Assembly (NCBI RefSeq): GCF_003386095.1
Contig: NZ_QREG01000007.1
Span: 124,001-188,000, forward strand
DNA length: 64,000 nucleotides
Direction: 5' to 3'
Source: Marinoscillum furvescens DSM 4134
GTDB lineage: Bacteria; Bacteroidota; Bacteroidia; Cytophagales; Cyclobacteriaceae
In this document: piece after piece, positions 1-64,000 of the stretch
Layout: each line of letters starts with the position of its first letter
Numbering within the stretch: position 1 is the stretch's first letter
Made by a program: the position numbers and the translations under genes
The notes under the pieces: model-generated
The model's database searches: none
Told to the model about the DNA's origin: nothing
Seen by the model: only the letters and a program-made list of their open reading frames with translations

Positions 1-1
1 A

Positions 2-868
2 GTCTACCTACAGCAAGAAAAATTTTCCGAGGCTGCGGCTCAGTTCGCGCAGGTCAATGGTACCCCAGGAAGTACCAGTCAGTACGGCTACCGATTGCTG
101 GATGACTTTGCAGACCTATTTAAAGTGGCCAACGAATTCAATGAAGAATCCATTTTTGAGATCAGTCACAATTCTACTTCGCAGGGCAACTGGGGCTGTG
201 TGGCATGTACGGAGGGCAACCCGCTTGCCATCATGGTTGCGCCCAGAGGTTATGTGATCAATGATCCGGCTGTAGCGCCTAATTATGTCTCTGGATGGAG
301 CTTCAATACGGTTACTCCATCGCTGGTCAATGCCTTTGTGCAAGACGAAGTATATGACCCGCGCTACAGTACCACCATCGTTAATATCGATAGCCTGGAG
401 CAAATCGGTGCAGTTTCTTATGAGCATGCTTATGAAAACACGGGCTATTTCCTGGCAAAATTCGCTGGTAAAGAATCCGATAAGACTGCTGATTCTACTG
501 TGCCTTTTGAAATCAACTTCCCTACCAATGAGTATGAAATCCGACTAGCAGATACTTACCTGATGGAAGCCGAAGCTTTGGTACGAGGTGGAGGCGATCA
601 GGCCCGTGCTCAGGCACTTTTAGACGCAGTACGTGAGCGTGTGGGTTTGCCGTCCGTACCGGCAACATTTGACAACATCATGGCAGAGCGCCGGTTGGAG
701 CTTGCCGGTGAAGGTCATCGCTGGTTCGATTTGGTCCGTACGGGACAGGCCGCCTCGGTGTTAGCCGATCGTGGATACGTGGAAGGCAAGCATGATGCCT
801 TACCCATTCCTCAGTCCGAACTGGAATTTGATGGTACCAAACTGGAGCAGGATCCTGCTTATCAATAA
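2..868 (+). CDS. SusD/RagB-family outer-membrane glycan-binding lipoprotein, C-terminal part (5' end outside window)
   Basis: The reading frame is open from base 2 and runs off the left edge, so only the last 288 residues are present. The C-terminal third has typical SusD/RagB features: a tetratricopeptide-like helix (YLMEAEALVRGGG), the AERRLELAGEGHRWFDLVR stretch, and a terminal LPIP segment ending in NPxY-like QDPAYQ. Members of this family are surface lipoproteins that sit on a TonB-dependent SusC channel and present oligosaccharide to it. The susC partner would be expected just to the left of the window. The genes that follow encode a glycan-binding-type lipoprotein, a GH3 and a GH5 enzyme, so this is the end of a polysaccharide utilisation locus. 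The family call is firm; a laminarin-type substrate is inferred from the neighbours. Confidence 0.93.
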   Translation, partial: VYLQQEKFSEAAAQFAQVNGTPGSTSQYGYRLLDDFADLFKVANEFNEESIFEISHNSTSQGNWGCVACTEGNPLAIMVAPRGYVINDPAVAPNYVSGWSFNTVTPSLVNAFVQDEVYDPRYSTTIVNIDSLEQIGAVSYEHAYENTGYFLAKFAGKESDKTADSTVPFEINFPTNEYEIRLADTYLMEAEALVRGGGDQARAQALLDAVRERVGLPSVPATFDNIMAERRLELAGEGHRWFDLVRTGQAASVLADRGYVEGKHDALPIPQSELEFDGTKLEQDPAYQ

Positions 869-946
869 AAGTTTTCATAGCTGAGTGACCATGATAAAAG
901 TCACTCGGCTAATTGAGTCCAAAGAATTACATAACGATTAGAAATT

Positions 947-1798
947 ATGAGTTATCAAAAGCTTAAGAAAAATATAGGGTTGGGTGTGCTCGCCGCATTT
1001 ACCCTTGTGGGCTGTGTGCCTGAGGATGAGGAGCTGAGCCTGGGTGAGCAGCCAGAAGCCACCTTCATGGTTGAGGCTGTTGCAGGCCAAAACAATACCT
1101 ATGTGCTCACCAACACCACACCCGGTGCATTCGTCTCCGTTTGGGATAAGGGTTCAGGTTTTGAAAAAGGTCGGGAGATGGACACCATCTTTTTACCCGA
1201 TAGAGGGACGTATGACATACAGCTTGTCGCCGTGACAAGCGGAGGGGCAGACACTTCCGCCGTGCAGACCATCAACGTAGAGACCAGCGACCCTGCCGCC
1301 GGAAACCTCGTCGTTGGTGGGCGGATGAATGCCGAAGATGCTGACCACTGGACGCTCTTTACCATTTCCGATGGTGTGGCCTTCGAAATGGTAGAGGGTA
1401 AAATGCGAGCCACCGGAGGTGGTTGGGGGCACGCTGGATTTTACCAGGCCGTGCAGGTAGAAGCCAACAAGCCCTATCAGTTTGGAGCAACCGTGTCAGG
1501 AAGCGGCGCTTCTGATACCTGGTTTGAGGTGTACTTTGGCCGTACGGAGCCACAGAGCTATCAGGACTATTCGGATGGTGGCGTACAGTTGGCACTCAAT
1601 ACCTGGGCTGGGTGTGCCACCACCTCATTTAATGGAAGCTTACTGAGTGTAGGCTGTGAAGGTGCACTTCGTGAGACCAATGGGGTCATCACCTTCGATG
1701 AAGGGGGTACGATCTACCTGGTAGTAAAAACGGGTGGAGGTGATCTAGGGGCTGAGGGGATCGCTATTGATAACCTGGAGCTCAGAGGTACTAAATAA
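947..1798 (+). CDS. PKD-like / carbohydrate-binding surface lipoprotein of the polysaccharide locus
   Basis: A protein of 283 residues with a lipoprotein signal peptide; the lipobox is LVGC with Cys23 as the lipidated residue, followed by the acidic PEDEE stretch common in surface-exposed Bacteroidota lipoproteins. Residues about 35-110 look like a PKD/Ig-type beta sandwich (TYVLTNTTPGAFVSVWDKG, then RGTYDIQLVAV). Residues about 118-280 resemble a CBM4/9-type jelly roll that ends in IAIDNLELRG. It occupies the position after susD where SusE-like glycan-binding proteins are found. The likely role is holding beta-glucan at the cell surface before cleavage by the downstream GH5 and GH3 enzymes. 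The exact ligand cannot be read from sequence. Confidence 0.75.
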   Translation: MSYQKLKKNIGLGVLAAFTLVGCVPEDEELSLGEQPEATFMVEAVAGQNNTYVLTNTTPGAFVSVWDKGSGFEKGREMDTIFLPDRGTYDIQLVAVTSGGADTSAVQTINVETSDPAAGNLVVGGRMNAEDADHWTLFTISDGVAFEMVEGKMRATGGGWGHAGFYQAVQVEANKPYQFGATVSGSGASDTWFEVYFGRTEPQSYQDYSDGGVQLALNTWAGCATTSFNGSLLSVGCEGALRETNGVITFDEGGTIYLVVKTGGGDLGAEGIAIDNLELRGTK

Positions 1799-1807
1799 TG
1801 CATCAGC

Positions 1808-1842
1808 AAAGTAGAGCCCCCAGCTCTGGCGGCTCTACTTTC
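1808..1842 (+). terminator. Hairpin terminator-like structure after the lipoprotein gene
   Basis: An inverted repeat AAAGTAGAGCC / GGCTCTACTTT (arms 1808-1818 and 1831-1841) encloses a 12-nt loop and ends in a short T-run. It could end or attenuate the susCD-lipoprotein transcript before the GH3 gene, a common way of expressing Sus surface proteins above the enzymes. Confidence 0.6.
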
Positions 1843-1896
1843 ATTGATCGGTCAGAAATTTTTTCATAAGGACTAATAATAGAAAACTCATTTTTT

Positions 1897-4239
1897 ATGA
1901 CAAGAATAAAGTGGGCTTTAATCGGTGTGCTAATCGTATTATTTGGCTGTGATCATCATCAGCCGGGGATTATGCAAGCATCGTTTGTGATGAAGCCACA
2001 GCCCAGAGTGGAGGCACTGCTCGCCAAGATGACTTTGGAGGAAAAAGTAGGTCAAATGGCACAAGTCACATTGGATGTGGTGACCCAGGGGCCTAATGCC
2101 TACGAAAGCGATGAGCCGCTAAAATTGAATATAGACCTGGTGAGGGAAGCAATTCTTACACACAAGGTGGGCTCCATTCTCAATACGGCCAACAACCGTG
2201 CACGGCCTTTGGAAAAGTGGCATGAAGTGATCGGGCAAATCCAGCAAGTTGCCGTGCGAGAATCCAGACTGGGGATACCTGTAATCTACGGCATTGACGC
2301 CATTCATGGTGCCACCTACACTTCAGAGGCTACCTTTTTTCCTCAGCAAATAGGGCTTGCAGCTACCTGGAACAGGGATTTGGTGCGGAAGTGTGCAGCA
2401 ATAGCTGCCTACGAAACACGTGCTTCAGCTATCCCGTGGAATTTTTCCCCGGTACTTGATCTTGGCCGTGATCCTCGTTTTCCACGGATGTGGGAGACCT
2501 TTGGAGAGGATGTAATGCTGGCATCAGAAATGGGCGTGCAGATGGTGAAGGGTTATCAAGGCGAGGATGTTAGTGCACCCGGCCAGGTAGCAGCTACGCT
2601 GAAGCATTTTTTGGGATATTCGGTGCCTGCATCCGGCAAAGACCGAACACCGGTACACATTTCTGAAGTAGAGCTTCGGGAGCGCCACTTACCTGCATTC
2701 AAAGCTGCAGTAGACGCTGGGGCAAAGTCGGTGATGATCAACTCAGGACTGATCAATGGAACACCCGTACATGCTAACAAAGCATTGCTGACTGACCTAC
2801 TGAAAAAAGAACTTGGGTTTACCGGAGTGGTGGTGACCGACTGGAAGGATATAGACAACCTCCACTTTAGGGATCGAGTGGCTGCTACACGAAAGGAGGC
2901 CGTGAAAATTGCGGTAAACGCCGGCATAGACATGGCGATGATCCCCTATGATTTTGACTTTTGTAAAGATCTCGTTGCGCTTGTACGAGAAGGAGAAGTA
3001 CCCATGAGCCGTATAGATGATGCGGTCACACGGATTCTTACCCTCAAGTATGATTTGGGTCTATTTGATCAGCCCACACCCAGAGGAGATTATGAGGATT
3101 TTGGAAGTGAAGAGACAGTTGCGACTGCCAGGAAAGCTGCCGGTGAGTCCATTACCCTGTTGAAAAACCAGGGGCTTTTACCACTGTCCCGAGGTGTTAA
3201 GGTTTTGGTGACCGGCCCCAACGCTCATACGATGAGAGCGCTAAACGGAGGCTGGTCTTACAGCTGGCAGGGTGAAAAAGTGGAAGAGTTTGCGAATGAA
3301 TATCAGACGATACTGGAAGCTATAAAAGCACAAGCTGGAGAGGAGTTGGTCACCTTTGAGCCTGGTGTCACTTATGTGGAAAGTGGCAAGTATTGGGAGG
3401 AAGAAGCTGCGGACTTTCGAGCGGTTTTGGATGCCGCCAGCAATAGCGACGTGGTGGTGCTTTGCCTGGGCGAAAATAGCTATACGGAGAAGCCCGGAGA
3501 CCTGCATGACCTGTCTCTATCGCAAAATCAGGTGAGACTTACACGTGCACTGGCTACCACCGGCAAGCCCATCGTACTGGTGCTCAACGAAGGTAGGCCC
3601 CGCCTGATCAGCGAAATAGAACCAGATGTAGATGCGGTAGTACAAACCTACTTGCCCGGCAATTACGGCGGTGAGGCACTCGCTCAGGTCTTATTTGGGG
3701 AGCTCAACCCTTCAGGAAAGCTGCCCTATACCTATCCTATGTTTGCCAATACACTCGTGACTTATGATCACAAACCGTCCGAAGAACAGGATAAAATGGA
3801 AGGTGTCTATGACTATGAGTCAGATTTTGCGGTGCAATATCCATTTGGTCACGGGCTCAGCTATACCTCTTTTGCGTACAAGGACCTCACGTTATCTGAT
3901 GATCAGCTTGATACTGATGAGGAGCTTACCGTTTCTGTGACGGTCACCAATGTGGGAGACCGTGCAGGAAAAGAAGTCGTTCAGCTTTTTATAGCCGATG
4001 CTTATGCATCCCTTTCACCAGATGTAAAAAGACTTAGAGGATTTGAAAAAATCAGTTTGGAGCCAGGGCAGAGCAAAACAGTGCGTTTTTCAATTCACGC
4101 ACGTCAGTTGGCTTTTGTAGGAAAGGACCTTCGGTGGACGGTAGAAAAGGGTACGTATGAAGTGCAGATTTCGAATCTGAAAAAGCAATTTGAACTGTCA
4201 GATAGCTATAAATGGCAAGAAGTAGATCCTGTGCTTTAG
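1897..4239 (+). CDS. bglX: Glycoside hydrolase family 3 beta-glucosidase, lipoprotein
   Basis: A 780-residue GH3 enzyme. The N-terminus is a lipoprotein signal (lipobox LFGC, Cys18), so it should be anchored in a membrane facing the periplasm or surface. The (beta/alpha)8 domain covers about residues 35-395 and contains the substrate-binding KHFLGY motif and the nucleophile Asp315 in GVVVTDWKD. The alpha/beta sandwich follows, with the general acid/base glutamate in GENSYTEKPGD (Glu526 or Glu531). A fibronectin type III-like domain with TVTNVGDRAGKEVVQLF closes the protein. This is the BglX-like full-length architecture. The likely reaction is release of glucose from the non-reducing end of beta-glucan oligosaccharides made by the neighbouring GH5 enzyme. 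Linkage preference is inferred from context only. Confidence 0.93.
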   Translation: MTRIKWALIGVLIVLFGCDHHQPGIMQASFVMKPQPRVEALLAKMTLEEKVGQMAQVTLDVVTQGPNAYESDEPLKLNIDLVREAILTHKVGSILNTANNRARPLEKWHEVIGQIQQVAVRESRLGIPVIYGIDAIHGATYTSEATFFPQQIGLAATWNRDLVRKCAAIAAYETRASAIPWNFSPVLDLGRDPRFPRMWETFGEDVMLASEMGVQMVKGYQGEDVSAPGQVAATLKHFLGYSVPASGKDRTPVHISEVELRERHLPAFKAAVDAGAKSVMINSGLINGTPVHANKALLTDLLKKELGFTGVVVTDWKDIDNLHFRDRVAATRKEAVKIAVNAGIDMAMIPYDFDFCKDLVALVREGEVPMSRIDDAVTRILTLKYDLGLFDQPTPRGDYEDFGSEETVATARKAAGESITLLKNQGLLPLSRGVKVLVTGPNAHTMRALNGGWSYSWQGEKVEEFANEYQTILEAIKAQAGEELVTFEPGVTYVESGKYWEEEAADFRAVLDAASNSDVVVLCLGENSYTEKPGDLHDLSLSQNQVRLTRALATTGKPIVLVLNEGRPRLISEIEPDVDAVVQTYLPGNYGGEALAQVLFGELNPSGKLPYTYPMFANTLVTYDHKPSEEQDKMEGVYDYESDFAVQYPFGHGLSYTSFAYKDLTLSDDQLDTDEELTVSVTVTNVGDRAGKEVVQLFIADAYASLSPDVKRLRGFEKISLEPGQSKTVRFSIHARQLAFVGKDLRWTVEKGTYEVQISNLKKQFELSDSYKWQEVDPVL

Positions 4240-4355
4240 TACGCGGCTAGACCGAACGAAGCGAAGGACTCTCGCAGGGAGCTTACTCAACTCCCAAAAG
4301 CTCAAGACTCTAAAAAAGGACTGTGGACTATGTTTTACTTTAAATACCAACAACC

Positions 4356-6320
4356 ATGACAAAAAGTAACAGTCAGCATGTAATTATCAGAAAGCCGTTT
4401 GGGTGGATCCAAATGTGCTTCTTGTGTCTTCTATTGATGGCCAGCATTAGTCAGGCCACCGCCCAGTATGTACGAGCGCAGGGTACTCAAATCGTAGACG
4501 AAACTGGAGCGCCTATTTATTTCCGGGGGATGAACCTCGGCAATTGGCTGCTATGGGAAGGATACCTCATGATGGGGGACTTTGAATACCGAACCCATAC
4601 CCAATTTTTCAATGGCGTGAAAGACGCCTTTGGGGGTGATCTGGGCCAGGCCATGGAGTTTGAACATCAGTGGAGGCTAAATTACCTCAATGAGCAAGCC
4701 ATTGTTGATTTGAAGAACCTGGGGTTCAACTCCGTTCGGGTGCCTTTTCACTACAACTTGTTTTGGGATTATGGAAGCTACAGCACAACCAACCGAGGGT
4801 TTCAGTACCTGGACCGGGTGGTGAACTGGTGCCGTACGCATGGCCTGTATGTCCTGCTGGACATGCACGCGGCACCGGGCTATCAAAACCCCGGAGACCA
4901 TTGTGACAACAATGATTCGGATGCCAGCCAGCCCCGAAGCTCGGTGGGCTTTTGGGATGGTGATAACGTAAATATTGCATCTCAGGTGTGGCGACATATT
5001 GCCAACTACTACAAAAACGAGCCGGTAATTTGGGGCTATGACCTGATCAATGAGCCAGTGCCACAACCCGGCAGGGAGTACGAGCTACTACCTTCACTGA
5101 TCACCATGCGTAACGCCATACGAGAGGTGGACAATAACCACATCATTGTGGCTGAGGGTAGCTGGTGGGGCTCGGATATGCAAAAGCTTGACTGGGAAGA
5201 CGCTCAGGTACAAAGCCAATCAGGTGTGAATAGCCGATGGGACAACAACCTGGTGTACCAAACGCATCATTACTCTGATGACGTATCACTGCTCAATGGA
5301 CGCAAAGCCCTGACCGACCGATTGAATGTGCCACTCATGCTTGGCGAGTACGGTGAGAATACCAACGCCAAATTGCGAGAAATGACTGATTGGTGTATCA
5401 ACAATAATGTGGCTTATTTCCCCTGGTCATTTAAGAAAATGTACCACGATAGATGTCTTTGGACAATCCATCCCAACAATGCCTATAATGCCGTAAGAGA
5501 CTACATCAAATATGGGGGAACACCTCCGGCCAACGCCTACAATGACATGATTAGCTTTTGCCAAAATAACATTGGCAATGGTGCCTCGGGCTTTACTTTC
5601 CATCAGGGATTTTATGATGCTGTAGCCTACACAGGCCCGTCTGGTGGTGGCTCCGGAGGAGGCGCACCCATAGGTCAGACCATTTGGCTCAGGGGTAATA
5701 ACGGGCAGTATGTCAGCAGCGAAAATGGCCAGTCCGGTATGATGTGCAACAGGTCTTCTGTAGGCGGCTGGGAGCAATTTGAAGTGGTAGGTCTTAGCGA
5801 TGGGAAAATAGCCCTGAAAGGGAGCAATAACCGGTATGTTTCCAATGAAGGGGGTACCTCAGCCATGATGTGTGACCGCCCAAATGTGCAGGGCTGGGAA
5901 TCGTTTACCTGGGAGTCGCAAGGTGCTAACACGGTAGCGTTGAAGGGTTTTAATAATCAATACGTGTCTAGTGAGGATGGACAATCACCGTTGATGTGTA
6001 ACCGCTCTTCAATCGGTGGCTGGGAAGTGTTTACCTGGGGTACGGGCTCAGGTAGCAGAACATCAGCGAGTGGTGTTGAGGAATCGCTTTCATTTTCCGT
6101 TTTTCCTAACCCAGCCTCGGAGCAAATCACGATTACCTGGCCTGGTGAGGGTAATGCGGTTTTCCGCTTGCTAGACGTGTCGGGGAGGGCTGTGATGGAG
6201 CGTGAGCTGCAGGTGAGCCAGTCTACCTGGGCTTTGCCTGATCACCTAGAAGCAGGCGTATATTTTGTTATGCTCAAGGCCGGTGGTGTGGAGCACAAGC
6301 ATAAATTAATCATCGAATAG
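4356..6320 (+). CDS. Secreted GH5 glucanase with three-repeat fascin-like domain and T9SS sorting domain
   Basis: A 654-residue protein with a signal peptide (cut near Ala36). The GH5 catalytic domain spans about 40-375; the opening FRGMNLGNWLLWEG resembles exo-1,3-/endo-1,6-beta-glucanases. Acid/base Glu233 lies in YDLINEPVP and nucleophile Glu331 in LMLGEYGE. Three repeats of about 40 residues follow at 443-483, 484-526 and 527-562, each with the pattern L+G-NN-YVS-E-G-MCNR-GWE-F, as expected of a fascin-like beta-trefoil. A Gly/Ser linker separates it from the catalytic domain. The C-terminus (about 577-654: FSVFPNPASEQ, then GVYFVMLKAGG) is a type A sorting domain for the type IX secretion system. 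The enzyme is therefore probably secreted or surface-attached and supplies oligosaccharides to the Sus proteins and GH3. Confidence 0.9.
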   Translation: MTKSNSQHVIIRKPFGWIQMCFLCLLLMASISQATAQYVRAQGTQIVDETGAPIYFRGMNLGNWLLWEGYLMMGDFEYRTHTQFFNGVKDAFGGDLGQAMEFEHQWRLNYLNEQAIVDLKNLGFNSVRVPFHYNLFWDYGSYSTTNRGFQYLDRVVNWCRTHGLYVLLDMHAAPGYQNPGDHCDNNDSDASQPRSSVGFWDGDNVNIASQVWRHIANYYKNEPVIWGYDLINEPVPQPGREYELLPSLITMRNAIREVDNNHIIVAEGSWWGSDMQKLDWEDAQVQSQSGVNSRWDNNLVYQTHHYSDDVSLLNGRKALTDRLNVPLMLGEYGENTNAKLREMTDWCINNNVAYFPWSFKKMYHDRCLWTIHPNNAYNAVRDYIKYGGTPPANAYNDMISFCQNNIGNGASGFTFHQGFYDAVAYTGPSGGGSGGGAPIGQTIWLRGNNGQYVSSENGQSGMMCNRSSVGGWEQFEVVGLSDGKIALKGSNNRYVSNEGGTSAMMCDRPNVQGWESFTWESQGANTVALKGFNNQYVSSEDGQSPLMCNRSSIGGWEVFTWGTGSGSRTSASGVEESLSFSVFPNPASEQITITWPGEGNAVFRLLDVSGRAVMERELQVSQSTWALPDHLEAGVYFVMLKAGGVEHKHKLIIE

Positions 6321-6390
6321 CTCTTCATTCATGGGTTTTGAATCAGTGACCAATTACCGACTGCATTGATTCATTATTTTAATAGGTTTA

Positions 6391-6423
6391 GAGGCTGTTT
6401 CTCATTGATTCAGCCTCTTTTTC
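6391..6423 (+). terminator. Rho-independent terminator ending the polysaccharide locus
   Basis: GAGGCTG at 6391-6397 pairs with CAGCCTC at 6411-6417 and is followed by a T-run. It lies between the GH5 gene and the oxidoreductase start at 6495, marking the right end of the polysaccharide operon. An in-frame extension of the next gene would run across it, which argues for the later start used here. Confidence 0.75.
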
Positions 6424-6494
6424 ATTTCCTGGAAACCAAAGCGCTTCTGTGTCGTTTCGTTATTTTGTGTCATCAAAAACTACACAATAGGTAC

Positions 6495-7553
6495 ATGGAG
6501 AAAATCGGAGCAGCACTTTTGTCATTTGGTATGTCGGGAAGGGTATTTCATGCCCCGTTTTTAGACTTGCATTCCGGGTTTGAGCTACTGGGATCTTGGG
6601 AGCGATCCTCAAAAAAAATAGAGGAAGCCTATCCGGGTGTGAAAAGCTATGAATCGCTAGAAGCTGTACTCGATGATCCGGAAGTGACGCTCGTAGTGGT
6701 CAATACACCGACCTATACCCATTATGATTATGCTCGAAAAGCGCTTGAGGCAGGCAAGCACATCATCGTAGAGAAGGCTTTTGTGAGTACCACAAAGGAG
6801 GCACGTGATCTTGCAGCTCTGGCACAAGATAAGGGACTGCATATCGGGGTATTTCAAAACCGCAGGTTCGATAGTGATTTTCGAACGGTCAAATCGGTGC
6901 TTGATAAAGGGCTGATAGGTGAAGTGGTGGAGGCCAGCATTGCTTTTCATCGTTACAAAGCCGAGCTGAGCCCCAAGACCCACAAGGAAATACCTAGTGC
7001 TGGAGCGGGAATCATCAAAGATTTGGGAGCACATGTGATCGATCAGGCACTGGCCCTTTTCGGGTTGCCCAAAAGCGTGTTTGCAGACATTGGCATTACC
7101 CGGCCTGACTCTCAGGTAGATGATTATTTTGATATTTTGCTTCGCTACGAAGGAGACTTGCGTGTGCATGTCAAGGGAGGCTACTATTTTCGAGAGCCTA
7201 CACCCGAGTTTGCTTTTTATGGCAGAAAGGGGACCTTCCTGAAATCTCGTTCTGATGTGCAAGAGGACCAATTGCAGGCGGGAATGAAACCTGATGATCC
7301 GGCGTACGGTCTGGAGTCTGATGATGACAAAGGCTTGCTTCATACCGAGGTAGAAGGAGAAATCATCAAAGAAAACATCCCTACGCTCCCCGGAGACTAT
7401 AAAGCTTACTATGCAGAAGTTTACGCCGCCTTGACCGGAAAAGGTAAAATGCCTGTGACTGCTGAAGACGGCATACAGGTAATGCAAGTGATCGATGCTG
7501 CTTTTTTGAGTGCAAAAGAGGGAAAAGTTATCCCTCTTGATCTTGAAAGCTAA
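6495..7553 (+). CDS. Gfo/Idh/MocA-family NAD(P)-dependent oxidoreductase
   Basis: A 352-residue protein starting at MEKIGAALLSFGMSG. A start 129 bases upstream is open but would cross the terminator at 6391-6423, so the internal ATG is preferred. The N-terminal Rossmann fold has a GMSGRVFH dinucleotide loop, and the family EKP-like motif appears as VEKAF with the catalytic lysine in place. The C-terminal GFO_IDH_MocA_C domain includes the GAGIIKDLGAHVIDQAL helix with the conserved Asp and His. Such enzymes oxidise or reduce sugars, inositols or similar polyols. The substrate is not deducible; a role in sugar metabolism linked to the upstream locus is possible but unproven. Its 3' end overlaps the convergent WG-repeat gene by 26 bp. 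Confidence 0.9.
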   Translation: MEKIGAALLSFGMSGRVFHAPFLDLHSGFELLGSWERSSKKIEEAYPGVKSYESLEAVLDDPEVTLVVVNTPTYTHYDYARKALEAGKHIIVEKAFVSTTKEARDLAALAQDKGLHIGVFQNRRFDSDFRTVKSVLDKGLIGEVVEASIAFHRYKAELSPKTHKEIPSAGAGIIKDLGAHVIDQALALFGLPKSVFADIGITRPDSQVDDYFDILLRYEGDLRVHVKGGYYFREPTPEFAFYGRKGTFLKSRSDVQEDQLQAGMKPDDPAYGLESDDDKGLLHTEVEGEIIKENIPTLPGDYKAYYAEVYAALTGKGKMPVTAEDGIQVMQVIDAAFLSAKEGKVIPLDLES

Positions 7554-8229
7554 GTGTATACAGCTCCTTATTGGTGTCTAGATCCAGATAACTGATCGCT
7601 TTCTTTTCTGCATTTATTTCATAACGCACCGGCCGATTATTTACTTTTTTGATGGCCTTCATCAGTGGGTGGTAGTAGCCAGTGCGCACCTTGGAGAGGT
7701 CTATGAGCAAGGACTGATTGGAAGCATCGATTGCGGCCAGCTTGCTACCCAAAGGAGTTGTCTGTCTAAAGGGTACACTGACTATTTGGTTGGTGGGAGA
7801 AATAAGAAACCAGTCGATCATCGGGTAACTTTTGATGCCACCCTCACCTCGATCTTCCAGTGTTTGCTTGCCGTTGTACTTGCCCACAAGCCCAAAGCCA
7901 TTCACAAAAGGAGCACTCTTGTCCCACAGGGTATCGATGGCTATTTCACCTGAGATGGTGATAAAGCCATGACGGCCATTTCGTGTCACTACCTGAGCAA
8001 GCCCATCTTGAAAATCAGCCATAAACTGATAGTTGCTTCCATCTACCACCACCTGACCATCCGTGTCGGTGAGGTAATACTTGCCGTCCTGGTAGGCTCG
8101 GAAAAAAGCTCCATTTGCCCAAAGGGTGCTGTTTTCTTTTAGCTTATGCAGGTCAATTTTCTCTGGAGGTTGAGCCATGGATGGGCCCGACCACAGGCAC
8201 AATGCCAGTAGAAGTGGGGTAATTTTCAT
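7528..8229 (-). CDS. Secreted WG-repeat-like protein of unknown function
   Basis: Starting at MKITPLLLALCLWS (8229; an adjacent ATG at 8232 is equally possible) gives about 234 residues with a clear signal peptide ending at SMAQ. The frame is open further upstream but that stretch has no signal-peptide character and overlaps the divergent promoter region. The mature part contains WG-type repeats (GKYYLTDTDGQVVVDG, ENGxHGFI-like NGRHGFITISGE, GFGLVGKYNG), short beta hairpins found in many Bacteroidota secreted proteins. It is probably periplasmic or surface-exposed. No catalytic motif is visible. It is divergently transcribed from the AI-2E family permease gene. Confidence 0.7.
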   Translation of the reverse strand: MKITPLLLALCLWSGPSMAQPPEKIDLHKLKENSTLWANGAFFRAYQDGKYYLTDTDGQVVVDGSNYQFMADFQDGLAQVVTRNGRHGFITISGEIAIDTLWDKSAPFVNGFGLVGKYNGKQTLEDRGEGGIKSYPMIDWFLISPTNQIVSVPFRQTTPLGSKLAAIDASNQSLLIDLSKVRTGYYHPLMKAIKKVNNRPVRYEINAEKKAISYLDLDTNKELYTLSFQDQEG

Positions 8230-8515
8230 CATTTCTGTTCGTTGCTGTTTGGGGCTTTCTGAAGTAGTAAAAAGCCTGAATGCAATGCCAAAATGCTTTG
8301 TGTAATGCCAGTGTTTTAAGAAAATATCGAAAGCAATAACATAGGGTAAAACACATTTCTGGTGGCATTTCATTTTTTTGAAAGTAGCGTGGTATGCGCT
8401 TGCTTTCATGTGGGACAGTGAAGAATTGCGGGTAACTACAGAAAGAAATCAGGAAGAAAATTTCAATGATCTACTGGCAAAAGCATTAGTTTTAGGATAC
8501 TCAAACCTAACAGAC

Positions 8516-9586
8516 ATGTCAGCATCCCATGCAGTGCCAGCAGGCCTCCGAAAGACTACATACATTCTTGTTTCTCTGGTCACTTTAGTTGTGATCCTGC
8601 ACTATACGCAGGATTACGTCATTCCATTTATCATCGCGCTGTTGATTTGGTTTGTGATTCATGAGCTGAGAGAAAACCTCCAAATGGTGCCCTATATCCG
8701 TAAAAAATGGCCACTATGGCTTCAGAGCATGGTGGCTTTCGTCTTTATCAATGCGGTGATTTTTGGTGTGTTGGAGCTGTTGCTGGTGAGCATGGCGCAG
8801 TTTACCAGGTCTGTAGATCTCTATGAGACCAATTTCAATGAAACCATTGCCAGTCTCAATGCTGCATTTGGGATGGATGTGATGTCAGAGTTGTTGGAGT
8901 ATATCGACAAACTAGACGTAGGTGGCCTGGTGTCTGGTGGGTTGGATATGGTCACCTCTCTATTGGGTGATGCGTTTTTGATTTTGATCTATATCATCTT
9001 TTTGCTGGTAGAGGAAAGTGTGTTTGATGCCAAAATGCGGGCGATCTATCCGGCGCGTAGTACACAAGAGAAAAACCGGGAGCTGTTTCAAAAAATGGAT
9101 AAGAACATCAGTAGATACCTCTCGCTGAAGTCTCTGGTGAGTCTACTTACCGGCATCCTGAGCTATGTGGTGTTGCTCATTCTGGGGATCGATGGTGCGA
9201 TTTTCTGGGCGCTACTCATTTTTGTGCTCAATTATATTCCTACTGTTGGGTCGTTGATTGCTACGCTTTTCCCGGCGGTTTTTGCGGTGTTGCAGTTTGG
9301 AGAGCTTGCTCCATTCGTATATGTGCTGGTCAGTGTTGGGGTTATTCAGGTATTGGTGGGTAATGTACTTGAGCCAAAAATCATGGGCAACAGCCTCAAT
9401 ATGAGTTCGCTGGTGGTGATCCTTTCCCTTACGATCTGGGGCGCCATCTGGGGAGTGATGGGCATGATTCTTAGCGTGCCGATCACCGTAATGATGATTA
9501 TCGTATGTGAGGAGATTCCCAGTTTGCGATTTATCGCCATAGCCTTGTCGGAAAAAGGCGAGATCAAGATGCTGGATGAAGACTAA
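8516..9586 (+). CDS. AI-2E family (PerM/TqsA-like) membrane permease
   Basis: The chosen start MSASHAVPAGLRK gives 356 residues, the usual size of the family; the frame is open back to 8378 and a start at 8408 cannot be excluded. Seven or eight hydrophobic segments are visible: a TM pair at the N-terminus (TYILVSLVTLVVILHY, YVIPFIIALLIWFVI), a soluble amphipathic middle section, and a C-terminal bundle. The C-terminal half has family features NYIPTVGSLIA and the VLVGNVLEPKIMG segment. Members export autoinducer-2 or other small solutes, or act as ion antiporters; the cargo here is unknown. The AlkD-like gene follows after 6 bp, so they are likely co-transcribed. Confidence 0.88.
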   Translation: MSASHAVPAGLRKTTYILVSLVTLVVILHYTQDYVIPFIIALLIWFVIHELRENLQMVPYIRKKWPLWLQSMVAFVFINAVIFGVLELLLVSMAQFTRSVDLYETNFNETIASLNAAFGMDVMSELLEYIDKLDVGGLVSGGLDMVTSLLGDAFLILIYIIFLLVEESVFDAKMRAIYPARSTQEKNRELFQKMDKNISRYLSLKSLVSLLTGILSYVVLLILGIDGAIFWALLIFVLNYIPTVGSLIATLFPAVFAVLQFGELAPFVYVLVSVGVIQVLVGNVLEPKIMGNSLNMSSLVVILSLTIWGAIWGVMGMILSVPITVMMIIVCEEIPSLRFIAIALSEKGEIKMLDED

Positions 9587-9592
9587 ACCTGA

Positions 9593-10306
9593 ATGATGTC
9601 CAAAACAGCTACTGCATCTGATTTTATAGCATCACTGGAAGTGCATGCAGGCGAACGCTCTCCTGAGGATGTCTTAAAGCACTATCATGGAGGTGATCCG
9701 GCAGTTTCTGCCATGGGAATAGCATTTGGGAAGGTATTTGCACTTGCGCGAAAGTATAAAACCCTCGGTCTGGAAGAGATAAACAATCTGCTAGACAGTC
9801 ACTACTACGAAGTGCGTATGGGCGCGGTGAGCATCATGGATTTTCAGGCGCGAAACAAAGCCACCTCTTCGGAGCACAGAAAGAAGCTCTTTGATTTGTA
9901 TCTAAGCCGCCATAATCGTCTCGATAACTGGGATTTTGTGGATCGAGGGGCCATGCACATTGTTGGTAAATTTCTTTTGGATAAACCAAGAGATCCGCTG
10001 TATCAACTCGCAAAGTCTAACGTACCGTGGGAGCGACGCACCGCAATAGTGGCTACTCATGCGTTTATTAAGATGGGGCAGCTGGAAGACACCTTCGCTA
10101 TAGCTCGTATGTTGGTGGGTGATGGTCATGAGTTTGTACAGAAAGCAGTTGGCAGTTGGGTTCGTGAGGCGGGCAAGCAAAACGAAGACATGTTGCGCTA
10201 TTTTTTAGATGAGCACGTTGGGCAGATGGCTCGGGTCACGCTCCGGTATGCGGTGGAGAAGTTGGATGCAGCATCCAAAAAGCATTATTTGACCATTGGG
10301 AAGTAG
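9593..10306 (+). CDS. AlkD-like DNA alkylation repeat (HEAT-like) DNA glycosylase
   Basis: A 237-residue all-helical protein of the DNA alkylation repeat family (PF08713). HEAT-like helical repeats cover the whole length (for example EINNLLDSHYYEVRMGAV and VPWERRTAIVATHAF). The motif NWDFVD places Trp113 and Asp117 with the same spacing as the catalytic Trp and Asp of Bacillus AlkD, so excision of positively charged alkylated bases such as N3- or N7-alkylpurines is likely. The start codon is the first of two ATGs, 6 bp after the permease stop. Its 3' end is 7 bp from the convergent giant kinase gene. Function is inferred from family and the retained catalytic pair. Confidence 0.85.
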   Translation: MMSKTATASDFIASLEVHAGERSPEDVLKHYHGGDPAVSAMGIAFGKVFALARKYKTLGLEEINNLLDSHYYEVRMGAVSIMDFQARNKATSSEHRKKLFDLYLSRHNRLDNWDFVDRGAMHIVGKFLLDKPRDPLYQLAKSNVPWERRTAIVATHAFIKMGQLEDTFAIARMLVGDGHEFVQKAVGSWVREAGKQNEDMLRYFLDEHVGQMARVTLRYAVEKLDAASKKHYLTIGK

Positions 10307-10313
10307 GGGTAGT

Positions 10314-13300
10314 TTACCGCTCCACAGGAAACTCCACAAAAAAGTTAGAACCCTCTTCGTACTCACTTTCGCACCAGATGTGGCCTTCCATGGCTTCTAC
10401 ATATTTTTTTACGATGGCCAGCCCAAGGCCGGTAGAATCCTCTCCTCCGGTGGGAATGGCACTGAGCTTTTGAAACTTGCTAAAGAGCAGTTTTTGATCT
10501 CGGGAGGATATGCCCTGTCCATTGTCGATAACAGAAATTCTGTAATAGTCACCACCTTCGAGCATTTCCAGTTTTACCTCCACTTCTCCCCCAGGTTGGG
10601 TGTATTTGATGGCATTTGAAATCAGGTTGCTAATGATCTGATTGAAATAGCCGGTGTCTATCGCAGTGGTAAGGTGAGTAAGGTTTAGCTGTATTTTGTA
10701 GGTGATGTTTTTTTCTTTGGCTTGCTGCTCAAAAGCTTCAAACTCCTTTTGGAGCAGTTTGTCCATTTGTACTTCTATATAGTTTACCTCCAGGTCACCT
10801 GTATTGATAGCACTCACATTGAGTATGCGTTTGATGAAGTCATCCATGCGGTTGCTGGATTCTACTACATGGTCCATGTATTCTTTTACCTGAGCTTTGT
10901 CTTGTTCTTTTTGCATCAGATTGATGTATCCTTTGATGAGGTGGAGTGGATTGCGTAGGTCGTGTGATACCACGCTAATTAGAAAATCCTTTTCATCGTT
11001 GAGCTCGGTGAGTTGGCGGTTTTGGCGGTGGAGTTTTTCTTTTTGTTTTTCTATTTCGGTAGTACGCTCGGCTACCTTTTGCTCTAGCGTATCATAGAGT
11101 ATAGCGTTGTGCAGTGTAATTGCGATCTGGCCCGACAATAGTGAAAGGAGGTCTGTACGCTCAGCGGTGAAGCTGCCCCTGGTGAGGCGGTTTTCCAAAT
11201 AGATGACACCCAGAAGTTTTTGCTGATGCACTATAGGCATGCAAAGGAGGCTTTCTATGGTATGTGCGAGTAGGTACTCGTCCTTTTGAAAACGCTCATC
11301 ACTCACCGGCTCATCCAGTAGCACAGTGTGGTGTGTACGTCTTACGTAGTTTACTACGGTGTGTGGTGTTTCGGTGCTATCCGAAAGCGGTATGGGAGGC
11401 ACCATGCTGGCACCTTCGTCTACAGAGCTAATTGCTGCTAATATCAGTTCGTCGTTTTCGTTAAGGAAAAAAGCTCCGGATTGAGCTCCGGCATTTTGTG
11501 TGATGATTTCCAGGAGGGTAGGTATGGCTTTGTTGAGCTGGATCTCGCTGGATATCGTACTGGCAGCTTTTAGTACTGAGCTGAGGTCTAATAGGTTGTT
11601 ACCGCTGATAGACCCGTAAGAAAAACTTGCTTCTGTAAAGCTAGTTTCTATTTTGCGACTAGCAGGCTCACCGAGGTATGGAAACTCTTCCTTTAGTGTC
11701 TTTACTTTGGCTGTGGCACCCCATTTTTGGTAGACTCGCAAGCCTTCGTTTAGGTGGTGGGCCTGCATGGGCTCGTCATAGTTTCGCTGGTAGTGACGTC
11801 CTGCACATTCGTGTGCCAAGGCGAGCTCATTCAGATAGTTGCCTTCTTTTGCATGTGTGATAGCCGACGCATATAGTTCTTTTACAGGTTTGGTGGACTT
11901 TGTAGCTGACCGGTATTCAGCTTCTACCAGTTCGTACTTGTGTAGGAAATTTTCTGGTGCATGATTTGCCCATTTTTTAAGTTTCTTCAGGCTGGATTTC
12001 GCCTGGCGCAGCAGTTTGGGAGATGGGGATTTTAGGTATATCCGTAGCCTGATGAGGGCGTCATAAAAGTGGAAGGTGGCTACATAAATCGTGCTGGTTA
12101 CATTGCTGAGTAGCCTTAGGGTTTTTTGGCTGCCTTCCAGAGCTTCATTATAGTTGCCAAACAGAAAGTTGAGGTACATTTGATTGTATGCCAAATGAAA
12201 GTTTGCAGTGCCGTCTTCTTGTAATTCTTTCTTGTAAGCCTTACCAAACTCTTTGCTGCTAAAGAAGGAGCCTTCCAGAGGCCATGCTGGCTTGTTCGTA
12301 TCTTTTAGAGCATGGATTCCCTGCATCACAATTTGCATGTACAGCAGATAACTCTCCTGATTGAATGAGGGCATCTTTTCCAGATGAGCAGTGGCATCTT
12401 CTAGCAAATCATCTATCCGAATACCGCTTAGTAGCCCCCAGCAGGCTTTGAGAAACGCAGCACTAGCGGCATATTGTGCATCACCCAGCTCCAGTGCGGT
12501 GAGGTAAGCCTCCTCATACGGAGCGAGTGCATCGCGCAGAGGTTTTTTCCAGTGATGGATAAAGCCATAAAAAATCACCATGGTTTTGGGTAGTGCCGGG
12601 CGGTAGTCCGGGGTGTTTTCCATTAGCTCCAGTGAAAGCTTCCCAAATTCATAGCCAGCGTCATATTCTCCCATTACGCCACATAGAATGGTGCCGTATC
12701 CTCCGTAGAATGGAATGCTTTCCATACAGTTTCCATGCTTGAGCGAAAGCTGCACGTTTTTAAAAATGATGAGTGGAAACAGTTTTGGGTAATTGTGATA
12801 GGAAGCCGTGCTGATACTGCTCATTGTGTTGATGAGTAGCTCCATGTAGGCATCCTCCATTCTGGGCAATTCCTTAAAAAAGGATGGTTTTTTGCTGCCT
12901 ATCCGAAGTTTTGTTTTGAGAAAACCTAATAATATATGGTGGTCTTGTGGCCGGGTAGTAAGGCGAATGCCATTTTTCTTGAGGATAGACACTCCATAGT
13001 CTATGAGCTCTATGTGTTTACTCTGGGCTATGTAAGACTGTACAAAGATGTTGTGTGTCTGCAGGGTTTCATGCTTGTTTTTGGCTTTGCGAAGGAGTAG
13101 GTTTCCGATGCGTTCCATCTCATCGTATTCGGCGAGAATAAAATGACTTTCCATAGCGGCCAGGTGGATGTCAAAAAGCAGCTGGTGGTCTTCAGACCAG
13201 TCATTTGTTTGGAGTACATCCAGAGCGATGTTAAAGTGTTTGCAGGCCAGTTCGTTGGCTACTGTGGCTGCGGCTTTTTTGCCAGCAGAGTAGTTGAGGG

Positions 13301-15551
13301 TGGCTAGGTGTATACGGTAGCCTCTGTCTGGTTTTGGTATGCCGAGGTTGAGCTGATTTACGATAGAAAAAACATGTTGTTCCTGCCAGGATTCATTCGT
13401 ATTGGCCAGCAGCAATTCTCCAATTCCCTGATGTGCTTTTGCTTTTTCGTTTTCTGGTATGAGTTCATACGCGGCCTGCCGGATGCGATCGTGTGCAAAG
13501 CGAAAGATCAACAGGTCGTCAGTGCCCGGCTGGAGGTGGTGAACCAGAGCGGCATCACCATGGCTCTCTTCCACAATGAGGAGTTGCTCTACCACGGCAT
13601 GCCAGAGGTCTTCCATGATCGCACTTTCTGTATGCACTTGTTGTATACTTTGGAGTGTCTTTAGGTCAAACCTGTCTCCAATACATGCGCCCAGTGTGAG
13701 TTGCCTTTGGATACCAGCTGGCATCTTGCGTAGCTTTTCTACCATAAATGCCACTACATTCTCAGTAAAATTGCTCGCTTCTAGTTTTTGTAAATCCCAC
13801 TGCCAGGCTCCTTTGTGTCCATTTTGTGGAAATTCATACCAGACCAGCTTTTCTTCATAGATAGACTTTAAAAACTGATTGATAAAAAATGGGTTTCCCG
13901 CAGTTTTGGTATGTACTATATGCGCCAATGCCCTGGATTTTTCTGGAAGCACAGAAAATGTGTCCGAGACCATAGCGTGTGTGTCTTCAAAATTCAGGTC
14001 GTCAAGCTTGATCAGCTGGCTGGAGATGCCCTCCTTTTCCAGGTCTCCAAAAATCAGATGCAGTGGGTGTGTATGATCTACTTCATTGTCGCGATAGGCA
14101 CCTATAAAATAAAAGTGATCTAAGTCCGGATCTGTGATGAGCTGGCGTAGTAGCTTGAGAGATGCATTGTCTGACCACTGCAGGTCGTCTATAAAAAGGA
14201 CCAGAGGATGCTCCCTGGTAGCTAGTACTTTTACAAACTGCGTAAAAATATAGTTGAAGCGGTTTTGTGCTTCATTGATACCTAGTACGGGTAGTTTTTT
14301 TTGTTTTCCTACGATGAGCTCCAGGTTTGGGATCAGGTCTGTAAGTAGTTTGCCTTGCTCTCCCAGAGCGTTTTGGAGGAGGGATTTCCATCGGGCTAGT
14401 TTTTCTTCATTTTCGGAGAGAAGCAGCGATATGAAACTTTGGATGGCTTGTGATATGGCCTGGTAAGGTCGGTCTTTTTGAAACTGCTGGTGTTTGCCTT
14501 TGATGAAAAAACCTCGCTTTTGGGTGATGGGTTTGTGGATTTCGTAAATCAGTGAGGTTTTGCCAGTGCCTGATTTTCCTGCTACCAAAGTGATTTCACG
14601 CTTGCCACTGCCCAGCGTGCTGATAGCGTTGAGGAGCTGGCTGATTTCCTGATCTCTGCCGTATATTTTTGAGGGCACTCTAAATTTCCCCGACTCATCG
14701 TTTTGCGCTAGCTCAAAACCCTGAATTTCTACTTTGAGCGCTGCCTGGTCCAGGCATTTTTGAAGGTCATTTAGCAAGCCCTGAGCAGACTGGTATCTCA
14801 GCTCCATGTCTTTTTCCAGCAGCTTTAGGATGATCTGAGAAAATACTTCAGGTATTTGCGGGTTGATATTGGTAGGTGACTCAGGGGCTATGGCCAGGTG
14901 TGAATGGATAAGTTCTAAAGGATCGTTGCTTTCAAACGGAAGCTTGCCGGTAAACAGCTCATACAATACCACCCCAAACGAGTATAAGTCTGATCGGTAA
15001 TCTACGGCGTGGTTTACCCTGCCTGTTTGCTCTGGCGAGATATAAGGCAGGGTGCCCAGTAGCTGGTCACTCATGCCTTTGATATTCAGTTTGATATCTA
15101 CATTGATGGCAAGCCCAAAGTCTATCAGGATCGTTTCCAGTTGGTCGTTGATCAGGATGTTGTGTGCACTGATGTCCCGGTGGATGAGGTTATGGGCAGT
15201 GTGAATTTTATGCAGGGACTTGCCAATCTGAATGGCAATTTTGAGGCAATCAATAAAAGTGGGGCTGTTGTTTTTTCGCCATTCTTTTAGTGACAGGCCG
15301 TCAAAGTATTCGAGCACAAGGATGGGCGAGTCGTTCGCTTCGATTAGATCCAGCGCAGCGCGGATACCTTTGCTTCTGACATTTTTGAGGTACTTGTGCT
15401 CATTGTATAGCTGAGAGGAGTGCGGGTGTGCATTGAACTCCTCCTTCATCACTTTTAGAATAACCTCCTGTCCATAGGTGTCGTCACTCAGCTGGTAAAT
15501 GGATGAGTTGAATCCTTCGGCTATTTTGAGTGCTTTATCTAAAAGTTGCAT
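10314..15551 (-). CDS. Hybrid Ser/Thr protein kinase - AAA/TPR - GAF - histidine kinase (1745 residues)
   Basis: A very large signalling protein. Residues about 8-265 form an eukaryotic-like kinase domain with Lys33, the catalytic loop HRDISAHN (Asp126, Asn131), DFG at 144-146 and an APE-like SPEQ. An AAA/ORC-type ATPase follows, with Walker A AGKSGTGKT near 325-333 and Walker B LVLFIDDLQWSD. A long helical TPR-like region runs to about 1250, then a GAF domain, then a coiled coil, and a histidine kinase with phospho-acceptor His1530 in SHDLRNP and ATP-binding motifs NAIKYT, DNGQG and TGLGLA. No receiver domain is attached. It has no membrane segments, so it should sense a cytosolic signal through GAF or TPR. 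It is the last gene of a minus-strand operon, 12 bp after the membrane protein gene. Confidence 0.93.
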   Translation of the reverse strand: MQLLDKALKIAEGFNSSIYQLSDDTYGQEVILKVMKEEFNAHPHSSQLYNEHKYLKNVRSKGIRAALDLIEANDSPILVLEYFDGLSLKEWRKNNSPTFIDCLKIAIQIGKSLHKIHTAHNLIHRDISAHNILINDQLETILIDFGLAINVDIKLNIKGMSDQLLGTLPYISPEQTGRVNHAVDYRSDLYSFGVVLYELFTGKLPFESNDPLELIHSHLAIAPESPTNINPQIPEVFSQIILKLLEKDMELRYQSAQGLLNDLQKCLDQAALKVEIQGFELAQNDESGKFRVPSKIYGRDQEISQLLNAISTLGSGKREITLVAGKSGTGKTSLIYEIHKPITQKRGFFIKGKHQQFQKDRPYQAISQAIQSFISLLLSENEEKLARWKSLLQNALGEQGKLLTDLIPNLELIVGKQKKLPVLGINEAQNRFNYIFTQFVKVLATREHPLVLFIDDLQWSDNASLKLLRQLITDPDLDHFYFIGAYRDNEVDHTHPLHLIFGDLEKEGISSQLIKLDDLNFEDTHAMVSDTFSVLPEKSRALAHIVHTKTAGNPFFINQFLKSIYEEKLVWYEFPQNGHKGAWQWDLQKLEASNFTENVVAFMVEKLRKMPAGIQRQLTLGACIGDRFDLKTLQSIQQVHTESAIMEDLWHAVVEQLLIVEESHGDAALVHHLQPGTDDLLIFRFAHDRIRQAAYELIPENEKAKAHQGIGELLLANTNESWQEQHVFSIVNQLNLGIPKPDRGYRIHLATLNYSAGKKAAATVANELACKHFNIALDVLQTNDWSEDHQLLFDIHLAAMESHFILAEYDEMERIGNLLLRKAKNKHETLQTHNIFVQSYIAQSKHIELIDYGVSILKKNGIRLTTRPQDHHILLGFLKTKLRIGSKKPSFFKELPRMEDAYMELLINTMSSISTASYHNYPKLFPLIIFKNVQLSLKHGNCMESIPFYGGYGTILCGVMGEYDAGYEFGKLSLELMENTPDYRPALPKTMVIFYGFIHHWKKPLRDALAPYEEAYLTALELGDAQYAASAAFLKACWGLLSGIRIDDLLEDATAHLEKMPSFNQESYLLYMQIVMQGIHALKDTNKPAWPLEGSFFSSKEFGKAYKKELQEDGTANFHLAYNQMYLNFLFGNYNEALEGSQKTLRLLSNVTSTIYVATFHFYDALIRLRIYLKSPSPKLLRQAKSSLKKLKKWANHAPENFLHKYELVEAEYRSATKSTKPVKELYASAITHAKEGNYLNELALAHECAGRHYQRNYDEPMQAHHLNEGLRVYQKWGATAKVKTLKEEFPYLGEPASRKIETSFTEASFSYGSISGNNLLDLSSVLKAASTISSEIQLNKAIPTLLEIITQNAGAQSGAFFLNENDELILAAISSVDEGASMVPPIPLSDSTETPHTVVNYVRRTHHTVLLDEPVSDERFQKDEYLLAHTIESLLCMPIVHQQKLLGVIYLENRLTRGSFTAERTDLLSLLSGQIAITLHNAILYDTLEQKVAERTTEIEKQKEKLHRQNRQLTELNDEKDFLISVVSHDLRNPLHLIKGYINLMQKEQDKAQVKEYMDHVVESSNRMDDFIKRILNVSAINTGDLEVNYIEVQMDKLLQKEFEAFEQQAKEKNITYKIQLNLTHLTTAIDTGYFNQIISNLISNAIKYTQPGGEVEVKLEMLEGGDYYRISVIDNGQGISSRDQKLLFSKFQKLSAIPTGGEDSTGLGLAIVKKYVEAMEGHIWCESEYEEGSNFFVEFPVER

Positions 15552-15563
15552 CGTGTATGACTT

Positions 15564-16223
15564 TTACCCTCCGAGCCAATATGCCAAAAGGGCGCTCAAA
15601 TATATCCAGATGCCAGCCAAAACCCCGTATTGAATCCCGCTAGCAATGCTATTCTTCGATGAACGTGTCAAAAGGAATGGTAAGGATAATGAGATCAGTC
15701 CTTCACAGATGATCACGTAATTCGGAGCATTAAAAATCATGGGTACATTGGCATGGTACCACCACCAGCCGGCATCTTTGGCCAGGTGCTCATAGAGTGG
15801 GATATACATGGCGCCTGCTAGCCCCAGCGCTACAGAAGCGATAGGCCAACCTTTCCACTTGCTAAGTAAAATGCCGTAGTAGCCTAATTGTATGAGCACA
15901 TTGGCCCAGGCAAATGGCATGTACGCCGGAGAGCTCCAGATCATGGCCTCATTGCCAGGGTACACCAGGTTGTTGATGGTTTCTACCAAATAGTGGTCAG
16001 TGATAAGTTCTAGAAGCCCTGCCAGTATGCCAAATATCACCAGCTTAATCATGGTGGGATGCCGGAAGACAAGTGCATGGATTACATAAGCTCCAAAAAG
16101 TACATAGGAGATGATGGCTGCAGATGCAGGACCTGCTGCGAGTATTGAGCTGGCTATGGACCAGGTCATTAGTATCGCTTGGGTGATGACGATAAACCAG
16201 GTGAGGTTTTTAGAAGTTTTCAT
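15564..16223 (-). CDS. Polytopic membrane protein of unknown function
   Basis: A 219-residue protein with about seven hydrophobic segments, beginning WFIVITQAILMTWSIASSIL. Distinctive conserved-looking loops are ELITDHYLVET and AGWWWYHANVPMIFNAPNYV, with a Trp/His-rich cluster in the second half that could line a small active site or pigment/lipid pocket. I do not recognise the family with certainty. It lies 6 bp after the MpaB-like oxygenase gene and 12 bp before the giant kinase gene, so all three are probably one transcript. A function with the oxygenase on a hydrophobic, perhaps isoprenoid, substrate is a guess from context. Confidence 0.75.
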   Translation of the reverse strand: MKTSKNLTWFIVITQAILMTWSIASSILAAGPASAAIISYVLFGAYVIHALVFRHPTMIKLVIFGILAGLLELITDHYLVETINNLVYPGNEAMIWSSPAYMPFAWANVLIQLGYYGILLSKWKGWPIASVALGLAGAMYIPLYEHLAKDAGWWWYHANVPMIFNAPNYVIICEGLISLSLPFLLTRSSKNSIASGIQYGVLAGIWIYLSALLAYWLGG

Positions 16224-16229
16224 AGCTTG

Positions 16230-17447
16230 TTAGTCGTTGGTGAATTGGTCGAGGTTCCAGTTTTTGGTGAGTGATGGAGGGATGAAAAAGCGCACTTTTT
16301 TGCCATCATTGTAGTGGTTGATATAGCCCTGAAGCATGTATTTGTTAAACCTGCCAGTGAGCTTTTTTATGATATTGGAATGCTCCGCTTCACTAATTTT
16401 TCCAGTAATGATCCTGGAAAGCTTTAAGAGCAAAAAGTCTGATAATCTGTGGTGGTTTTCAATACCTATCATTTCGGAAAGTTGTAGTTCGGTTGCTTTT
16501 TCTACATCCTGAAAAAAATACCACATCATGTACTCAGGCACTTCATCGAGCAGGTTTCCTGGCATCATGTGGCGAATAAACGCCAGACAGGACTCAGTAA
16601 GCTTCTTGCCTTCCGTAGACGCTGAGGCCTGGTGCTGCAGGATTTTAACGGCTAGTTGCCAGTTGTCTTCATAAGTGTCTGCGAGCAGATCTTCGTCCAG
16701 CCCTATGAGGTGGCCTACTACTTTCCAGCAGTGTGTATAAGCTGCTATTTGTCGGTCAGTAAGGTCTATGTTTAAAGCCTTGAGTCCACTGAGAATGATA
16801 GGTGAAAAAGACATCAGTGTGCCTGCAAGATCTTCCTGGTTGATGGGCTTGCCAAGGGTGCTGCTGTCCCATCCAGCCGGGTTGTACTTCGGGCTTTGGA
16901 GGAAGTGGCGTATAGAAGCATGGATGAGCCGTACTTTTTGGACGGTGATAATACCGCTACCTTCCCCACTGAGGCCTCCCGGCTGCAGTACGTTGATGAC
17001 CATTTGGGCTGTTTCCATCAGTCTACGCACCAGCGGGTCCATTTTCCCATTGTGCTCCACTAGCCTGCCGGTGTCATAGAGCACACGTGCTCCATGAGCG
17101 CAGGTATAGCACATAGGAAGTGATTTTACATTGAGCAGCATAAAGACCTCCGGGCCATACAAGGCAAATACTTCTTCGCCTTCAGAGATCAGCTCCTGGT
17201 CTGCCCAATCTGGGAGCTGGCCGGATTTGTCAAAATAGTCGGAGACTGCCTGCTGAATAGCTTCCGGAAAATCTGAGAGTAGCTCCGGGTTGAAGCTTGG
17301 ATTTCTAGCTAGCTTGATAAAGATTTCATTGATGTGCTTTTCATAGCCCTCATCGATAATGGTTGCCACTACCTCGTCGGCGAGTGGGTCCGTAATTTGT
17401 CGCTTCCCCTCCAGAAAGGACGTAGTTAGGTTAGTTGGATCAAACAT
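16230..17447 (-). CDS. Oxygenase MpaB / latex-clearing-protein-like (DUF2236) haem oxygenase homologue
   Basis: A 405-residue helical protein resembling the oxygenase MpaB family, which includes latex-clearing protein (Lcp), a haem-b enzyme that cleaves polyisoprene. Supporting features are VRLIHASIRHF at about 172-182, containing the Arg/His pattern of the family, the following WDSSTLGKPINQEDLAGTLMSF segment conserved in Lcp-like proteins, and the length near 400. No signal peptide is visible, unlike secreted Lcp. The haem ligand cannot be assigned by eye. It is the first gene of the operon with a polytopic membrane protein and a hybrid kinase. Family assignment is fairly safe; substrate is unknown. 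Confidence 0.75.
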   Translation of the reverse strand: MFDPTNLTTSFLEGKRQITDPLADEVVATIIDEGYEKHINEIFIKLARNPSFNPELLSDFPEAIQQAVSDYFDKSGQLPDWADQELISEGEEVFALYGPEVFMLLNVKSLPMCYTCAHGARVLYDTGRLVEHNGKMDPLVRRLMETAQMVINVLQPGGLSGEGSGIITVQKVRLIHASIRHFLQSPKYNPAGWDSSTLGKPINQEDLAGTLMSFSPIILSGLKALNIDLTDRQIAAYTHCWKVVGHLIGLDEDLLADTYEDNWQLAVKILQHQASASTEGKKLTESCLAFIRHMMPGNLLDEVPEYMMWYFFQDVEKATELQLSEMIGIENHHRLSDFLLLKLSRIITGKISEAEHSNIIKKLTGRFNKYMLQGYINHYNDGKKVRFFIPPSLTKNWNLDQFTND

Positions 17448-17709
17448 CAGTAAAGTGAAAAATTAAGGTTAGTCCTCTAAATTAATATCTATTTGGCTGC
17501 AGAGAAGAAGTATTGTGTGGATTGGTGAAAAAATAAAAGATAATGTAATTATTTCTAGGTTTGATTGAATGTGAGTCAGAGTGTATGGGGCCATTAAAGC
17601 GAGTGAATTATTTTTTTCATCACTTTTTAAGCCCAAAGTGACTTGTCGTCAGCAAAAAAATAGGTGTCTAGGTGATGTTTTGGCTGCAATGGATGATATG
17701 GGAGATTGC
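17448..17709. other. Non-coding upstream region of the oxygenase operon
   Basis: AT-rich sequence between the oxygenase start and the first unit of the 21-nt array. The small open frames here are not convincing: they continue into the repeat array and owe their openness to its period of seven codons. The region should hold the operon promoter, but no clear Bacteroidota -33/-7 pair was identified. Confidence 0.5.
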
Positions 17710-17898
17710 TGCATTGAGGCGGACAATACCTGCGTTCAGGCGAAAGGTTTCTGCGTTCACCGGGATGATAGTTGCGTTGAGGCGGAAGGTAGTCGCGTTC
17801 ATGTGGTGGATAGTTGCGTTGTGGCGGAAGGTTTCTGCGTTGTCCGGGATGACACATGCGTTGGGATGGGTAATGCCTGTGCTCAGGCGGAAGGTTCC
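17710..17898. repeat. Array of nine degenerate 21-nt tandem repeats (array 1)
   Basis: Nine consecutive units of exactly 21 nt start at 17710, 17731, 17752, 17773, 17794, 17815, 17836, 17857 and 17878, with no indels. Most begin TGCGTT and many continue with a GGCGGAAGGT core. There is a higher-order pattern: the pair 17731-17772 matches the pair 17815-17856 at 34 of 42 positions, so the array grew partly by duplicating larger blocks. All units are diverged, which indicates age. Because 21 nt is seven codons, several frames stay open across the array, producing Cys- or Arg/Pro-rich repeat peptides that I regard as artefacts. It lies beside tRNA-Ser remnants. Confidence 0.9.
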
Positions 17899-17908
17899 AT
17901 TTGGAGGT

Positions 17909-17930
17909 GCCTTAAGTAATAGTGTAAGGC
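17909..17930 (-). terminator. Decayed terminator hairpin linked to tRNA-Ser remnant 2
   Basis: GCCTTA at 17909-17914 pairs with TAAGGC at 17925-17930. The flank TAAGGCTTTAA, followed a few bases later by AAGCAG, resembles the sequence around the terminator at 18056-18090, so this appears to be a degenerate copy of the same tRNA-plus-terminator unit. It lacks a good T-run on the minus strand and is probably not functional. Confidence 0.45.
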
Positions 17931-17943
17931 TTTAACTGAAGCA

Positions 17944-17987
17944 GCGAACCGCCCCGTTACCTCGCGGTACATCGGTTTTCAAGAAGT
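17944..17987 (-). pseudogene. tRNA-Ser-derived fragment (remnant 2)
   Basis: Bases 17952-17984 match the intact tRNA-Ser (18353-18385) at 31 of 33 positions, covering the 3' side of the anticodon arm and the long variable arm with its GCGA loop. The 5' half, anticodon stem 5' strand and acceptor stem are missing, so it cannot be a working tRNA. The 44-nt block 17944-17987 matches 18124-18167 at 41 of 44 positions, which means both remnants share a novel junction (GCGAACCG) that is absent from the intact gene. Read on the minus strand, this junction lets AACCG pair with CGGTT around the variable-arm hairpin. Confidence 0.75.
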
Positions 17988-18055
17988 AGAATTTCATGGA
18001 TTTAATGGGGGATGGGAACAGCTATCAATCGTGCTGAAAATGGTTGTCTTTTAAA

Positions 18056-18090
18056 TAAAAAAAGCCCCTACACTCATCGTATAAGGGCTT
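18056..18090 (-). terminator. Rho-independent terminator after tRNA-Ser remnant 1
   Basis: On the minus strand the stem AAGCCCTTA / TAGGGGCTT (plus-strand arms 18082-18090 and 18062-18070) is followed by a T-rich tract (plus-strand A-run 18056-18063). It sits just 3' of the remnant acceptor sequence, the same position the functional tRNA terminator occupies relative to the intact gene. Confidence 0.65.
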
Positions 18091-18094
18091 TAAA

Positions 18095-18167
18095 GCAGAG
18101 GAGGAGGGATTCGAATCGCAACGGCGAACCGCCCCGGTTCCTCGCGGTACAGCGGTTTTCAAGAAGT
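18095..18167 (-). pseudogene. tRNA-Ser 3'-half remnant (remnant 1) with an internal insertion
   Basis: The acceptor/T-arm part 18095-18115 is identical over 21 nt to 18331-18351 of the intact tRNA-Ser region. Bases 18132-18164 match 18353-18385 at 31 of 33 positions. Between them 16 nt (18116-18131) replace two bases of the T stem. The 5' half of the tRNA is absent. A 3' half carrying acceptor stem and terminator, repeated downstream of the intact gene, is what successive integration at a tRNA 3' end leaves behind, though decay of a tandem tRNA duplication would look similar. Confidence 0.8.
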
Positions 18168-18296
18168 CAGAGTAATGCCGTTTGAGTTGTGATTTTGCAA
18201 TGCAATTTTCGCTTGCCTCCCGATTTTGAGTAGATCTCTGATTCCATGAATTGTTTGAAGTTTTCTGCTTAGAAAAGGAGAGGACTCGGATAAACG

Positions 18297-18324
18297 AAAA
18301 AACCCTGACATTTCTGTCAGGGTT
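18297..18324 (-). terminator. Rho-independent terminator of tRNA-Ser
   Basis: Minus-strand stem AACCCTGACA / TGTCAGGGTT (plus-strand arms 18315-18324 and 18301-18310) with a short loop, followed by a run of six T on the minus strand (plus-strand A at 18297-18302). It lies 7 bp beyond the tRNA 3' end. Confidence 0.85.
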
Positions 18325-18331
18325 TAGGATG

Positions 18332-18416
18332 CAGAGGAGGAGGGATTCGAACCCCCGGTACCTCGCGGTACAACGGTTTTCAAGACCGCCGCATTCGACC
18401 ACTCTGCCACTCCTCT
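18332..18416 (-). tRNA. tRNA-Ser (anticodon TGA)
   Basis: An 85-nt class II tRNA on the minus strand. The acceptor arms AGAGGAG (plus 18410-18416) and CTCCTCT (plus 18333-18339) pair at all seven positions, with discriminator G at 18332, as required for serine. The D arm has GGCAGAGTGGTCGAATGCG, the anticodon loop is CTTGAAA with anticodon TGA, the extended variable arm is GTACC-GCGA-GGTAC, and the T loop is TTCGAAT. The terminal CCA is not encoded. It reads UCN codons. Two 3'-half relatives lie downstream at 18095-18167 and 17944-17987. Confidence 0.97.
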
Positions 18417-18575
18417 GTGTTTATGGTCTTCATCAGTTGATCTGATGATGCGTTTTCGTTGGGAAATTCTAGCAATCAAAACCTACCGTTTTGATTTGTT
18501 GAGCTGTTGTCTTCCCTAAATCGGACGCAAATCTAAATTATTCTGAGAAATAGTCAAGCCTTGAGTGAAGAAAAA

Positions 18576-19238
18576 TTAGTTCTTTACAATTACTTGTTGT
18601 GAGCCATTGCAAAACTGGTCTACAAATGGCTGTGCTTCCCTGGGTGTGTAAAACATGGCCCGTGAGAAGTCTGTGCATGCTTGAATCTTATTGCCTATGC
18701 GTGAATGAGCGATGCCCCGCTGAATAAGGGTAGGCCCATGGGTCTTGTCTTTGGTCAAAATTTCATTGAAGGTTTCTATCGCTCTTTCTGTTGCTCCCAT
18801 CTCCATCAACGAAACGCCTATTTGGCACTGAACATGGTCTGAGTCAATTTTTACATTAGAAACTTCATTGTAAGCTATGGCATTGCGATAAGCAATTAAT
18901 GCACGTTTCCAATCCTTTTTAGCTTGATGTACAGCTCCTATATAGTAGTAATAGCTGGATTCGGTGAAGTTTAGAGCCAGAGCTTTGCGCATGGCAGTAA
19001 GGGAGGCTTCTAAATTCCCTAATTTAAAGTGGGCTAGTCCAAGTCCGTAGTGTGAATCGGCGGATTCGCTGGAAAAACGAACGGATTTTTCGAAGAGCTG
19101 AATCGCACGTGTGTATTCTTTGTGCTCCAGGGCTATTGCGCCCTGGCTAAAAAACTCTTTAGCTTTTTGATCATTAGTACTTTGTCCAAACGTGTAGATG
19201 GACAGCAGCAAAAGGAGGGTGGAAATAAATGGTTTCAT
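18576..19238 (-). CDS. Secreted tetratricopeptide-repeat protein
   Basis: A 220-residue protein with a signal peptide (MKPFISTLLLLLSIYTFGQS) and four or five TPR units (for example AIALEHKEYTRAIQLFEKSV and HYGLGLAHFKLGNLEASLTA). TPR proteins act as protein-protein scaffolds; this one should be periplasmic or outer-membrane associated. It has a single-gene arrangement with about 150 bp free on each side. No partner is indicated by the neighbours, which are the tRNA-Ser and the mltG-thioesterase-yihY operon. No enzymatic motif is present. Confidence 0.85.
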   Translation of the reverse strand: MKPFISTLLLLLSIYTFGQSTNDQKAKEFFSQGAIALEHKEYTRAIQLFEKSVRFSSESADSHYGLGLAHFKLGNLEASLTAMRKALALNFTESSYYYYIGAVHQAKKDWKRALIAYRNAIAYNEVSNVKIDSDHVQCQIGVSLMEMGATERAIETFNEILTKDKTHGPTLIQRGIAHSRIGNKIQACTDFSRAMFYTPREAQPFVDQFCNGSQQVIVKN

Positions 19239-19394
19239 CTGATAGCGGTTTTAGTTATTTCGTAGGCTAAGGAAATAGCCATAACTAAAGTAACGTGTCT
19301 AAGCTGGTAAGGCTATTTAATTACGACGAACCCTCTGATATTGTAGGTAATATGCCGATATGAGACTATAGGTAAAAAACCTAAGCTTTGTTAG

Positions 19395-20351
19395 TTAGTC
19401 CTCATCCAGGTCATAGACTTCTGCCTTACAGGCACGGTCCATGCTGGCGTTGAACTCAAAACCGAGTAATAGTATAAAGGACATAAGCCACTGCCATACC
19501 ATCAGTGCGATGATGGTGCCTATGGATCCATATACTTTGTTGTAAGTGCCGAAGTTGGCGACATAAAGCGAAAAGCCAAATGAAACCAATACGCAGAGTA
19601 GGGTGGCCAAAATGGAACCCATGGAAAAAAAACGCCATTTGTCGTGTATGGCTGGTCCCCAGTAGTAGATAGAGGCGATGGCCAGGTAAAAAGCGATGAA
19701 TATTACCACGAAACGCAGTACGATGATTAGGTAATAAAGAAAATCTTCAGACAATATGCCAATGTCAATTAGCCAGTTGAGTACAATTTGGCCAACGAGC
19801 AGCAGCACGATGGCCATAATCAATGCAAAAGCCAAAAGTAAGGTGAGTAGCAATGCAATCCAGCGAGTTTTGATAAACGACCGGTTTTCTACGGTCTTGT
19901 AGCTCATGTTGAAAGTTTTCATGAGTGAGTTTACGCCATTGGTGGCCAGGAAGAGAGCGAAAAGTACACCAAAAGACATAAGCCCTTCACGCCTGATTTG
20001 GACAGTGTCGTAAATGGTAGTGGCTGTTACATCAAATACACTTTTGGGTAGAATGTCCTGCAAAAAGTGCAGGATTTCTCCCTGACTCACTGAGGGTATG
20101 AATTCGTGAATGAATGGAATCAGTGCAAAAAGGAAAATGATTGCAGGGAAAAGTGAAAGTGTAAAGTTGAAAGCCACTCCATAGGCTTTTTCGAAGAGTT
20201 GATTGTCTCCTACTTTGTCAATAAAGATGATTAAAATGCGATACAGCGACGTTTGCCCACCACGAAGCTTGATGCTTTTCAGAAAAGACACTAGCCGTAT
20301 GTACCAGCCAGTGTAGCGTAGGTGCCGATGTAAAATAACGCGTTTTCTCAC
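19395..20351 (-). CDS. YihY/BrkB-family inner membrane protein
   Basis: A 318-residue protein with six hydrophobic segments typical of the YihY (former RNase BN/BrkB) family, including AYGVAFNFTLSLFPAIIFLF and the LMVWQWLMSFILLLGFEFNA end. The start is a GTG that overlaps the thioesterase stop by 4 nt; no other start lies upstream of the first membrane helix, so translational coupling is likely. It is the third gene of the mltG-thioesterase-yihY operon. The biochemical role of the family is unsettled; the older RNase BN annotation is incorrect. Confidence 0.88.
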   Translation of the reverse strand: MRKRVILHRHLRYTGWYIRLVSFLKSIKLRGGQTSLYRILIIFIDKVGDNQLFEKAYGVAFNFTLSLFPAIIFLFALIPFIHEFIPSVSQGEILHFLQDILPKSVFDVTATTIYDTVQIRREGLMSFGVLFALFLATNGVNSLMKTFNMSYKTVENRSFIKTRWIALLLTLLLAFALIMAIVLLLVGQIVLNWLIDIGILSEDFLYYLIIVLRFVVIFIAFYLAIASIYYWGPAIHDKWRFFSMGSILATLLCVLVSFGFSLYVANFGTYNKVYGSIGTIIALMVWQWLMSFILLLGFEFNASMDRACKAEVYDLDED

Positions 20352-20755
20352 TTAAAATAGGGTTCAAGTAACTCGGCTAGTTCGGTAGGAATGCGTGTAG
20401 CTCTTCCAGAATCCATTCGCATGAATACCAGCTCGGTTTCTCCAGTATTAATTAGACTTCCGTCCTGATTGGTAACCTCATAGTGAAATTTGATACGGGC
20501 GCGTGGAGCCTCTGGGATGGTCACTTTTATAGTAAGGAGGTCATCATACTTGCCAGGGCGCTTGTAATTGATATTTAGCGAAAGCACAGGCATGCCTATG
20601 CCCATTGCTTCGAGCTCCTTATAGGGAAATCCTAAGGCTCGGAATGCCTCCACTCGGGCTACTTCATAGTACATGGCGTAGTTGCCATAGTAGACATACC
20701 CCATCTGGTCTGTTTCGGCGTAGCGTACCCTGATGGCTATTTCGTGCTGATACAT
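20348..20755 (-). CDS. Acyl-CoA thioesterase, YbgC/4-hydroxybenzoyl-CoA thioesterase family
   Basis: A 135-residue hot-dog fold protein. The active-site motif is YAETDQMGYVYYGNYAMYYE, with the catalytic Asp in ETDQMG where the family has D-x-x-G. Such enzymes hydrolyse short- or long-chain acyl-CoA or acyl-ACP and in many bacteria associate with envelope genes. It starts 1 bp after the mltG stop and its stop overlaps the yihY GTG, giving a tight three-gene operon. The substrate cannot be read from sequence. Confidence 0.88.
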   Translation of the reverse strand: MYQHEIAIRVRYAETDQMGYVYYGNYAMYYEVARVEAFRALGFPYKELEAMGIGMPVLSLNINYKRPGKYDDLLTIKVTIPEAPRARIKFHYEVTNQDGSLINTGETELVFMRMDSGRATRIPTELAELLEPYFK

Positions 20756-20756
20756 G

Positions 20757-21791
20757 CTAACGATAGATCCTTTGCTGGTTCAGTGCTCGCTGAAACCTGC
20801 GAGCGTTTACATTGTGCTGAGAAAGCGTTTTAGCAAACACATGGTAGCCTGAAAAATCTTCCTTTGCACAAAAATAAAGGTAGTTATGTTCTTCCGGATT
20901 TAAAACAGCTTCCAATGCTGCAATGGAAGGCATTCGGATTGGTCCCGGGGGTAAACCTTTGTATTTATACGTGTTGTATGGGGATTCAAAGGCTTTGTCT
21001 TTATTCAAAATACGACGGATAGAAAAGTCACCTATCGCAAATACGAGCGTTGGGTCAGCGTCTAGTTTGATGCCTCGCTCCAGCCTGTTGAGGTAAACTC
21101 CCGCTATCGTTGGGGCTTCACTCATTTGGTTGGTCTCAGCATCTACTATCGATGCTACAGTGGCCACTTCTGTGCGCGATAGTCCCAATTTGTCGGCCTT
21201 GGCCTGTCTTTCGGTAGTCCAAAACCTGTTGTACTCGGAGTGCATTCTATCGAGTAGTTCCTGTGCGCTGATGGTCCAATACACTTCGTAGGTGTTGGGC
21301 AGAAACATGGCTATGAATGTCTCTTTTGTAAATCCGTATGCCTTGGCCACGCTATCAGATTCTAGAAGAGGAGCCATCTCTGTGGAGTCTAGCTGTATGG
21401 TGGAAGTCAGTTTGGGTGCCAGCTCCTCTATTTTTCGTGCGTTGCTAAAGGTGAGCTTGACGGGGGTTTGCAAGCCCGCTCTCAGGAGGTTGATTGCCTC
21501 CGTGTTGCTCATGTCTGCTTTGAGGAGGTACATGCCTGGCTTGATGTGCGTGTCGTACTCTTTTAGCTTGGCTAGCAGACTAAAAGATACCGCGTCATTG
21601 ATGATGCGTTCGTCGTAGAGGCGATTTCGCAATTCGGTGAAAGTAGTGCCATCAGGAATGGCAAACATGCGGTCCTGCTGGTCTACGAGTATATTAGGGG
21701 TAAAGAGTATTTGATAGCCGTAAAAAGCAAACGATGATAACATCACTGCAAATACGATCATAAAGGTCGCTATTAGCTTCTTTTTTTTCAT
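20757..21791 (-). CDS. mltG: Endolytic peptidoglycan transglycosylase MltG
   Basis: A 344-residue protein with an N-terminal membrane anchor (ATFMIVFAVMLSSFAFYGY), a LysM-like region, and the YceG/MltG catalytic domain. The catalytic glutamate is Glu219 in VASIVDAET, followed by IAGVYLNRLERG and LDADPTLVFA, matching the family signature NRL...M-L-x-x-D-P-T. The enzyme cuts nascent glycan strands in the periplasm near the membrane and sets strand length. It is the first gene of the operon with a thioesterase and YihY protein. Confidence 0.95.
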   Translation of the reverse strand: MKKKKLIATFMIVFAVMLSSFAFYGYQILFTPNILVDQQDRMFAIPDGTTFTELRNRLYDERIINDAVSFSLLAKLKEYDTHIKPGMYLLKADMSNTEAINLLRAGLQTPVKLTFSNARKIEELAPKLTSTIQLDSTEMAPLLESDSVAKAYGFTKETFIAMFLPNTYEVYWTISAQELLDRMHSEYNRFWTTERQAKADKLGLSRTEVATVASIVDAETNQMSEAPTIAGVYLNRLERGIKLDADPTLVFAIGDFSIRRILNKDKAFESPYNTYKYKGLPPGPIRMPSIAALEAVLNPEEHNYLYFCAKEDFSGYHVFAKTLSQHNVNARRFQRALNQQRIYR

Positions 21792-22214
21792 CCTTGATTT
21801 TGAATTTGCCGCAAAGGTAGGGAAGTGATAAATAACCTTGCCATTAATTATAAGTTGAAGAGCGTGTCCCTGTCAGTGATACCTCTGAAACTTAAATAGA
21901 ATGCTGGAATCACAATAGTGGGATTGTCTGGTTTAGCTCAGCCTGTAGTGGTGCTGTCAAAATTCAATTGTATATGATCCATTTCAAATAAGAGAATTTC
22001 AACTTGTATCAGAATAGATTGATATCTTTTCGTTCTGAGCATTGAAAAACAATTCACTAAGCCTGCAATTATAACTCTGATTAGTTCTCTTAAAAAATTC
22101 GAGCAGATTAAATAAATTTCGCTCGCCGGCACCTAAGATATTTGAGACTTAGTGAGTAAATTCTGATAATTACGGTAAATCATACTAATCATAGTTGTAT
22201 AATCATTACGAATT
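21792..22214. other. Intergenic region between divergent mltG and tsaC genes
   Basis: About 420 bp, AT-rich. It must contain the two divergent promoters. A minus-strand open frame of 64 codons (21938-22132) has no recognisable features and an unnatural composition, so I do not call it a gene. No repeat or RNA structure stands out. Confidence 0.55.
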
Positions 22215-22844
22215 ATGGCTGCAGAACTCATCAAATTGTACCCAGAAAACCCAGAGGAAAAGAAGATACGGCATATAGTAGATGTTTTGCGAGATGGGGG
22301 TCTCGTCATCTACCCTACAGATACGGTATATGGTGTAGGGTGTGATATTTTCAATAGCAAGGCGCTGGACCGGCTCAAGCTGCTCAAAGGCATCAAAGGC
22401 AAAGACCTAAACCTTTCGTTTATCTGCTATGACTTAAGTCAACTTTCAGAATATGCCAAGCATGTAGATACCCCGATTTTTAAACTGATGAAGAAAAGTT
22501 TTCCGGGACCGTTTACCTTTATTTTGGAGTCATCCAGCAAGGTGCCCAAGATATTGAATGTCAAAAAGAAAACTGTGGGTATTCGGGTGCCTGATAATTT
22601 GATTCCCCGAGACATTGTGCGCATTCTTGGAAACCCAATCATCACTACCTCCATTCATGATGAAGACGAAATAGTGGAATACTCCACTGACCCTAGTTTG
22701 ATATATGAGGAATTTGAAAATCATGTAGACATCATAATAGATGGAGGGTTTGGTAGCAACCAACCGAGTACCGTGGTAGACTGTACAGGGGATGAGCCAA
22801 TAATTATTCGCCAGGGAATGGGCGATATTTCGCAATATTTGTAA
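22215..22844 (+). CDS. tsaC: L-threonylcarbamoyladenylate synthase (TsaC/YrdC/Sua5 family)
   Basis: A 209-residue YrdC-domain protein. Characteristic motifs are [17 protein letters not shown] near the N-terminus, KRPxxLN-like [25 protein letters not shown] and a final TVVDCTG-IIRQG block. It makes threonylcarbamoyl-AMP from threonine, bicarbonate and ATP for the t6A37 modification of tRNAs reading ANN codons. The length fits the short YrdC/YciO type rather than two-domain Sua5. The wbqC gene starts directly after the stop codon with no gap. Confidence 0.92.
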
Positions 22845-23483
22845 ATGCAAAAAATCGTTATTGAGCCACACTACCTTGGTTCACTCGAGTATTTCATATT
22901 GCTCATGCGGTCTGATGAGGTGATACTGGAAGTGTGTCAGCATTTTACCAAGCAGACATATAAAAACCGCTGCTATATACTCACAGATAAAGGTGAAATG
23001 CCGCTTTCTGTGCCCGTCCAGTATGGAAATCGTACAGCAATAAAAGATGTGCGTATAGATCATCGTCAGAGTTGGGTGAGGCAACACTGGGGAGCGTTTT
23101 ATTCAGCTTATGGAAAGGCGCCATTTTTTGAATACTTTCATGATCACTTTCGAAATATCTGGGAGAAAAAGCATGGTTTTTTGGTAGACCTGAATGTAGA
23201 AATGATGACAATGTGTCTGAAAATCTTACAATGTGACAGGTCGTTTGAATTCACTGAAAATTTCACTCGTCGAGTGAAAACGGAATTTATTGACCTTAGA
23301 GAGTACATCCTACCGAAAAAGTCTTTTCAGGAACGCAAAATATATCTACCTTTTCCCTACACACAGACGTTTGGCAATAATTTTGTCAGTAACCTTAGCA
23401 TCCTGGATCTGATCATGTGTGAAGGTCCGCAGGCTTCTGAAGTGCTGGCCAGGTCAGTAGCGTCGGGAGGTGAACAAATATGA
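22845..23483 (+). CDS. WbqC family protein
   Basis: A 212-residue protein of the WbqC family (PF08889), recognised from EPHYLGSLEYF near the start, SVPVQYGNRTAIKDVRID, and WVRQHWGAFYSAYGKAPFFEY. The name derives from an O-antigen cluster, but the function is not established in most bacteria. It begins on the base after the tsaC stop, implying co-transcription and translational coupling. The pairing of YrdC and WbqC genes may simply reflect local gene order. Confidence 0.85.
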   Translation: MQKIVIEPHYLGSLEYFILLMRSDEVILEVCQHFTKQTYKNRCYILTDKGEMPLSVPVQYGNRTAIKDVRIDHRQSWVRQHWGAFYSAYGKAPFFEYFHDHFRNIWEKKHGFLVDLNVEMMTMCLKILQCDRSFEFTENFTRRVKTEFIDLREYILPKKSFQERKIYLPFPYTQTFGNNFVSNLSILDLIMCEGPQASEVLARSVASGGEQI

Positions 23484-23522
23484 AAATTTATGTGTTGGTT
23501 TAACTCAGTCGATGTGAGGTTT

Positions 23523-23572
23523 TCATTCACATAAATTTTAAATTTACTTAACGAGTACTCATTCATATAAAT
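23523..23572 (+). promoter_or_regulatory. Direct repeat upstream of clpC (candidate operator or promoter element)
   Basis: Two copies of TCATTCAYATAAAT lie at 23523-23536 and 23559-23572, 36 bp apart and identical at 13 of 14 positions, ending 8 bp before the clpC ATG. The arrangement suggests a regulator binding site or duplicated promoter element for this stress-type ATPase gene. No known consensus is matched with certainty. Confidence 0.4.
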
Positions 23573-23579
23573 CCATTTT

Positions 23580-26129
23580 ATGGAAGCGAAATTTTCAAAT
23601 AGAGTAAAGGAAGTGATCTCTCTGAGCCGCGAAGAAGCTTTGCGATTGGGGCACGATTACATCGGCACAGAGCACTTGTTGCTGGGTATGATACGCGAAG
23701 GAGAAGGTGTGGCGGTGAGTCTTCTGAAGAAACTCGGTGTTTCTCTGGAAGAGCTGCGCTCAGCTATAGAGCAGGCTACCAAAGGTACAGCTACCAGCAA
23801 TGTGAAAAATCTTGCAAATATCCCACTGACAAGGCAATCTGAAAAGGTTCTGAAAATAACTTACCTCGAAGCAAAGATTTTTAAAAGTCAGCTCATAGGT
23901 ACAGAGCACTTGCTCCTTTCGATTCTTCGAGATGAGGATAATCTGGCTACTCAAATATTGGACAAGTTTGATGTAAGCTACGATGTTGTAAAGGAGCTAT
24001 TGGAATACCAGACAGAAAACCCGCTTGCTCAGTCAGATACGGATGACGGAGATGAGGATTCAGGAAAGATTTTTGGCGGATCCTCATCAGGAGGAAGTGG
24101 CGCCGGACGAGAATCAGGCAAGGGTAGTGAGAAGTCACGTACTCCAGTGCTGGATAATTTTGGTCGTGACCTTACCAAACTAGCTGAAGATGATAAGCTA
24201 GACCCTATAGTAGGTCGCGAAAAAGAAATAGAGCGTGTAGCTCAGATCCTGAGTAGAAGAAAGAAAAACAATCCTATACTTATAGGTGAGCCTGGTGTGG
24301 GTAAAACTGCCATAGCTGAAGGTCTGGCATTGCGTATCGTTCAGAAAAAAGTGTCTCGAATCCTTTTTGGCAAGCGAGTGGTTACGCTTGATCTGGCTTC
24401 TCTGGTAGCAGGCACCAAGTATAGAGGGCAGTTTGAGGAGCGCATGAAAGCTGTGATGAATGAGATCGAGAAATCACCAGATGTGATTTTGTTCATAGAT
24501 GAGCTGCACACCATTGTGGGTGCTGGTGGAGCTTCTGGCTCTCTGGATGCTTCGAACATGTTTAAGCCGGCACTTGCACGTGGCGAAATACAATGCATCG
24601 GAGCTACTACTTTAGATGAGTACCGTCAGTATATTGAAAAAGACGGAGCGCTGGCTAGAAGATTCCAGATGGTAATGGTAGATGCTACTACACCAGAGGA
24701 AACCATGCAGATTCTGGACAATATAAAAGACAAATATCAGGACCACCACCATGTGAACTATACCAAAGAAGCTATAGAAGCATGCGTGACTCTGTCGGAT
24801 AGATACATTAGTGATCGCTACCTGCCAGACAAGGCTATAGATGTACTCGATGAAGCTGGTGCAAGGGTGCACATCAACAATATCAATGTGCCGCAGCAAG
24901 TGGTTGATCTCGAAGAGCAAATTGAGGAAATCAAGAAAGAGAAAAACCGGGTAGTCAAAAGTCAGAAATACGAAGAAGCTGCTCAGTTAAGAGACAAGGA
25001 GAAGAAACTGCTTGCTCAACTAGACGAGGAGAAATCCAAGTGGGAAGAAGAGACCCGCACAAAGCGCTATGAGGTAGACGAGGAAAACGTGGCTGAAGTG
25101 ATAGCGATGATGACAGGAATCCCTACCAAGCGTATAGCTCAGAATGAAAGCGTGAAACTGCTCGCGATGAAAGAAGATCTGGGCAAAAAAGTGATAGGTC
25201 AGGATGATGCTATTAGTAAGCTGACCAAAGCCATTCAACGTACGCGAGTGGGTCTCAAAGATCCCAAGAAGCCCATCGGGTCATTTATATTTCTAGGGCC
25301 TACAGGCGTGGGTAAAACAGAGATGGCTAAGATGCTATCCACTTTCTTGTTTGACAAAGATGATTCGCTGATTCGCATCGACATGAGCGAATACATGGAG
25401 AAATTCTCTGTGTCTCGCCTTGTGGGAGCGCCTCCGGGCTATGTAGGCTATGAAGAAGGTGGTCAGCTTACGGAAAAAGTACGCCGAAAGCCTTATTCTG
25501 TAGTGCTACTAGATGAAATCGAAAAAGCACACCCTGATGTGTTTAATATCTTACTCCAGGTGCTGGATGATGGTATACTCACAGATGGATTGGGTAGAAG
25601 AGTGGATTTTCGAAATACCATCATCATCATGACTTCCAATATCGGAGTTCGTGATTTGAAAGATTTCGGTGCTGGGATAGGATTTGCTACGGCTGCTAAG
25701 CGTGAGGGTGCGGATGAAGCCATGAAGTCTACTATTCAAAATGCATTGAAAAAAGCATTCAGTCCAGAGTTTTTAAATCGATTGGATGATGTTATCGTCT
25801 TTAATTCACTGGAGCGAAGTGATATTCATAAAATCATTGACATATCGCTTAGAAAGCTTTTTGTCAGGATTACAGATCTAGGCTATACAGTGGAGCTTAC
25901 TACTAAGGCGAAGGATTTCTTGTCTGACAAGGGTTACGATCCTCAGTATGGAGCAAGACCGCTCAACAGGGCTATCCAAAAATATTTGGAAGACCCTGTA
26001 GCTGAAGAAATCCTGAAAGGAGAAATTCAGGAAGGCGATACGCTAATAGCCGATTGGGACGGCAAATCTGATGAACTTCACCTTAAGCTAAAGAAGAAAA
26101 AAGTAAAGGAAGAAGATAAAGAAAAGTAG
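23580..26129 (+). CDS. clpC: ClpC-type AAA+ unfoldase, ATP-binding subunit of Clp protease
   Basis: An 849-residue Clp/Hsp100 ATPase. Two Clp_N repeats lie at about 3-145 (SREEALRLGHDYIGTEHLLL is the first). A Gly/Ser-rich linker precedes AAA domain 1 with Walker A GEPGVGKT and Walker B VILFIDELHT. A UVR-like coiled coil (EEQIEEIKKEKNRVVKSQKY) marks ClpC rather than ClpA or ClpB. AAA domain 2 has GPTGVGKT, and a ClpB D2-small domain ends the protein. It unfolds substrates and passes them to ClpP in the cytosol. It is preceded by a direct repeat and followed by a strong terminator, so it is transcribed alone or as the end of the tsaC-wbqC unit. Confidence 0.96.
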   Translation: MEAKFSNRVKEVISLSREEALRLGHDYIGTEHLLLGMIREGEGVAVSLLKKLGVSLEELRSAIEQATKGTATSNVKNLANIPLTRQSEKVLKITYLEAKIFKSQLIGTEHLLLSILRDEDNLATQILDKFDVSYDVVKELLEYQTENPLAQSDTDDGDEDSGKIFGGSSSGGSGAGRESGKGSEKSRTPVLDNFGRDLTKLAEDDKLDPIVGREKEIERVAQILSRRKKNNPILIGEPGVGKTAIAEGLALRIVQKKVSRILFGKRVVTLDLASLVAGTKYRGQFEERMKAVMNEIEKSPDVILFIDELHTIVGAGGASGSLDASNMFKPALARGEIQCIGATTLDEYRQYIEKDGALARRFQMVMVDATTPEETMQILDNIKDKYQDHHHVNYTKEAIEACVTLSDRYISDRYLPDKAIDVLDEAGARVHINNINVPQQVVDLEEQIEEIKKEKNRVVKSQKYEEAAQLRDKEKKLLAQLDEEKSKWEEETRTKRYEVDEENVAEVIAMMTGIPTKRIAQNESVKLLAMKEDLGKKVIGQDDAISKLTKAIQRTRVGLKDPKKPIGSFIFLGPTGVGKTEMAKMLSTFLFDKDDSLIRIDMSEYMEKFSVSRLVGAPPGYVGYEEGGQLTEKVRRKPYSVVLLDEIEKAHPDVFNILLQVLDDGILTDGLGRRVDFRNTIIIMTSNIGVRDLKDFGAGIGFATAAKREGADEAMKSTIQNALKKAFSPEFLNRLDDVIVFNSLERSDIHKIIDISLRKLFVRITDLGYTVELTTKAKDFLSDKGYDPQYGARPLNRAIQKYLEDPVAEEILKGEIQEGDTLIADWDGKSDELHLKLKKKKVKEEDKEK

Positions 26130-26134
26130 AAAAA

Positions 26135-26156
26135 AGGGCCGAGAGGCCCTTTTTTT
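26135..26156 (+). terminator. Rho-independent terminator of clpC
   Basis: AGGGCC-GAGA-GGCCCT (26135-26150) with a following run of seven T. Placed 6 bp after the clpC stop codon. Confidence 0.92.
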
Positions 26157-26220
26157 ATGCCTTATCTGCTTTTGATTAGTTGATTTTGAATGATTGTGTA
26201 ACCTTCTGGTTAATTTTTAG

Positions 26221-26244
26221 GTTTATAATATAAACCAGTTTATG
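26221..26244 (+). promoter_or_regulatory. 24-bp element, copy 1: palindromic candidate operator
   Basis: GTTTATA-A-TATAAAC (26221-26235) is a perfect 15-bp palindrome around a central base, followed by a third half-site GTTTATG at 26238-26244. The whole 24-bp block matches the block at 27137-27160 at 20 of 24 positions, with the GTTTATA half-sites spaced 17 nt apart in both. It lies 19 bp before the ATG of the membrane protein gene. The winged-helix regulator encoded at 26833-27120 is the obvious candidate to bind both copies. Confidence 0.65.
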
Positions 26245-26263
26245 TTTGGATAAAAAAAGAGAC

Positions 26264-26836
26264 ATGAAAGACAAAGCACTTACACATGAAGAAAGCCTCA
26301 ATATGATCACAGCTATGATCCGGCAGGCAAAAAGCAATTACCAAAAAGGGGGGAGTTTTTACTTCTTACTCTGGGGGTGGGTAGTGATGTTAGCCAATTT
26401 CGCGCACTATTACTTTTTAAGTTTTACCAGTTTTGAACATCCATACATCGCTTGGCTTGTTACTATTCCAGCTGGGATTGGTTCTGCGATCTACGGTGCA
26501 AGACAGAAACAACAGGCAGGGGTGACTACTCCTATGGAGCGTTTGTATGGTCACGTGTGGGCAGCTGTGGGTGTGGGCATCATTCTGGCCCTGATGTTCA
26601 TGCGCCAATTAGACTTTAATCATAGCGCCGTTATTTTGCTCTTAGCAGCGATCGGTACCTATATTTCAGGTCAAATGTTGCGGTTCAAGCCACTGGTTTT
26701 TGGTGGAGTTGCATTGCTACTCGCTTCTATTCTAGCTTTTAATGTGCCGGTGGTTGATCAACTACTCGTTGGTGGAATTGGGATTTTAGCAGGATATTTG
26801 GTGCCGGGCTATTTACTTAAAAACAAGGAAAAATGA
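26264..26836 (+). CDS. Polytopic membrane protein paired with a winged-helix regulator
   Basis: The ATG at 26264 (MKDKALTHEESLNMI) gives 190 residues; an in-frame TTG 18 bases upstream is less likely because it lies inside the operator region. There are about five hydrophobic segments (FYFLLWGWVVMLANFAHYYF, VWAAVGVGIILALMFM, and others) after a short helical cytosolic N-terminus. The family is seen in Bacteroidota next to small PadR/MarR-like regulators; its function is unknown. The stop overlaps the regulator start by 4 nt (ATGA), so the two are translated together, which suggests the membrane protein senses or modifies a signal for the regulator. Confidence 0.8.
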   Translation: MKDKALTHEESLNMITAMIRQAKSNYQKGGSFYFLLWGWVVMLANFAHYYFLSFTSFEHPYIAWLVTIPAGIGSAIYGARQKQQAGVTTPMERLYGHVWAAVGVGIILALMFMRQLDFNHSAVILLLAAIGTYISGQMLRFKPLVFGGVALLLASILAFNVPVVDQLLVGGIGILAGYLVPGYLLKNKEK

Positions 26837-27120
26837 CAGGTTTTAAACCACTGGACCCACTTTTACATTCTCAATTGAGGCTGGCTGTGATGAGTTTGCT
26901 GATCGGTTTAGATTCTGCAGCTTTTACTTATATCAGAGAAAAGACAGGAGCTACCGCAGGAAATTTGAGTGTGCAGCTTGATAAGCTGAGTGAAGCAGGG
27001 TATATCGAGATAGAGAAGGGATATAATGGTAAAAAACCAGTGACAACCTGTAAGATAACTGCTCAGGGTGTAGAAGCATTTGAAAGCTATGTAAATGCCT
27101 TGAAAGAATACATCGGTTAA
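26833..27120 (+). CDS. Small winged-helix transcriptional regulator (HTH_34/MarR-like)
   Basis: A 95-residue protein consisting of a single winged helix-turn-helix domain: LRLAVMSLLIGLDSAAFTYI, then the recognition region TGATAGNLSVQLDKLSEAGY and the wing IEKGYNGKKPVTTCKI. This matches the family often annotated as winged-helix DNA-binding domain PF13601. Such proteins repress short operons. It overlaps the preceding membrane protein gene by 4 nt, and identical-spacing operator-like elements lie before that gene and before the following gene, consistent with autoregulation and control of both units. Confidence 0.88.
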   Translation: MTGFKPLDPLLHSQLRLAVMSLLIGLDSAAFTYIREKTGATAGNLSVQLDKLSEAGYIEIEKGYNGKKPVTTCKITAQGVEAFESYVNALKEYIG

Positions 27121-27136
27121 TTTTTTTGAAAATAAA

Positions 27137-27160
27137 GTTTATAAAATAAAGTAGTTTATA
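27137..27160 (+). promoter_or_regulatory. 24-bp element, copy 2: candidate operator abutting the next start codon
   Basis: GTTTATA at 27137-27143 and GTTTATA at 27154-27160, 17 nt apart as in copy 1; the block is identical to 26221-26244 at 20 of 24 positions. The last half-site touches the ATG at 27161. Binding here would block translation or transcription start of the downstream gene. Confidence 0.65.
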
Positions 27161-27682
27161 ATGAAAGTAATGTTGTTAGGATTGATTCTGATGGGCTTCT
27201 CAGGTCTTCAGGTGCAGGATTTCAAGGAAATCAGTCAGTTAAAGGTATCCAGGTTTGGCTTTATGGCCGGAAATTGGGAAGGTGAAGGTGCTATGACTCA
27301 GGGGCCTGGCACAGGGACAGTCACTCAGGTGACCGAGGAGGTATATTTTGATGTAGATAGTACGGTTTTGGTTTTTCGGGGGATTGGTAAGTTGGCAAGT
27401 GGTGAAAAGGTGCATGATGCCTTAGGTGTACTTTATTATGACCATTTCAAAAAATCTGTAAAGATCAATACGTGGGTGTCTAAAGGAATGCACACACAAG
27501 CTTCAGTGGAGTGGCTTGGGGATCAGCATTTTCGATGGTTTTTTGATGCAGGCCCCGATCGGGAGATTCGCTATACCATTCGGGTGAAGGATGACATATG
27601 GCATGAACAAGGTGAAATCAGTACCGATTCGGACGATTCCTGGACATTGTTCTTTGAAATGAAACTTTCAAGAGTTGACTAG
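27161..27682 (+). CDS. Secreted DUF1579-like protein in the regulator locus
   Basis: A 173-residue protein with a probable weak signal peptide (VMLLGLILMGFSGLQV). The sequence FGFMAGNWEGEGAMTQGPG and the beta-rich body resemble DUF1579 / lipocalin-like proteins that carry the -L-G-x-W-x-G- signature. The role is unknown; a binding function for a small hydrophobic ligand is a guess. It lies 40 bp after the regulator gene behind the second copy of the 24-bp element, so it is likely part of the same regulon. Its TAG stop overlaps the convergent vWA gene in a shared CTAG. Confidence 0.65.
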   Translation: MKVMLLGLILMGFSGLQVQDFKEISQLKVSRFGFMAGNWEGEGAMTQGPGTGTVTQVTEEVYFDVDSTVLVFRGIGKLASGEKVHDALGVLYYDHFKKSVKINTWVSKGMHTQASVEWLGDQHFRWFFDAGPDREIRYTIRVKDDIWHEQGEISTDSDDSWTLFFEMKLSRVD

Positions 27683-29727
27683 TAGGCTCCGAGGTATTTT
27701 CTCATAAACCACTCCGCTGAGAACACGAATGTTATGATCAGTATGATCCACCAGTTTCTTATCAGGGGGAAAGATTCTTTTTCTGTAGTGATCAGGTTTT
27801 GAAAGTTGGCTGATTCTAGTTCACGTAAAAGGCCGTTTCGCTCACTAAAGTGAAAAAACTGTCCTCCTGATTTGTTAGAAATACTTTTAAGTGCGTTGTG
27901 ATTGGCGGTAAGGTTAATGTTTTCTAATTGGATATCGCGTACAGCGAAAGATCCAGAACGGCTGGCAGGTTTGCCATTGATGGTTGTGGAGGCCCGGTAG
28001 CTGTAAATGCCAGCAGGCATGCTTCCTAAATTGAAACTGCTACTCCCCTGGCTGTCTACCAGCTCGTGTACTGATGCGTTGCCCACATCATCAGTGACTG
28101 TAAGCGTGATTTTGTTGCCATAGATTCGTTCATAGATTTCGCTGTAGACTTCTGTGTCTATCATCACGCGTTCACCTATTGTGTATTGCTCATCTCGCGG
28201 TTTTACCCGAAATCTATCTTTGTTTTCCTTTATGCTGAGGTATTGCACCGTTTTCACTATCAGCTCATCAAACAATTCCGCTTTTTCTTCAGTGGCAGCC
28301 TCCTGCAGCCTCCATTTCCAAATACCACTACCAGTGGTTACGGCAGTTTTTTGACCTCCTCTGGATGCAAAAGCCATCAGCGGCCTATCCGTAGTTACGC
28401 TTCCGATGGTTTGGAAAAGCAGGGCTTCTGCTATGTCTGATAGCTGATATGTACCAAAAGGAGCCTGTATTGGCGGATAGGTGGTAAATAGCTCCACTAG
28501 CTCTTCGTTGAGTTCAAATTTGGAGAAAGCGGTGTTGTAGGCACCCCTTACCAGATCTTTTTTATTGCCTCTGGTTTGGATCGAAACTACGTCTGCAAGT
28601 TGGTTGGTGAGGCTGGCCCTGGTCCGCGGACCAAAAATATACCACTTCCCGTCTGACTCAAAATTGCCATAGTTTACCCCACTAAATGCTTGATGCTCGA
28701 TGATGAGGTCGTATTTTAGCAGGGTTGGTTTTTCGGTAAGTCCGGGTATAAAAACAGACGTTTCGTAGTTGGAAGCACTGGCAATAGCTTGCCTCAAGGC
28801 GCTGATGTCTGGATGTGGAGCTGGGGCTAAAATTAGGATTTGGTCTTTTCCTTCTATCACATCTATGTAGATGTCACGCACGTTGTTTTCTTGTGAAGAT
28901 TCTCCAGGTAAGCTTTCGCAGATTAGCGTTAGTCTTCTAAATCCTGCATCGTTTGCCTGCAGTAAAAAGTCTGTTTCTACAATGGGAGCCGTGAGCTTGA
29001 GGTTTTTTGATGCCAGGGTTTGATTGCCCTCTTTTATGGTAAGTGTGATTTGCTCTCCTGTAAAACCTTTTTGATACAATGTCACCATTACAGGAAACTG
29101 GTTGCCCTGATAGGCAACCTGATTGTTGCGCACATTTCTAATGGCAATATCTTTAGGGGGGATGGTGTCTCCTAGTCCTAGTGTATAGATAGGTTGGTTG
29201 TAAGTTAAGAAAGCCGGCGATTGCCCCTGATTATAGATGCCATCTGATGCGAGTATAATCGCAGAGAGGTTGTGGTCTTCGTAATCATTTTCGATTTGTC
29301 GGAGTAGTGCGCTGATATTGGATGTTTTGCCGTCAAATGTGAGCGAATCTGAAAAGTGCCCGGACATAGGCTGCACGGCTACACTATGTTTTGAGCTTAG
29401 CTGCTCCTTTAGGTTTAGAACCCAGGAGTTAATGTCATTTGCAGTAGCGTTGGTGTTTCTCATGAGTATAGACTCTGAGTTGTCTACAGCCAGCACTACC
29501 AGAGGCTTGGTGGTCTCATTGATAAAGAGCTGCAATACCGGGTTGAGTAATAGCAATAGGATTAGAAAAATTCCTGTAAGCCTCAGGAAACCCAATAAGA
29601 TGTTGGCCTTCTTGCCCCAGGGACGGCTGGTTTTGGAGTAGAGCAGCACAGAAAGCCCACCTGCCAGCAGTACAGCAGCAAATACCCAAACAGGAGAAAC
29701 ATCTAATGAATACCAGCTATTTTCCAT
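27679..29727 (-). CDS. Membrane protein with von Willebrand A-like domain
   Basis: A 682-residue protein. Two N-terminal membrane helices (WVFAAVLLAGGLSVLLY and LTGIFLILLLLLNPVLQLFI) precede a vWA-like domain whose MIDAS motif DxSxS appears as DNSES in VVLAVDNSESI. A C-terminal helix (WWIILIITFVFSAEWFM) returns to the membrane, so most of the protein faces the periplasm. Ig-like and glutamine amidotransferase-like segments lie between, as in the BatA-related and DUF4159-type large membrane proteins of Bacteroidota. No MoxR ATPase or Bat partner is adjacent, so it acts alone or with genes elsewhere. Function is unknown. Confidence 0.8.
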   Translation of the reverse strand: MENSWYSLDVSPVWVFAAVLLAGGLSVLLYSKTSRPWGKKANILLGFLRLTGIFLILLLLLNPVLQLFINETTKPLVVLAVDNSESILMRNTNATANDINSWVLNLKEQLSSKHSVAVQPMSGHFSDSLTFDGKTSNISALLRQIENDYEDHNLSAIILASDGIYNQGQSPAFLTYNQPIYTLGLGDTIPPKDIAIRNVRNNQVAYQGNQFPVMVTLYQKGFTGEQITLTIKEGNQTLASKNLKLTAPIVETDFLLQANDAGFRRLTLICESLPGESSQENNVRDIYIDVIEGKDQILILAPAPHPDISALRQAIASASNYETSVFIPGLTEKPTLLKYDLIIEHQAFSGVNYGNFESDGKWYIFGPRTRASLTNQLADVVSIQTRGNKKDLVRGAYNTAFSKFELNEELVELFTTYPPIQAPFGTYQLSDIAEALLFQTIGSVTTDRPLMAFASRGGQKTAVTTGSGIWKWRLQEAATEEKAELFDELIVKTVQYLSIKENKDRFRVKPRDEQYTIGERVMIDTEVYSEIYERIYGNKITLTVTDDVGNASVHELVDSQGSSSFNLGSMPAGIYSYRASTTINGKPASRSGSFAVRDIQLENINLTANHNALKSISNKSGGQFFHFSERNGLLRELESANFQNLITTEKESFPLIRNWWIILIITFVFSAEWFMRKYLGAY

Positions 29728-29740
29728 ACAATAAGTGATA

Positions 29741-29771
29741 GGAGCCGAAGGCTTGTGATACCAACGGCTCC
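29741..29771 (-). terminator. Inverted repeat between fabG and the vWA gene
   Basis: GGAGCCG (29741-29747) pairs with CGGCTCC (29765-29771). Both flanking genes run on the minus strand. The T-run is poor, so it may attenuate rather than end the fabG transcript. Confidence 0.45.
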
Positions 29772-29803
29772 ATCAGTGTTGTGTTTTATTTAGTGGGGTT
29801 AAA

Positions 29804-30550
29804 TTAGGTGAGCATACCGCCATCTACCTGAATCACCTGTCCAGTGATATAGGCAGACATGTCAGAGCCCAGGAAAACGCACGCATTGGCTACATCTTCT
29901 GGCTGACCGCCACGCTTGAGCGGAATAGCATCTCTCCAGCTTTGAACAGTTTTTTCGTCCAGAGCATCTGTCATTTCGGTTTCGATAAATCCAGGAGCAA
30001 TCACATTGCTACGCACACCTCTGGAGCCGAGCTCCAGTGCTACGGATTTAGTAAACCCTACGATACCTGCTTTAGATGCTGCATAATTGGCTTGACCTGC
30101 ATTTCCCTTTACACCTACTACAGAAGACATATTGATGATGGATCCTGTTTTGGCTTTCATGAAAGTTCTGGCAGCAGCTTTTACAGTATTGAAGCATGAC
30201 TTTAGGTTTACATTCATGATCTCATCCCAGTGCTCTTCTGACATTCTCAGCAATAGATTGTCACGAGTGATGCCGGCATTGTTGATGAGGACATCTAGTC
30301 CTCCGAAATCCGCCACTACTCCAGAGATGAGGTCCTGTGCTGCTTGAAAATCTGATGCATCTGACCGGTATCCTTTTGCTTGTATGCCAAAGGCTTCCAG
30401 TTCTTTTACGAGCGCTTCGCCCTTCTCTACGCTGGATAGATAGGTGAAAGCTACATTGGCTCCATTTTCAGCATATTTTAGCGCTATTGCTCTACCGATT
30501 CCTTTTGATGCACCCGTGATTAGTGCTGTTTTTCCTTCCAGTAATTTCAT
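29804..30550 (-). CDS. fabG: 3-oxoacyl-[acyl-carrier-protein] reductase
   Basis: A 248-residue short-chain dehydrogenase of FabG type. The NADPH loop is TGASKGIG, the structural motif is NNAGITRDNL, and the catalytic triad is Ser in NMSSVVG plus YAASK. The C-terminal VAPGFIETEMTDAL and GQVIQVDGG are typical of FabG rather than other SDRs. It reduces 3-oxoacyl-ACP to 3-hydroxyacyl-ACP in each round of fatty acid elongation. Not in a fatty acid operon here; upstream is a divergent Hpt-like gene, about 200 bp away. Confidence 0.95.
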   Translation of the reverse strand: MKLLEGKTALITGASKGIGRAIALKYAENGANVAFTYLSSVEKGEALVKELEAFGIQAKGYRSDASDFQAAQDLISGVVADFGGLDVLINNAGITRDNLLLRMSEEHWDEIMNVNLKSCFNTVKAAARTFMKAKTGSIINMSSVVGVKGNAGQANYAASKAGIVGFTKSVALELGSRGVRSNVIAPGFIETEMTDALDEKTVQSWRDAIPLKRGGQPEDVANACVFLGSDMSAYITGQVIQVDGGMLT

Positions 30551-30749
30551 GTGTTACAATTTTGATTCTTGCTGTCTACTGTGGACAGCTTAATTGCTGG
30601 TTTTACCAAATTAAAAATAATGTGCTCATTTATAAATCTGCGATGTGCAGAATATCCATAAGCCTGGTTTAGACTTGGCAAAATAACTACTTAGTGGCTA
30701 AAAGACCTTGTGTCAACAGCTTTAAAATCATCTGCATGATTTTTGAGTG

Positions 30750-31379
30750 ATGGGTATTATGTGTTGGACTCATCTGGAAAAATATCTAAACAATGACTTT
30801 TCTTATTTTTCAGTAGGATATGGGGGATGTGATCCATTTATAGAAAGGGTACTCCAGCGAGTTTTAGACAGGCACGGGCTGGTATTGGACCATGAAGCAG
30901 AGCTTTGCTTTACAGAAAACCAGATGGAAGCAAGCCAGCAGTCTATTTTAATCAGCAACTGGCCTAATAAGCACGTGGCTGGATGGTGTAAAGCTCCTTT
31001 TGCAGAGTATAACCTGTTAAATACAATGTTTTACGGGCAAATGCTGGTTGTAGCCGAAGGGAAGCAGATGAAGGCACCTGCCGTGGAAGCATTTGTAGGC
31101 AGGGGTGAAGATTTGAAGGATACCCTTGCAGATTTTCTTGATGGTTTGATAACCAGTTTTCGTCAGTTAGTGGAGGCAGCTTACCACCAGGATAATGAAG
31201 CGGTTCGGTTTATAGCTCATCGCATGCAGTCCAGTCTGGGGTACTATCCTGTAGGTGATTTATCACCCTGTCTTCGGGAGTTGGAGGAGGGGCAGCTGGT
31301 AAGTCACGAAGACTTGTTGGGTGAGGTTTTTGATCGCATTCATACGCTATTCGCCTCGCTGGTCAATGAATACTTCTAG
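30750..31379 (+). CDS. Probable histidine-phosphotransfer (Hpt) protein with divergent N-terminal domain
   Basis: Start ATG 30750 gives 209 residues; a GTG one codon upstream is also possible. The C-terminal part (about 125-209) is all helical and contains AHRMQSSLGYY, which fits the Hpt phospho-acceptor helix pattern (A-H-x-L-K-x-S); the histidine is about residue 157. The N-terminal 110 residues (for example SQQSILISNWPNKHVAGW) could be a degenerate receiver domain lacking the phospho-acceptor Asp. It converges on, and overlaps by 33 bp, an NtrC-type response regulator gene, which supports a phosphorelay role. This is an inference from weak motif similarity. Confidence 0.6.
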   Translation: MGIMCWTHLEKYLNNDFSYFSVGYGGCDPFIERVLQRVLDRHGLVLDHEAELCFTENQMEASQQSILISNWPNKHVAGWCKAPFAEYNLLNTMFYGQMLVVAEGKQMKAPAVEAFVGRGEDLKDTLADFLDGLITSFRQLVEAAYHQDNEAVRFIAHRMQSSLGYYPVGDLSPCLRELEEGQLVSHEDLLGEVFDRIHTLFASLVNEYF

Positions 31380-32702
31380 ATCGTATTTTTTTATTTTGTC
31401 ATACAATGTAGACCGATCGATATTGAGCAGTCTGGCTGTTTTTGACTTGTTGTAGTTTGTTTTTATCAGCGTTTCTTTAATCATCGTTATTTCTCGGTTT
31501 TGTTTCATCGACTTAAGGTCGGCTTTAGATTCTAGAGCAGACCGGGTGCTAAGAAAATCAGGCAGACTTGCAGGGCTTAGGCTGGTGCTTTTTTCCAGCA
31601 ATACGGCTCGTCGGATCACATTTTTTAGTTCACGAATATTGCCTGGCCACCTGTAGTTTTTAATGAGTTGTTTAGCTTCAGGGCTAATCGAGGTGACGTT
31701 TCTGCCAAACTCCTGGTTGTAAGTTTGGATAAACTGCTCCACAAAGTCCATTAAGTCTTCGGAGCGTTCACGCAGTGGAGGGATATCTATTTGAAACTCA
31801 TTGATACGGTGATACAGGTCTTCTCGAAAATTTTCGGAGGATGTTTGTTCACCCAAAGGCTCATTGGTGGCAGCTATGATGCGTACATCTACTTTTTGGG
31901 GAGTGGTGTCTCCTACTTTTCTTATCGTTCGCTCTTCTATGGCGCGGAGCAGTTGTACTTGTATGTCATAAGACAGATTGCCAATTTCATCCAAAAACAG
32001 GGTGCCAGTATTGGCAGCACTAAACTGGCCTTCTTTGTTGCTTGTTGCCCCAGTAAAAGCTCCTTTTACGTGGCCAAAAAGCTCACTGCCTGCCAGGTCT
32101 TTGGACAATGCGCCACAGTCTACTGCTACAAATGGTTTATCACTTCGTGTGCTATGGTCGTGAATATACCTGGAAAGGTATTCTTTACCTGTGCCACTTT
32201 CTCCGAGGATCAATACTGACAGGTCAGTTTCTGCCACAAGGTGAGCTTGTTCCAGGGTTTGCTGAAAGGCAGCGCTTTTGCCTTTTATAAAGTCAGGTTT
32301 CGACGAAGGTGTGCTGGTTGGTTTTTGTGTTGGTTTTGGGGATGATGTGGCTTCCTCAATGATCCGAAGGAGTTCTTCATGGTCTATGGGTTTGGTGATG
32401 TATTCGTGTGCTCCTTTTTTCATTGCAGCCACGGCACTTTTCACCTGCCCAAAGGATGTCATTAAGATTACGGGGAGTTCTTTTTTTATGGTCTTAATGG
32501 TCTCTAGTAGTGAGAGTCCATCTTCGTCGGGGAGCCTCACATCTGTGAGTATGAGGTCTGGCTCTTCTTTGTCCAGGAGTCTTTTGGCTTCCTGGGTAGA
32601 GTGTGCGCGTATGGGGGTATAGTTGTTTCGAGCCAAATATTTCCCAAGCATAGACGCAAATGGTCGGTCATCTTCTACGATCAATATTTTCACAATATTC
32701 AT
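31347..32702 (-). CDS. Sigma-54-dependent response regulator, NtrC family
   Basis: A 451-residue protein starting MNIVKILIVEDD; the upstream open frame lacks domain homology. The receiver domain covers 1-115 with phospho-acceptor Asp54 in LILTDVRLPDEDG. The AAA+ domain has Walker A GESGTGKE and the sigma-54 contact loop GAFTGA in HVKGAFTGATSN, plus FLDEIGNLS as Walker B. The C-terminal Fis-type helix-turn-helix is TNYNKSKTARLLNIDRSTLY. It activates sigma-54 promoters after phosphorylation. No kinase gene is adjacent; the convergent Hpt-like protein could be its phosphodonor. Confidence 0.95.
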   Translation of the reverse strand: MNIVKILIVEDDRPFASMLGKYLARNNYTPIRAHSTQEAKRLLDKEEPDLILTDVRLPDEDGLSLLETIKTIKKELPVILMTSFGQVKSAVAAMKKGAHEYITKPIDHEELLRIIEEATSSPKPTQKPTSTPSSKPDFIKGKSAAFQQTLEQAHLVAETDLSVLILGESGTGKEYLSRYIHDHSTRSDKPFVAVDCGALSKDLAGSELFGHVKGAFTGATSNKEGQFSAANTGTLFLDEIGNLSYDIQVQLLRAIEERTIRKVGDTTPQKVDVRIIAATNEPLGEQTSSENFREDLYHRINEFQIDIPPLRERSEDLMDFVEQFIQTYNQEFGRNVTSISPEAKQLIKNYRWPGNIRELKNVIRRAVLLEKSTSLSPASLPDFLSTRSALESKADLKSMKQNREITMIKETLIKTNYNKSKTARLLNIDRSTLYDKIKKYDLEVFIDQRGE

Positions 32703-32837
32703 ACAGCTTAGTCCTGCGCATCCAGCTGCCAAATATTGCACCAAAGCAAAATAGTGATGCTTAACTGCCCAGAGAGACCTGTTGGGCTTTTTGCTTTTGC
32801 CAATTTGATTAAAGTGTTTTCAAGAATGAGAAAGAAA

Positions 32838-32868
32838 AAAGCCCGCCCACATGAGTGAGCGAGCTTTT
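32838..32868 (-). terminator. Rho-independent terminator of the PepSY-like gene
   Basis: On the minus strand a GC-rich stem (plus arms 32838-32850 and 32855-32867, AAAGCCCGCCCAC with GTGAGCGAGCTTT, one mismatch) is followed by a T-run. It sits 24 bp after the stop of the gene at 32892-33212. Confidence 0.85.
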
Positions 32869-32891
32869 CGGGATACAGGTGTTATAGGGGA

Positions 32892-33212
32892 CTAAGCGTC
32901 TTTGGTATCACCTTCTTTATCAAAAGTTTGTTTTTCAACTTGTCCTTGGTCGTTTTTAAACTGTACTTCGTACATCGTTTCACCATCTTTGATTACGCGG
33001 TATGCTTTGTGGATTTCCCACTGAGCATAGTCGCTATTGGCAATTGCTCTGCTCACTTTGGCTGGCAATTTGTTCTTGTCAATTTCAGCCTTTGTGCTTT
33101 GCTGCTCTATGCCTTGCTCTGTGATAGGAGCTCCACTCTGAGCAATGGTGGCTGATGCTACGAAAAATGAAAGAACTGCTGCGCTAAAGATTGTTTTTAC
33201 TGTGGTTTTCAT
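32892..33212 (-). CDS. Small secreted PepSY-like protein (DUF2874 type)
   Basis: A 106-residue protein with a signal peptide cut after SATIAQ. The mature part matches the PepSY-like/DUF2874 pattern: LPAKVSRAIANSDYAQWEIHKAYRV, then YEVQFKNDQGQVEKQTFDKEG. These are small periplasmic proteins common in Bacteroidota; a binding or inhibitor role has been proposed for PepSY domains but is not shown for this type. It is a single gene with its own terminator. About 275 bp upstream hold the divergent lpd promoter. Confidence 0.85.
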   Translation of the reverse strand: MKTTVKTIFSAAVLSFFVASATIAQSGAPITEQGIEQQSTKAEIDKNKLPAKVSRAIANSDYAQWEIHKAYRVIKDGETMYEVQFKNDQGQVEKQTFDKEGDTKDA

Positions 33213-33488
33213 AACGATTCAATTGTTTGTGGTTTTACTTAATGTAATTTGGTTTGTAGTAGTAACAGAATGATGCCAATACCATTTAAATTCATAAAAC
33301 ACTGATATACAGGCACATGTAAATTTGTGTTGATTGGTAATGTGTTGGGAAACTCTACAGTTTGTGGGAGAATCCTACAGATGTGGGCTTCTAGGCCCGG
33401 TAGAATGTGTAGTTGGGTTTTTTTCTAAAGCCTCCTGACTTAAATTTGCCAGCGGTTGATACCCATTACTTAAACAAAACACAGAAAT

Positions 33489-34883
33489 ATGGCATCACAA
33501 TATGATTTAATAGTAATAGGCAGTGGGCCTGGTGGATACGTAGCGGCAATCAGAGCTTCTCAGCTAGGCATGAAGGTAGCAGTAGTGGAGAAGGCAGAGT
33601 TGGGCGGAATTTGTCTCAACTGGGGCTGTATTCCTACTAAGGCATTGCTGAAAAGTGCTCAGGTTTTCGAATATATCTCTCATGCCAAGGATTATGGAAT
33701 CGACGTGAAAGATGCCTCTGTTGATTTTGGGGGTATGGTAAAAAGAAGCCGTGAAGTAGCTGCGGGAATGAGCAAGGGTATTCAGTTTTTATTCAAGAAA
33801 AATAAGATTGAAGTACTCAATGGTTTTGGAAAAATCCAAAAGGGTAAAAAAGTAGAAGTAGAAGACGATAAAGGTAAAAAGACGGTTTACCAGGCCAAAA
33901 ACATCATATTGGCCACAGGTGGTCGTTCGAGAGAGTTGCCAGCGATGCCTATAGATAATGAAAAAATTATCGGTTATCGCAAGGCGATGGTAATGGACAA
34001 GCAGCCTAAGAAAATGGTAGTGGTAGGTTCTGGTGCCATCGGTGTTGAGTTTGCGTATTTCTACAATTCAATAGGCACTGAAGTAACCATAGTAGAGTTT
34101 ATGGATCGTGTGGTGCCTGTGGAAGACGAAGAGGTGAGCAAAGCACTTGAGCGCAACTTCAAGAAGAATGGCATCAAAGTGATGACCAGTAGTGAGGTAA
34201 CCAAAGTAGATACCAAGGGCACAGGCTGCAAAGTGACCGTGAAGACTAAGAAGGGCGAAGAGCAGTTGGACTGTGATGTAGTGCTTTCTGCAGTGGGTGT
34301 AGCTACTAACCTGGAGGGTGTTGGCCTGGAAGAGACTGGTGTGAAAACCGAAAAAGGCAAAGTAATAGTAGATGATTACTATAAGACCAATGTAGATGGT
34401 GTATATGCCATAGGCGATATCGTACACGGGCCGGCTTTGGCGCACGTGGCTTCTGCAGAGGGTATCATCTGTGTAGAAAAGATCGCTGGTGAAAACCCAC
34501 AGCCTCTCGACTATGGTAATATCCCAGGATGTACCTATTGTTCTCCGGAGATTGCCTCTGTAGGTATGACCGAAAAACAAGCTAAAGAAGCTGGTTATGA
34601 AATCAAGGTAGGGAAATTCCCGTTCTCTGCGTCAGGTAAGGCAAGTGCTGCTGGCCATAAGGATGGTTTCGTTAAAGTGATTTTTGATGCCAAGTATGGT
34701 GAGTGGTTGGGCTGCCACATGATTGGCGCCAATGTGACTGAGATGATCGCTGAGGCTGTAGCGGCTCGTAAGCTGGAAACTACAGGACATGAATTGATCA
34801 AGACCGTGCATCCACACCCTACCATGAGTGAGGCTGTGATGGAAGCAGCAGCAGCAGCTTACGATGAGGTGATACATATCTAA
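33489..34883 (+). CDS. lpdA: Dihydrolipoyl dehydrogenase
   Basis: A 464-residue flavoprotein disulfide reductase. FAD binding is GSGPGGYVAA, the redox-active pair is Cys-x4-Cys in GGICLNWGCIPTKALL, the NAD motif is GSGAIGVEFAYF, the second FAD motif is GVYAIGDI, and the C-terminal catalytic His-Glu pair is in HPHPTMSEAVME. It reoxidises dihydrolipoamide in 2-oxoacid dehydrogenase complexes and the glycine cleavage system. No E1 or E2 genes are adjacent, so it probably serves several complexes. It is monocistronic with a strong terminator behind it. Confidence 0.96.
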   Translation: MASQYDLIVIGSGPGGYVAAIRASQLGMKVAVVEKAELGGICLNWGCIPTKALLKSAQVFEYISHAKDYGIDVKDASVDFGGMVKRSREVAAGMSKGIQFLFKKNKIEVLNGFGKIQKGKKVEVEDDKGKKTVYQAKNIILATGGRSRELPAMPIDNEKIIGYRKAMVMDKQPKKMVVVGSGAIGVEFAYFYNSIGTEVTIVEFMDRVVPVEDEEVSKALERNFKKNGIKVMTSSEVTKVDTKGTGCKVTVKTKKGEEQLDCDVVLSAVGVATNLEGVGLEETGVKTEKGKVIVDDYYKTNVDGVYAIGDIVHGPALAHVASAEGIICVEKIAGENPQPLDYGNIPGCTYCSPEIASVGMTEKQAKEAGYEIKVGKFPFSASGKASAAGHKDGFVKVIFDAKYGEWLGCHMIGANVTEMIAEAVAARKLETTGHELIKTVHPHPTMSEAVMEAAAAAYDEVIHI

Positions 34884-34898
34884 AATGAACGAATAAAT

Positions 34899-34924
34899 GC
34901 CCCGGTGAATCGGGGCTTTTTTTT
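34899..34924 (+). terminator. Rho-independent terminator of lpd
   Basis: GCCCCG (34899-34904) pairs with CGGGGC (34911-34916), followed by eight T. Located 15 bp after the lpd stop. Confidence 0.92.
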
Positions 34925-34945
34925 ACCATTAAAAAATGACTAAAT

Positions 34946-34967
34946 TTGTCAATAATTAAATTGTCAA
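34946..34967 (+). promoter_or_regulatory. Direct TTGTCAA repeats before the XRE-Fic gene (candidate operator)
   Basis: TTGTCAA occurs at 34946-34952 and 34961-34967, 15 nt apart, and a TGAC in inverse sense lies at 34937-34940. They sit immediately before the TTG start of a gene that encodes an XRE DNA-binding domain, so autoregulation is plausible. Confidence 0.4.
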
Positions 34968-34970
34968 GTT

Positions 34971-36035
34971 TTGTTTGGGGCAAGATTAAAGGATATACGC
35001 TTATCGCGAAAGCTCAAACTCAAAGAACTAGCAGCGCTCACAGGGATAGACGTAACGCTGATTAGCCGGTTTGAGCGAGGAGATCGTATGCCCACAAAAA
35101 ATCAATTGTTATTGTTGTCGGAGCAATTGGGCGTTTCACTGGCAGAGCTTAAAAAAGAATGGCTAGCAGATAAGGTAGTCGCACTGTTGCAATACGAGCC
35201 GATGGCTATGGAGGCACTGCAGGTAGCAGAGAGTAGGGTAGAGTACCTTACCAGCAAAAAGGTGCATGACGCTCCCCAACTTTCTGATGAGCTACAAGCT
35301 AAGCTGGATCGTGCAGATGATTTGCGCAAACGCTGGAGGCAGGCACAGCCGCTGGGGCCTTCTCAGCTTCGTAGGCTTCATGAGTTTTTCGACATAGAAT
35401 ATACCTTCGAAAGCAATCGTATAGAAGGCAATACCCTGACGCTGCAGGAGACGGCTCTGGTAGTGAATGAAGGCCTTACTATAGGTGGTAAATCTATGCG
35501 CGAGCATTTGGAAGTCATCAATCATTCTGAAGCTATAGGGTTTGTGCGTGACCTGGTGTTGGGCAAGGAGGACCTTTCCAGGCGTGTGGTTATGGAGATT
35601 CACCGGCTTATTCTAAAAGAAGTAGACAATGAGAATGCTGGCAGGCATCGCAAGGTGCCAGTGCGGATATCGGGGAGTGATACGGAGCTTCCTCAGCCAT
35701 ATTTGCTCGAAAAGCTTATGGAGGACTACTTTGAATACTATGAGTTGCACAGCAAAAGGCTACACCCTATTATTCTCTCTGCAGAGATGCATGAGCGCCT
35801 CGTAAGTATTCATCCTTTTGTAGATGGAAATGGCCGCACTTCCAGGCTGGTAATGAATCTGATTTTGATGAGCAGAGGATACACACGTGCCAATATCAAA
35901 GGGGATACACAAAGTAGGCTTGCTTATTATCGTGCACTACAGCAGGTGCAAAAGAATGCCAATCCGGATCCATTTTATCATTTGGTAGCCGATGAAGTCA
36001 TTAGATCTCTTGAGCAGCACCTGGAGCTTGTTTGA
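34971..36035 (+). CDS. Fic-domain AMP-transferase-like protein with N-terminal XRE helix-turn-helix
   Basis: A 354-residue protein. The only usable start is a TTG at 34971, since an in-frame stop lies at 34953. Residues 4-60 form an XRE-type HTH (LKDIRLSRKLKLKELAALTG). Residues about 120-345 form a Fic domain with the complete catalytic motif HPFVDGNGRTSR (His281). The inhibitory helix motif S/T-x3-E-G/N is present as S148-NRI-E152-G153, before the Fic core, so this is a class II, self-inhibited protein. It is likely to transfer AMP to a protein when the helix is displaced. The fused XRE domain suggests it regulates its own promoter or acts as toxin and antitoxin in one chain. Confidence 0.92.
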   Translation: MFGARLKDIRLSRKLKLKELAALTGIDVTLISRFERGDRMPTKNQLLLLSEQLGVSLAELKKEWLADKVVALLQYEPMAMEALQVAESRVEYLTSKKVHDAPQLSDELQAKLDRADDLRKRWRQAQPLGPSQLRRLHEFFDIEYTFESNRIEGNTLTLQETALVVNEGLTIGGKSMREHLEVINHSEAIGFVRDLVLGKEDLSRRVVMEIHRLILKEVDNENAGRHRKVPVRISGSDTELPQPYLLEKLMEDYFEYYELHSKRLHPIILSAEMHERLVSIHPFVDGNGRTSRLVMNLILMSRGYTRANIKGDTQSRLAYYRALQQVQKNANPDPFYHLVADEVIRSLEQHLELV

Positions 36036-36080
36036 CCAGTAGCAACTTTTACTATTTCAAAGCATGTGGGAATTCAACTG

Positions 36081-36191
36081 GCAGGGACCAACACTGGACG
36101 AACATAAATCCAGTTGGTGCCTGCTACTCGTATCTTACATGGACCACCGATAAAATTGCCATTTCCACACATAATCCTGCCAGGCGGCAGG
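36081..36191. repeat. Two inverted repeats in the gene-free stretch after the Fic gene
   Basis: The first is a long imperfect hairpin with arms 36081-36097 and 36110-36124 (core ACCAAC / GTTGGT flanked by GCAGG / CCTGC and TGG / CCA). The second is CCTGCC-AGGC-GGCAGG at 36176-36191. Neither has a clear T-run. Small open frames crossing the region have no recognisable features. It may be a remnant of a palindromic element or a terminator of the fic transcript. Confidence 0.5.
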
Positions 36192-36271
36192 TTTGGCAAG
36201 AATGTGAGCGGGAAGGGCAGAATGCTGATGTACAAACAGGGTAACTTCAGTTTCAATCAAAATGGATCAAT

Positions 36272-36430
36272 ATGTTTTTTAAGAAAGAAGAATTACACCC
36301 GTTGATTAAATATATTCAGAATTGGGAGGCGTTTAATCTGATAGACCGGAAGAGTGTGCGCAATACGCTTATTTGGGTTTTTTTAGGGGTGCTTGCCCTT
36401 TGTTTGGCAGTGGTATTTTCGCTGATTTGA
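36272..36430 (+). CDS. Small single-span membrane protein (52 residues)
   Basis: ATG at 36272 to TGA at 36428-36430 encodes 52 residues: a charged N-terminus (MFFKKEELHPLIKYIQNWE), a stretch with Asp/Arg/Lys, and a hydrophobic C-terminal helix of about 20 residues (IWVFLGVLALCLAVVFSLI) ending right at the stop. The gene-like amphipathic-then-hydrophobic layout, acceptable codon use and tight fit before a convergent terminator suggest a real tail-anchored small protein. It may be expressed from its own promoter or read through from fic. No homologue is known to me. Confidence 0.55.
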   Translation: MFFKKEELHPLIKYIQNWEAFNLIDRKSVRNTLIWVFLGVLALCLAVVFSLI

Positions 36431-36432
36431 TC

Positions 36433-36471
36433 AAAAAACAAAACGCTCCCCTAAATGAATAGGAAAGCGCT
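36433..36471 (-). terminator. Terminator-like hairpin after the YtxH gene
   Basis: Minus-strand arms (plus 36460-36471 and 36442-36453, AACGCTCCCCTA with TAGGAAAGCGCT, two or three imperfect pairs) with a following T-rich tract (plus A-run 36433-36443). It could serve both convergent genes. Confidence 0.6.
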
Positions 36472-36497
36472 CTGATTCTTTATGAGGGGGTATGTTG

Positions 36498-36767
36498 TTA
36501 GGCTTTCGCCTGTTTTTTGGCTCCATCTACCAGATGTTTGGCATTATCTATAAGTTCCTTAGATTTTCCAGCGTATTTGTCGACTACCTCATTGTAGGTA
36601 CCCTTGTATCCATCTAACTTTTTGTCAAGGGTTTTTCTAGTCTTCTTTAGGTCTTTTTCTATTTTCTTGAGTTTGCGCTGACTGCCCTTAGGATCTGCAT
36701 AGTATGCCAGCGCCAAACCTGATGCCACTCCAGTGATAAAGGTGAATAGTGATTTACTAGCGCTCAT
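36498..36767 (-). CDS. YtxH domain-containing small protein
   Basis: An 89-residue protein: a short hydrophobic N-terminal helix (SLFTFITGVASGLALAYY) followed by ADPKGSQRKLKKIEKDLKK and a long Lys-rich amphipathic helix. This is the GxxxGxxxGxLxAPxxG-like pattern of YtxH proteins, which are general stress proteins of unknown mechanism, often membrane-attached. It ends convergently to the 52-residue ORF. Alone in its transcript; hom lies 57 bp upstream and ends on the same strand. Confidence 0.8.
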   Translation of the reverse strand: MSASKSLFTFITGVASGLALAYYADPKGSQRKLKKIEKDLKKTRKTLDKKLDGYKGTYNEVVDKYAGKSKELIDNAKHLVDGAKKQAKA

Positions 36768-36824
36768 ATTAACAATGTTTATAGGTTTTCAAATAAATGT
36801 TGTGCTTACACAACGAGGTGAAAA

Positions 36825-37813
36825 TCAAATTGTTTCAATGGGCGGTGCTGCGGCTGTGTTCTTTGGTGCTCGGATAGTGTATCGGAATCCATGGAGCAAC
36901 AAGTGCAAATCCTGCATGACAGCTGCTCCTGTAGGGTGGCTTCCGGCTCCTTTGCCTGTATACAGCTGCGGACCACTGCTAGCCCCATTGATGTGAATGG
37001 CATTGTTCTCGTCTTCTATATTAAAAAGCGGGTCTTCAATGTTTACTAATTCAGGTTGAACTTTTAGCTGTATTTTATCTGCTTTTTTGGTGGCAGTAGC
37101 AATGGATTTTATTTTCATGCCTTGCTGTGCAGCAAGATCGAAAAACTGATCTTCCATGTTGGTGATGCTTTCCAGGCGGATGTGGTCAAAGCTGGTAGTA
37201 AGCTCACCAAAGGCATGGTAAGAAAGTATGACCAGCTTATAAAGTGCGTCTTTTCCAGAAATGTCCAGACTGGGATCTGATTCGGCAAAACCATTTTTTT
37301 GAGCCAATTGTAGGGCTTCGTCCATGCTGAGCTTTTGCAATCTCATTTTAGAGAGTATGTAGTTGGAAGAGCCGTTGAGGATGCCTCTAATCTGAGTAAC
37401 CTCCTGATGTCTGTAAAATTGGTTCAATGTGCTCAGAATGGGGATTGAGCCTGCTACTGATGCTTCATAAAGGAGTGGAGCTTCTAGCATTTGATGCCAT
37501 TGGTTGACCTGTTTTAGGTTCTCGGCTATCATTTTTTTGTTTGCTGTGATGACTGGCTTTCCGTGATTTAGCGCTTGCTCCACGATCTGAAAAGAAGCCT
37601 GAGCATCGTCTATTAGCTCTACGATGATATCAATGTTTGGGTCTGTGACCAGCTCCTGGGCGTTTGTTGTGAACAGCCCCTGATCAATGTCGCGTTGTTT
37701 GTCGGTATTTTTGATGCAAATGCGTGCTACTTCTGCTGGCAGATCGGATTGAGACAGGAGCTGGTAAAAGCCTTTTGCTACCACGCCATATCCAATAAGG
37801 CCAATTTTTTGGG

Positions 37814-37817
<4 letters not shown>
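36825..37817 (-). CDS. hom: Homoserine dehydrogenase, short form without ACT domain
   Basis: A 330-residue enzyme. The Rossmann motif is GLIGYGVVAKGF, the catalytic lysine lies in VITANKKMIAE, and the substrate-binding segment is GFAESDPSLDISGKDALYKL. NGSSNYILSKM matches the GT-NYIL-M motif. It interconverts aspartate semialdehyde and homoserine. The protein ends after the catalytic and substrate domains, so the regulatory ACT domain of longer homoserine dehydrogenases is missing. Its start overlaps the metX stop by 4 nt, and it is the third gene of the SAM-riboswitch operon, so it appears dedicated to methionine synthesis rather than threonine. Confidence 0.92.
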
Positions 37818-40361
<2,544 letters not shown>

Positions 40362-40457
40362 ATCAATTTATCGTTCAGGAATTAGCACCTTCCCGTAAGG
40401 GTGGGGGTTGCTAGCGCTTCATAGAGCCTGTCTCTCAGCGCTTCTTTATAAATCGAT
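40362..40457 (-). ncRNA. SAM-I riboswitch aptamer upstream of metY
   Basis: On the minus strand the P1 helix pairs ATCGATTTAT (plus 40448-40457) with ATAAATTGAT (plus 40362-40371) with one G-U pair. Between them are SAM-I core elements in the right order: the CTGAGAGACAGGCTCTATGA segment, GCGCTAGCAACC, and AAGGTGCTAATTCCTG. These match the GAUGAA-CC-GGCAACC and AAGGUGCCAAUUCC consensus. Binding of S-adenosylmethionine should switch off metY-metX-hom. The aptamer lies 249 nt before the metY start codon. Confidence 0.92.
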
Positions 40458-40512
40458 CATTTGCCGATTTGAGATAGCAAACGTACAATGTAAATTTTAG
40501 TTTGGCAAAAAA

Positions 40513-41892
40513 TTATTCTTCGAACCTTTCCAGTAAAAGTTTTCCAGCCCACGGCTTCTTATCTAGTGAACTACCAACAGTACTTAGCTCAGCGGCGTGT
40601 GGTGGTACGGAGATGCGGGAGGATTGTACACCTATGGCCGCCAGAGCGTTGGCCAGTAGGGGTTCTTCGGTATCTCCCAAAGGCCTCAATACTGCAAATC
40701 GCTCTTCCAATGGCACGTTTGGAGTCAATCCAAACGGATAGTCTTCGCCATCAGCATTTACCAACTTCACGATAATGGGCTGTATGGCCCAGGAGTTTAA
40801 GGGGTTGTCGTCTTCATAGATAGTAATACTGCCAGCGTCTTTACCTACTGTAGTGTCTCCCACTATGAAGGTGCTCATGTATGGCTTTACCGAGTTAATC
40901 ACTACCTCTGAGGCTGATGCGCTTCGGTCTGAGGTGATAAAGTAGACGGTAGCAGTGCTTAGTTCATTTCCTATGTTTTGGGTGAGTTCCTGAAAGCGGA
41001 CGTTTAAAAACTCCGGGCCTAGATCATCATCATTGACGATATATTCTTCTACCTGGCGGTTGTATTGTTTTTTAAAGAGTAGGTCCCCTTCGGATATACC
41101 CGGGGTAATCAGGCTGCTTAGGGTTTTTACAGAGGTTTCGCTTCCTCCAGAATTAAACCTGAGGTCGAGGATAAGGTCCTGGGCCCCATTGGCTTTAAAG
41201 CCATCAAATACATCTCGGAGCTGAGCGTCATAGCTGCCATCCTTTTCGGTGGCTCCCGGTGAGAAAAACGTGTAGATGAGGTAGGCTATTTTCTTGCCTT
41301 CTATTTCGTAGATGGTATCTAGCAGGATAGGGTTTTCTGCGAAGGTGATGGGAGTAATTTGCACATTGCCAAGCGCGTCGAATTCGTCTGTAGAGGTGTT
41401 GTGTCGGGCTATGGCTGCCTCATAGGGCGCATTGGTATCTCCTAGCAGCGAGCGGTAGTTGCTTGTATTGAGCGGGTTTCCATTGATGGCAGTAATCCGA
41501 TCTCCTCGTTTTAGTCCTAGCTCTTCTGCCGGAGATCCTTTTTTGATGTAAGAAAGCTGTAGAAATATGCCGTCTGTGGTGTTTGCATCGCGGTATATTT
41601 TGTATTCAAACCCTGACTCCAGGCTCACGCCATTGAGTAGGTCTATGAGCTCCTGATAATCTTCATAGATAAACGAAAACCGATCCTCAACTGACAGCAG
41701 CTGATAGAAAAAGTCTCTAGGGGATTGGTTGGTGGAGGGCTTGGCGGGGAGGTCACTTTCCCAGAAGTACCAGTAATTCATTTCACTGTAGATCCAGTCA
41801 TTGATTACATCAAATTCAGATCGTGGTTCATCGTCTTTTTTGCAGGCCAGTACCAGGGTAGAAAGGGTCAGAAGAATTACTAGTTTCCGCAT
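40513..41892 (-). CDS. S41-family C-terminal processing peptidase, lipoprotein
   Basis: A 459-residue protein. Lipobox VLAC with Cys17 marks it as a lipoprotein; the next residues KKDDEPR suggest exposure. An N-terminal helical region (FDVINDWIYSEMNYWYFW) is typical of Bacteroidota S41 enzymes. A PDZ domain follows near 105-165 (GSPAEELGLKRGDRITAING). The catalytic domain has LILDLRFNSGG, the Ser nucleophile in SDRSASASEVV near 324-328, and Lys351 in TVGKDAGS. It cleaves unfolded or tail-tagged proteins outside the cytoplasm. The stop is 56 bp from the metY riboswitch, so it is a separate upstream unit on the same strand. Confidence 0.93.
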   Translation of the reverse strand: MRKLVILLTLSTLVLACKKDDEPRSEFDVINDWIYSEMNYWYFWESDLPAKPSTNQSPRDFFYQLLSVEDRFSFIYEDYQELIDLLNGVSLESGFEYKIYRDANTTDGIFLQLSYIKKGSPAEELGLKRGDRITAINGNPLNTSNYRSLLGDTNAPYEAAIARHNTSTDEFDALGNVQITPITFAENPILLDTIYEIEGKKIAYLIYTFFSPGATEKDGSYDAQLRDVFDGFKANGAQDLILDLRFNSGGSETSVKTLSSLITPGISEGDLLFKKQYNRQVEEYIVNDDDLGPEFLNVRFQELTQNIGNELSTATVYFITSDRSASASEVVINSVKPYMSTFIVGDTTVGKDAGSITIYEDDNPLNSWAIQPIIVKLVNADGEDYPFGLTPNVPLEERFAVLRPLGDTEEPLLANALAAIGVQSSRISVPPHAAELSTVGSSLDKKPWAGKLLLERFEE

Positions 41893-41921
41893 GTTGTTTA
41901 TTTTGGAGGTTAATATAAAAC

Positions 41922-41952
41922 AAAAGCCGGTCCTAAAAAGTAGGCCGGCTTT
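41922..41952 (-). terminator. Rho-independent terminator of sucD
   Basis: Minus-strand stem AAAGCCGG / CCGGCTTTT (plus arms 41945-41952 and 41922-41930) with extra inner pairs, followed by a T-rich tract. It sits about 26 bp beyond the sucD stop. Confidence 0.85.
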
Positions 41953-41977
41953 CGAATTTATAATGAGGTATGACAGC

Positions 41978-42850
41978 TTAGCTAAGTGCCTTTAGCATTG
42001 TCTCTCCTATGTCTGCAGGAGATTTTACTACGTGCACGCCATTTTCAGCCATTATTTTCATTTTAGCTTCTGCAGTATCATCCGCTCCGCCAATGATCGC
42101 TCCAGCGTGACCCATTCTACGGCCCGGAGGTGCTGTTTGGCCAGCAATAAATCCTACTACAGGCTTTTTATTGCCATTTTCTTTGATCCATCGAGCGGCT
42201 TCTGCTTCGTAGTTACCACCGATCTCCCCGATCATCACGATACCTTCAGTTTCGGGATCTTCCATCAGCAGTTGTACCGCTTCTTTAGTAGAAGTACCAA
42301 TGATAGGATCTCCACCGATACCGATAGCCGTAGTGATACCGAGTCCGGCTTTTACTACCTGATCAGCTGCTTCGTAAGTGAGTGTTCCTGATTTGGAAAC
42401 GATACCTACTTTTCCTTTTTTGAATACAAAACCAGGCATGATGCCCACTTTAGCTTCGCCTGGAGTGATTACACCCGGGCAGTTTGGCCCTACCAGTGTA
42501 GCTCCACGCTTCTTCGCGTAAGGTTTTGCGTTCATCATGTCTTTCACAGGGATGCCCTCCGTGATGGTAATGATCACTTTGATGCCTGCATCGGCAGCCT
42601 CCATGATGGCGTCTGCTGCGAAAGCCGGAGGAACAAATATGATGGATACATCAGCTCCGGTAGTGTCTACTGCTTCTTTTACAGTGTTGAATACTGGCTT
42701 GTCCAGATGGGTTTGCCCTCCCTTACCAGGAGTAACCCCACCTACTACGTTGCTACCATACTCTATCATCTGCGAAGCATGAAACGTACCTTCGGATCCG
42801 GTGAAACCCTGTACGATGATTTTAGAATCTTTATTGACTAGAACACTCAT
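41978..42850 (-). CDS. sucD: Succinate-CoA ligase [ADP-forming] subunit alpha
   Basis: A 290-residue protein starting [18 protein letters not shown]; fifteen codons of open frame upstream are ignored since this is the conserved start. The CoA-binding domain has [15 protein letters not shown], and the phosphohistidine is in GHAGAIIGG near the C-terminus. [20 protein letters not shown] is a further family signature. With the beta subunit, encoded elsewhere, it makes ATP or GTP from succinyl-CoA in the TCA cycle. It stands alone with its own terminator. Confidence 0.96.
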
Positions 42851-42996
42851 TTTGGATTGGTTTCTTTGAGTTGCAAAAATATTTGAAATGGACACATTGC
42901 CAAACTGAATGTGAATTTAAAGTATTATCATACATTTGTGCACCTACGCGCATGCGCTAATTTTTATCACGTACTGAAGAGATTTCACCGAGAAGG

Positions 42997-43869
42997 ATGC
43001 ACAAGGCAGAAGCTTTTGAGCTACTGACAGCCGACAAAACGACTATCAGTGCCACCCTACATACACATGCAGAAAAAAGCCCACATTTAATTATTATTGG
43101 GCCGGCTACTGGTGCCCCTCAGTACTATTACCATGGTTTTGCTAAATATGCCAGTCAGTACAAGGACTTTGACGTGCTCACTTTTGATTATCGTGGTATT
43201 GGCAAGTCTCTAAAGGGCTCAGTAAAAGATGCGAAGGCCACTATGACGGACTGGGGCGCACAGGACCTGGCCGCAGCTATTCGCTGGGGAGACAAGCGCT
43301 ATGATAAAATTTGTCTCATTGGTCATAGCGTAGCAGGACAGATTTTTCCTAAAGCACCCAACAATGACCGTATTCTGGCTGCCTATTTTGTGGGTTCCCA
43401 AACGGCCTATTATGGAAAGTGGCGCGGGTTATGGCTGTTGTATGTGTTGATTTTCTGGTATGTGCTAATCCCTATTACCACTGCCTTGTATAACTACTTG
43501 CCAGGCTGGACCATGGGTGGAAAAATAGCTGTGCCCAAACCTGCTGCCAAAGAGTGGAGGAGATGGGGCATACACCCGGAAGGTGTACTGCAGGGAGACC
43601 CCCAAATGGCAAAAAGGTTTGCCAACGTGAAAATCCCGCTTCATTTCGTATCCATTCAGGACGACAAGTTGCTAGCTCCAGGTCGGGCTACACAAGCCCT
43701 GATGCATTATTATAAAAATGCGGTTACCTCTTTTCAGTTTATCAAACCAAAGGATTTGAAATTATCCAAGATCGGTCATTTTGGGTTTTTCAAAAAGGAG
43801 TTTAGAAAGCAACTTTGGCCTATGCCAATATTCTTTTTCTCTCAGTATATCAACAAGTTAGATGAGTGA
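42997..43869 (+). CDS. Alpha/beta hydrolase family protein
   Basis: A 290-residue protein. HLIIIGPATGAPQYYYHGFA forms the oxyanion region, DVLTFDYRGIGKS the strand-4 region, and GHSVAGQ carries the nucleophilic Ser. The acid is likely in VSIQDDKLLAPG and the base His in KIGHFGFFKKEF. A hydrophobic insert (GLWLLYVLIFWYVLIPITTALYN) in the cap may contact membranes or a lipid substrate. This resembles YheT/UCP037442-type predicted esterases. Substrate is unknown. It is divergent from sucD and not obviously in an operon. Confidence 0.85.
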   Translation: MHKAEAFELLTADKTTISATLHTHAEKSPHLIIIGPATGAPQYYYHGFAKYASQYKDFDVLTFDYRGIGKSLKGSVKDAKATMTDWGAQDLAAAIRWGDKRYDKICLIGHSVAGQIFPKAPNNDRILAAYFVGSQTAYYGKWRGLWLLYVLIFWYVLIPITTALYNYLPGWTMGGKIAVPKPAAKEWRRWGIHPEGVLQGDPQMAKRFANVKIPLHFVSIQDDKLLAPGRATQALMHYYKNAVTSFQFIKPKDLKLSKIGHFGFFKKEFRKQLWPMPIFFFSQYINKLDE

Positions 43870-43993
43870 GTAGGTGATTTGCCTAAGAGAGATGTAGAAT
43901 TACCTATTTGCCAAAATCAGCATAGTACTGAAGTATGGGGGTGTGGAGTGCTCTACTTTTGAATTCACTATTCATCTAAATCCTAAACCAAAT

Positions 43994-44245
43994 ATGAGAG
44001 CTTCAGTTCCCAACATAAGAATCGCTGATATCATGGACCAGGAAATCAAACTGCAATCCAACAGCGAAGAAAACTCCGACATTGCGTCTTTAAAAATAGA
44101 GGCGGCAAACTCTGACCGCAACGGGCGTACCAAACTGCTCATTAGAAAGGTTTACCGCTCTGGAGAGAAATCTATGCAGTGGGTAGACCTCCAAACCTTC
44201 AATATCTGGTGGCAGCTACACAAAGAAGAGGCTTCACTCAACTAG
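43994..44245 (+). CDS. Hypothetical protein (83 residues)
   Basis: The start MRASVPNIRIADIMDQEIKL gives 83 residues; an upstream in-frame start would add 17 residues that look unconserved. The sequence is soluble, with a short beta-rich part (TKLLIRKVYRSGEKSMQWVDLQ) and no known domain. It ends by sharing CTAG with the convergent kdsC gene. Function is unknown. Confidence 0.6.
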   Translation: MRASVPNIRIADIMDQEIKLQSNSEENSDIASLKIEAANSDRNGRTKLLIRKVYRSGEKSMQWVDLQTFNIWWQLHKEEASLN

Positions 44246-44721
44246 CTCAGGAGGTAATTGTCTATAAATTCTCTTACGGCTCCATGACCGCCATTTTTTT
44301 CTAGGCATACATCTGCTACTTCCTTGATGGCGGGAGCGGCATCAGCTGGACAGGCCGTAAACCCTACGCGTTTCATGATTTCCAGATCGTTTACATCATC
44401 CCCTATGTAGGCGATCTCTTCATCTTTTAGGTTCAGCTGTTGTTGCCACTCATCCAGCACCTCCGTTTTAGCTTTTTGGCCTACGTAGTAATGCTTCATG
44501 CCGAGAGAGGCTGCGCGGCTGGTCACCATTTCTATCACCAGGCTATGGCTAATGATCCCAACCTCAATACCCGCTTTCATGGCTAGTTTGATTCCCATTC
44601 CGTCGCGGGCGTGAAATTTTTTAAACTGCTTGCCATCTTCCATAACATAGACTCCACCATCGGTGAGTGTGCCATCTACATCCAGAATGAGCATTTTTAT
44701 CTGATCTTTATTTTTGGTCAT
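44242..44721 (-). CDS. kdsC: HAD-IIIA phosphatase, 3-deoxy-D-manno-octulosonate 8-phosphate phosphatase
   Basis: A 159-residue HAD phosphatase without a cap. Motif I is ILDVDGTLTDG with the catalytic Asp pair, motif II is VGIISHSL, motif III the VGQKAKTEVL lysine, and motif IV GDDVNDLEIM. The TDGGVYV after motif I is the KdsC signature. It removes phosphate from KDO 8-phosphate during lipopolysaccharide core synthesis. It follows the DAHP synthase gene by 3 bp, so they are co-transcribed although they belong to different pathways. Confidence 0.92.
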   Translation of the reverse strand: MTKNKDQIKMLILDVDGTLTDGGVYVMEDGKQFKKFHARDGMGIKLAMKAGIEVGIISHSLVIEMVTSRAASLGMKHYYVGQKAKTEVLDEWQQQLNLKDEEIAYIGDDVNDLEIMKRVGFTACPADAAPAIKEVADVCLEKNGGHGAVREFIDNYLLS

Positions 44722-44724
44722 ACA

Positions 44725-45711
44725 CTAAATGATTTGCTGTCCTACCGCAGTGGCTACTGGGTGGAGCGATTGGTGTAGTTTTTCAAATTCTTCAAGACTA
44801 AGCTGCTGAGCTGCATCCGAGAGGGCCTGCTCTGGCTTAGGGTGAGTTTCGAGTAGTAGCCCTTCCACGCCCATGGCCATGGCTGCTCTCGTGAGGTCAG
44901 GCACCCCGTAGCGGTAGCCTATTGCATGGCTAGGGTCTACGATTACGGGCAGGTTGGTATGGTGCTTGAGAAAAGCCACCCCAGTAAGGTCCAGGGTAAA
45001 GCGCGTCTTGTTTTCAAACGTGCGTATGCCTCGTTCGCAAAGCATAACTTCACTGTTGCCCTGGCTCAGGATAAATTCTGCAGCCTGCACAAACTCCTGC
45101 AAAGTCGTGCCAAAGCCTCTTTTGAGGAGAACGGGCTTATTGCTCTGGCCACATGCTCTGAGGATGCTATGATCATACATGGCTTTAGCTCCGATTTGCA
45201 CCACATCTGCGTGGGCTATTACGTCTGCAATGTGTGAGCTGTCTTTTACCTCGGTCACTATTTTTAAGCCATACTTTTCGCGCATCTGCGCAAGCAACTC
45301 CAGGCCCTCCAGACCTAGCCCCTGAAATGTATAAGGCGAGGTGCGAGGCTTAAAACATCCGCCTCTTAAAAGCTTTACACCGGATTTTATCAGAAACTGA
45401 GCTACAGTGTCTAGTTGCTCGTAGGACTCCACACTGCACGGGCCGGCGATGATGGCCGTTTTGCCCGGCCCAATGCCCAGGCTCTTGATGCCGCGCTTTT
45501 CAGACCTGTAATCTCGGCTGGCCAGCTGGATATCGGTTTCCATTACAAAATGGTCTTCCACATAGTCGGCAAGCAGCTCGGGTACTTCCTTCACTTTGGA
45601 AGAGGTAACTATCACATGCTTTTTCCCATCAAAAAAGTGCGTGGCCCCGATTTTACTGGCAAGTTCTTGAGCCTTTGCAAGCTCTACGCTGTGTTTTAAA
45701 TGTATAACCAT
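44725..45711 (-). CDS. aroF: 3-deoxy-7-phosphoheptulonate (DAHP) synthase, type I-beta
   Basis: A 328-residue enzyme starting [15 protein letters not shown]. Residues 1-65 form the ferredoxin-like regulatory domain found in Thermotoga-type DAHP synthases. The barrel has [10 protein letters not shown] and the [15 protein letters not shown] motif, in which KPRTS is specific for DAHP synthase rather than KDO 8-phosphate synthase. Metal and phosphate ligands appear in [14 protein letters not shown] and LETHP. It condenses phosphoenolpyruvate with erythrose 4-phosphate at the head of the shikimate pathway. The upstream region overlaps the divergent threonine aldolase promoter. Confidence 0.94.
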
Positions 45712-45776
45712 AAGCGGCAGCAAATATATAGTGAATGCTCGCAGACGGTCTGCCAAAGCTTATTAGTTTTAGCCGT

Positions 45777-46808
45777 ATGTCTGCAAACCAGAAAAAAATG
45801 ATTGATCTACGCAGTGATACCGTGACCAAACCTACGCCGCCCATGCTGGAGGCTATGATGTCTGCGCCTGTAGGAGACGATGTGTTTGGTGACGATCCTT
45901 CGGTAAACCAGCTACAAGATGATGTGGCTGCCTATTTTGGTATGGAGGAGGGCCTTTTTTGCCCTTCTGGCACTATGGCCAATCAGATTGCCATCCGCAT
46001 GCATACGCGTCCTCAGGATGAGGTCATATGTCATGAAAACGCGCATGTGTACCTGTACGAGGGTGGTGGTATGATGTCCAACTCACTGGTGTCGCCCAAA
46101 TTGCTGCCGGGTGATTATGGTTTGCTCTCGGCAGCTGCTATTGCTGAAAGCATCAACCCTGACGATATTCATTTTCCAAAATCCAGACTGGTATGCCTGG
46201 AAAACACCATGAACAAAGGAGGGGGCAGTACTTATTCTCTGGAAACGCTTCAGGCCATTCATAAAACTTGCGTTGAAAATGCCCTGGCATTGCATCTCGA
46301 TGGTGCCAGGTTATTCAATGCGCTGGTGGCCACCGGGCAGGATCCAAAAATGTATGGGCAGCTTTTTGACTCCATATCCGTCTGTTTTTCGAAAGGCATG
46401 GGAGCTCCGGTAGGGTCTGTCTTGCTGGGGAGTAGCACTCAAATAGCTGAGGCCAAACGCATTCGCAAGGCGCTAGGAGGAGGGATGCGGCAGGCGGGCT
46501 ATCTGGCAGCAGCGTGCAGCTATGCTTTGCAGCACCATGTGGCGCGGTTGGCAGAAGATCATGCCCGTGCCCAGCAGCTTGCCGAAGCATTGTCAGGCAA
46601 ATCTTTTGTAAAAGAAGTTTTGCCGGTGCAGACCAACATTGTGATTGCCCGGCTGGTTAGTAAAACACCAAATGAGTTATTGAAAGAGCTGGAAGCAGCA
46701 GGAGTACTGGCAGTGTCCTTTGGGAAAGATGCTATACGCTTTGTCACGCATTTGGATTTTTCGGCCGAACAGTTGGAGCAGACTGTTTCTATAATCAACA
46801 AACTATGA
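45777..46808 (+). CDS. ltaE: Low-specificity L-threonine aldolase
   Basis: A PLP enzyme of 343 residues if it starts at MSANQKK (45777) or 336 if it starts at [13 protein letters not shown] (45798); the second is the usual family start. Features are [38 protein letters not shown] and the PLP lysine in [13 protein letters not shown]. It cleaves threonine or allo-threonine to glycine and acetaldehyde in the cytosol. The stop overlaps the next gene's ATG by 4 nt (ATGA). Confidence 0.93.
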
Positions 46809-47197
46809 ATCGAATCTACCTTGCCTTATTTGTATTGTTACTGGCTGTTGGTTGTACCAAAAAGTTGGGTACTACACGTGTGCCAGAGCAGTTTGATGAG
46901 TTTTACGAGCGTTTTCATGAAGACCTTGCTTTTCAAAAGTCCAGAGTAAAGTTTCCGCTCGAGGGGGAATACGTGGGGCCTGAAGGTGCCAAAGACTGGA
47001 AGCCTGAATCGTGGGAGATGCACCGCCAGAAAGTCACGGACATTACTGACCCCAACTATGATACGGAGATCATCCGCCGGGATCAAGAGGTGATCGACAA
47101 AGTGCAGCTCAGAGATGCCGGGCTGTCGATCGAGCGAAAGTTTCAGCGACTAGACGGTAAGTGGTATCTGGTGTATTACAAGACAGTGGATCTCTAG
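46805..47197 (+). CDS. Small lipoprotein (DUF4348-like)
   Basis: A 130-residue lipoprotein with lipobox AVGC, Cys17. The mature part [25 protein letters not shown] and [15 protein letters not shown]-like C-terminus match the DUF4348 pattern of Bacteroidota. Function is unknown. It overlaps threonine aldolase by 4 nt and shares CTAG with the convergent EamA transporter gene. Confidence 0.8.
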
Positions 47198-48069
47198 CGT
47201 TTTTGGATCACCAATCCTACTCCGATAAATACCAATATGGCCGCTATGAGGTGGCGTAGGGTGAGTGCCTCGCCAAACGCTATGCTGGCGATAAGGGTGG
47301 CAAATATTGGCTGTACGTAAATGTAAGCGCCCACGGTAGATGGGCTCACCTTTTTCATTGCCCAGATGTTGAGCACATAGACGATCACCGTCACACCAAT
47401 GATCACATAGGCCATGCTCCAGTAGACCGTGGCATCCAGGTCTGGCCATGGGATGTCTGCAAACCCTTGCCAGCCTACAGGCAGTACTACCGGGATGCCA
47501 AAGAGAAATACCCATTTCGCAACAGTGAGTGGAGTGTATTTGGCCAAAAGGGGCTTTACCAGTACCAGATAGGTGCCGTAGGTAGAGGCATTGAGGATGA
47601 CTAGCAGGTCTCCCCGCCAGTCTCCGGTCTGGCTAGCTGCATCTGGCTGGTACACAATCAAAAACGCCCCCACAAACCCGATGAGCAGGCCAAGGATTCG
47701 GCGTTTTATGACTTTTTCTTTTAGAAGGATTACCGACATCACAAATACCATGGCCGGAGTAAGGGTCATAATGATGGATGCATTGATGGCGCTGGTGAGG
47801 CTCACACCTTTGAAAAAGCAAAGCATGTTTACGCCCACTCCAAAAAAGGCACACAAAAACAGTCGCCAGCCGTCGGCTTTCCAGTCTATGGGCTCTGCTT
47901 TCCACGCGATGGCCCAAAAAAGCGCTGCAGCTACCAGTACCCGTACCACGATAAAGCCAAAGGCTTCCAAATGTTCGGGAGTGACAAGTTTGATGACGCT
48001 GTAGTTGGCTCCATAGAGCAGGCCTACGATCAGCATGGCCAGGTGTCTGTCCAGGTTGTTTATTTTCAC
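47194..48069 (-). CDS. EamA/DMT-family transporter
   Basis: A 291-residue protein with ten hydrophobic helices in two EamA repeats; the second begins LVILNASTYGTYLVLVKPLL. TLTPAMVFVMSVILLKEKV and PIFATLIASIAFGEAL are the family signature ends of each repeat. DMT transporters export amino acids or other metabolites across the inner membrane. Cargo is unknown. Transcribed convergently to the lipoprotein gene. Confidence 0.9.
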   Translation of the reverse strand: MKINNLDRHLAMLIVGLLYGANYSVIKLVTPEHLEAFGFIVVRVLVAAALFWAIAWKAEPIDWKADGWRLFLCAFFGVGVNMLCFFKGVSLTSAINASIIMTLTPAMVFVMSVILLKEKVIKRRILGLLIGFVGAFLIVYQPDAASQTGDWRGDLLVILNASTYGTYLVLVKPLLAKYTPLTVAKWVFLFGIPVVLPVGWQGFADIPWPDLDATVYWSMAYVIIGVTVIVYVLNIWAMKKVSPSTVGAYIYVQPIFATLIASIAFGEALTLRHLIAAILVFIGVGLVIQKR

Positions 48070-48104
48070 GCGGCAAAGGTAGTGTTATTGGGGTATCTGT
48101 AGCC

Positions 48105-48830
48105 CTATTTCAGCCAGCTGGTTTTTTTCATGATTACTTTGATGAGGAGGTAGAGTCCACCCGAAATACCCGTGGCCCAAAGCCATTCCTGGTGCACAGT
48201 GAGCGTTTGTCTGAGGCTGTTTCCCTGCCCAAGCGAAGCGGTCAGTTCGAACAGGGTAAAAACCAAAACGATGGCCAGTAGTCCATTTTTTTCTTTTCGA
48301 AGGACTTTTTTCCAGTTAAACGCCTCTGTAGGGGGCTTGTACAGCCAGATGTTTGGGAGTATGGTAGGAGTTTTGGCAGACCATTGGCGCCAGGTATCGC
48401 CAAACTGATTTTTTAGAAAAGCTTCCTCCAGCTGAAAGATGCGTCGATATACCCAAAAGAAAAACGCAACAGTGAGTGCCAGAAAAAGTGCGTTTTGGGG
48501 ATAGAGGGCCAGGCCAAGCCATATGATGAAATTAGCCAGGTAGAGCGGGTGCTGCACTACAGCGTAGGCGCCAGTAGTGTTGAGCTGTTCGGCCAGCTGA
48601 CGTCCGGTATTGCGCCCGGAGGTTCCTTTGGGCGTATGCCCCACGATATACATGCGCATAATAGTGCCAAGCAGGCTGAGTCCTACGCAAAGGAGCACAT
48701 ACATGCGTGAGGGTGCTGCCGGCTGCCAGTAAGTGAGGGCCAGGGCTGGTGCCAGTAAGAGGAGGGGTAGTAGTCCTCTGTAGCGAAATAGTAAGCGCCC
48801 CTGTTTCAGAGATTTACTTGCATCAGCCAT
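48105..48830 (-). CDS. Integral-membrane methyltransferase of the ICMT/PEMT type
   Basis: The start MADASKSLKQGRLL gives 241 residues; twelve more codons upstream are open. Five or six membrane helices are visible. The SAM-binding C-terminal signature is GAYAVVQHPLYLANFIIWLG followed by EEAFLKNQFGDTWRQW, as in isoprenylcysteine methyltransferase and phosphatidylethanolamine methyltransferase-like proteins. It probably methylates a lipid or a lipid-linked group in the inner membrane. The substrate is not known. The next minus-strand gene, an EamA transporter, begins 35 bp after its stop, so they may be one operon. Confidence 0.82.
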   Translation of the reverse strand: MADASKSLKQGRLLFRYRGLLPLLLLAPALALTYWQPAAPSRMYVLLCVGLSLLGTIMRMYIVGHTPKGTSGRNTGRQLAEQLNTTGAYAVVQHPLYLANFIIWLGLALYPQNALFLALTVAFFFWVYRRIFQLEEAFLKNQFGDTWRQWSAKTPTILPNIWLYKPPTEAFNWKKVLRKEKNGLLAIVLVFTLFELTASLGQGNSLRQTLTVHQEWLWATGISGGLYLLIKVIMKKTSWLK

Positions 48831-48992
48831 GATCGGAAATTTTTCGGTTAACCATTTGAAAATCAAAAATGTAACCTACATGTAAGGGATAGAAGTGAAA
48901 ATATTCCAAAACATTTCCTTTTTGCAATCGTTTGCAATTTGTATAATTGTACGGACGATGTTCGTCTGTGTGATTCACTAAATACACTGCGT

Positions 48993-49313
48993 ATGGTTTT
49001 TACAAATATTGACAAAAAAACGATGCAGACACTGTGTACTTTGGTCAAGTATGCGGGGCCAGTGAATGCAAACAAAGATGAAATAGTCCATGTAGGTCAG
49101 GAGCTCGGGGTGCCCAAAGAGGACACGCTGGAGCTGCTCAACGAATGGGAAGAAGTGGACACGGTGAAGTTTACGACTGAAGAGGACAAAAAACGCTTCA
49201 TCCAATCTTGTTTTCCATTTATGACCAAGGATTATCACCCTGATCAGTCTGAGCGAAAACTCTACAACCATGTAGTGAGTAATCTCGGGCTGAAGACCAG
49301 TTCAATCAATTAA
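48993..49313 (+). CDS. Hypothetical small protein, possibly TerB-like
   Basis: The ATG at 48993 (MVFTNIDKKTMQTL) gives 106 residues; the open frame upstream starts in AT-rich promoter-like sequence. It is helical and charged, with KDEIVHVGQELGVPKEDTLELL resembling TerB-type helical bundle proteins. No motif allows a function. It has a strong terminator 25 bp behind it and is divergent from the methyltransferase gene, so it is a single-gene unit. Confidence 0.7.
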   Translation: MVFTNIDKKTMQTLCTLVKYAGPVNANKDEIVHVGQELGVPKEDTLELLNEWEEVDTVKFTTEEDKKRFIQSCFPFMTKDYHPDQSERKLYNHVVSNLGLKTSSIN

Positions 49314-49338
49314 ACAACATTACCCCAAGTAAAGAAAC

Positions 49339-49365
49339 AGCTTCCGGTCTCCGGAAGCTTTTTTT
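49339..49365 (+). terminator. Rho-independent terminator after the TerB-like gene
   Basis: AGCTTCCGG-TCT-CCGGAAGCT with a following run of T. The stem has no mismatch. Confidence 0.95.
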
Positions 49366-49415
49366 GTTTTTGGGGTGTGGAGACTCAGAATTGACTTTAC
49401 CGATGAATTAGATAT

Positions 49416-49850
49416 TTATGCTCGCAGTTCGTACAGCTCCGCAGTAGTGTAAATATCTCGAAACCCTTTTGTTCTTAATCCATTGATCAACTTTTTGTCA
49501 CCTGTCCAGATGGATGCTTCTAAACCGATGGCAGTGGCGACAAATGGTGTGTCATCTTCATCGACATCAAATGCTAATTCATAAGCACGTTTCCAATGAA
49601 TCTCAGAAATTGCAACCATTGAAATCAAGTCTATATTCTTTAGCACCTGATAAATCGAAACGTCGATTTTTTCCTCTGACATTTTAGTCAATGACCGAAG
49701 CTTGGATTTGTATTTTGTCAGCTCATCAATGATGTACTCCGACGAATAGAATTCAAACTGTTCCTCAGAATTAAAAAGTAGTTCGCCTATGAGTCCATTT
49801 GAGTTTAAGATTGCACTGAATACAATGTTTGTATCTAAAACGACCTTCAT
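49416..49850 (-). CDS. PIN-domain toxin (VapC-like ribonuclease)
   Basis: A 144-residue PIN domain protein. Acidic catalytic residues occur at the family positions: Asp6 in VLDTNI, Glu43 in IIDELTKY, then Asp in DEDDTPFVATA and Asp in WTGDKKL. This is the type annotated as toxin component, PIN family (COG1569-like). Such proteins cleave RNA, often tRNA or rRNA. Its start overlaps the upstream small gene by 4 nt, the usual antitoxin-toxin coupling. Confidence 0.88.
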   Translation of the reverse strand: MKVVLDTNIVFSAILNSNGLIGELLFNSEEQFEFYSSEYIIDELTKYKSKLRSLTKMSEEKIDVSIYQVLKNIDLISMVAISEIHWKRAYELAFDVDEDDTPFVATAIGLEASIWTGDKKLINGLRTKGFRDIYTTAELYELRA

Positions 49851-50056
49851 TTAACAAATCGGTGCTTGTTTTCCTTCCACCAATTTGCTTTAGACTCCTT
49901 AGCCAATTTATCTATTTCGACCTGTTCGGGGTTGCATTCGGCGGTTGCCTCTTTGTACTTCAGATAGTCTATCATACGTTGAAGACCAAGTGTATCAACG
50001 TTGGCAGGGAGCCGAAAAAGGATTTCACTATCTGTTCTCTCAATGTCCATATTCAA
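49847..50056 (-). CDS. Antitoxin-like small protein paired with the PIN toxin
   Basis: A 69-residue protein: a short beta-rich start (IERTDSEILFRLPANV) then an amphipathic, charged helix (LQRMIDYLKYKEATAEC) and a Lys/Trp tail. It lies just upstream of, and overlaps by 4 nt, the PIN toxin gene. The position and size are those of an antitoxin; no DNA-binding fold is obvious, so it may act only by binding the toxin. A start two codons later is possible. Confidence 0.75.
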   Translation of the reverse strand: MNMDIERTDSEILFRLPANVDTLGLQRMIDYLKYKEATAECNPEQVEIDKLAKESKANWWKENKHRFVK

Positions 50057-50200
50057 ATTTACGAATTCCAGCCAAAAAGAGTTCTATGTGGAATACGCTG
50101 GAGTCTGTTCTTTTTTAATAACGTAACTCGATGATCTAGCTATTTTGGCGAGCCTTTGACGATTGTTATGCTTAATCAATTACAAACTGACCCCAATTCA

Positions 50201-50431
50201 GCGGATGAGTGTTTGCCGGATGCGGATGAGTCATTTTCCTATGCGGATGGATGGTTGCCGGAAGCGGTTGGGTCATTTTCCCGTGCGGATGAGTGATTGC
50301 CTAGAGCGGATGAATGATCGCCGAGTGAGGACGGATGATTGTCGAATGCGGATGCGTCTTTGCCGGGGCCGGATGGATGATTGCCGGATGCGGTTGGGTG
50401 TTTGCCGGATGCGGTTTGGCAATTGAGCAAG
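50201..50431. repeat. Array of eleven degenerate 21-nt tandem repeats (array 2)
   Basis: Eleven consecutive 21-nt units begin at 50201 and recur every 21 nt to 50411, with no indel in the array. Nine of the eleven start with GCGG, the usual beginning being GCGGATGRRT; a TTGCCGG segment recurs in the second half. Units 2 and 4 share TCATTTTCC, showing a dimeric higher-order pattern (units 1-2 resemble 3-4). The last unit is the most diverged. It lies between the divergent antitoxin and rarA genes, ending 43 bp before the rarA ATG. Open frames that cross it on both strands reflect the seven-codon period and are not called as genes. Confidence 0.92.
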
Positions 50432-50474
50432 CGAGTCGCTGACATTTGTGCCACTTCCCCCTAACTTTGGCACC

Positions 50475-51746
50475 ATGTTTCAGGATAACTCACCCCTTGC
50501 AGAGCGAATGCGCCCTTCTACCCTCGATGCCCTCATCGGGCAGGAGCACCTGGTAGGGGCCAAAGGAATTTTAAGGCGATCTATAGAGGCTAGCAGAGTG
50601 CCCTCCATGATCCTTTGGGGACCTCCCGGCACTGGCAAGACTACCATGGCCAACATTATTGCCAATCAGGTGAAAATGCCCTTTCACACCCTCAGTGCTA
50701 TCAGCTCTGGAGTGAAAGATGTGCGCGAGGTGATCGGCGGAATTCGTGCCGGCAGCAAGGCCATCCTTTTTATAGATGAGATCCATCGGTTCAACAAGAG
50801 TCAGCAGGATGCCCTTCTGGGGGCTGTGGAGAAAGGCACCATCACGCTGATCGGTGCCACTACGGAAAACCCCAGTTTCGAGGTAAATGCCGCTTTGCTC
50901 TCACGCTGCCAGGTATATACACTCAACCATCTGAGTAAAGACCACCTCCTGAAAATCGTGCAGCAGGCACTGGCTGAGGACGTGGAGATGAAAAAACTTA
51001 CGGTAGAGCTAAAAGAAACAGAAGCGCTTTTTAACCTCTCCGGTGGTGATGCTCGCAAGCTGCTCAATCTTTTTGAGCTGGTGGTAAAAAGCGATGAAGC
51101 GCAGGAACAAATCGTACTCACCGACGAAAAGGTCATTGCCGTAGCTCAGCGTAAAACAGTGCTCTATGACAAGCAGGGTGAGATGCACTACGACATCATA
51201 TCTGCCTTTATCAAATCCATACGCGGTAGTGATCCCAATGCGGCGGTTTACTACCTCGCACGCATGATTGAGGGGGGCGAGGATGTGAAGTTTATCGCCC
51301 GGCGGCTAGTGATCCTGGCTTCCGAAGATATCGGCAATGCCAACCCCACCGCGCTGGTGATGGCTACTACCACCTTTCAGGCGGTAAATGTGATCGGCTA
51401 TCCCGAGTCGCGTATCATCCTCTCGCAGTGTGTGACCTATCTGGCGTCCTCTCCAAAAAGCAATGCCAGCTACATGGCCATCAACCAGGCCCAGCGGCTG
51501 GTTTCCCAAACGGGCGATCTGCCTGTACCCATGCCCATACGCAATGCACCTACTAAGCTCATGAAGGATCAGGGCTATGGCAAAGGCTACAAATATGCCC
51601 ACGACTATCCCGGCAGCTTTGCGCCAATGGAGTTTCTTCCCGATGAAATCAAGGAAACAAAATTTTATGACCCAGGTAAAAACCCACGAGAAGAAGAGCT
51701 AAGAAAATTTTTGCGGAATCGCTGGAAAGAAAAGTACGGTTACTAA
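50475..51746 (+). CDS. rarA: Replication-associated recombination protein A (RarA/MgsA/WRNIP1 family AAA ATPase)
   Basis: A 423-residue AAA+ protein starting [14 protein letters not shown]; an in-frame ATG 27 bases upstream adds residues lying next to the repeat array and is not favoured. Walker A is [13 protein letters not shown], Walker B is [17 protein letters not shown], sensor 1 is [13 protein letters not shown], and [10 protein letters not shown] is sensor 2. The C-terminal domain contains [25 protein letters not shown], the MgsA tetramerisation signature. It acts at stalled replication forks. It follows the 21-nt array, so its promoter lies in or beside those repeats. Confidence 0.95.
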
Positions 51747-51779
51747 TTTTTCAAAACCTAAACCAAACAACACCCCCAA

Positions 51780-53000
51780 ATGACGCACCCCAAACTAATA
51801 GGCCCAATCACACAGCTGGTGGCTTTGCCGGATATGCCGCTCAAAGGCGCCCTGGCCAACGATCAGCTCACGATTATTTCACAGGCAGGCATCGTAGTGA
51901 AGGACGGGCTAATCGTAGCAATCGGGCCCTATGACACGTTTAATACTGAAGACTATCAGCTAGAAGTGCTTACGGAAGACTCGGTGGTGATCCCAGGAAT
52001 GATCGATGCACATACCCACCTGATCTGGGCCGGCAGTAGAGCAGGAGACTATTCGCTGCGCACCGAAGGCAAAAGCTATCAGGACATACTGGCAGCGGGT
52101 GGAGGCATTTTCGACTCGGTCAGCAAAACCCAGGAGGCCACTTCGGAGGAGTTGAGAAAGAATGTTTTGATACGTGCATCCAGGCATCTGCGAGATGGCA
52201 TCACCACCATAGAGGTCAAAACGGGCTATGGGCTGGAAGTAGCTAAAGAGCTGGAGCTGCTCAAGATCATCCGTCAGGCGCGAGCAGAAGCTGTGGCTGA
52301 TTTGGTGCCTACTTGTCTGGCAGCCCATGTTTGTCCCAAGCGATTTGCTCCCGAGGAGTTTTTAGCGCATCTGGAGGCTGAGCTGCTCCCCAAGCTGCTG
52401 GTGAGCGGGTTGGCCAATCGCATCGATATATTCGTAGAGGAAAATGCTTTTCCACCGGCCGTGGCGCGGCCTTATTTGGCAGCTGCCAAAAAGCTGGGGT
52501 TCGATCTTACCATCCATGCAGACCAGTTTACGGTAGGGGGTAGCGAGCTGGCGGTGGAGTTTGGAGCGCGTAGCGCAGATCACCTGGAGGCTTCTCAGGA
52601 CCGGGAGATAGCGCTGCTGGCGAGTGCTGATGTGATCCCTGTGGCTTTGCCCGGGGCGTCTTTGGGGCTGGGCATGCAGTTTACCCCGGCGCGTAAGCTC
52701 CTGGATGCTGGTGCCAGCCTGGCCATAGCCACTGACTGGAATCCTGGCAGTGCTCCTATGGGAGACTTGCTGGTGCAGGCCGCTTTGCTGGGAGCATACG
52801 AAAAATTGTCTGCGGCTGAGCTGCTGGCGGGCGTTACTTATAGGGCTGCGGCGGCATTGGGTCTGGCGGACAGAGGACGACTCGCCGTAGGGGAGCGAGC
52901 GGATTTTAGTGCATTTCCACTCACCGATTTCCGTGAAATTTTTTACAATCAGGGCAAAGTAAAACCCGAAATGGTGTGGAAGGCTGGTAATAAAGTCTGA
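51780..53000 (+). CDS. hutI: Imidazolonepropionase
   Basis: A 406-residue amidohydrolase. The metal-binding motif is DAHTHLIWAG, and later ligands are in HADQFT and ATDWNPGSAP with the aspartate of the last metal site. EVKTGYGL is a HutI signature. It hydrolyses 4-imidazolone-5-propanoate to N-formimidoyl-L-glutamate in histidine breakdown. hutG follows after 26 bp. hutU and hutH are not in the window, so the pathway is split or lies elsewhere. Confidence 0.94.
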   Translation: MTHPKLIGPITQLVALPDMPLKGALANDQLTIISQAGIVVKDGLIVAIGPYDTFNTEDYQLEVLTEDSVVIPGMIDAHTHLIWAGSRAGDYSLRTEGKSYQDILAAGGGIFDSVSKTQEATSEELRKNVLIRASRHLRDGITTIEVKTGYGLEVAKELELLKIIRQARAEAVADLVPTCLAAHVCPKRFAPEEFLAHLEAELLPKLLVSGLANRIDIFVEENAFPPAVARPYLAAAKKLGFDLTIHADQFTVGGSELAVEFGARSADHLEASQDREIALLASADVIPVALPGASLGLGMQFTPARKLLDAGASLAIATDWNPGSAPMGDLLVQAALLGAYEKLSAAELLAGVTYRAAAALGLADRGRLAVGERADFSAFPLTDFREIFYNQGKVKPEMVWKAGNKV

Positions 53001-53026
53001 AAACACTACTTTTAACCCTAAGAACT

Positions 53027-54013
53027 ATGTATCAGATACCAAGTAAAAAGATATGGACTGGCCGCAATGACCACTTCGAGGGTGAAGATGGTTACCTCTG
53101 GCACCATGTAGTACAGCTCATGGATATAGATGGGCTGTCGGGTGCGGGAGTAGGCGCCAGCAATGTAGCAATGCTCGGTTTTGCTTCGGATGAGGGAGTG
53201 AGACGAAATCAGGGGCGTCCTGGGGCAAAAGACGGACCGTTAATCATTCGCAAGTCCCTTTGCAATATGGCGGTACACTTTAAGCCCGAGGAGCTTACGC
53301 TGTGGGACATGGGTACAGTCACCGTAGACCGTGGCAAACTAGAAGCCGCGCAGGAGTTGCTGGCCGACCGTGTGAAGCGGCTGCTGGATCATGGCTATTT
53401 TCCTATACTGCTGGGTGGCGGACATGAGATCTCCTATGGGCATTACTCGGGAATCTACCAACACCTCAAGGACAAGCCGGACAATAAAATAGGCATCATC
53501 AACTTCGATGCGCACTTTGATTTTAGGTCTTATGCGCATGGGGCACATTCGGGTTCCTCTTTTCGGCAGATAGCCGATGACTGTGATAACCACGGAGACC
53601 AGATTTATTATTTACCCATTGGCATCAATCAGCAAGCCAACCCAAGGTCTTTGTTTAAACTTATGGACGTGTATAACCAGAGCTACATAGACCTGGAAGA
53701 CGTAACCATAGACAACATCAGTGCTTTAAAACAGCAGATCGGAGCCTTTATCTCCAAAGTAGATCATGTGTACATCACGCTGGATCTGGACGTAATGTCC
53801 ATGGGATTTAGCCCCGGAGTGAGTGCACCTGCGGCATTCGGTGTGTTCCCTTATTTGGTGCGTCAGATGTTAGACGCTGCACTGGCCACTGGCAAAGTCA
53901 TCAGCTTTGATATAGCGGAGTTTAACCCTGAGTATGACGATGGGCGAACAGCCAAGTTGGCAGCTTCATTTGTCTATGATGTGGCTATGAGCCAAAAGGC
54001 TAAGAAACAATAG
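53027..54013 (+). CDS. hutG: Formimidoylglutamase (arginase/ureohydrolase family)
   Basis: A 328-residue ureohydrolase. The manganese-binding motifs are all present: [19 protein letters not shown] and ITLDLDVMS with the final [12 protein letters not shown]. It removes formamide from N-formimidoylglutamate, completing glutamate formation; agmatinase or another ureohydrolase is excluded mainly by the hutI neighbour. Transcription runs from hutI through hutG. The 3' end overlaps the convergent RidA gene by 14 bp. Confidence 0.92.
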
Positions 54014-54380
54014 CTGTAGCTTCTATCTCTATCAGAAAATCAGGATCTATCAATGCGCTCACCTCCACCATGGAGGTGGCGGGTTTGATATCAGCAAAAT
54101 ACTCTCCGTGGGCTTTGCCAAAGGCTTCCCACTGGCTGATGTCGGTGACAAACATGCGGGTGCGGACTACATCCGAAAGGGAAGCACCAGCTCGCTTCAG
54201 CGTTTCTTCTATGACCTCCAGGCAGCAGATCGCTTGCTCATAGGCGGACCCGTAGATCGGTAGTCCGTCGCGCACAGGTGCAGTACCGGAGATTTCTATA
54301 GTATTGCCGATTTTTACTGCCCGGCAGTAGCCTACTTCGTCTTCCCAGGGAGCACCGGAAGAGATATTTGTTCTATTCAT
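54000..54380 (-). CDS. RidA/YjgF-family protein
   Basis: A 126-residue protein of the YjgF/YER057c/UK114 family. Features are [10 protein letters not shown] near the start, the [25 protein letters not shown] helix and the signature [25 protein letters not shown] with its glutamate and the Arg in VRTRMF. RidA-type members hydrolyse reactive enamine/imine intermediates; subgroups differ in activity. Convergent with hutG, which could supply amino acid-derived substrates, but this is only positional. Confidence 0.9.
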
Positions 54381-54446
54381 TGTTGTTCGGTTATCGTTTG
54401 AGGTGATAGTGCAAACTGTACTACAACCGGCTGGCCACTCACGCTT

Positions 54447-55034
54447 TCAAAAAAGCGGCTGTAGGAGGTTTTGAGCGTTGGTCCGTGTTTCTTCTAATAT
54501 GCCCATTTTCAATGCCGAAGCACGGATGTCTTGTTCTGCTACCTCGTAGAGCTCTTCCATAAACAGCTTGCGATCTTTTGGCGAAAGCCCCTGAATCTCC
54601 AGGTCGTACAGTCGGGAGTTTTCCAGGTCAATTTTGAAGTAGCATAGCTCAGGGGCAGGCAGGGTAATGTATACCGTATCTTTTCTATGTCGGATGTGGT
54701 CTTTTTTGACTTGTGTGAGGTCTACACACCCTACGGCGCTGCCCTTGCTGATGAGCACAGCTCGGGAGTCGGGTACGATGGTCGGTAGCTTAAACAGCTT
54801 GAGGTCTATACGGTCGGCAGCCTTTTGGATCTCCGTCACTTCCTGAAAGTGGTAGCGCACCAGCTCCACTTTTCCCAGCGATTCTACCCGCGTGAGCAAG
54901 GCAGACTGATAAGTGTTTTTGGCCCCGGGAGCAATGCCAATGTCGAGCTTTTCTGCGATAAGCAGCCAGCTGAGGAGGGCTACCACTATGAGCCACGGCA
55001 GCATTTTGAGGATGATGCGAAGCAGTGCTATCAT
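54447..55034 (-). CDS. DUF4230 domain protein
   Basis: A 195-residue protein with an N-terminal membrane anchor ([19 protein letters not shown]) and a beta-rich DUF4230 body ([54 protein letters not shown]). Such proteins are widespread in Bacteroidota and face the periplasm. Function is unknown. It is upstream of, and divergent from, the AGCS symporter gene. Confidence 0.85.
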
Positions 55035-55149
55035 GCCTCCAAGTTATTCGGATTGCGCTTCAAATCAAAGGACGAGATGCGGGTGTACATACTTTGGTGA
55101 GAATCATTACTTTTGTCGGTTTAAGAAACATCAACCCATACATACATTT

Positions 55150-56874
55150 ATGCGAGAAGTAAACGAATTTCTTACGCTCATCGATAGCTTCATCGGCAGT
55201 GCCTGGTGGTTTCCTTATGCCTTGCTAGGTACAGGACTCTTCTTCACCTTATACCTTAAATTCCCTCAAATACGCTTTTTCCGTCATGCCGTGAGGATTG
55301 TGACCGGAAAGTATGACCGAAAAGATCTTCCTGGAGATACCTCACACTTTCAGGCACTGGCTACTGCGCTTTCGGGTACGGTAGGTACTGGCAACATCGC
55401 GGGTGTGGCGTTTGCAGTGCACCTGGGAGGGCCTGCGGCGCTGTTTTGGATGCTCGTTACGGCCGCTTTGGGTATGTGTACCAAGTTTGTGGAGGTTTCG
55501 CTTTCGCATAAATACCGTACCAAGCTCCCCGATGGTACTATGGCTGGAGGTCCCATGTACTACATGAAAAATGCGGAGTTTAAGTTTCGAGGTAAAAAAG
55601 TCAGCCTGAAGTGGTTGGCAGCCATCTTTGCTTTTGCTACGGTACTTTCCTCTTTCGGTACGGGTAGTTTGCCTCAGATCAATAGTATTTCCAGTACACT
55701 GCTAGCTACTTTTGGGATCGATCAGGTGATCACTGGGGCTGTGCTTGCGGTGTTCCTTGGATTGGTTATCATAGGTGGGATCAAACGTATCGCGGCGGTT
55801 ACGTCCAAGCTTGTACCCGGCATGGCGATCATCTATTTCATCGGGGCTTTTGCCGTGATCTTTTTCAACTATGAAAACATCGTTCCTTCACTTGCAGCTA
55901 TTTTCGGAGATATCTTTAGTGGCACTGCAGCTACCGGAGGATTTATCGGTGCGAATCTCGCCTTTGCTTTCAATAGAGGTGTAAACCGTGGCTTGTTTTC
56001 CAACGAAGCTGGACAAGGGTCAGCACCGATCGCGCACGCATCGGCCAAAGCCAATGAGCCGCTTTCTGAAGGTATGGTGGCTATTTTGGAACCATTTATC
56101 GATACCATTATCATTTGTACCGTTACTGGACTGGTACTGTTGTCTTCTGGTGTGTGGGCCGAAAAGCACCAAAATCAGTTTGAATATGCGGAAATAGAAA
56201 TTCTCGCAGACCAGTATAAGGAGACGGTGCCTGAGCACAAAGACAAAATCTACAGGCATTTAAATGAAATTGAAGCATTGCCTACTTTCTCGGGCGAGTT
56301 GCGTGTAGAGAATGGTAAAATAGTCAATGACGATATCACCTTTATCCATGCACGGAGTTTTGCGGACAACATCACCGTATTTAAAAACGAAGGCTTGCTG
56401 GACGAAGAAGTATTCTCCGGGGTGATCAAAATCCAAAATGGTGATGTGGTGGATGAGCGACCGCTCAAGTTTATCGGTGAGTCACTGGTACACAGTGCTC
56501 CGCTGACGGCATTGGCATTCAATAGAGGCTTTTTCGGAGATTATGGCCAGTACATCGTATCGATCGGTTTGTTGCTTTTTGCATTTAGTACGGCTATTAG
56601 CTGGTCTTACTACGGTGACCGAGCTATGACGTACCTGTTTGGGCCAAGGTCTGTGATCTACTATCGTATCGTTTATGTAGTGGCCTTTTTCTTTGCGGCA
56701 TTCCAGGATACTACCATCATCTGGACGCTTTCGGCCATTACCATTGCCCTGATGACCCTCCCTAACCTGATCGGGATCATCTGGCTAAGACGAGATATGA
56801 AAAAGACCATCAGGGAATACGGAGATTTCTTCGAGGAGAATTTCCCTGGGTCCAAACATCCGAAGTTTAAGTAG
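55150..56874 (+). CDS. Alanine/glycine:cation symporter (AGCS family) with an inserted soluble domain
   Basis: The ATG at 55150 ([14 protein letters not shown]) gives 574 residues; an upstream open frame is rejected since it overlaps the divergent DUF4230 gene. Membrane helices and the AGCS motifs [15 protein letters not shown] and [17 protein letters not shown] are typical of Na+- or H+-coupled alanine/glycine uptake. Between about residues 338 and 449 lies a 110-residue soluble, charged insert ([15 protein letters not shown]... through [12 protein letters not shown]), interrupting the usual topology before the last helices; family members are normally 440-490 residues. The insert must face one side of the membrane and may regulate transport. 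Confidence 0.9.
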
Positions 56875-56894
56875 GATTGATAGAGCTGAAAACA

Positions 56895-56928
56895 AAGTCT
56901 CTCTGGCACGTGCCAGAGAGACTTTTTT
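56895..56928 (+). terminator. Rho-independent terminator of the symporter gene
   Basis: A near-perfect palindrome AAGTCTCTCTGGCA / TGCCAGAGAGACTT (56895-56924) with a T-run. Works after the AGCS gene. Confidence 0.95.
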
Positions 56929-57053
56929 GTTTTTGGAAGAAGCTGATTGCTCCTAAAGCAAGAAGAAGGGTCAGCTTGAGCTTGTCCAAAGGTTAGACAT
57001 TTCCTCAAAGTAGCGTCAGGTTTAAATTACAACATGTCAATCAAAGAATTTTG

Positions 57054-57086
57054 CCCTGACGTGCTTGCATGTCAGGGTGTTTTTTT
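57054..57086 (+). terminator. Orphan terminator between the symporter and peptidase genes
   Basis: CCCTGAC (57054-57060) pairs with GTCAGGG (57071-57077), followed by a T-rich tract. There is no gene directly in front of it, since the symporter already has its own terminator 130 bp earlier. It could end a small RNA transcribed from about 56990-57050 or be a relic. Confidence 0.6.
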
Positions 57087-57183
57087 GCCTTACACGCCAT
57101 GCCTGCTACCGATCAAATAATCTTCACTCGGGATCTGGATATCAAAGGTTAGCTTTGGGCTCAACCCAAAAAACTGAAAAGGA

Positions 57184-58656
57184 ATGAAACAAGCACTTAT
57201 GATACTTGGAGTGCTGGTAGCGGTAGCTGCTGGTGCCCAAAAGAAGGTGGTCAAGCAAATCGATAGCGAAGTGTCACTTACCGAGCTCAAGGCTCACCTC
57301 TATTTTTTAGCTGCTGACGAACTCAGGGGACGCAATACGGGCACCCTGGAAAATGAAATAGCTGCGCGATACATTGCGGAGCGCTTTCGGGCTTATGGCG
57401 TGAAGACGCCTCCCGGCATGGATACGTACATGCAGCCGGTGAAGCTTACCAAAGGTGTCTCCCCCCAGCAAACGACTTTTCAGGTGGCAGACAGCACTTT
57501 TGGGCTGGACGATATGGTTTTCTATTCGTCTTCGAATGGGACGTTTTCTGGAGAGCTGGTTTATGTCAACTTCGGTCTGGAGGAGGATCTGGAAGGTCTG
57601 GACCTGAAAGGTAAAATAGTGGTGGCTAAAGTAGGTAATGGCAATCCGGAAGATCGGTTGTCTCCCTATACCCGTCAAAAGCGGGATGCTTGTTTGGAAG
57701 CGGGCGCTGTGGCGTTGGTGGAGCTTTACCGTCCGGGGAAATACCCCTGGAAAATGATCCAGTACTACTTTTCGGGAGAGAAATTTTCGCTGGATCTGGG
57801 CAGCGAAGACGGTGAGGATGATACCTTTCCTATCGCCTGGCTGCTAGACGATGCGGGTTTGGTGAAGTTTTTTGAATCACAAAATGGGACCAATGCGAGC
57901 ATTACTATAGGCGGACAAGCCAATGAATCACTCACCGTGCCCAACGTAGTGGGCTACATCGAAGGGACAGATCCCGAGCTCAAGGATGAATATGTGATGA
58001 TTACTGCCCATTTTGATCACGTGGGGGTGAGCAATGTAGAAGGTGACTCCATCTGGAACGGAGCACGTGACAATGGCATAGGTATCGCGAACATGCTCAC
58101 TGCTGCGGAGTATTTGGGTAAAAACCCGCCCAAGCGATCAGTGGCCTTTTTGGCATGCAATGCCGAAGAAAAAGGCCTCCTGGGCAGCGCGTGGTATGCG
58201 GAAAACCCGGTTTTCCCGCTGGAGAAAACTGTATATGACCTCAATACGGACACCGGAGGCTACAATGATGTGAGCAAAGTGACGGTGGTAGGTTTTCACC
58301 GCACCAGTGTGACGCCTTTGTTTGCACAGGCGGCTGATGCATTCGGTTTGGAAGCCATCGACGACCCACTGCCAGAAGAAAACTACTACGATCGGTCGGA
58401 CAATGTGAGCTTTGCGGCGAAAGGCGTACCTGCCGTATCCTATGACCCTGGCTACACGGAGATGAATGAAGAAATCACCAAATACTACCATCAGCCGGAG
58501 GATGAGGCACACACATTGGATTATGACTACCTCACCAAGTACTCCAAGTCATTTATCTACGCAGTTACTTTGATTGGCAACTACACCGGAGAGATCTTCT
58601 GGACTGAAGGAGATAAATACGAAGACGAGGGCAAGGCACTATACGGGAAAAACTAA
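57184..58656 (+). CDS. M28-family metallopeptidase with PA domain
   Basis: A 490-residue protein with a signal peptide (MKQALMILGVLVAVAAGAQ). An N-terminal part of the peptidase fold is interrupted by a PA domain near 100-225 (LKGKIVVAKVGNGNPEDR). Zinc ligands are visible: His in TAHFDHVGV, Asp in NGARDNGIG, Glu pair in NAEEKGLLGS, Asp in NTDTGG and His in YYHQPED. These match the M28 aminopeptidase set. It should remove amino-terminal residues from peptides in the periplasm or outside. A strong terminator follows. Confidence 0.93.
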   Translation: MKQALMILGVLVAVAAGAQKKVVKQIDSEVSLTELKAHLYFLAADELRGRNTGTLENEIAARYIAERFRAYGVKTPPGMDTYMQPVKLTKGVSPQQTTFQVADSTFGLDDMVFYSSSNGTFSGELVYVNFGLEEDLEGLDLKGKIVVAKVGNGNPEDRLSPYTRQKRDACLEAGAVALVELYRPGKYPWKMIQYYFSGEKFSLDLGSEDGEDDTFPIAWLLDDAGLVKFFESQNGTNASITIGGQANESLTVPNVVGYIEGTDPELKDEYVMITAHFDHVGVSNVEGDSIWNGARDNGIGIANMLTAAEYLGKNPPKRSVAFLACNAEEKGLLGSAWYAENPVFPLEKTVYDLNTDTGGYNDVSKVTVVGFHRTSVTPLFAQAADAFGLEAIDDPLPEENYYDRSDNVSFAAKGVPAVSYDPGYTEMNEEITKYYHQPEDEAHTLDYDYLTKYSKSFIYAVTLIGNYTGEIFWTEGDKYEDEGKALYGKN

Positions 58657-58680
58657 GCGCTATTGATCACGGATTTATAA

Positions 58681-58708
58681 AGCCCCGGAGGAAACTTCGG
58701 GGCTTTTT
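58681..58708 (+). terminator. Bidirectional-looking terminator between peptidase and msrA-like gene
   Basis: AGCCCCG (58681-58687) pairs with CGGGGCT (58697-58703), followed by a short T-run. It touches the stop of the convergent MsrA-like gene. Confidence 0.85.
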
Positions 58709-59195
58709 ACTTCATGTGTTGGTCGTGCTTTTGGCGCAGCTTACGGAGCTTAGGAGTGATATAGGTTTGGCAAAATGGTTTGTCAGGATTGGAGAGGTAG
58801 TAGTGGAGGTATTGTTCCTCATTTAGCCGGAAGTGCTCCAGAGGGAGCACTTTGGTGATGATTGGTTGTTCAAAATCTGTTTGACAGCTGGTAATGGCCT
58901 TTTGACAGCTTCGTATTTGTTCAGGGGTAGTGGTATAAACCGCCGAGCGGTATTTTTGGCGCAAGCTATGGTTACTTGTACAGGCGTGCGTGTAGAGGTG
59001 AATGGCTATGAGATCAGCCAGACTGATGATGGCCGGTTGGTAGTGTACTTTTACTGCCTCTGAGTATTGGTTATAGGGTATTCCTGAGGCAATCCAGCCT
59101 TGCTCCACAAGACTCACTCCTTTCAAAGACTCAAATACCGCCTCGGTGCACCAGTGGCAACCGCCCCCAAACCCGATGATGGCTGGAGCTATCAC
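58707..59195 (-). CDS. Divergent peptide-methionine (S)-S-oxide reductase (MsrA-like)
   Basis: A 162-residue protein with GFGGGCHWCTEAVFESLKGV at its start, so the active-site motif is GCHWC rather than the usual GCFWC; the nucleophilic Cys13 is kept. The family segment P-T-Y-x4-x-G-x-TGHAE is shortened to IPYNQYSEAVKVHY, and the TGH motif is missing. LADLIAIHLYTHACTS resembles the LL-F-x-x-HDP region of MsrA. Family membership is clear; full methionine sulfoxide reductase activity is uncertain. It lies 4 bp after an SGNH hydrolase gene on the same strand. Confidence 0.75.
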   Translation of the reverse strand: MIAPAIIGFGGGCHWCTEAVFESLKGVSLVEQGWIASGIPYNQYSEAVKVHYQPAIISLADLIAIHLYTHACTSNHSLRQKYRSAVYTTTPEQIRSCQKAITSCQTDFEQPIITKVLPLEHFRLNEEQYLHYYLSNPDKPFCQTYITPKLRKLRQKHDQHMK

Positions 59196-59199
59196 GGTA

Positions 59200-59796
59200 T
59201 TAAATCCCCAGATGCTTGCGGACTACTCCTTTCCAGATTCTATAGCCTTCAGCATTAAGGTGGAGCTGGTCTTCTACGTACAGCTCAGGCCGAGCTACTC
59301 CATTTTCATTGAGCATGGAGTTGTGCACGTCTATCAGCGAAGCTTTCCCCAGGGCAAGAAGTTCTTTGCGTATCAGCTGGTTTGTCAGCTGTATTTCCGG
59401 GAGCAGGTGTGTGCGTATGGGGCTGGGTTTTATGGAGATAAAGTCCATTGGCACATCGGGGTAGTTCATGCGCACCAGTTTGGTCAGCATCCGAAATTTC
59501 TTCAGTACTTTTTCTGGAGGAATGCCTGCAGCCAGGTCATTGTCACCTACATAGATGATAACACGCGAGGGCTTAATGCGCGCAAATACCCGGTCAAAAT
59601 AGTAGATGCACCAGGAAAAAGAAGATCCCCCAAAGCCCAGATTGATCACATTGAGCGGAGAGAGGTCTTCTTCCAGTGTTTCCCAAAGCCGTATGGATGA
59701 GCTGCCATAAAAAGCAATCAAATCGTCCTGGTGGGGATGGTCGAGGATTTTATTTTCTAGTGCCTGTATTTCGCCTTCAAACTCTAACTTCATCAT
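59200..59796 (-). CDS. SGNH/GDSL hydrolase
   Basis: A 198-residue esterase-like protein. Block I is IAFYGSSSIRLWETL with the nucleophilic Ser, block II is NLGFGGSSFSW, block III GDN, and the catalytic dyad Asp/His is in VEDQLHLNAEGYRIW. Such enzymes act on esters of lipids, sugars or acylated polymers; the substrate is unknown. No signal peptide is obvious, so it may be cytosolic. It is upstream of the MsrA-like gene in the same transcript. Confidence 0.88.
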   Translation of the reverse strand: MMKLEFEGEIQALENKILDHPHQDDLIAFYGSSSIRLWETLEEDLSPLNVINLGFGGSSFSWCIYYFDRVFARIKPSRVIIYVGDNDLAAGIPPEKVLKKFRMLTKLVRMNYPDVPMDFISIKPSPIRTHLLPEIQLTNQLIRKELLALGKASLIDVHNSMLNENGVARPELYVEDQLHLNAEGYRIWKGVVRKHLGI

Positions 59797-59852
59797 TCGC
59801 TCTGTGTGTCTGAGGAATAAGTCTTAATCGCAAAGGTTTGCATAGCTGTGCA

Positions 59853-61808
59853 TCATTCACCTTTTTTATTAAGAACATCATCAGCAGATGGTTGGCTCAG
59901 TGCGATGGCCTTTTGCACGTAGGACCTGTAAGTTTCTTGATATTTGACCAAAAAACGGTGCATCTGAGCTTTGTCTTCTTTGTCGCGAATATAGTCACTG
60001 ACCTTGAAAGGGGGCAATATGAGGCATACAAAGCGGTTGTTTCTGGCCCTTTTGTCAAAATTTGCCATTACCAGAGGCACGATGTAGGGTTCTTTTTTCA
60101 TGCTTAGCGCCAGGTTAAAGGCGCCCGGCTTAAAGGGCCCAGGTGACTCTTCCGTGCTGTAGGAGCTGCCTTCAGGACTGATAATCAGATTGCCACCACC
60201 GCCTACATATGCACCGGCTTCATTGTAAAACATCTGGCGAACCTGTTTTTTTATCTTTTTGCTTTCAGACTTGGAGTCATCGGTATACACGTCTATGTGA
60301 CCCAGCCTTTGGTAATATTCCTGATGTGCAAATTCTTTGCTTTGCCCTACCCGAACAATGCGCAGCCCTGGGTCGTCATAGTTTTTCATCAGGATCATGC
60401 TGCTAATAAAGTGGGAGTCCAGGGTGATCTGAAACTGGTTGGGCAGGGTGTTGTACGGGTGGTTTCTGAGGTGGTTGTAGATGAATATATGTCCTGACTC
60501 ATTTGGTAAGTTTTCGGTTCCTTGAATAAGGTAGCGCTGTTTGTCGAAAACCGATATATAGGACTGAGCACAAATCTTTCTGATCTCCAGCGGACTGGCA
60601 TTTTTAGGTGCCTGTACTACGCTTTTATAGACGTCTACCAGACCTTTGTAAAAACTCGCCTCGGTGTAGGTTTCTTCCAGTACATCGAGTGCAGTGGTGG
60701 CTATGTTTTTCTCCAGGCTTGTGCCCTGTACCCGTAATTTTTCCAATATAAAAAGCGCATCGTCTACGGTATGCTTATTGTCGAGCAAGTGCGGTATTTT
60801 ATGCAGTGGGGAAGACAAGTCTATTCGGGCACTGTTTTGGTCTATCAGGTTGCTGATAGCGATGAGCTCATGCTTGAATCCGGAAGCGATAATGCGGGCA
60901 CGAATAGCCTGGAGGCGGTAGCTGATGAGCCAGAGTAATCTTCTATAAAACTGCGGTGTAAAATCCGGATGCAGCTTTAGTACCCGATCTAGAGACGTCC
61001 GGGGGATGAAATAGACCAATGTTTCCTGTACAGCATGAGCATTGACCATGTTGGTCTGGCCTGTGCCTGCAGACCAGCCGATCAGAAAGCCTGGAGTGGT
61101 GATTTGGCGAAAGCCTATGGATCTGTTGTCTTCGCTTTGATAGCTAAAGCGAACTTTTCCAGACCCTAATATGTAGATACCGTCTGGTTCGGATTCCTGA
61201 GTAAAAATGGTGGCATTGGAAGGGTACAGTCGGCGCTCTATACTCTGGCTGAGAAACTCTAGCGGCGACTCTTCAAAAACTTCAAAAAAGCTTGATTTAC
61301 GAAGAAAGGCCGTGAGGTTTTCATCTACAGGAGCTGGGGATGTAGAAAATACCGGATCTTCCGTTTTTATCTGGTCTTGCTCTTTTGCTTGAGAGCTGAG
61401 GAGTTTTATGGCGGTAATTAGCAGTACACGAGTTTGTGCGCACACTTCGCGGAGGAAGCTTGTGCCGGCTTCAGGGTCAGTGGTCATGAGCTCCTGCAGG
61501 TCTTTGTGGCTCCACCTGATAAATGAAGCTGATGAAGAGCTTACTTTGGCGGTGGTGGCGTACCTACCTGGTGCGTTGAAGCCACTCCAGCCTACTGGAG
61601 TAAAACGCTGGCTACTTTCGCCTACATGTATTTCCCCTACAGTTTCGTCTACTTCCAGCGAAAACCGAATACTTCCAGATTTTAGGAGATAAAAGTCATT
61701 TGCTTTGGCAAACTGCTGTGTCAGAAAATCGCCTTTTTTTAAACGAATTTCTTTTCCGACCTCTAAAATGGCTGGGGTGATTGCGGATTTGTTGCTTAAT
61801 GCCTTCAA
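59853..61808 (-). CDS. Fusion of two cyclic-nucleotide-binding-like domains and a PlsC-type acyltransferase
   Basis: A 651-residue protein. Residues about 18-130 and 190-310 look like two cNMP-binding (CRP-type beta-barrel) domains, for example RLKKGDFLTQQFAKANDFYL and FTQESEPDGIYILGSGKVRF. Residues about 410-630 resemble a glycerol-phosphate acyltransferase. The PlsC H-x4-D motif is not seen as such: the region reads IFIYNHLRNHPYNT (His446). The glycerophosphate motif appears as ISPEGSSYS rather than FPEGTRS. No membrane anchor is visible. The likely role is acylation or lipid binding gated by a nucleotide or other ligand. Single gene, AT-rich promoter region upstream. Confidence 0.82.
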   Translation of the reverse strand: MKALSNKSAITPAILEVGKEIRLKKGDFLTQQFAKANDFYLLKSGSIRFSLEVDETVGEIHVGESSQRFTPVGWSGFNAPGRYATTAKVSSSSASFIRWSHKDLQELMTTDPEAGTSFLREVCAQTRVLLITAIKLLSSQAKEQDQIKTEDPVFSTSPAPVDENLTAFLRKSSFFEVFEESPLEFLSQSIERRLYPSNATIFTQESEPDGIYILGSGKVRFSYQSEDNRSIGFRQITTPGFLIGWSAGTGQTNMVNAHAVQETLVYFIPRTSLDRVLKLHPDFTPQFYRRLLWLISYRLQAIRARIIASGFKHELIAISNLIDQNSARIDLSSPLHKIPHLLDNKHTVDDALFILEKLRVQGTSLEKNIATTALDVLEETYTEASFYKGLVDVYKSVVQAPKNASPLEIRKICAQSYISVFDKQRYLIQGTENLPNESGHIFIYNHLRNHPYNTLPNQFQITLDSHFISSMILMKNYDDPGLRIVRVGQSKEFAHQEYYQRLGHIDVYTDDSKSESKKIKKQVRQMFYNEAGAYVGGGGNLIISPEGSSYSTEESPGPFKPGAFNLALSMKKEPYIVPLVMANFDKRARNNRFVCLILPPFKVSDYIRDKEDKAQMHRFLVKYQETYRSYVQKAIALSQPSADDVLNKKGE

Positions 61809-61926
61809 TTTTTACTATTTTGTTAATTAAAAGAAATTAAAATATTATTTCATTCAATTAAAATAGTAAAAAAATGAAAATTATGTAAAAAATGGATTGC
61901 GAAATTTTAAAATTGATTGAAGCCAA

Positions 61927-62394
61927 CTACAGGGTGTCGCGGTAGTTGACCGGGCTGCACTGTGCAAAAGGCACATTGCTGGTGAGTGAAAATTTGTAGT
62001 CTACGATAAACTCGTTGAGCAGTCTTTCGAAGGTTTCTTTTCGGTCTGAATTGAGTTCTCCTTCACTAAACTCATAGATAAAATAGTCTATAGATCCGTC
62101 CGCACTAAAGTAGATTCTGTTGAAGCATCGGGTCTGACTACCCCAGCGAAAATCTCGTCCATTTAGAAAAGCGCTCAGGTCATGAATCATAGAGTAGTAG
62201 GCTTTAATGTAGGCGTTTTGTTGGTCGCCAAATACGGCCTTGGACGCATCGCTATGAATGCCGCTTCTATAAGTGCTGTCTAGTTGTGCTACTTCAATTC
62301 CTCGAGTTTTTGCGTCTTCCAATGAAATTCCAATTTGTGCATTGGCCAAATTGAACAATACGAGGGTGAGTATGGATGTAAGGATTACTTTCAT
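61927..62394 (-). CDS. Secreted hypothetical protein
   Basis: A 155-residue protein with a signal peptide ending at ANAQ. The mature part is mixed alpha/beta (SGIHSDASKAVFGDQQNAYIKAY; RIYFSADGSIDYFIYEF) and ends near a cysteine-containing FAQCSPVNYRDTL. No family is recognised by me. It probably sits in the periplasm or outer surface. Not in an operon with its neighbours. Confidence 0.75.
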   Translation of the reverse strand: MKVILTSILTLVLFNLANAQIGISLEDAKTRGIEVAQLDSTYRSGIHSDASKAVFGDQQNAYIKAYYSMIHDLSAFLNGRDFRWGSQTRCFNRIYFSADGSIDYFIYEFSEGELNSDRKETFERLLNEFIVDYKFSLTSNVPFAQCSPVNYRDTL

Positions 62395-62530
62395 TTCGCC
62401 GGTTTTTTAGAAAAACGGTTGCGAAAATAGAGTAAATATCCCTCAAGAGAAAGAGCACAGGCCAAACTTAAGAGATGAAAGCGCTCAAGGAAAATAAAAC
62501 AGGTTTGAACGGGTAAATTATTGGATTATT

Positions 62531-63331
62531 CTAAGTAAATGAAGGGTTGTGTACAAATTGATAGCCAGTTTCCTTTAGAAGTTTTGCTGGTGAAACGCGT
62601 TTGAAGTCCTTGCTTTCTGTAGAAAATTGGGGTGGTGGGAGGTCCAGTTTTTGAGTAGCCTGTAGGTAAAAGTCATCCCGCCGAGGGTGTGACGGAGCGC
62701 AGGCATTGTAGGTTTTGTTCCAAAGGCTTTGCTGTATGATGGATTGAATCACTCCGATACAGTCCTCGAGGTGAATCATATTTACAGGGTTGGAGGCGCC
62801 AGGTACTCCCTTTTTTCCGGCCAAAAACCTGCCGGGGTGTCGCTCTGGCCCATAGAGACCTCCAAAGCGTACTACAGTGGTTTGGAAGGTGAGGGTAGAT
62901 GTGAAGATTTGTTCCATTAGCAGTAGGGGTATGCCACCACGACTTAGCGCAGTGGGGGATGCATCCTCTTCGTGTACTTCCCGGTTACAGTTGGGGTATA
63001 CTGCAGTAGAACTTACAAACAAGACTTTGGAGATTTGATGTTGCAGGCAGTATTGTCTGATGGCCTGAAGCTGTTTTTTGTGGTAGTCTTCATCTTCATT
63101 TTGATTTCTTGGAGGCAGGTTGATGATGAGGACGTCCGTATCAAAAAAATCTGCTGTGTGCTCCACATCAGGATTAAAGTTCAAAACGTAAGGTGTAATG
63201 CCGGCACTTTTTAAGCGAGCTGTTTTGGCTGCTGTGGTAGTTGCACCTTTTATTTGAAAACCAGCCTTCGCCAATGCTGCTCCCAGTGGCAGTCCCAGCC
63301 ATCCACACCCTAGTATTGAAATTGTTTGCAT
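62531..63331 (-). CDS. NAD(P)-binding protein of the SDR/epimerase-like type (YeeZ family)
   Basis: The start MQTISILGCGWLGLPLG gives 266 residues; nine more codons upstream are not conserved in type. The Rossmann loop is GCGWLGLPLGAALAKAG, then NLPPRN and VSSTAVYPN with the catalytic Ser/Thr, and VRFGGLYGPERHPGRFLAG. These are atypical extended SDRs resembling YeeZ, with unknown substrate. Divergent from the hypothetical secreted protein gene at 63431. Confidence 0.85.
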   Translation of the reverse strand: MQTISILGCGWLGLPLGAALAKAGFQIKGATTTAAKTARLKSAGITPYVLNFNPDVEHTADFFDTDVLIINLPPRNQNEDEDYHKKQLQAIRQYCLQHQISKVLFVSSTAVYPNCNREVHEEDASPTALSRGGIPLLLMEQIFTSTLTFQTTVVRFGGLYGPERHPGRFLAGKKGVPGASNPVNMIHLEDCIGVIQSIIQQSLWNKTYNACAPSHPRRDDFYLQATQKLDLPPPQFSTESKDFKRVSPAKLLKETGYQFVHNPSFT

Positions 63332-63430
63332 AATCCCGAGTTGTCTTTGTAGACCCAAAAATAAAGGAGCAATCTACTTGCTAGATTTTGTATCTTCGGT
63401 CATCTAATCTGATAACCTAACCTAAAATAC

Positions 63431-63946
63431 ATGAAAATGCGAATAGTTTTGCTGACCGCCATCGTCAGCATGATTACATTCAGCCTACAGGCCCAGGAGG
63501 AAGAAAATATTGTGGAAGTCATCGATGAGCTTACGGTGCAGTGGGATGCACTTGCTGACCAGCTCAAAACCTATGAAGGACTGGAGCAATATTGTCATAC
63601 CAAGGCTTTTCGAGACAATGCCATTGCTCTTTTAGACGATATCCATCACTACGATACTACGCTCTATTTGATTGTTAAAAATAAGTTTGATACCGACAAA
63701 GATGCCGAAGCAAGGGCCACGCTCTCTGACATAGAAACGCTAGAGACAGAATACACCACCCGCTCTTTTTTACGATTTCTCCGAAAGGAATGCATGGAGC
63801 TCAACAACCTGGAGATGAACAAGACCAGCGATGCTTATGCTCATGACGTGAAGGTGCTGGAAAAAGAAATGAAAAAATACTTGAAGGCAATCACGCGCCA
63901 GGTGGACGTGATCGACGATCACGTGCATCATTTGGATGGTTTGTAG
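63431..63946 (+). CDS. Secreted hypothetical helical protein
   Basis: A 171-residue protein with a signal peptide (IVLLTAIVSMITFSLQAQ). The mature part is all helical and strongly acidic/basic, beginning EEENIVEVIDELTVQWDALADQL, with a His-rich end (VDVIDDHVHHLDGL). No domain is recognised. It could be a periplasmic structural or chaperone-like protein; this is only a guess. It ends 54 bp before the window edge, just ahead of a CTGCCTGCAGGCGG palindrome. Confidence 0.75.
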   Translation: MKMRIVLLTAIVSMITFSLQAQEEENIVEVIDELTVQWDALADQLKTYEGLEQYCHTKAFRDNAIALLDDIHHYDTTLYLIVKNKFDTDKDAEARATLSDIETLETEYTTRSFLRFLRKECMELNNLEMNKTSDAYAHDVKVLEKEMKKYLKAITRQVDVIDDHVHHLDGL

Positions 63947-64000
63947 ACTGCCTGCAGGCGGTCAAGCACTCTGCTTACTGCAGGACAAACAAGAGTATTG

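Follow-up and report, generated by a model that had tools for sequence, protein, structure and literature searches.

A 21-nt tandem array before rarA in Marinoscillum and its possible relation to the right ends of IS3-family elements

Does a 21-nt tandem array lying just before rarA serve that gene, or does it belong to a wider class of repeats? The array is part of a 64,000-nt stretch of DNA that was analysed as a whole (the window, G000:C7:124001-188000 of a 5.96-Mb Marinoscillum draft genome in 62 contigs). A preliminary description had reported eleven consecutive 21-nt units without indels between divergent antitoxin-like and rarA genes, 43 nt before rarA. The repeat is confirmed by unit alignment and by lag identity relative to shuffles, and its placement by the coordinates (Table 1).

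Two unit types and one period

Identity within the window array, which we call type A, is 0.652 at lag 21 and 0.688 at lag 42. No lag from 5 to 63 gave more than 0.426 in any of 1000 dinucleotide shuffles. Tandem Repeats Finder returned periods of 21, 42 and 63. The eleventh unit (50411-50431) is degenerate, and the alternation of TTGCCGGAT and TCATTTTCC units described earlier holds for units 1-4 and then stops. A second array with the same period in the window, type B, is equally real (identity 0.583 at lag 21, reached in 0 of 1000 shuffles). The antitoxin-like ORF, whose start is 144 nt from the type A array, has an 85% identical relative in G004 (L170), 136 nt from the left end of an insertion sequence (IS).

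Table 1 Features of the window and the basis on which each was assigned
Feature	Coordinates	Strand	Basis
Type A 21-nt array, 11 units, consensus GCGGATGggTgaTTGcCgggt	50201..50431	+	Unit alignment, Tandem Repeats Finder, lag identity
Type B 21-nt array, 9 units, unit about TGCGTTGAGGCGGAAGGTAGT	17710..17898	+	Six sister loci in genome
PIN-domain toxin-like ORF, PF10130	49416..49850	-	ORF call and Pfam
Antitoxin-like ORF, 69 aa, without Pfam match	49847..50056	-	ORF call, Pfam search
rarA (MgsA_C / AAA)	50475..51746	+	Start as conserved in five relatives

A genome-wide count of copies found four more type A arrays, on contigs C2, C33, C27 and C41 (75-78% identical), and six more type B loci. 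With the C2 array as query, 3 of 39 relatives were matched at 67-69%, namely the window genome itself, M. pacificum (G001, two places) and G003 (one place). The possibility that the two window arrays are the only ones, with none in relatives, therefore fails, because type A-like arrays also match two other genomes of the genus. In a sample of 98 genomes of the family, which did not include G001, G003 or G004, the window array was found in two, the window genome and another with a weak 56-nt match.

The idea of a repeat family thus stands in part. It is supported by sister arrays of both units, by the share of called arrays with a period of 21, 42, 63 or 41 and by the matches in two other genomes of the genus. 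The two window arrays share the 21-nt period, and their unit sequences are not alike beyond chance after correction. When the consensus units of types A to F were compared with rotation and on both strands, none of the 15 pairs was alike beyond chance after correction. The best were A-B (13 of 21 positions, nominal p 0.014) and D-F (p 0.027). A common origin of the six types was rejected, as they are no more alike than shuffles after correction.

Tandem arrays were called in 1.23 Mb of the window genome. Twelve of the 23 have a period of 21, 42, 63 or 41, and the open frames covering them are 0-187 aa long. Among the remaining 11, of other periods, 10 lie in open frames of at least 178 aa and one (period 54) does not. 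The 0.79 Mb scanned in M. pacificum contain 12 arrays: three without a long frame (two of 41 nt, one of 15 nt), three 42/63-nt stretches within a frame of ~900 aa, and six of other periods. None was called in 0.12 Mb of G005. The 41-nt arrays (G000:C3:316100-316330, G000:C1:357190-357340, G001:C22:139873 and G001:C29:190748) include at least one that alternates 20 and 21 nt. Several type B loci (L015, L016, L018 and L024) contain in-register 21-nt GC palindromes, for example TGCCTGCCTCGCCGGCAGGCG.

Conservation within the type A unit is uneven. Based on 54 units from five arrays, one of which runs into the anchor described below, positions 1-7, 10, 13-15 and 17 are the most uniform (>=85%), and positions 8-9, 11-12, 16 and 18-21 vary (p about 1e-38). 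This pattern suggests that something may read the array every two helical turns.

Arrays at the right ends of IS3-family elements

Two of the type A arrays begin at a common sequence near contig ends, and a search with this sequence gave 17 matches in the window genome. At these junctions, 27 nt (CCTGTCAAGTAATTTTAGGACGGGTCC, the anchor) are followed directly or within ~10 nt by 21-nt arrays of differing sequence. In the window genome the anchor precedes unit types A, B, C, D, E, F and H, that is, at least seven. It corresponds to the right terminal inverted repeat of IS3-family elements, and the IS left ends bear its inverted form, TCCTGAAATAGGTTGACA. A full copy of about 1.4 kb in G003 (L168) has the inverted anchor at its left end and IS3 orfA/orfB in between; its OrfB matches the NCBIfam IS3 model at 240 bits (cut-off 160) and Pfam rve. 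Only IS ends are assembled in the window genome, with no complete copy. Its OrfA (L220) matches weakly (IS3 21 bits, HTH_Tnp_1 19 bits, both below cut-off), and the OrfA of G004 has no NCBIfam match.

A strict anchor pattern, which the window genome's own variant does not fit, matched 2 of the 98 family genomes. A pattern scan of a contig collection found the anchor six times in M. pacificum and once in a Bacteroidetes MAG, where a terminator-like hairpin and no array comes next; this end was left out of the counts below. Anchors or array relics also lie beside terminator-like hairpins at L057, L059 and C1:202887, hinting that these IS may settle behind genes.

Over the first 200 nt outside each IS end, we took the highest identity that any 63-nt window reached at lag 20, 21, 41 or 42 and set the cut at 0.55. 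Among random windows (20,000, drawn from 1.16 Mb of the window genome), 0.46% pass. By this automatic score, a 20-21-nt array faces 22 of 28 right ends and 2 of 21 left ends (Fisher p = 1.6e-6). The right ends that pass are 15/17 in the window genome (13, plus two with variant letters), 4/6 in M. pacificum, 3/4 in G004 and 0/1 in G003. The two misses in the window genome are L051, where a short type B array is seen by eye, and L055, with 95 nt remaining. In L066, L069 and L073 of the relatives, all of which pass, the array starts 40-80 nt from the right end. The left ends that pass are 1/19 in relatives (L166, abutting a type A-like array) and 1/2 in the window genome (L221, ~45 nt from its array). 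L166 was itself found through its array, as were C27 and C41. Two rows were dropped, one for a right end (L040, position 391) that precedes another anchor by 41 nt and one for an additional end in L072. An array in G003 (L034) has a variant anchor missed by the pattern. Based on the relatives alone (G001, G003 and G004), right and left ends pass at 7/11 versus 1/19 (p = 0.0011), and based on M. pacificum alone at 4/6 versus 1/9 (p = 0.09). The only complete IS copy seen, L168, has no array at its right end.

For types A to E, the sequence leading up to the arrays (the leader) agrees over ~146-220 bp, right up to where the array begins, and the 27 nt themselves also precede types F and H. Farther upstream the leaders diverge, with another leader family, R, among them. 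Leaders of the same unit type are hardly more alike than leaders of different types (identity 0.901 versus 0.889, permutation p = 0.086); the two are uncoupled. Two type C loci have leader and unit order in common, so that leader and array have travelled as one on at least one occasion. No array was seen to transpose. Neither a conserved tail nor a second inverted repeat was found for the unit of anchor and array, and in the window genome the right flanks have nearly nothing in common. A hairpin, TTGTTGGAGACAACTCCAACAA, is present beyond the distal array end in three species (L047, L058 and L034).

One IS copy interrupts an R leader; 14 nt separate it from the anchor and array that follow. This copy has CCA in both flanks (L220 and L004), and the two joined match the uninterrupted L053 at 245 of 260 positions. 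In M. pacificum, mutually different arrays face right ends that are identical over 112-127 nt, so the IS there is not tied to one array. From both cases it follows that anchors and arrays already in place are also among the sites next to which IS copies insert. IS911, a member of the IS3 family, inserts beside its own inverted repeat, where no tandem array is known to be involved, and the insertion at L220/L004 resembles this in lying beside a sequence like the element's own end. L072 is probably a further insertion of this kind.

We consider it somewhat more probable than its alternatives together (about 0.55) that the arrays are minisatellites which IS3-derived elements carry, or which have docked onto such elements, with a two-turn period and not a sequence as their common trait. 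A mobile-element class of minisatellites is supported. The arrays would form a non-coding, genus-level class with a period of roughly two helical turns (20-21 nt, often 41-42 nt as dimers), many of them on one side only of the 27-nt right terminal inverted repeat. The elements carrying them would be non-autonomous, and IS3 copies would re-insert next to such an anchor with its array. Copies may spread by transposition or duplication, and array length may change by slippage or unequal exchange. The anchor could also be lost, as we think happened to the window copy.

Both window arrays are without an anchor. At the type A array, a search for a relic gave 13 of 27 positions, with null levels of 14 (95%) and 16 (99%). 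Elsewhere, relics persist as GGACCC, with which the C33 array ends, and as about 18 nt of the terminal repeat at C1:202887, followed by the terminator-like hairpin. At the opposite array end, the lead-in before GCGG is similar in the window, C33, C27 and C41 (AATTCA, AATTCA, AAATCA and AAACCA). The window copy appears to have lost its anchor on the rarA side. No anchor was detected at the two 41-nt arrays of the window genome (C3:316100-316330 and C1:357190-357340).

The same ends could possibly be read the other way round, although we give this less weight: the arrays would be host repeats older than the element, and IS3 copies would target array edges or array-linked anchors, right end first, much as certain IS favour REP sequences. 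The identical M. pacificum right ends facing different arrays fit such targeting, as do the left ends at L166 and L221 and the uncoupling of leader from unit type. However, insertion within an array predicts units on both sides, yet left ends pass far less often than right ends. The two type C loci that share leader and unit order also speak against it, as does the lack of a common sequence to recognise among the unit types.

A further reading we regard as doubtful: the spacing of two helical turns would be inherited and the sequence free, with a turn-counting process or protein building or keeping unrelated units at IS3 right ends. If this is true, the 22-23- and 41-nt minisatellites of Porphyromonas gingivalis would be another case.

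That the arrays are ordinary neutral minisatellites grown by slippage, with an incidental IS association, is improbable. Anchor-free arrays do exist, both window arrays among them, and the site at rarA is not conserved in relatives. Nevertheless, right ends face an array at a rate far exceeding the background, one period is common to unrelated units, and variation within the type A unit is concentrated at certain positions.

Neighbouring genes, reading frames and other repeat classes

The gene rarA was found in all six genomes of the genus, and its ATG at 50475 is the start conserved in relatives. None of the five relatives has an array before it: over the 1500 nt upstream, the lag measure is 0.43-0.46 in the relatives versus 0.78 in the window genome. 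The order in three relatives (L147, L149 and L150) is a homologue of ORF 48939-49313 (by tblastx), an ORF of ~300 aa on the opposite strand, and rarA. At the corresponding place the window genome has the PIN ORF, the antitoxin-like ORF and the array.

A role at rarA, the direction taken by the preliminary description, is not borne out by these relatives, and an association with gene starts fares no better. Based on crude ORF calls, the distal gene points toward the leader-linked array in 12 of the 13 cases with a neighbour (p = 0.0017); three further leader-linked arrays had no gene in view, and the window copy departs from the pattern. The array does sit between two gene starts, close to rarA, as might an element controlling this gene or the toxin-antitoxin pair. 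It is nevertheless unlikely to control rarA, which lacks it in every relative, and since the sister arrays adjoin other genes we consider a control role for either locus highly improbable. If the mobile-element reading is right, it also cautions against taking such arrays for operators of the neighbouring gene.

A coding repeat of seven residues, which the lack of indels and three open reading frames through the window array would allow, is barely credible given that some arrays have a period of 41, which is not a multiple of three, and that the variable unit positions are not spaced like third codon positions.

Several other classes were considered. The window arrays fold no better than shuffles (z-scores 1.0, 2.4, -0.1 and 0.3), which speaks against RNA structure and against REP or BIME elements, although some type B units are palindromes. 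One type C strand folds at z -3.6 and its other strand at -0.5. Rfam gave no match in 49800-50500. A CRISPR array was rejected: there are no unique spacers, and growth at the leader end was not seen in two related type C arrays, which are alike next to the leader and diverge at greater distance from it. With regard to iterons, Pfam identified no initiator among eight window genes near the array and the plasmid collection held no similar DNA; plasmid and phage collections gave no match to the array.

Comparison with known minisatellites

The closest known system is BrickBuilt of P. gingivalis, characterised in PMC4596501 as a 23-nt minisatellite without spacers, with a leader and a tail, in an IS5-type MITE of about 19 copies. 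Like BrickBuilt, the present arrays are spacer-free intergenic minisatellites in Bacteroidota that adjoin a leader and IS inverted repeats, and their units are imperfect, with conserved and variable positions (PMC4596501). A conserved leader ending at the array is present at anchor-linked arrays and absent at the window array. A conserved tail with inverted repeats at both ends was not found, nor was a single unit sequence. The inverted repeats of BrickBuilt are of IS5 type, with one unit sequence and a tail, whereas the present arrays have an IS3-type right repeat, at least seven units and no tail that we could find; its period is 23 nt, in contrast to 20-21 or 41-42 nt here (PMC4596501). The IS family, the lack of a detected tail and the unrelated units behind one anchor set the present class apart from BrickBuilt. 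Searches of an open-access library showed no description of such an IS3-anchored class of 21-nt arrays among the matches listed.

The same source mentions 41- and 22-nt repeats in P. gingivalis, and its account of MITE464/PgRS describes 41-nt tandem repeats in a MITE, with no sequence in common with those of BrickBuilt (PMC4596501). By description only, MITE464/PgRS resembles the 41-nt arrays of Marinoscillum and differs in having flanks that are themselves repetitive (PMC4596501). IS occur preferentially at intergenic REP sequences (PMC1525189); REP sequences are palindromic with one sequence per genome family, whereas the present arrays are tandem, largely non-palindromic and of many sequences.

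Should carriage by or docking onto IS3-derived elements prove right, what looked like a promoter repeat would belong to a class of mobile elements defined by its period and an IS anchor. What makes the class interesting is that the period is kept and the sequence is not. It would offer a clean system in which to ask why lengths near 21, 23 or 41 nt recur among the minisatellites of Bacteroidota and whether a protein reads these repeats, and also whether IS3 elements dock at sites of anchor plus array. In the 3' non-coding stretch of the IS (about 80-390 of L004), AGGATTA and AGGAC are repeated at loose intervals, which looks like a set of several putative weak binding sites.
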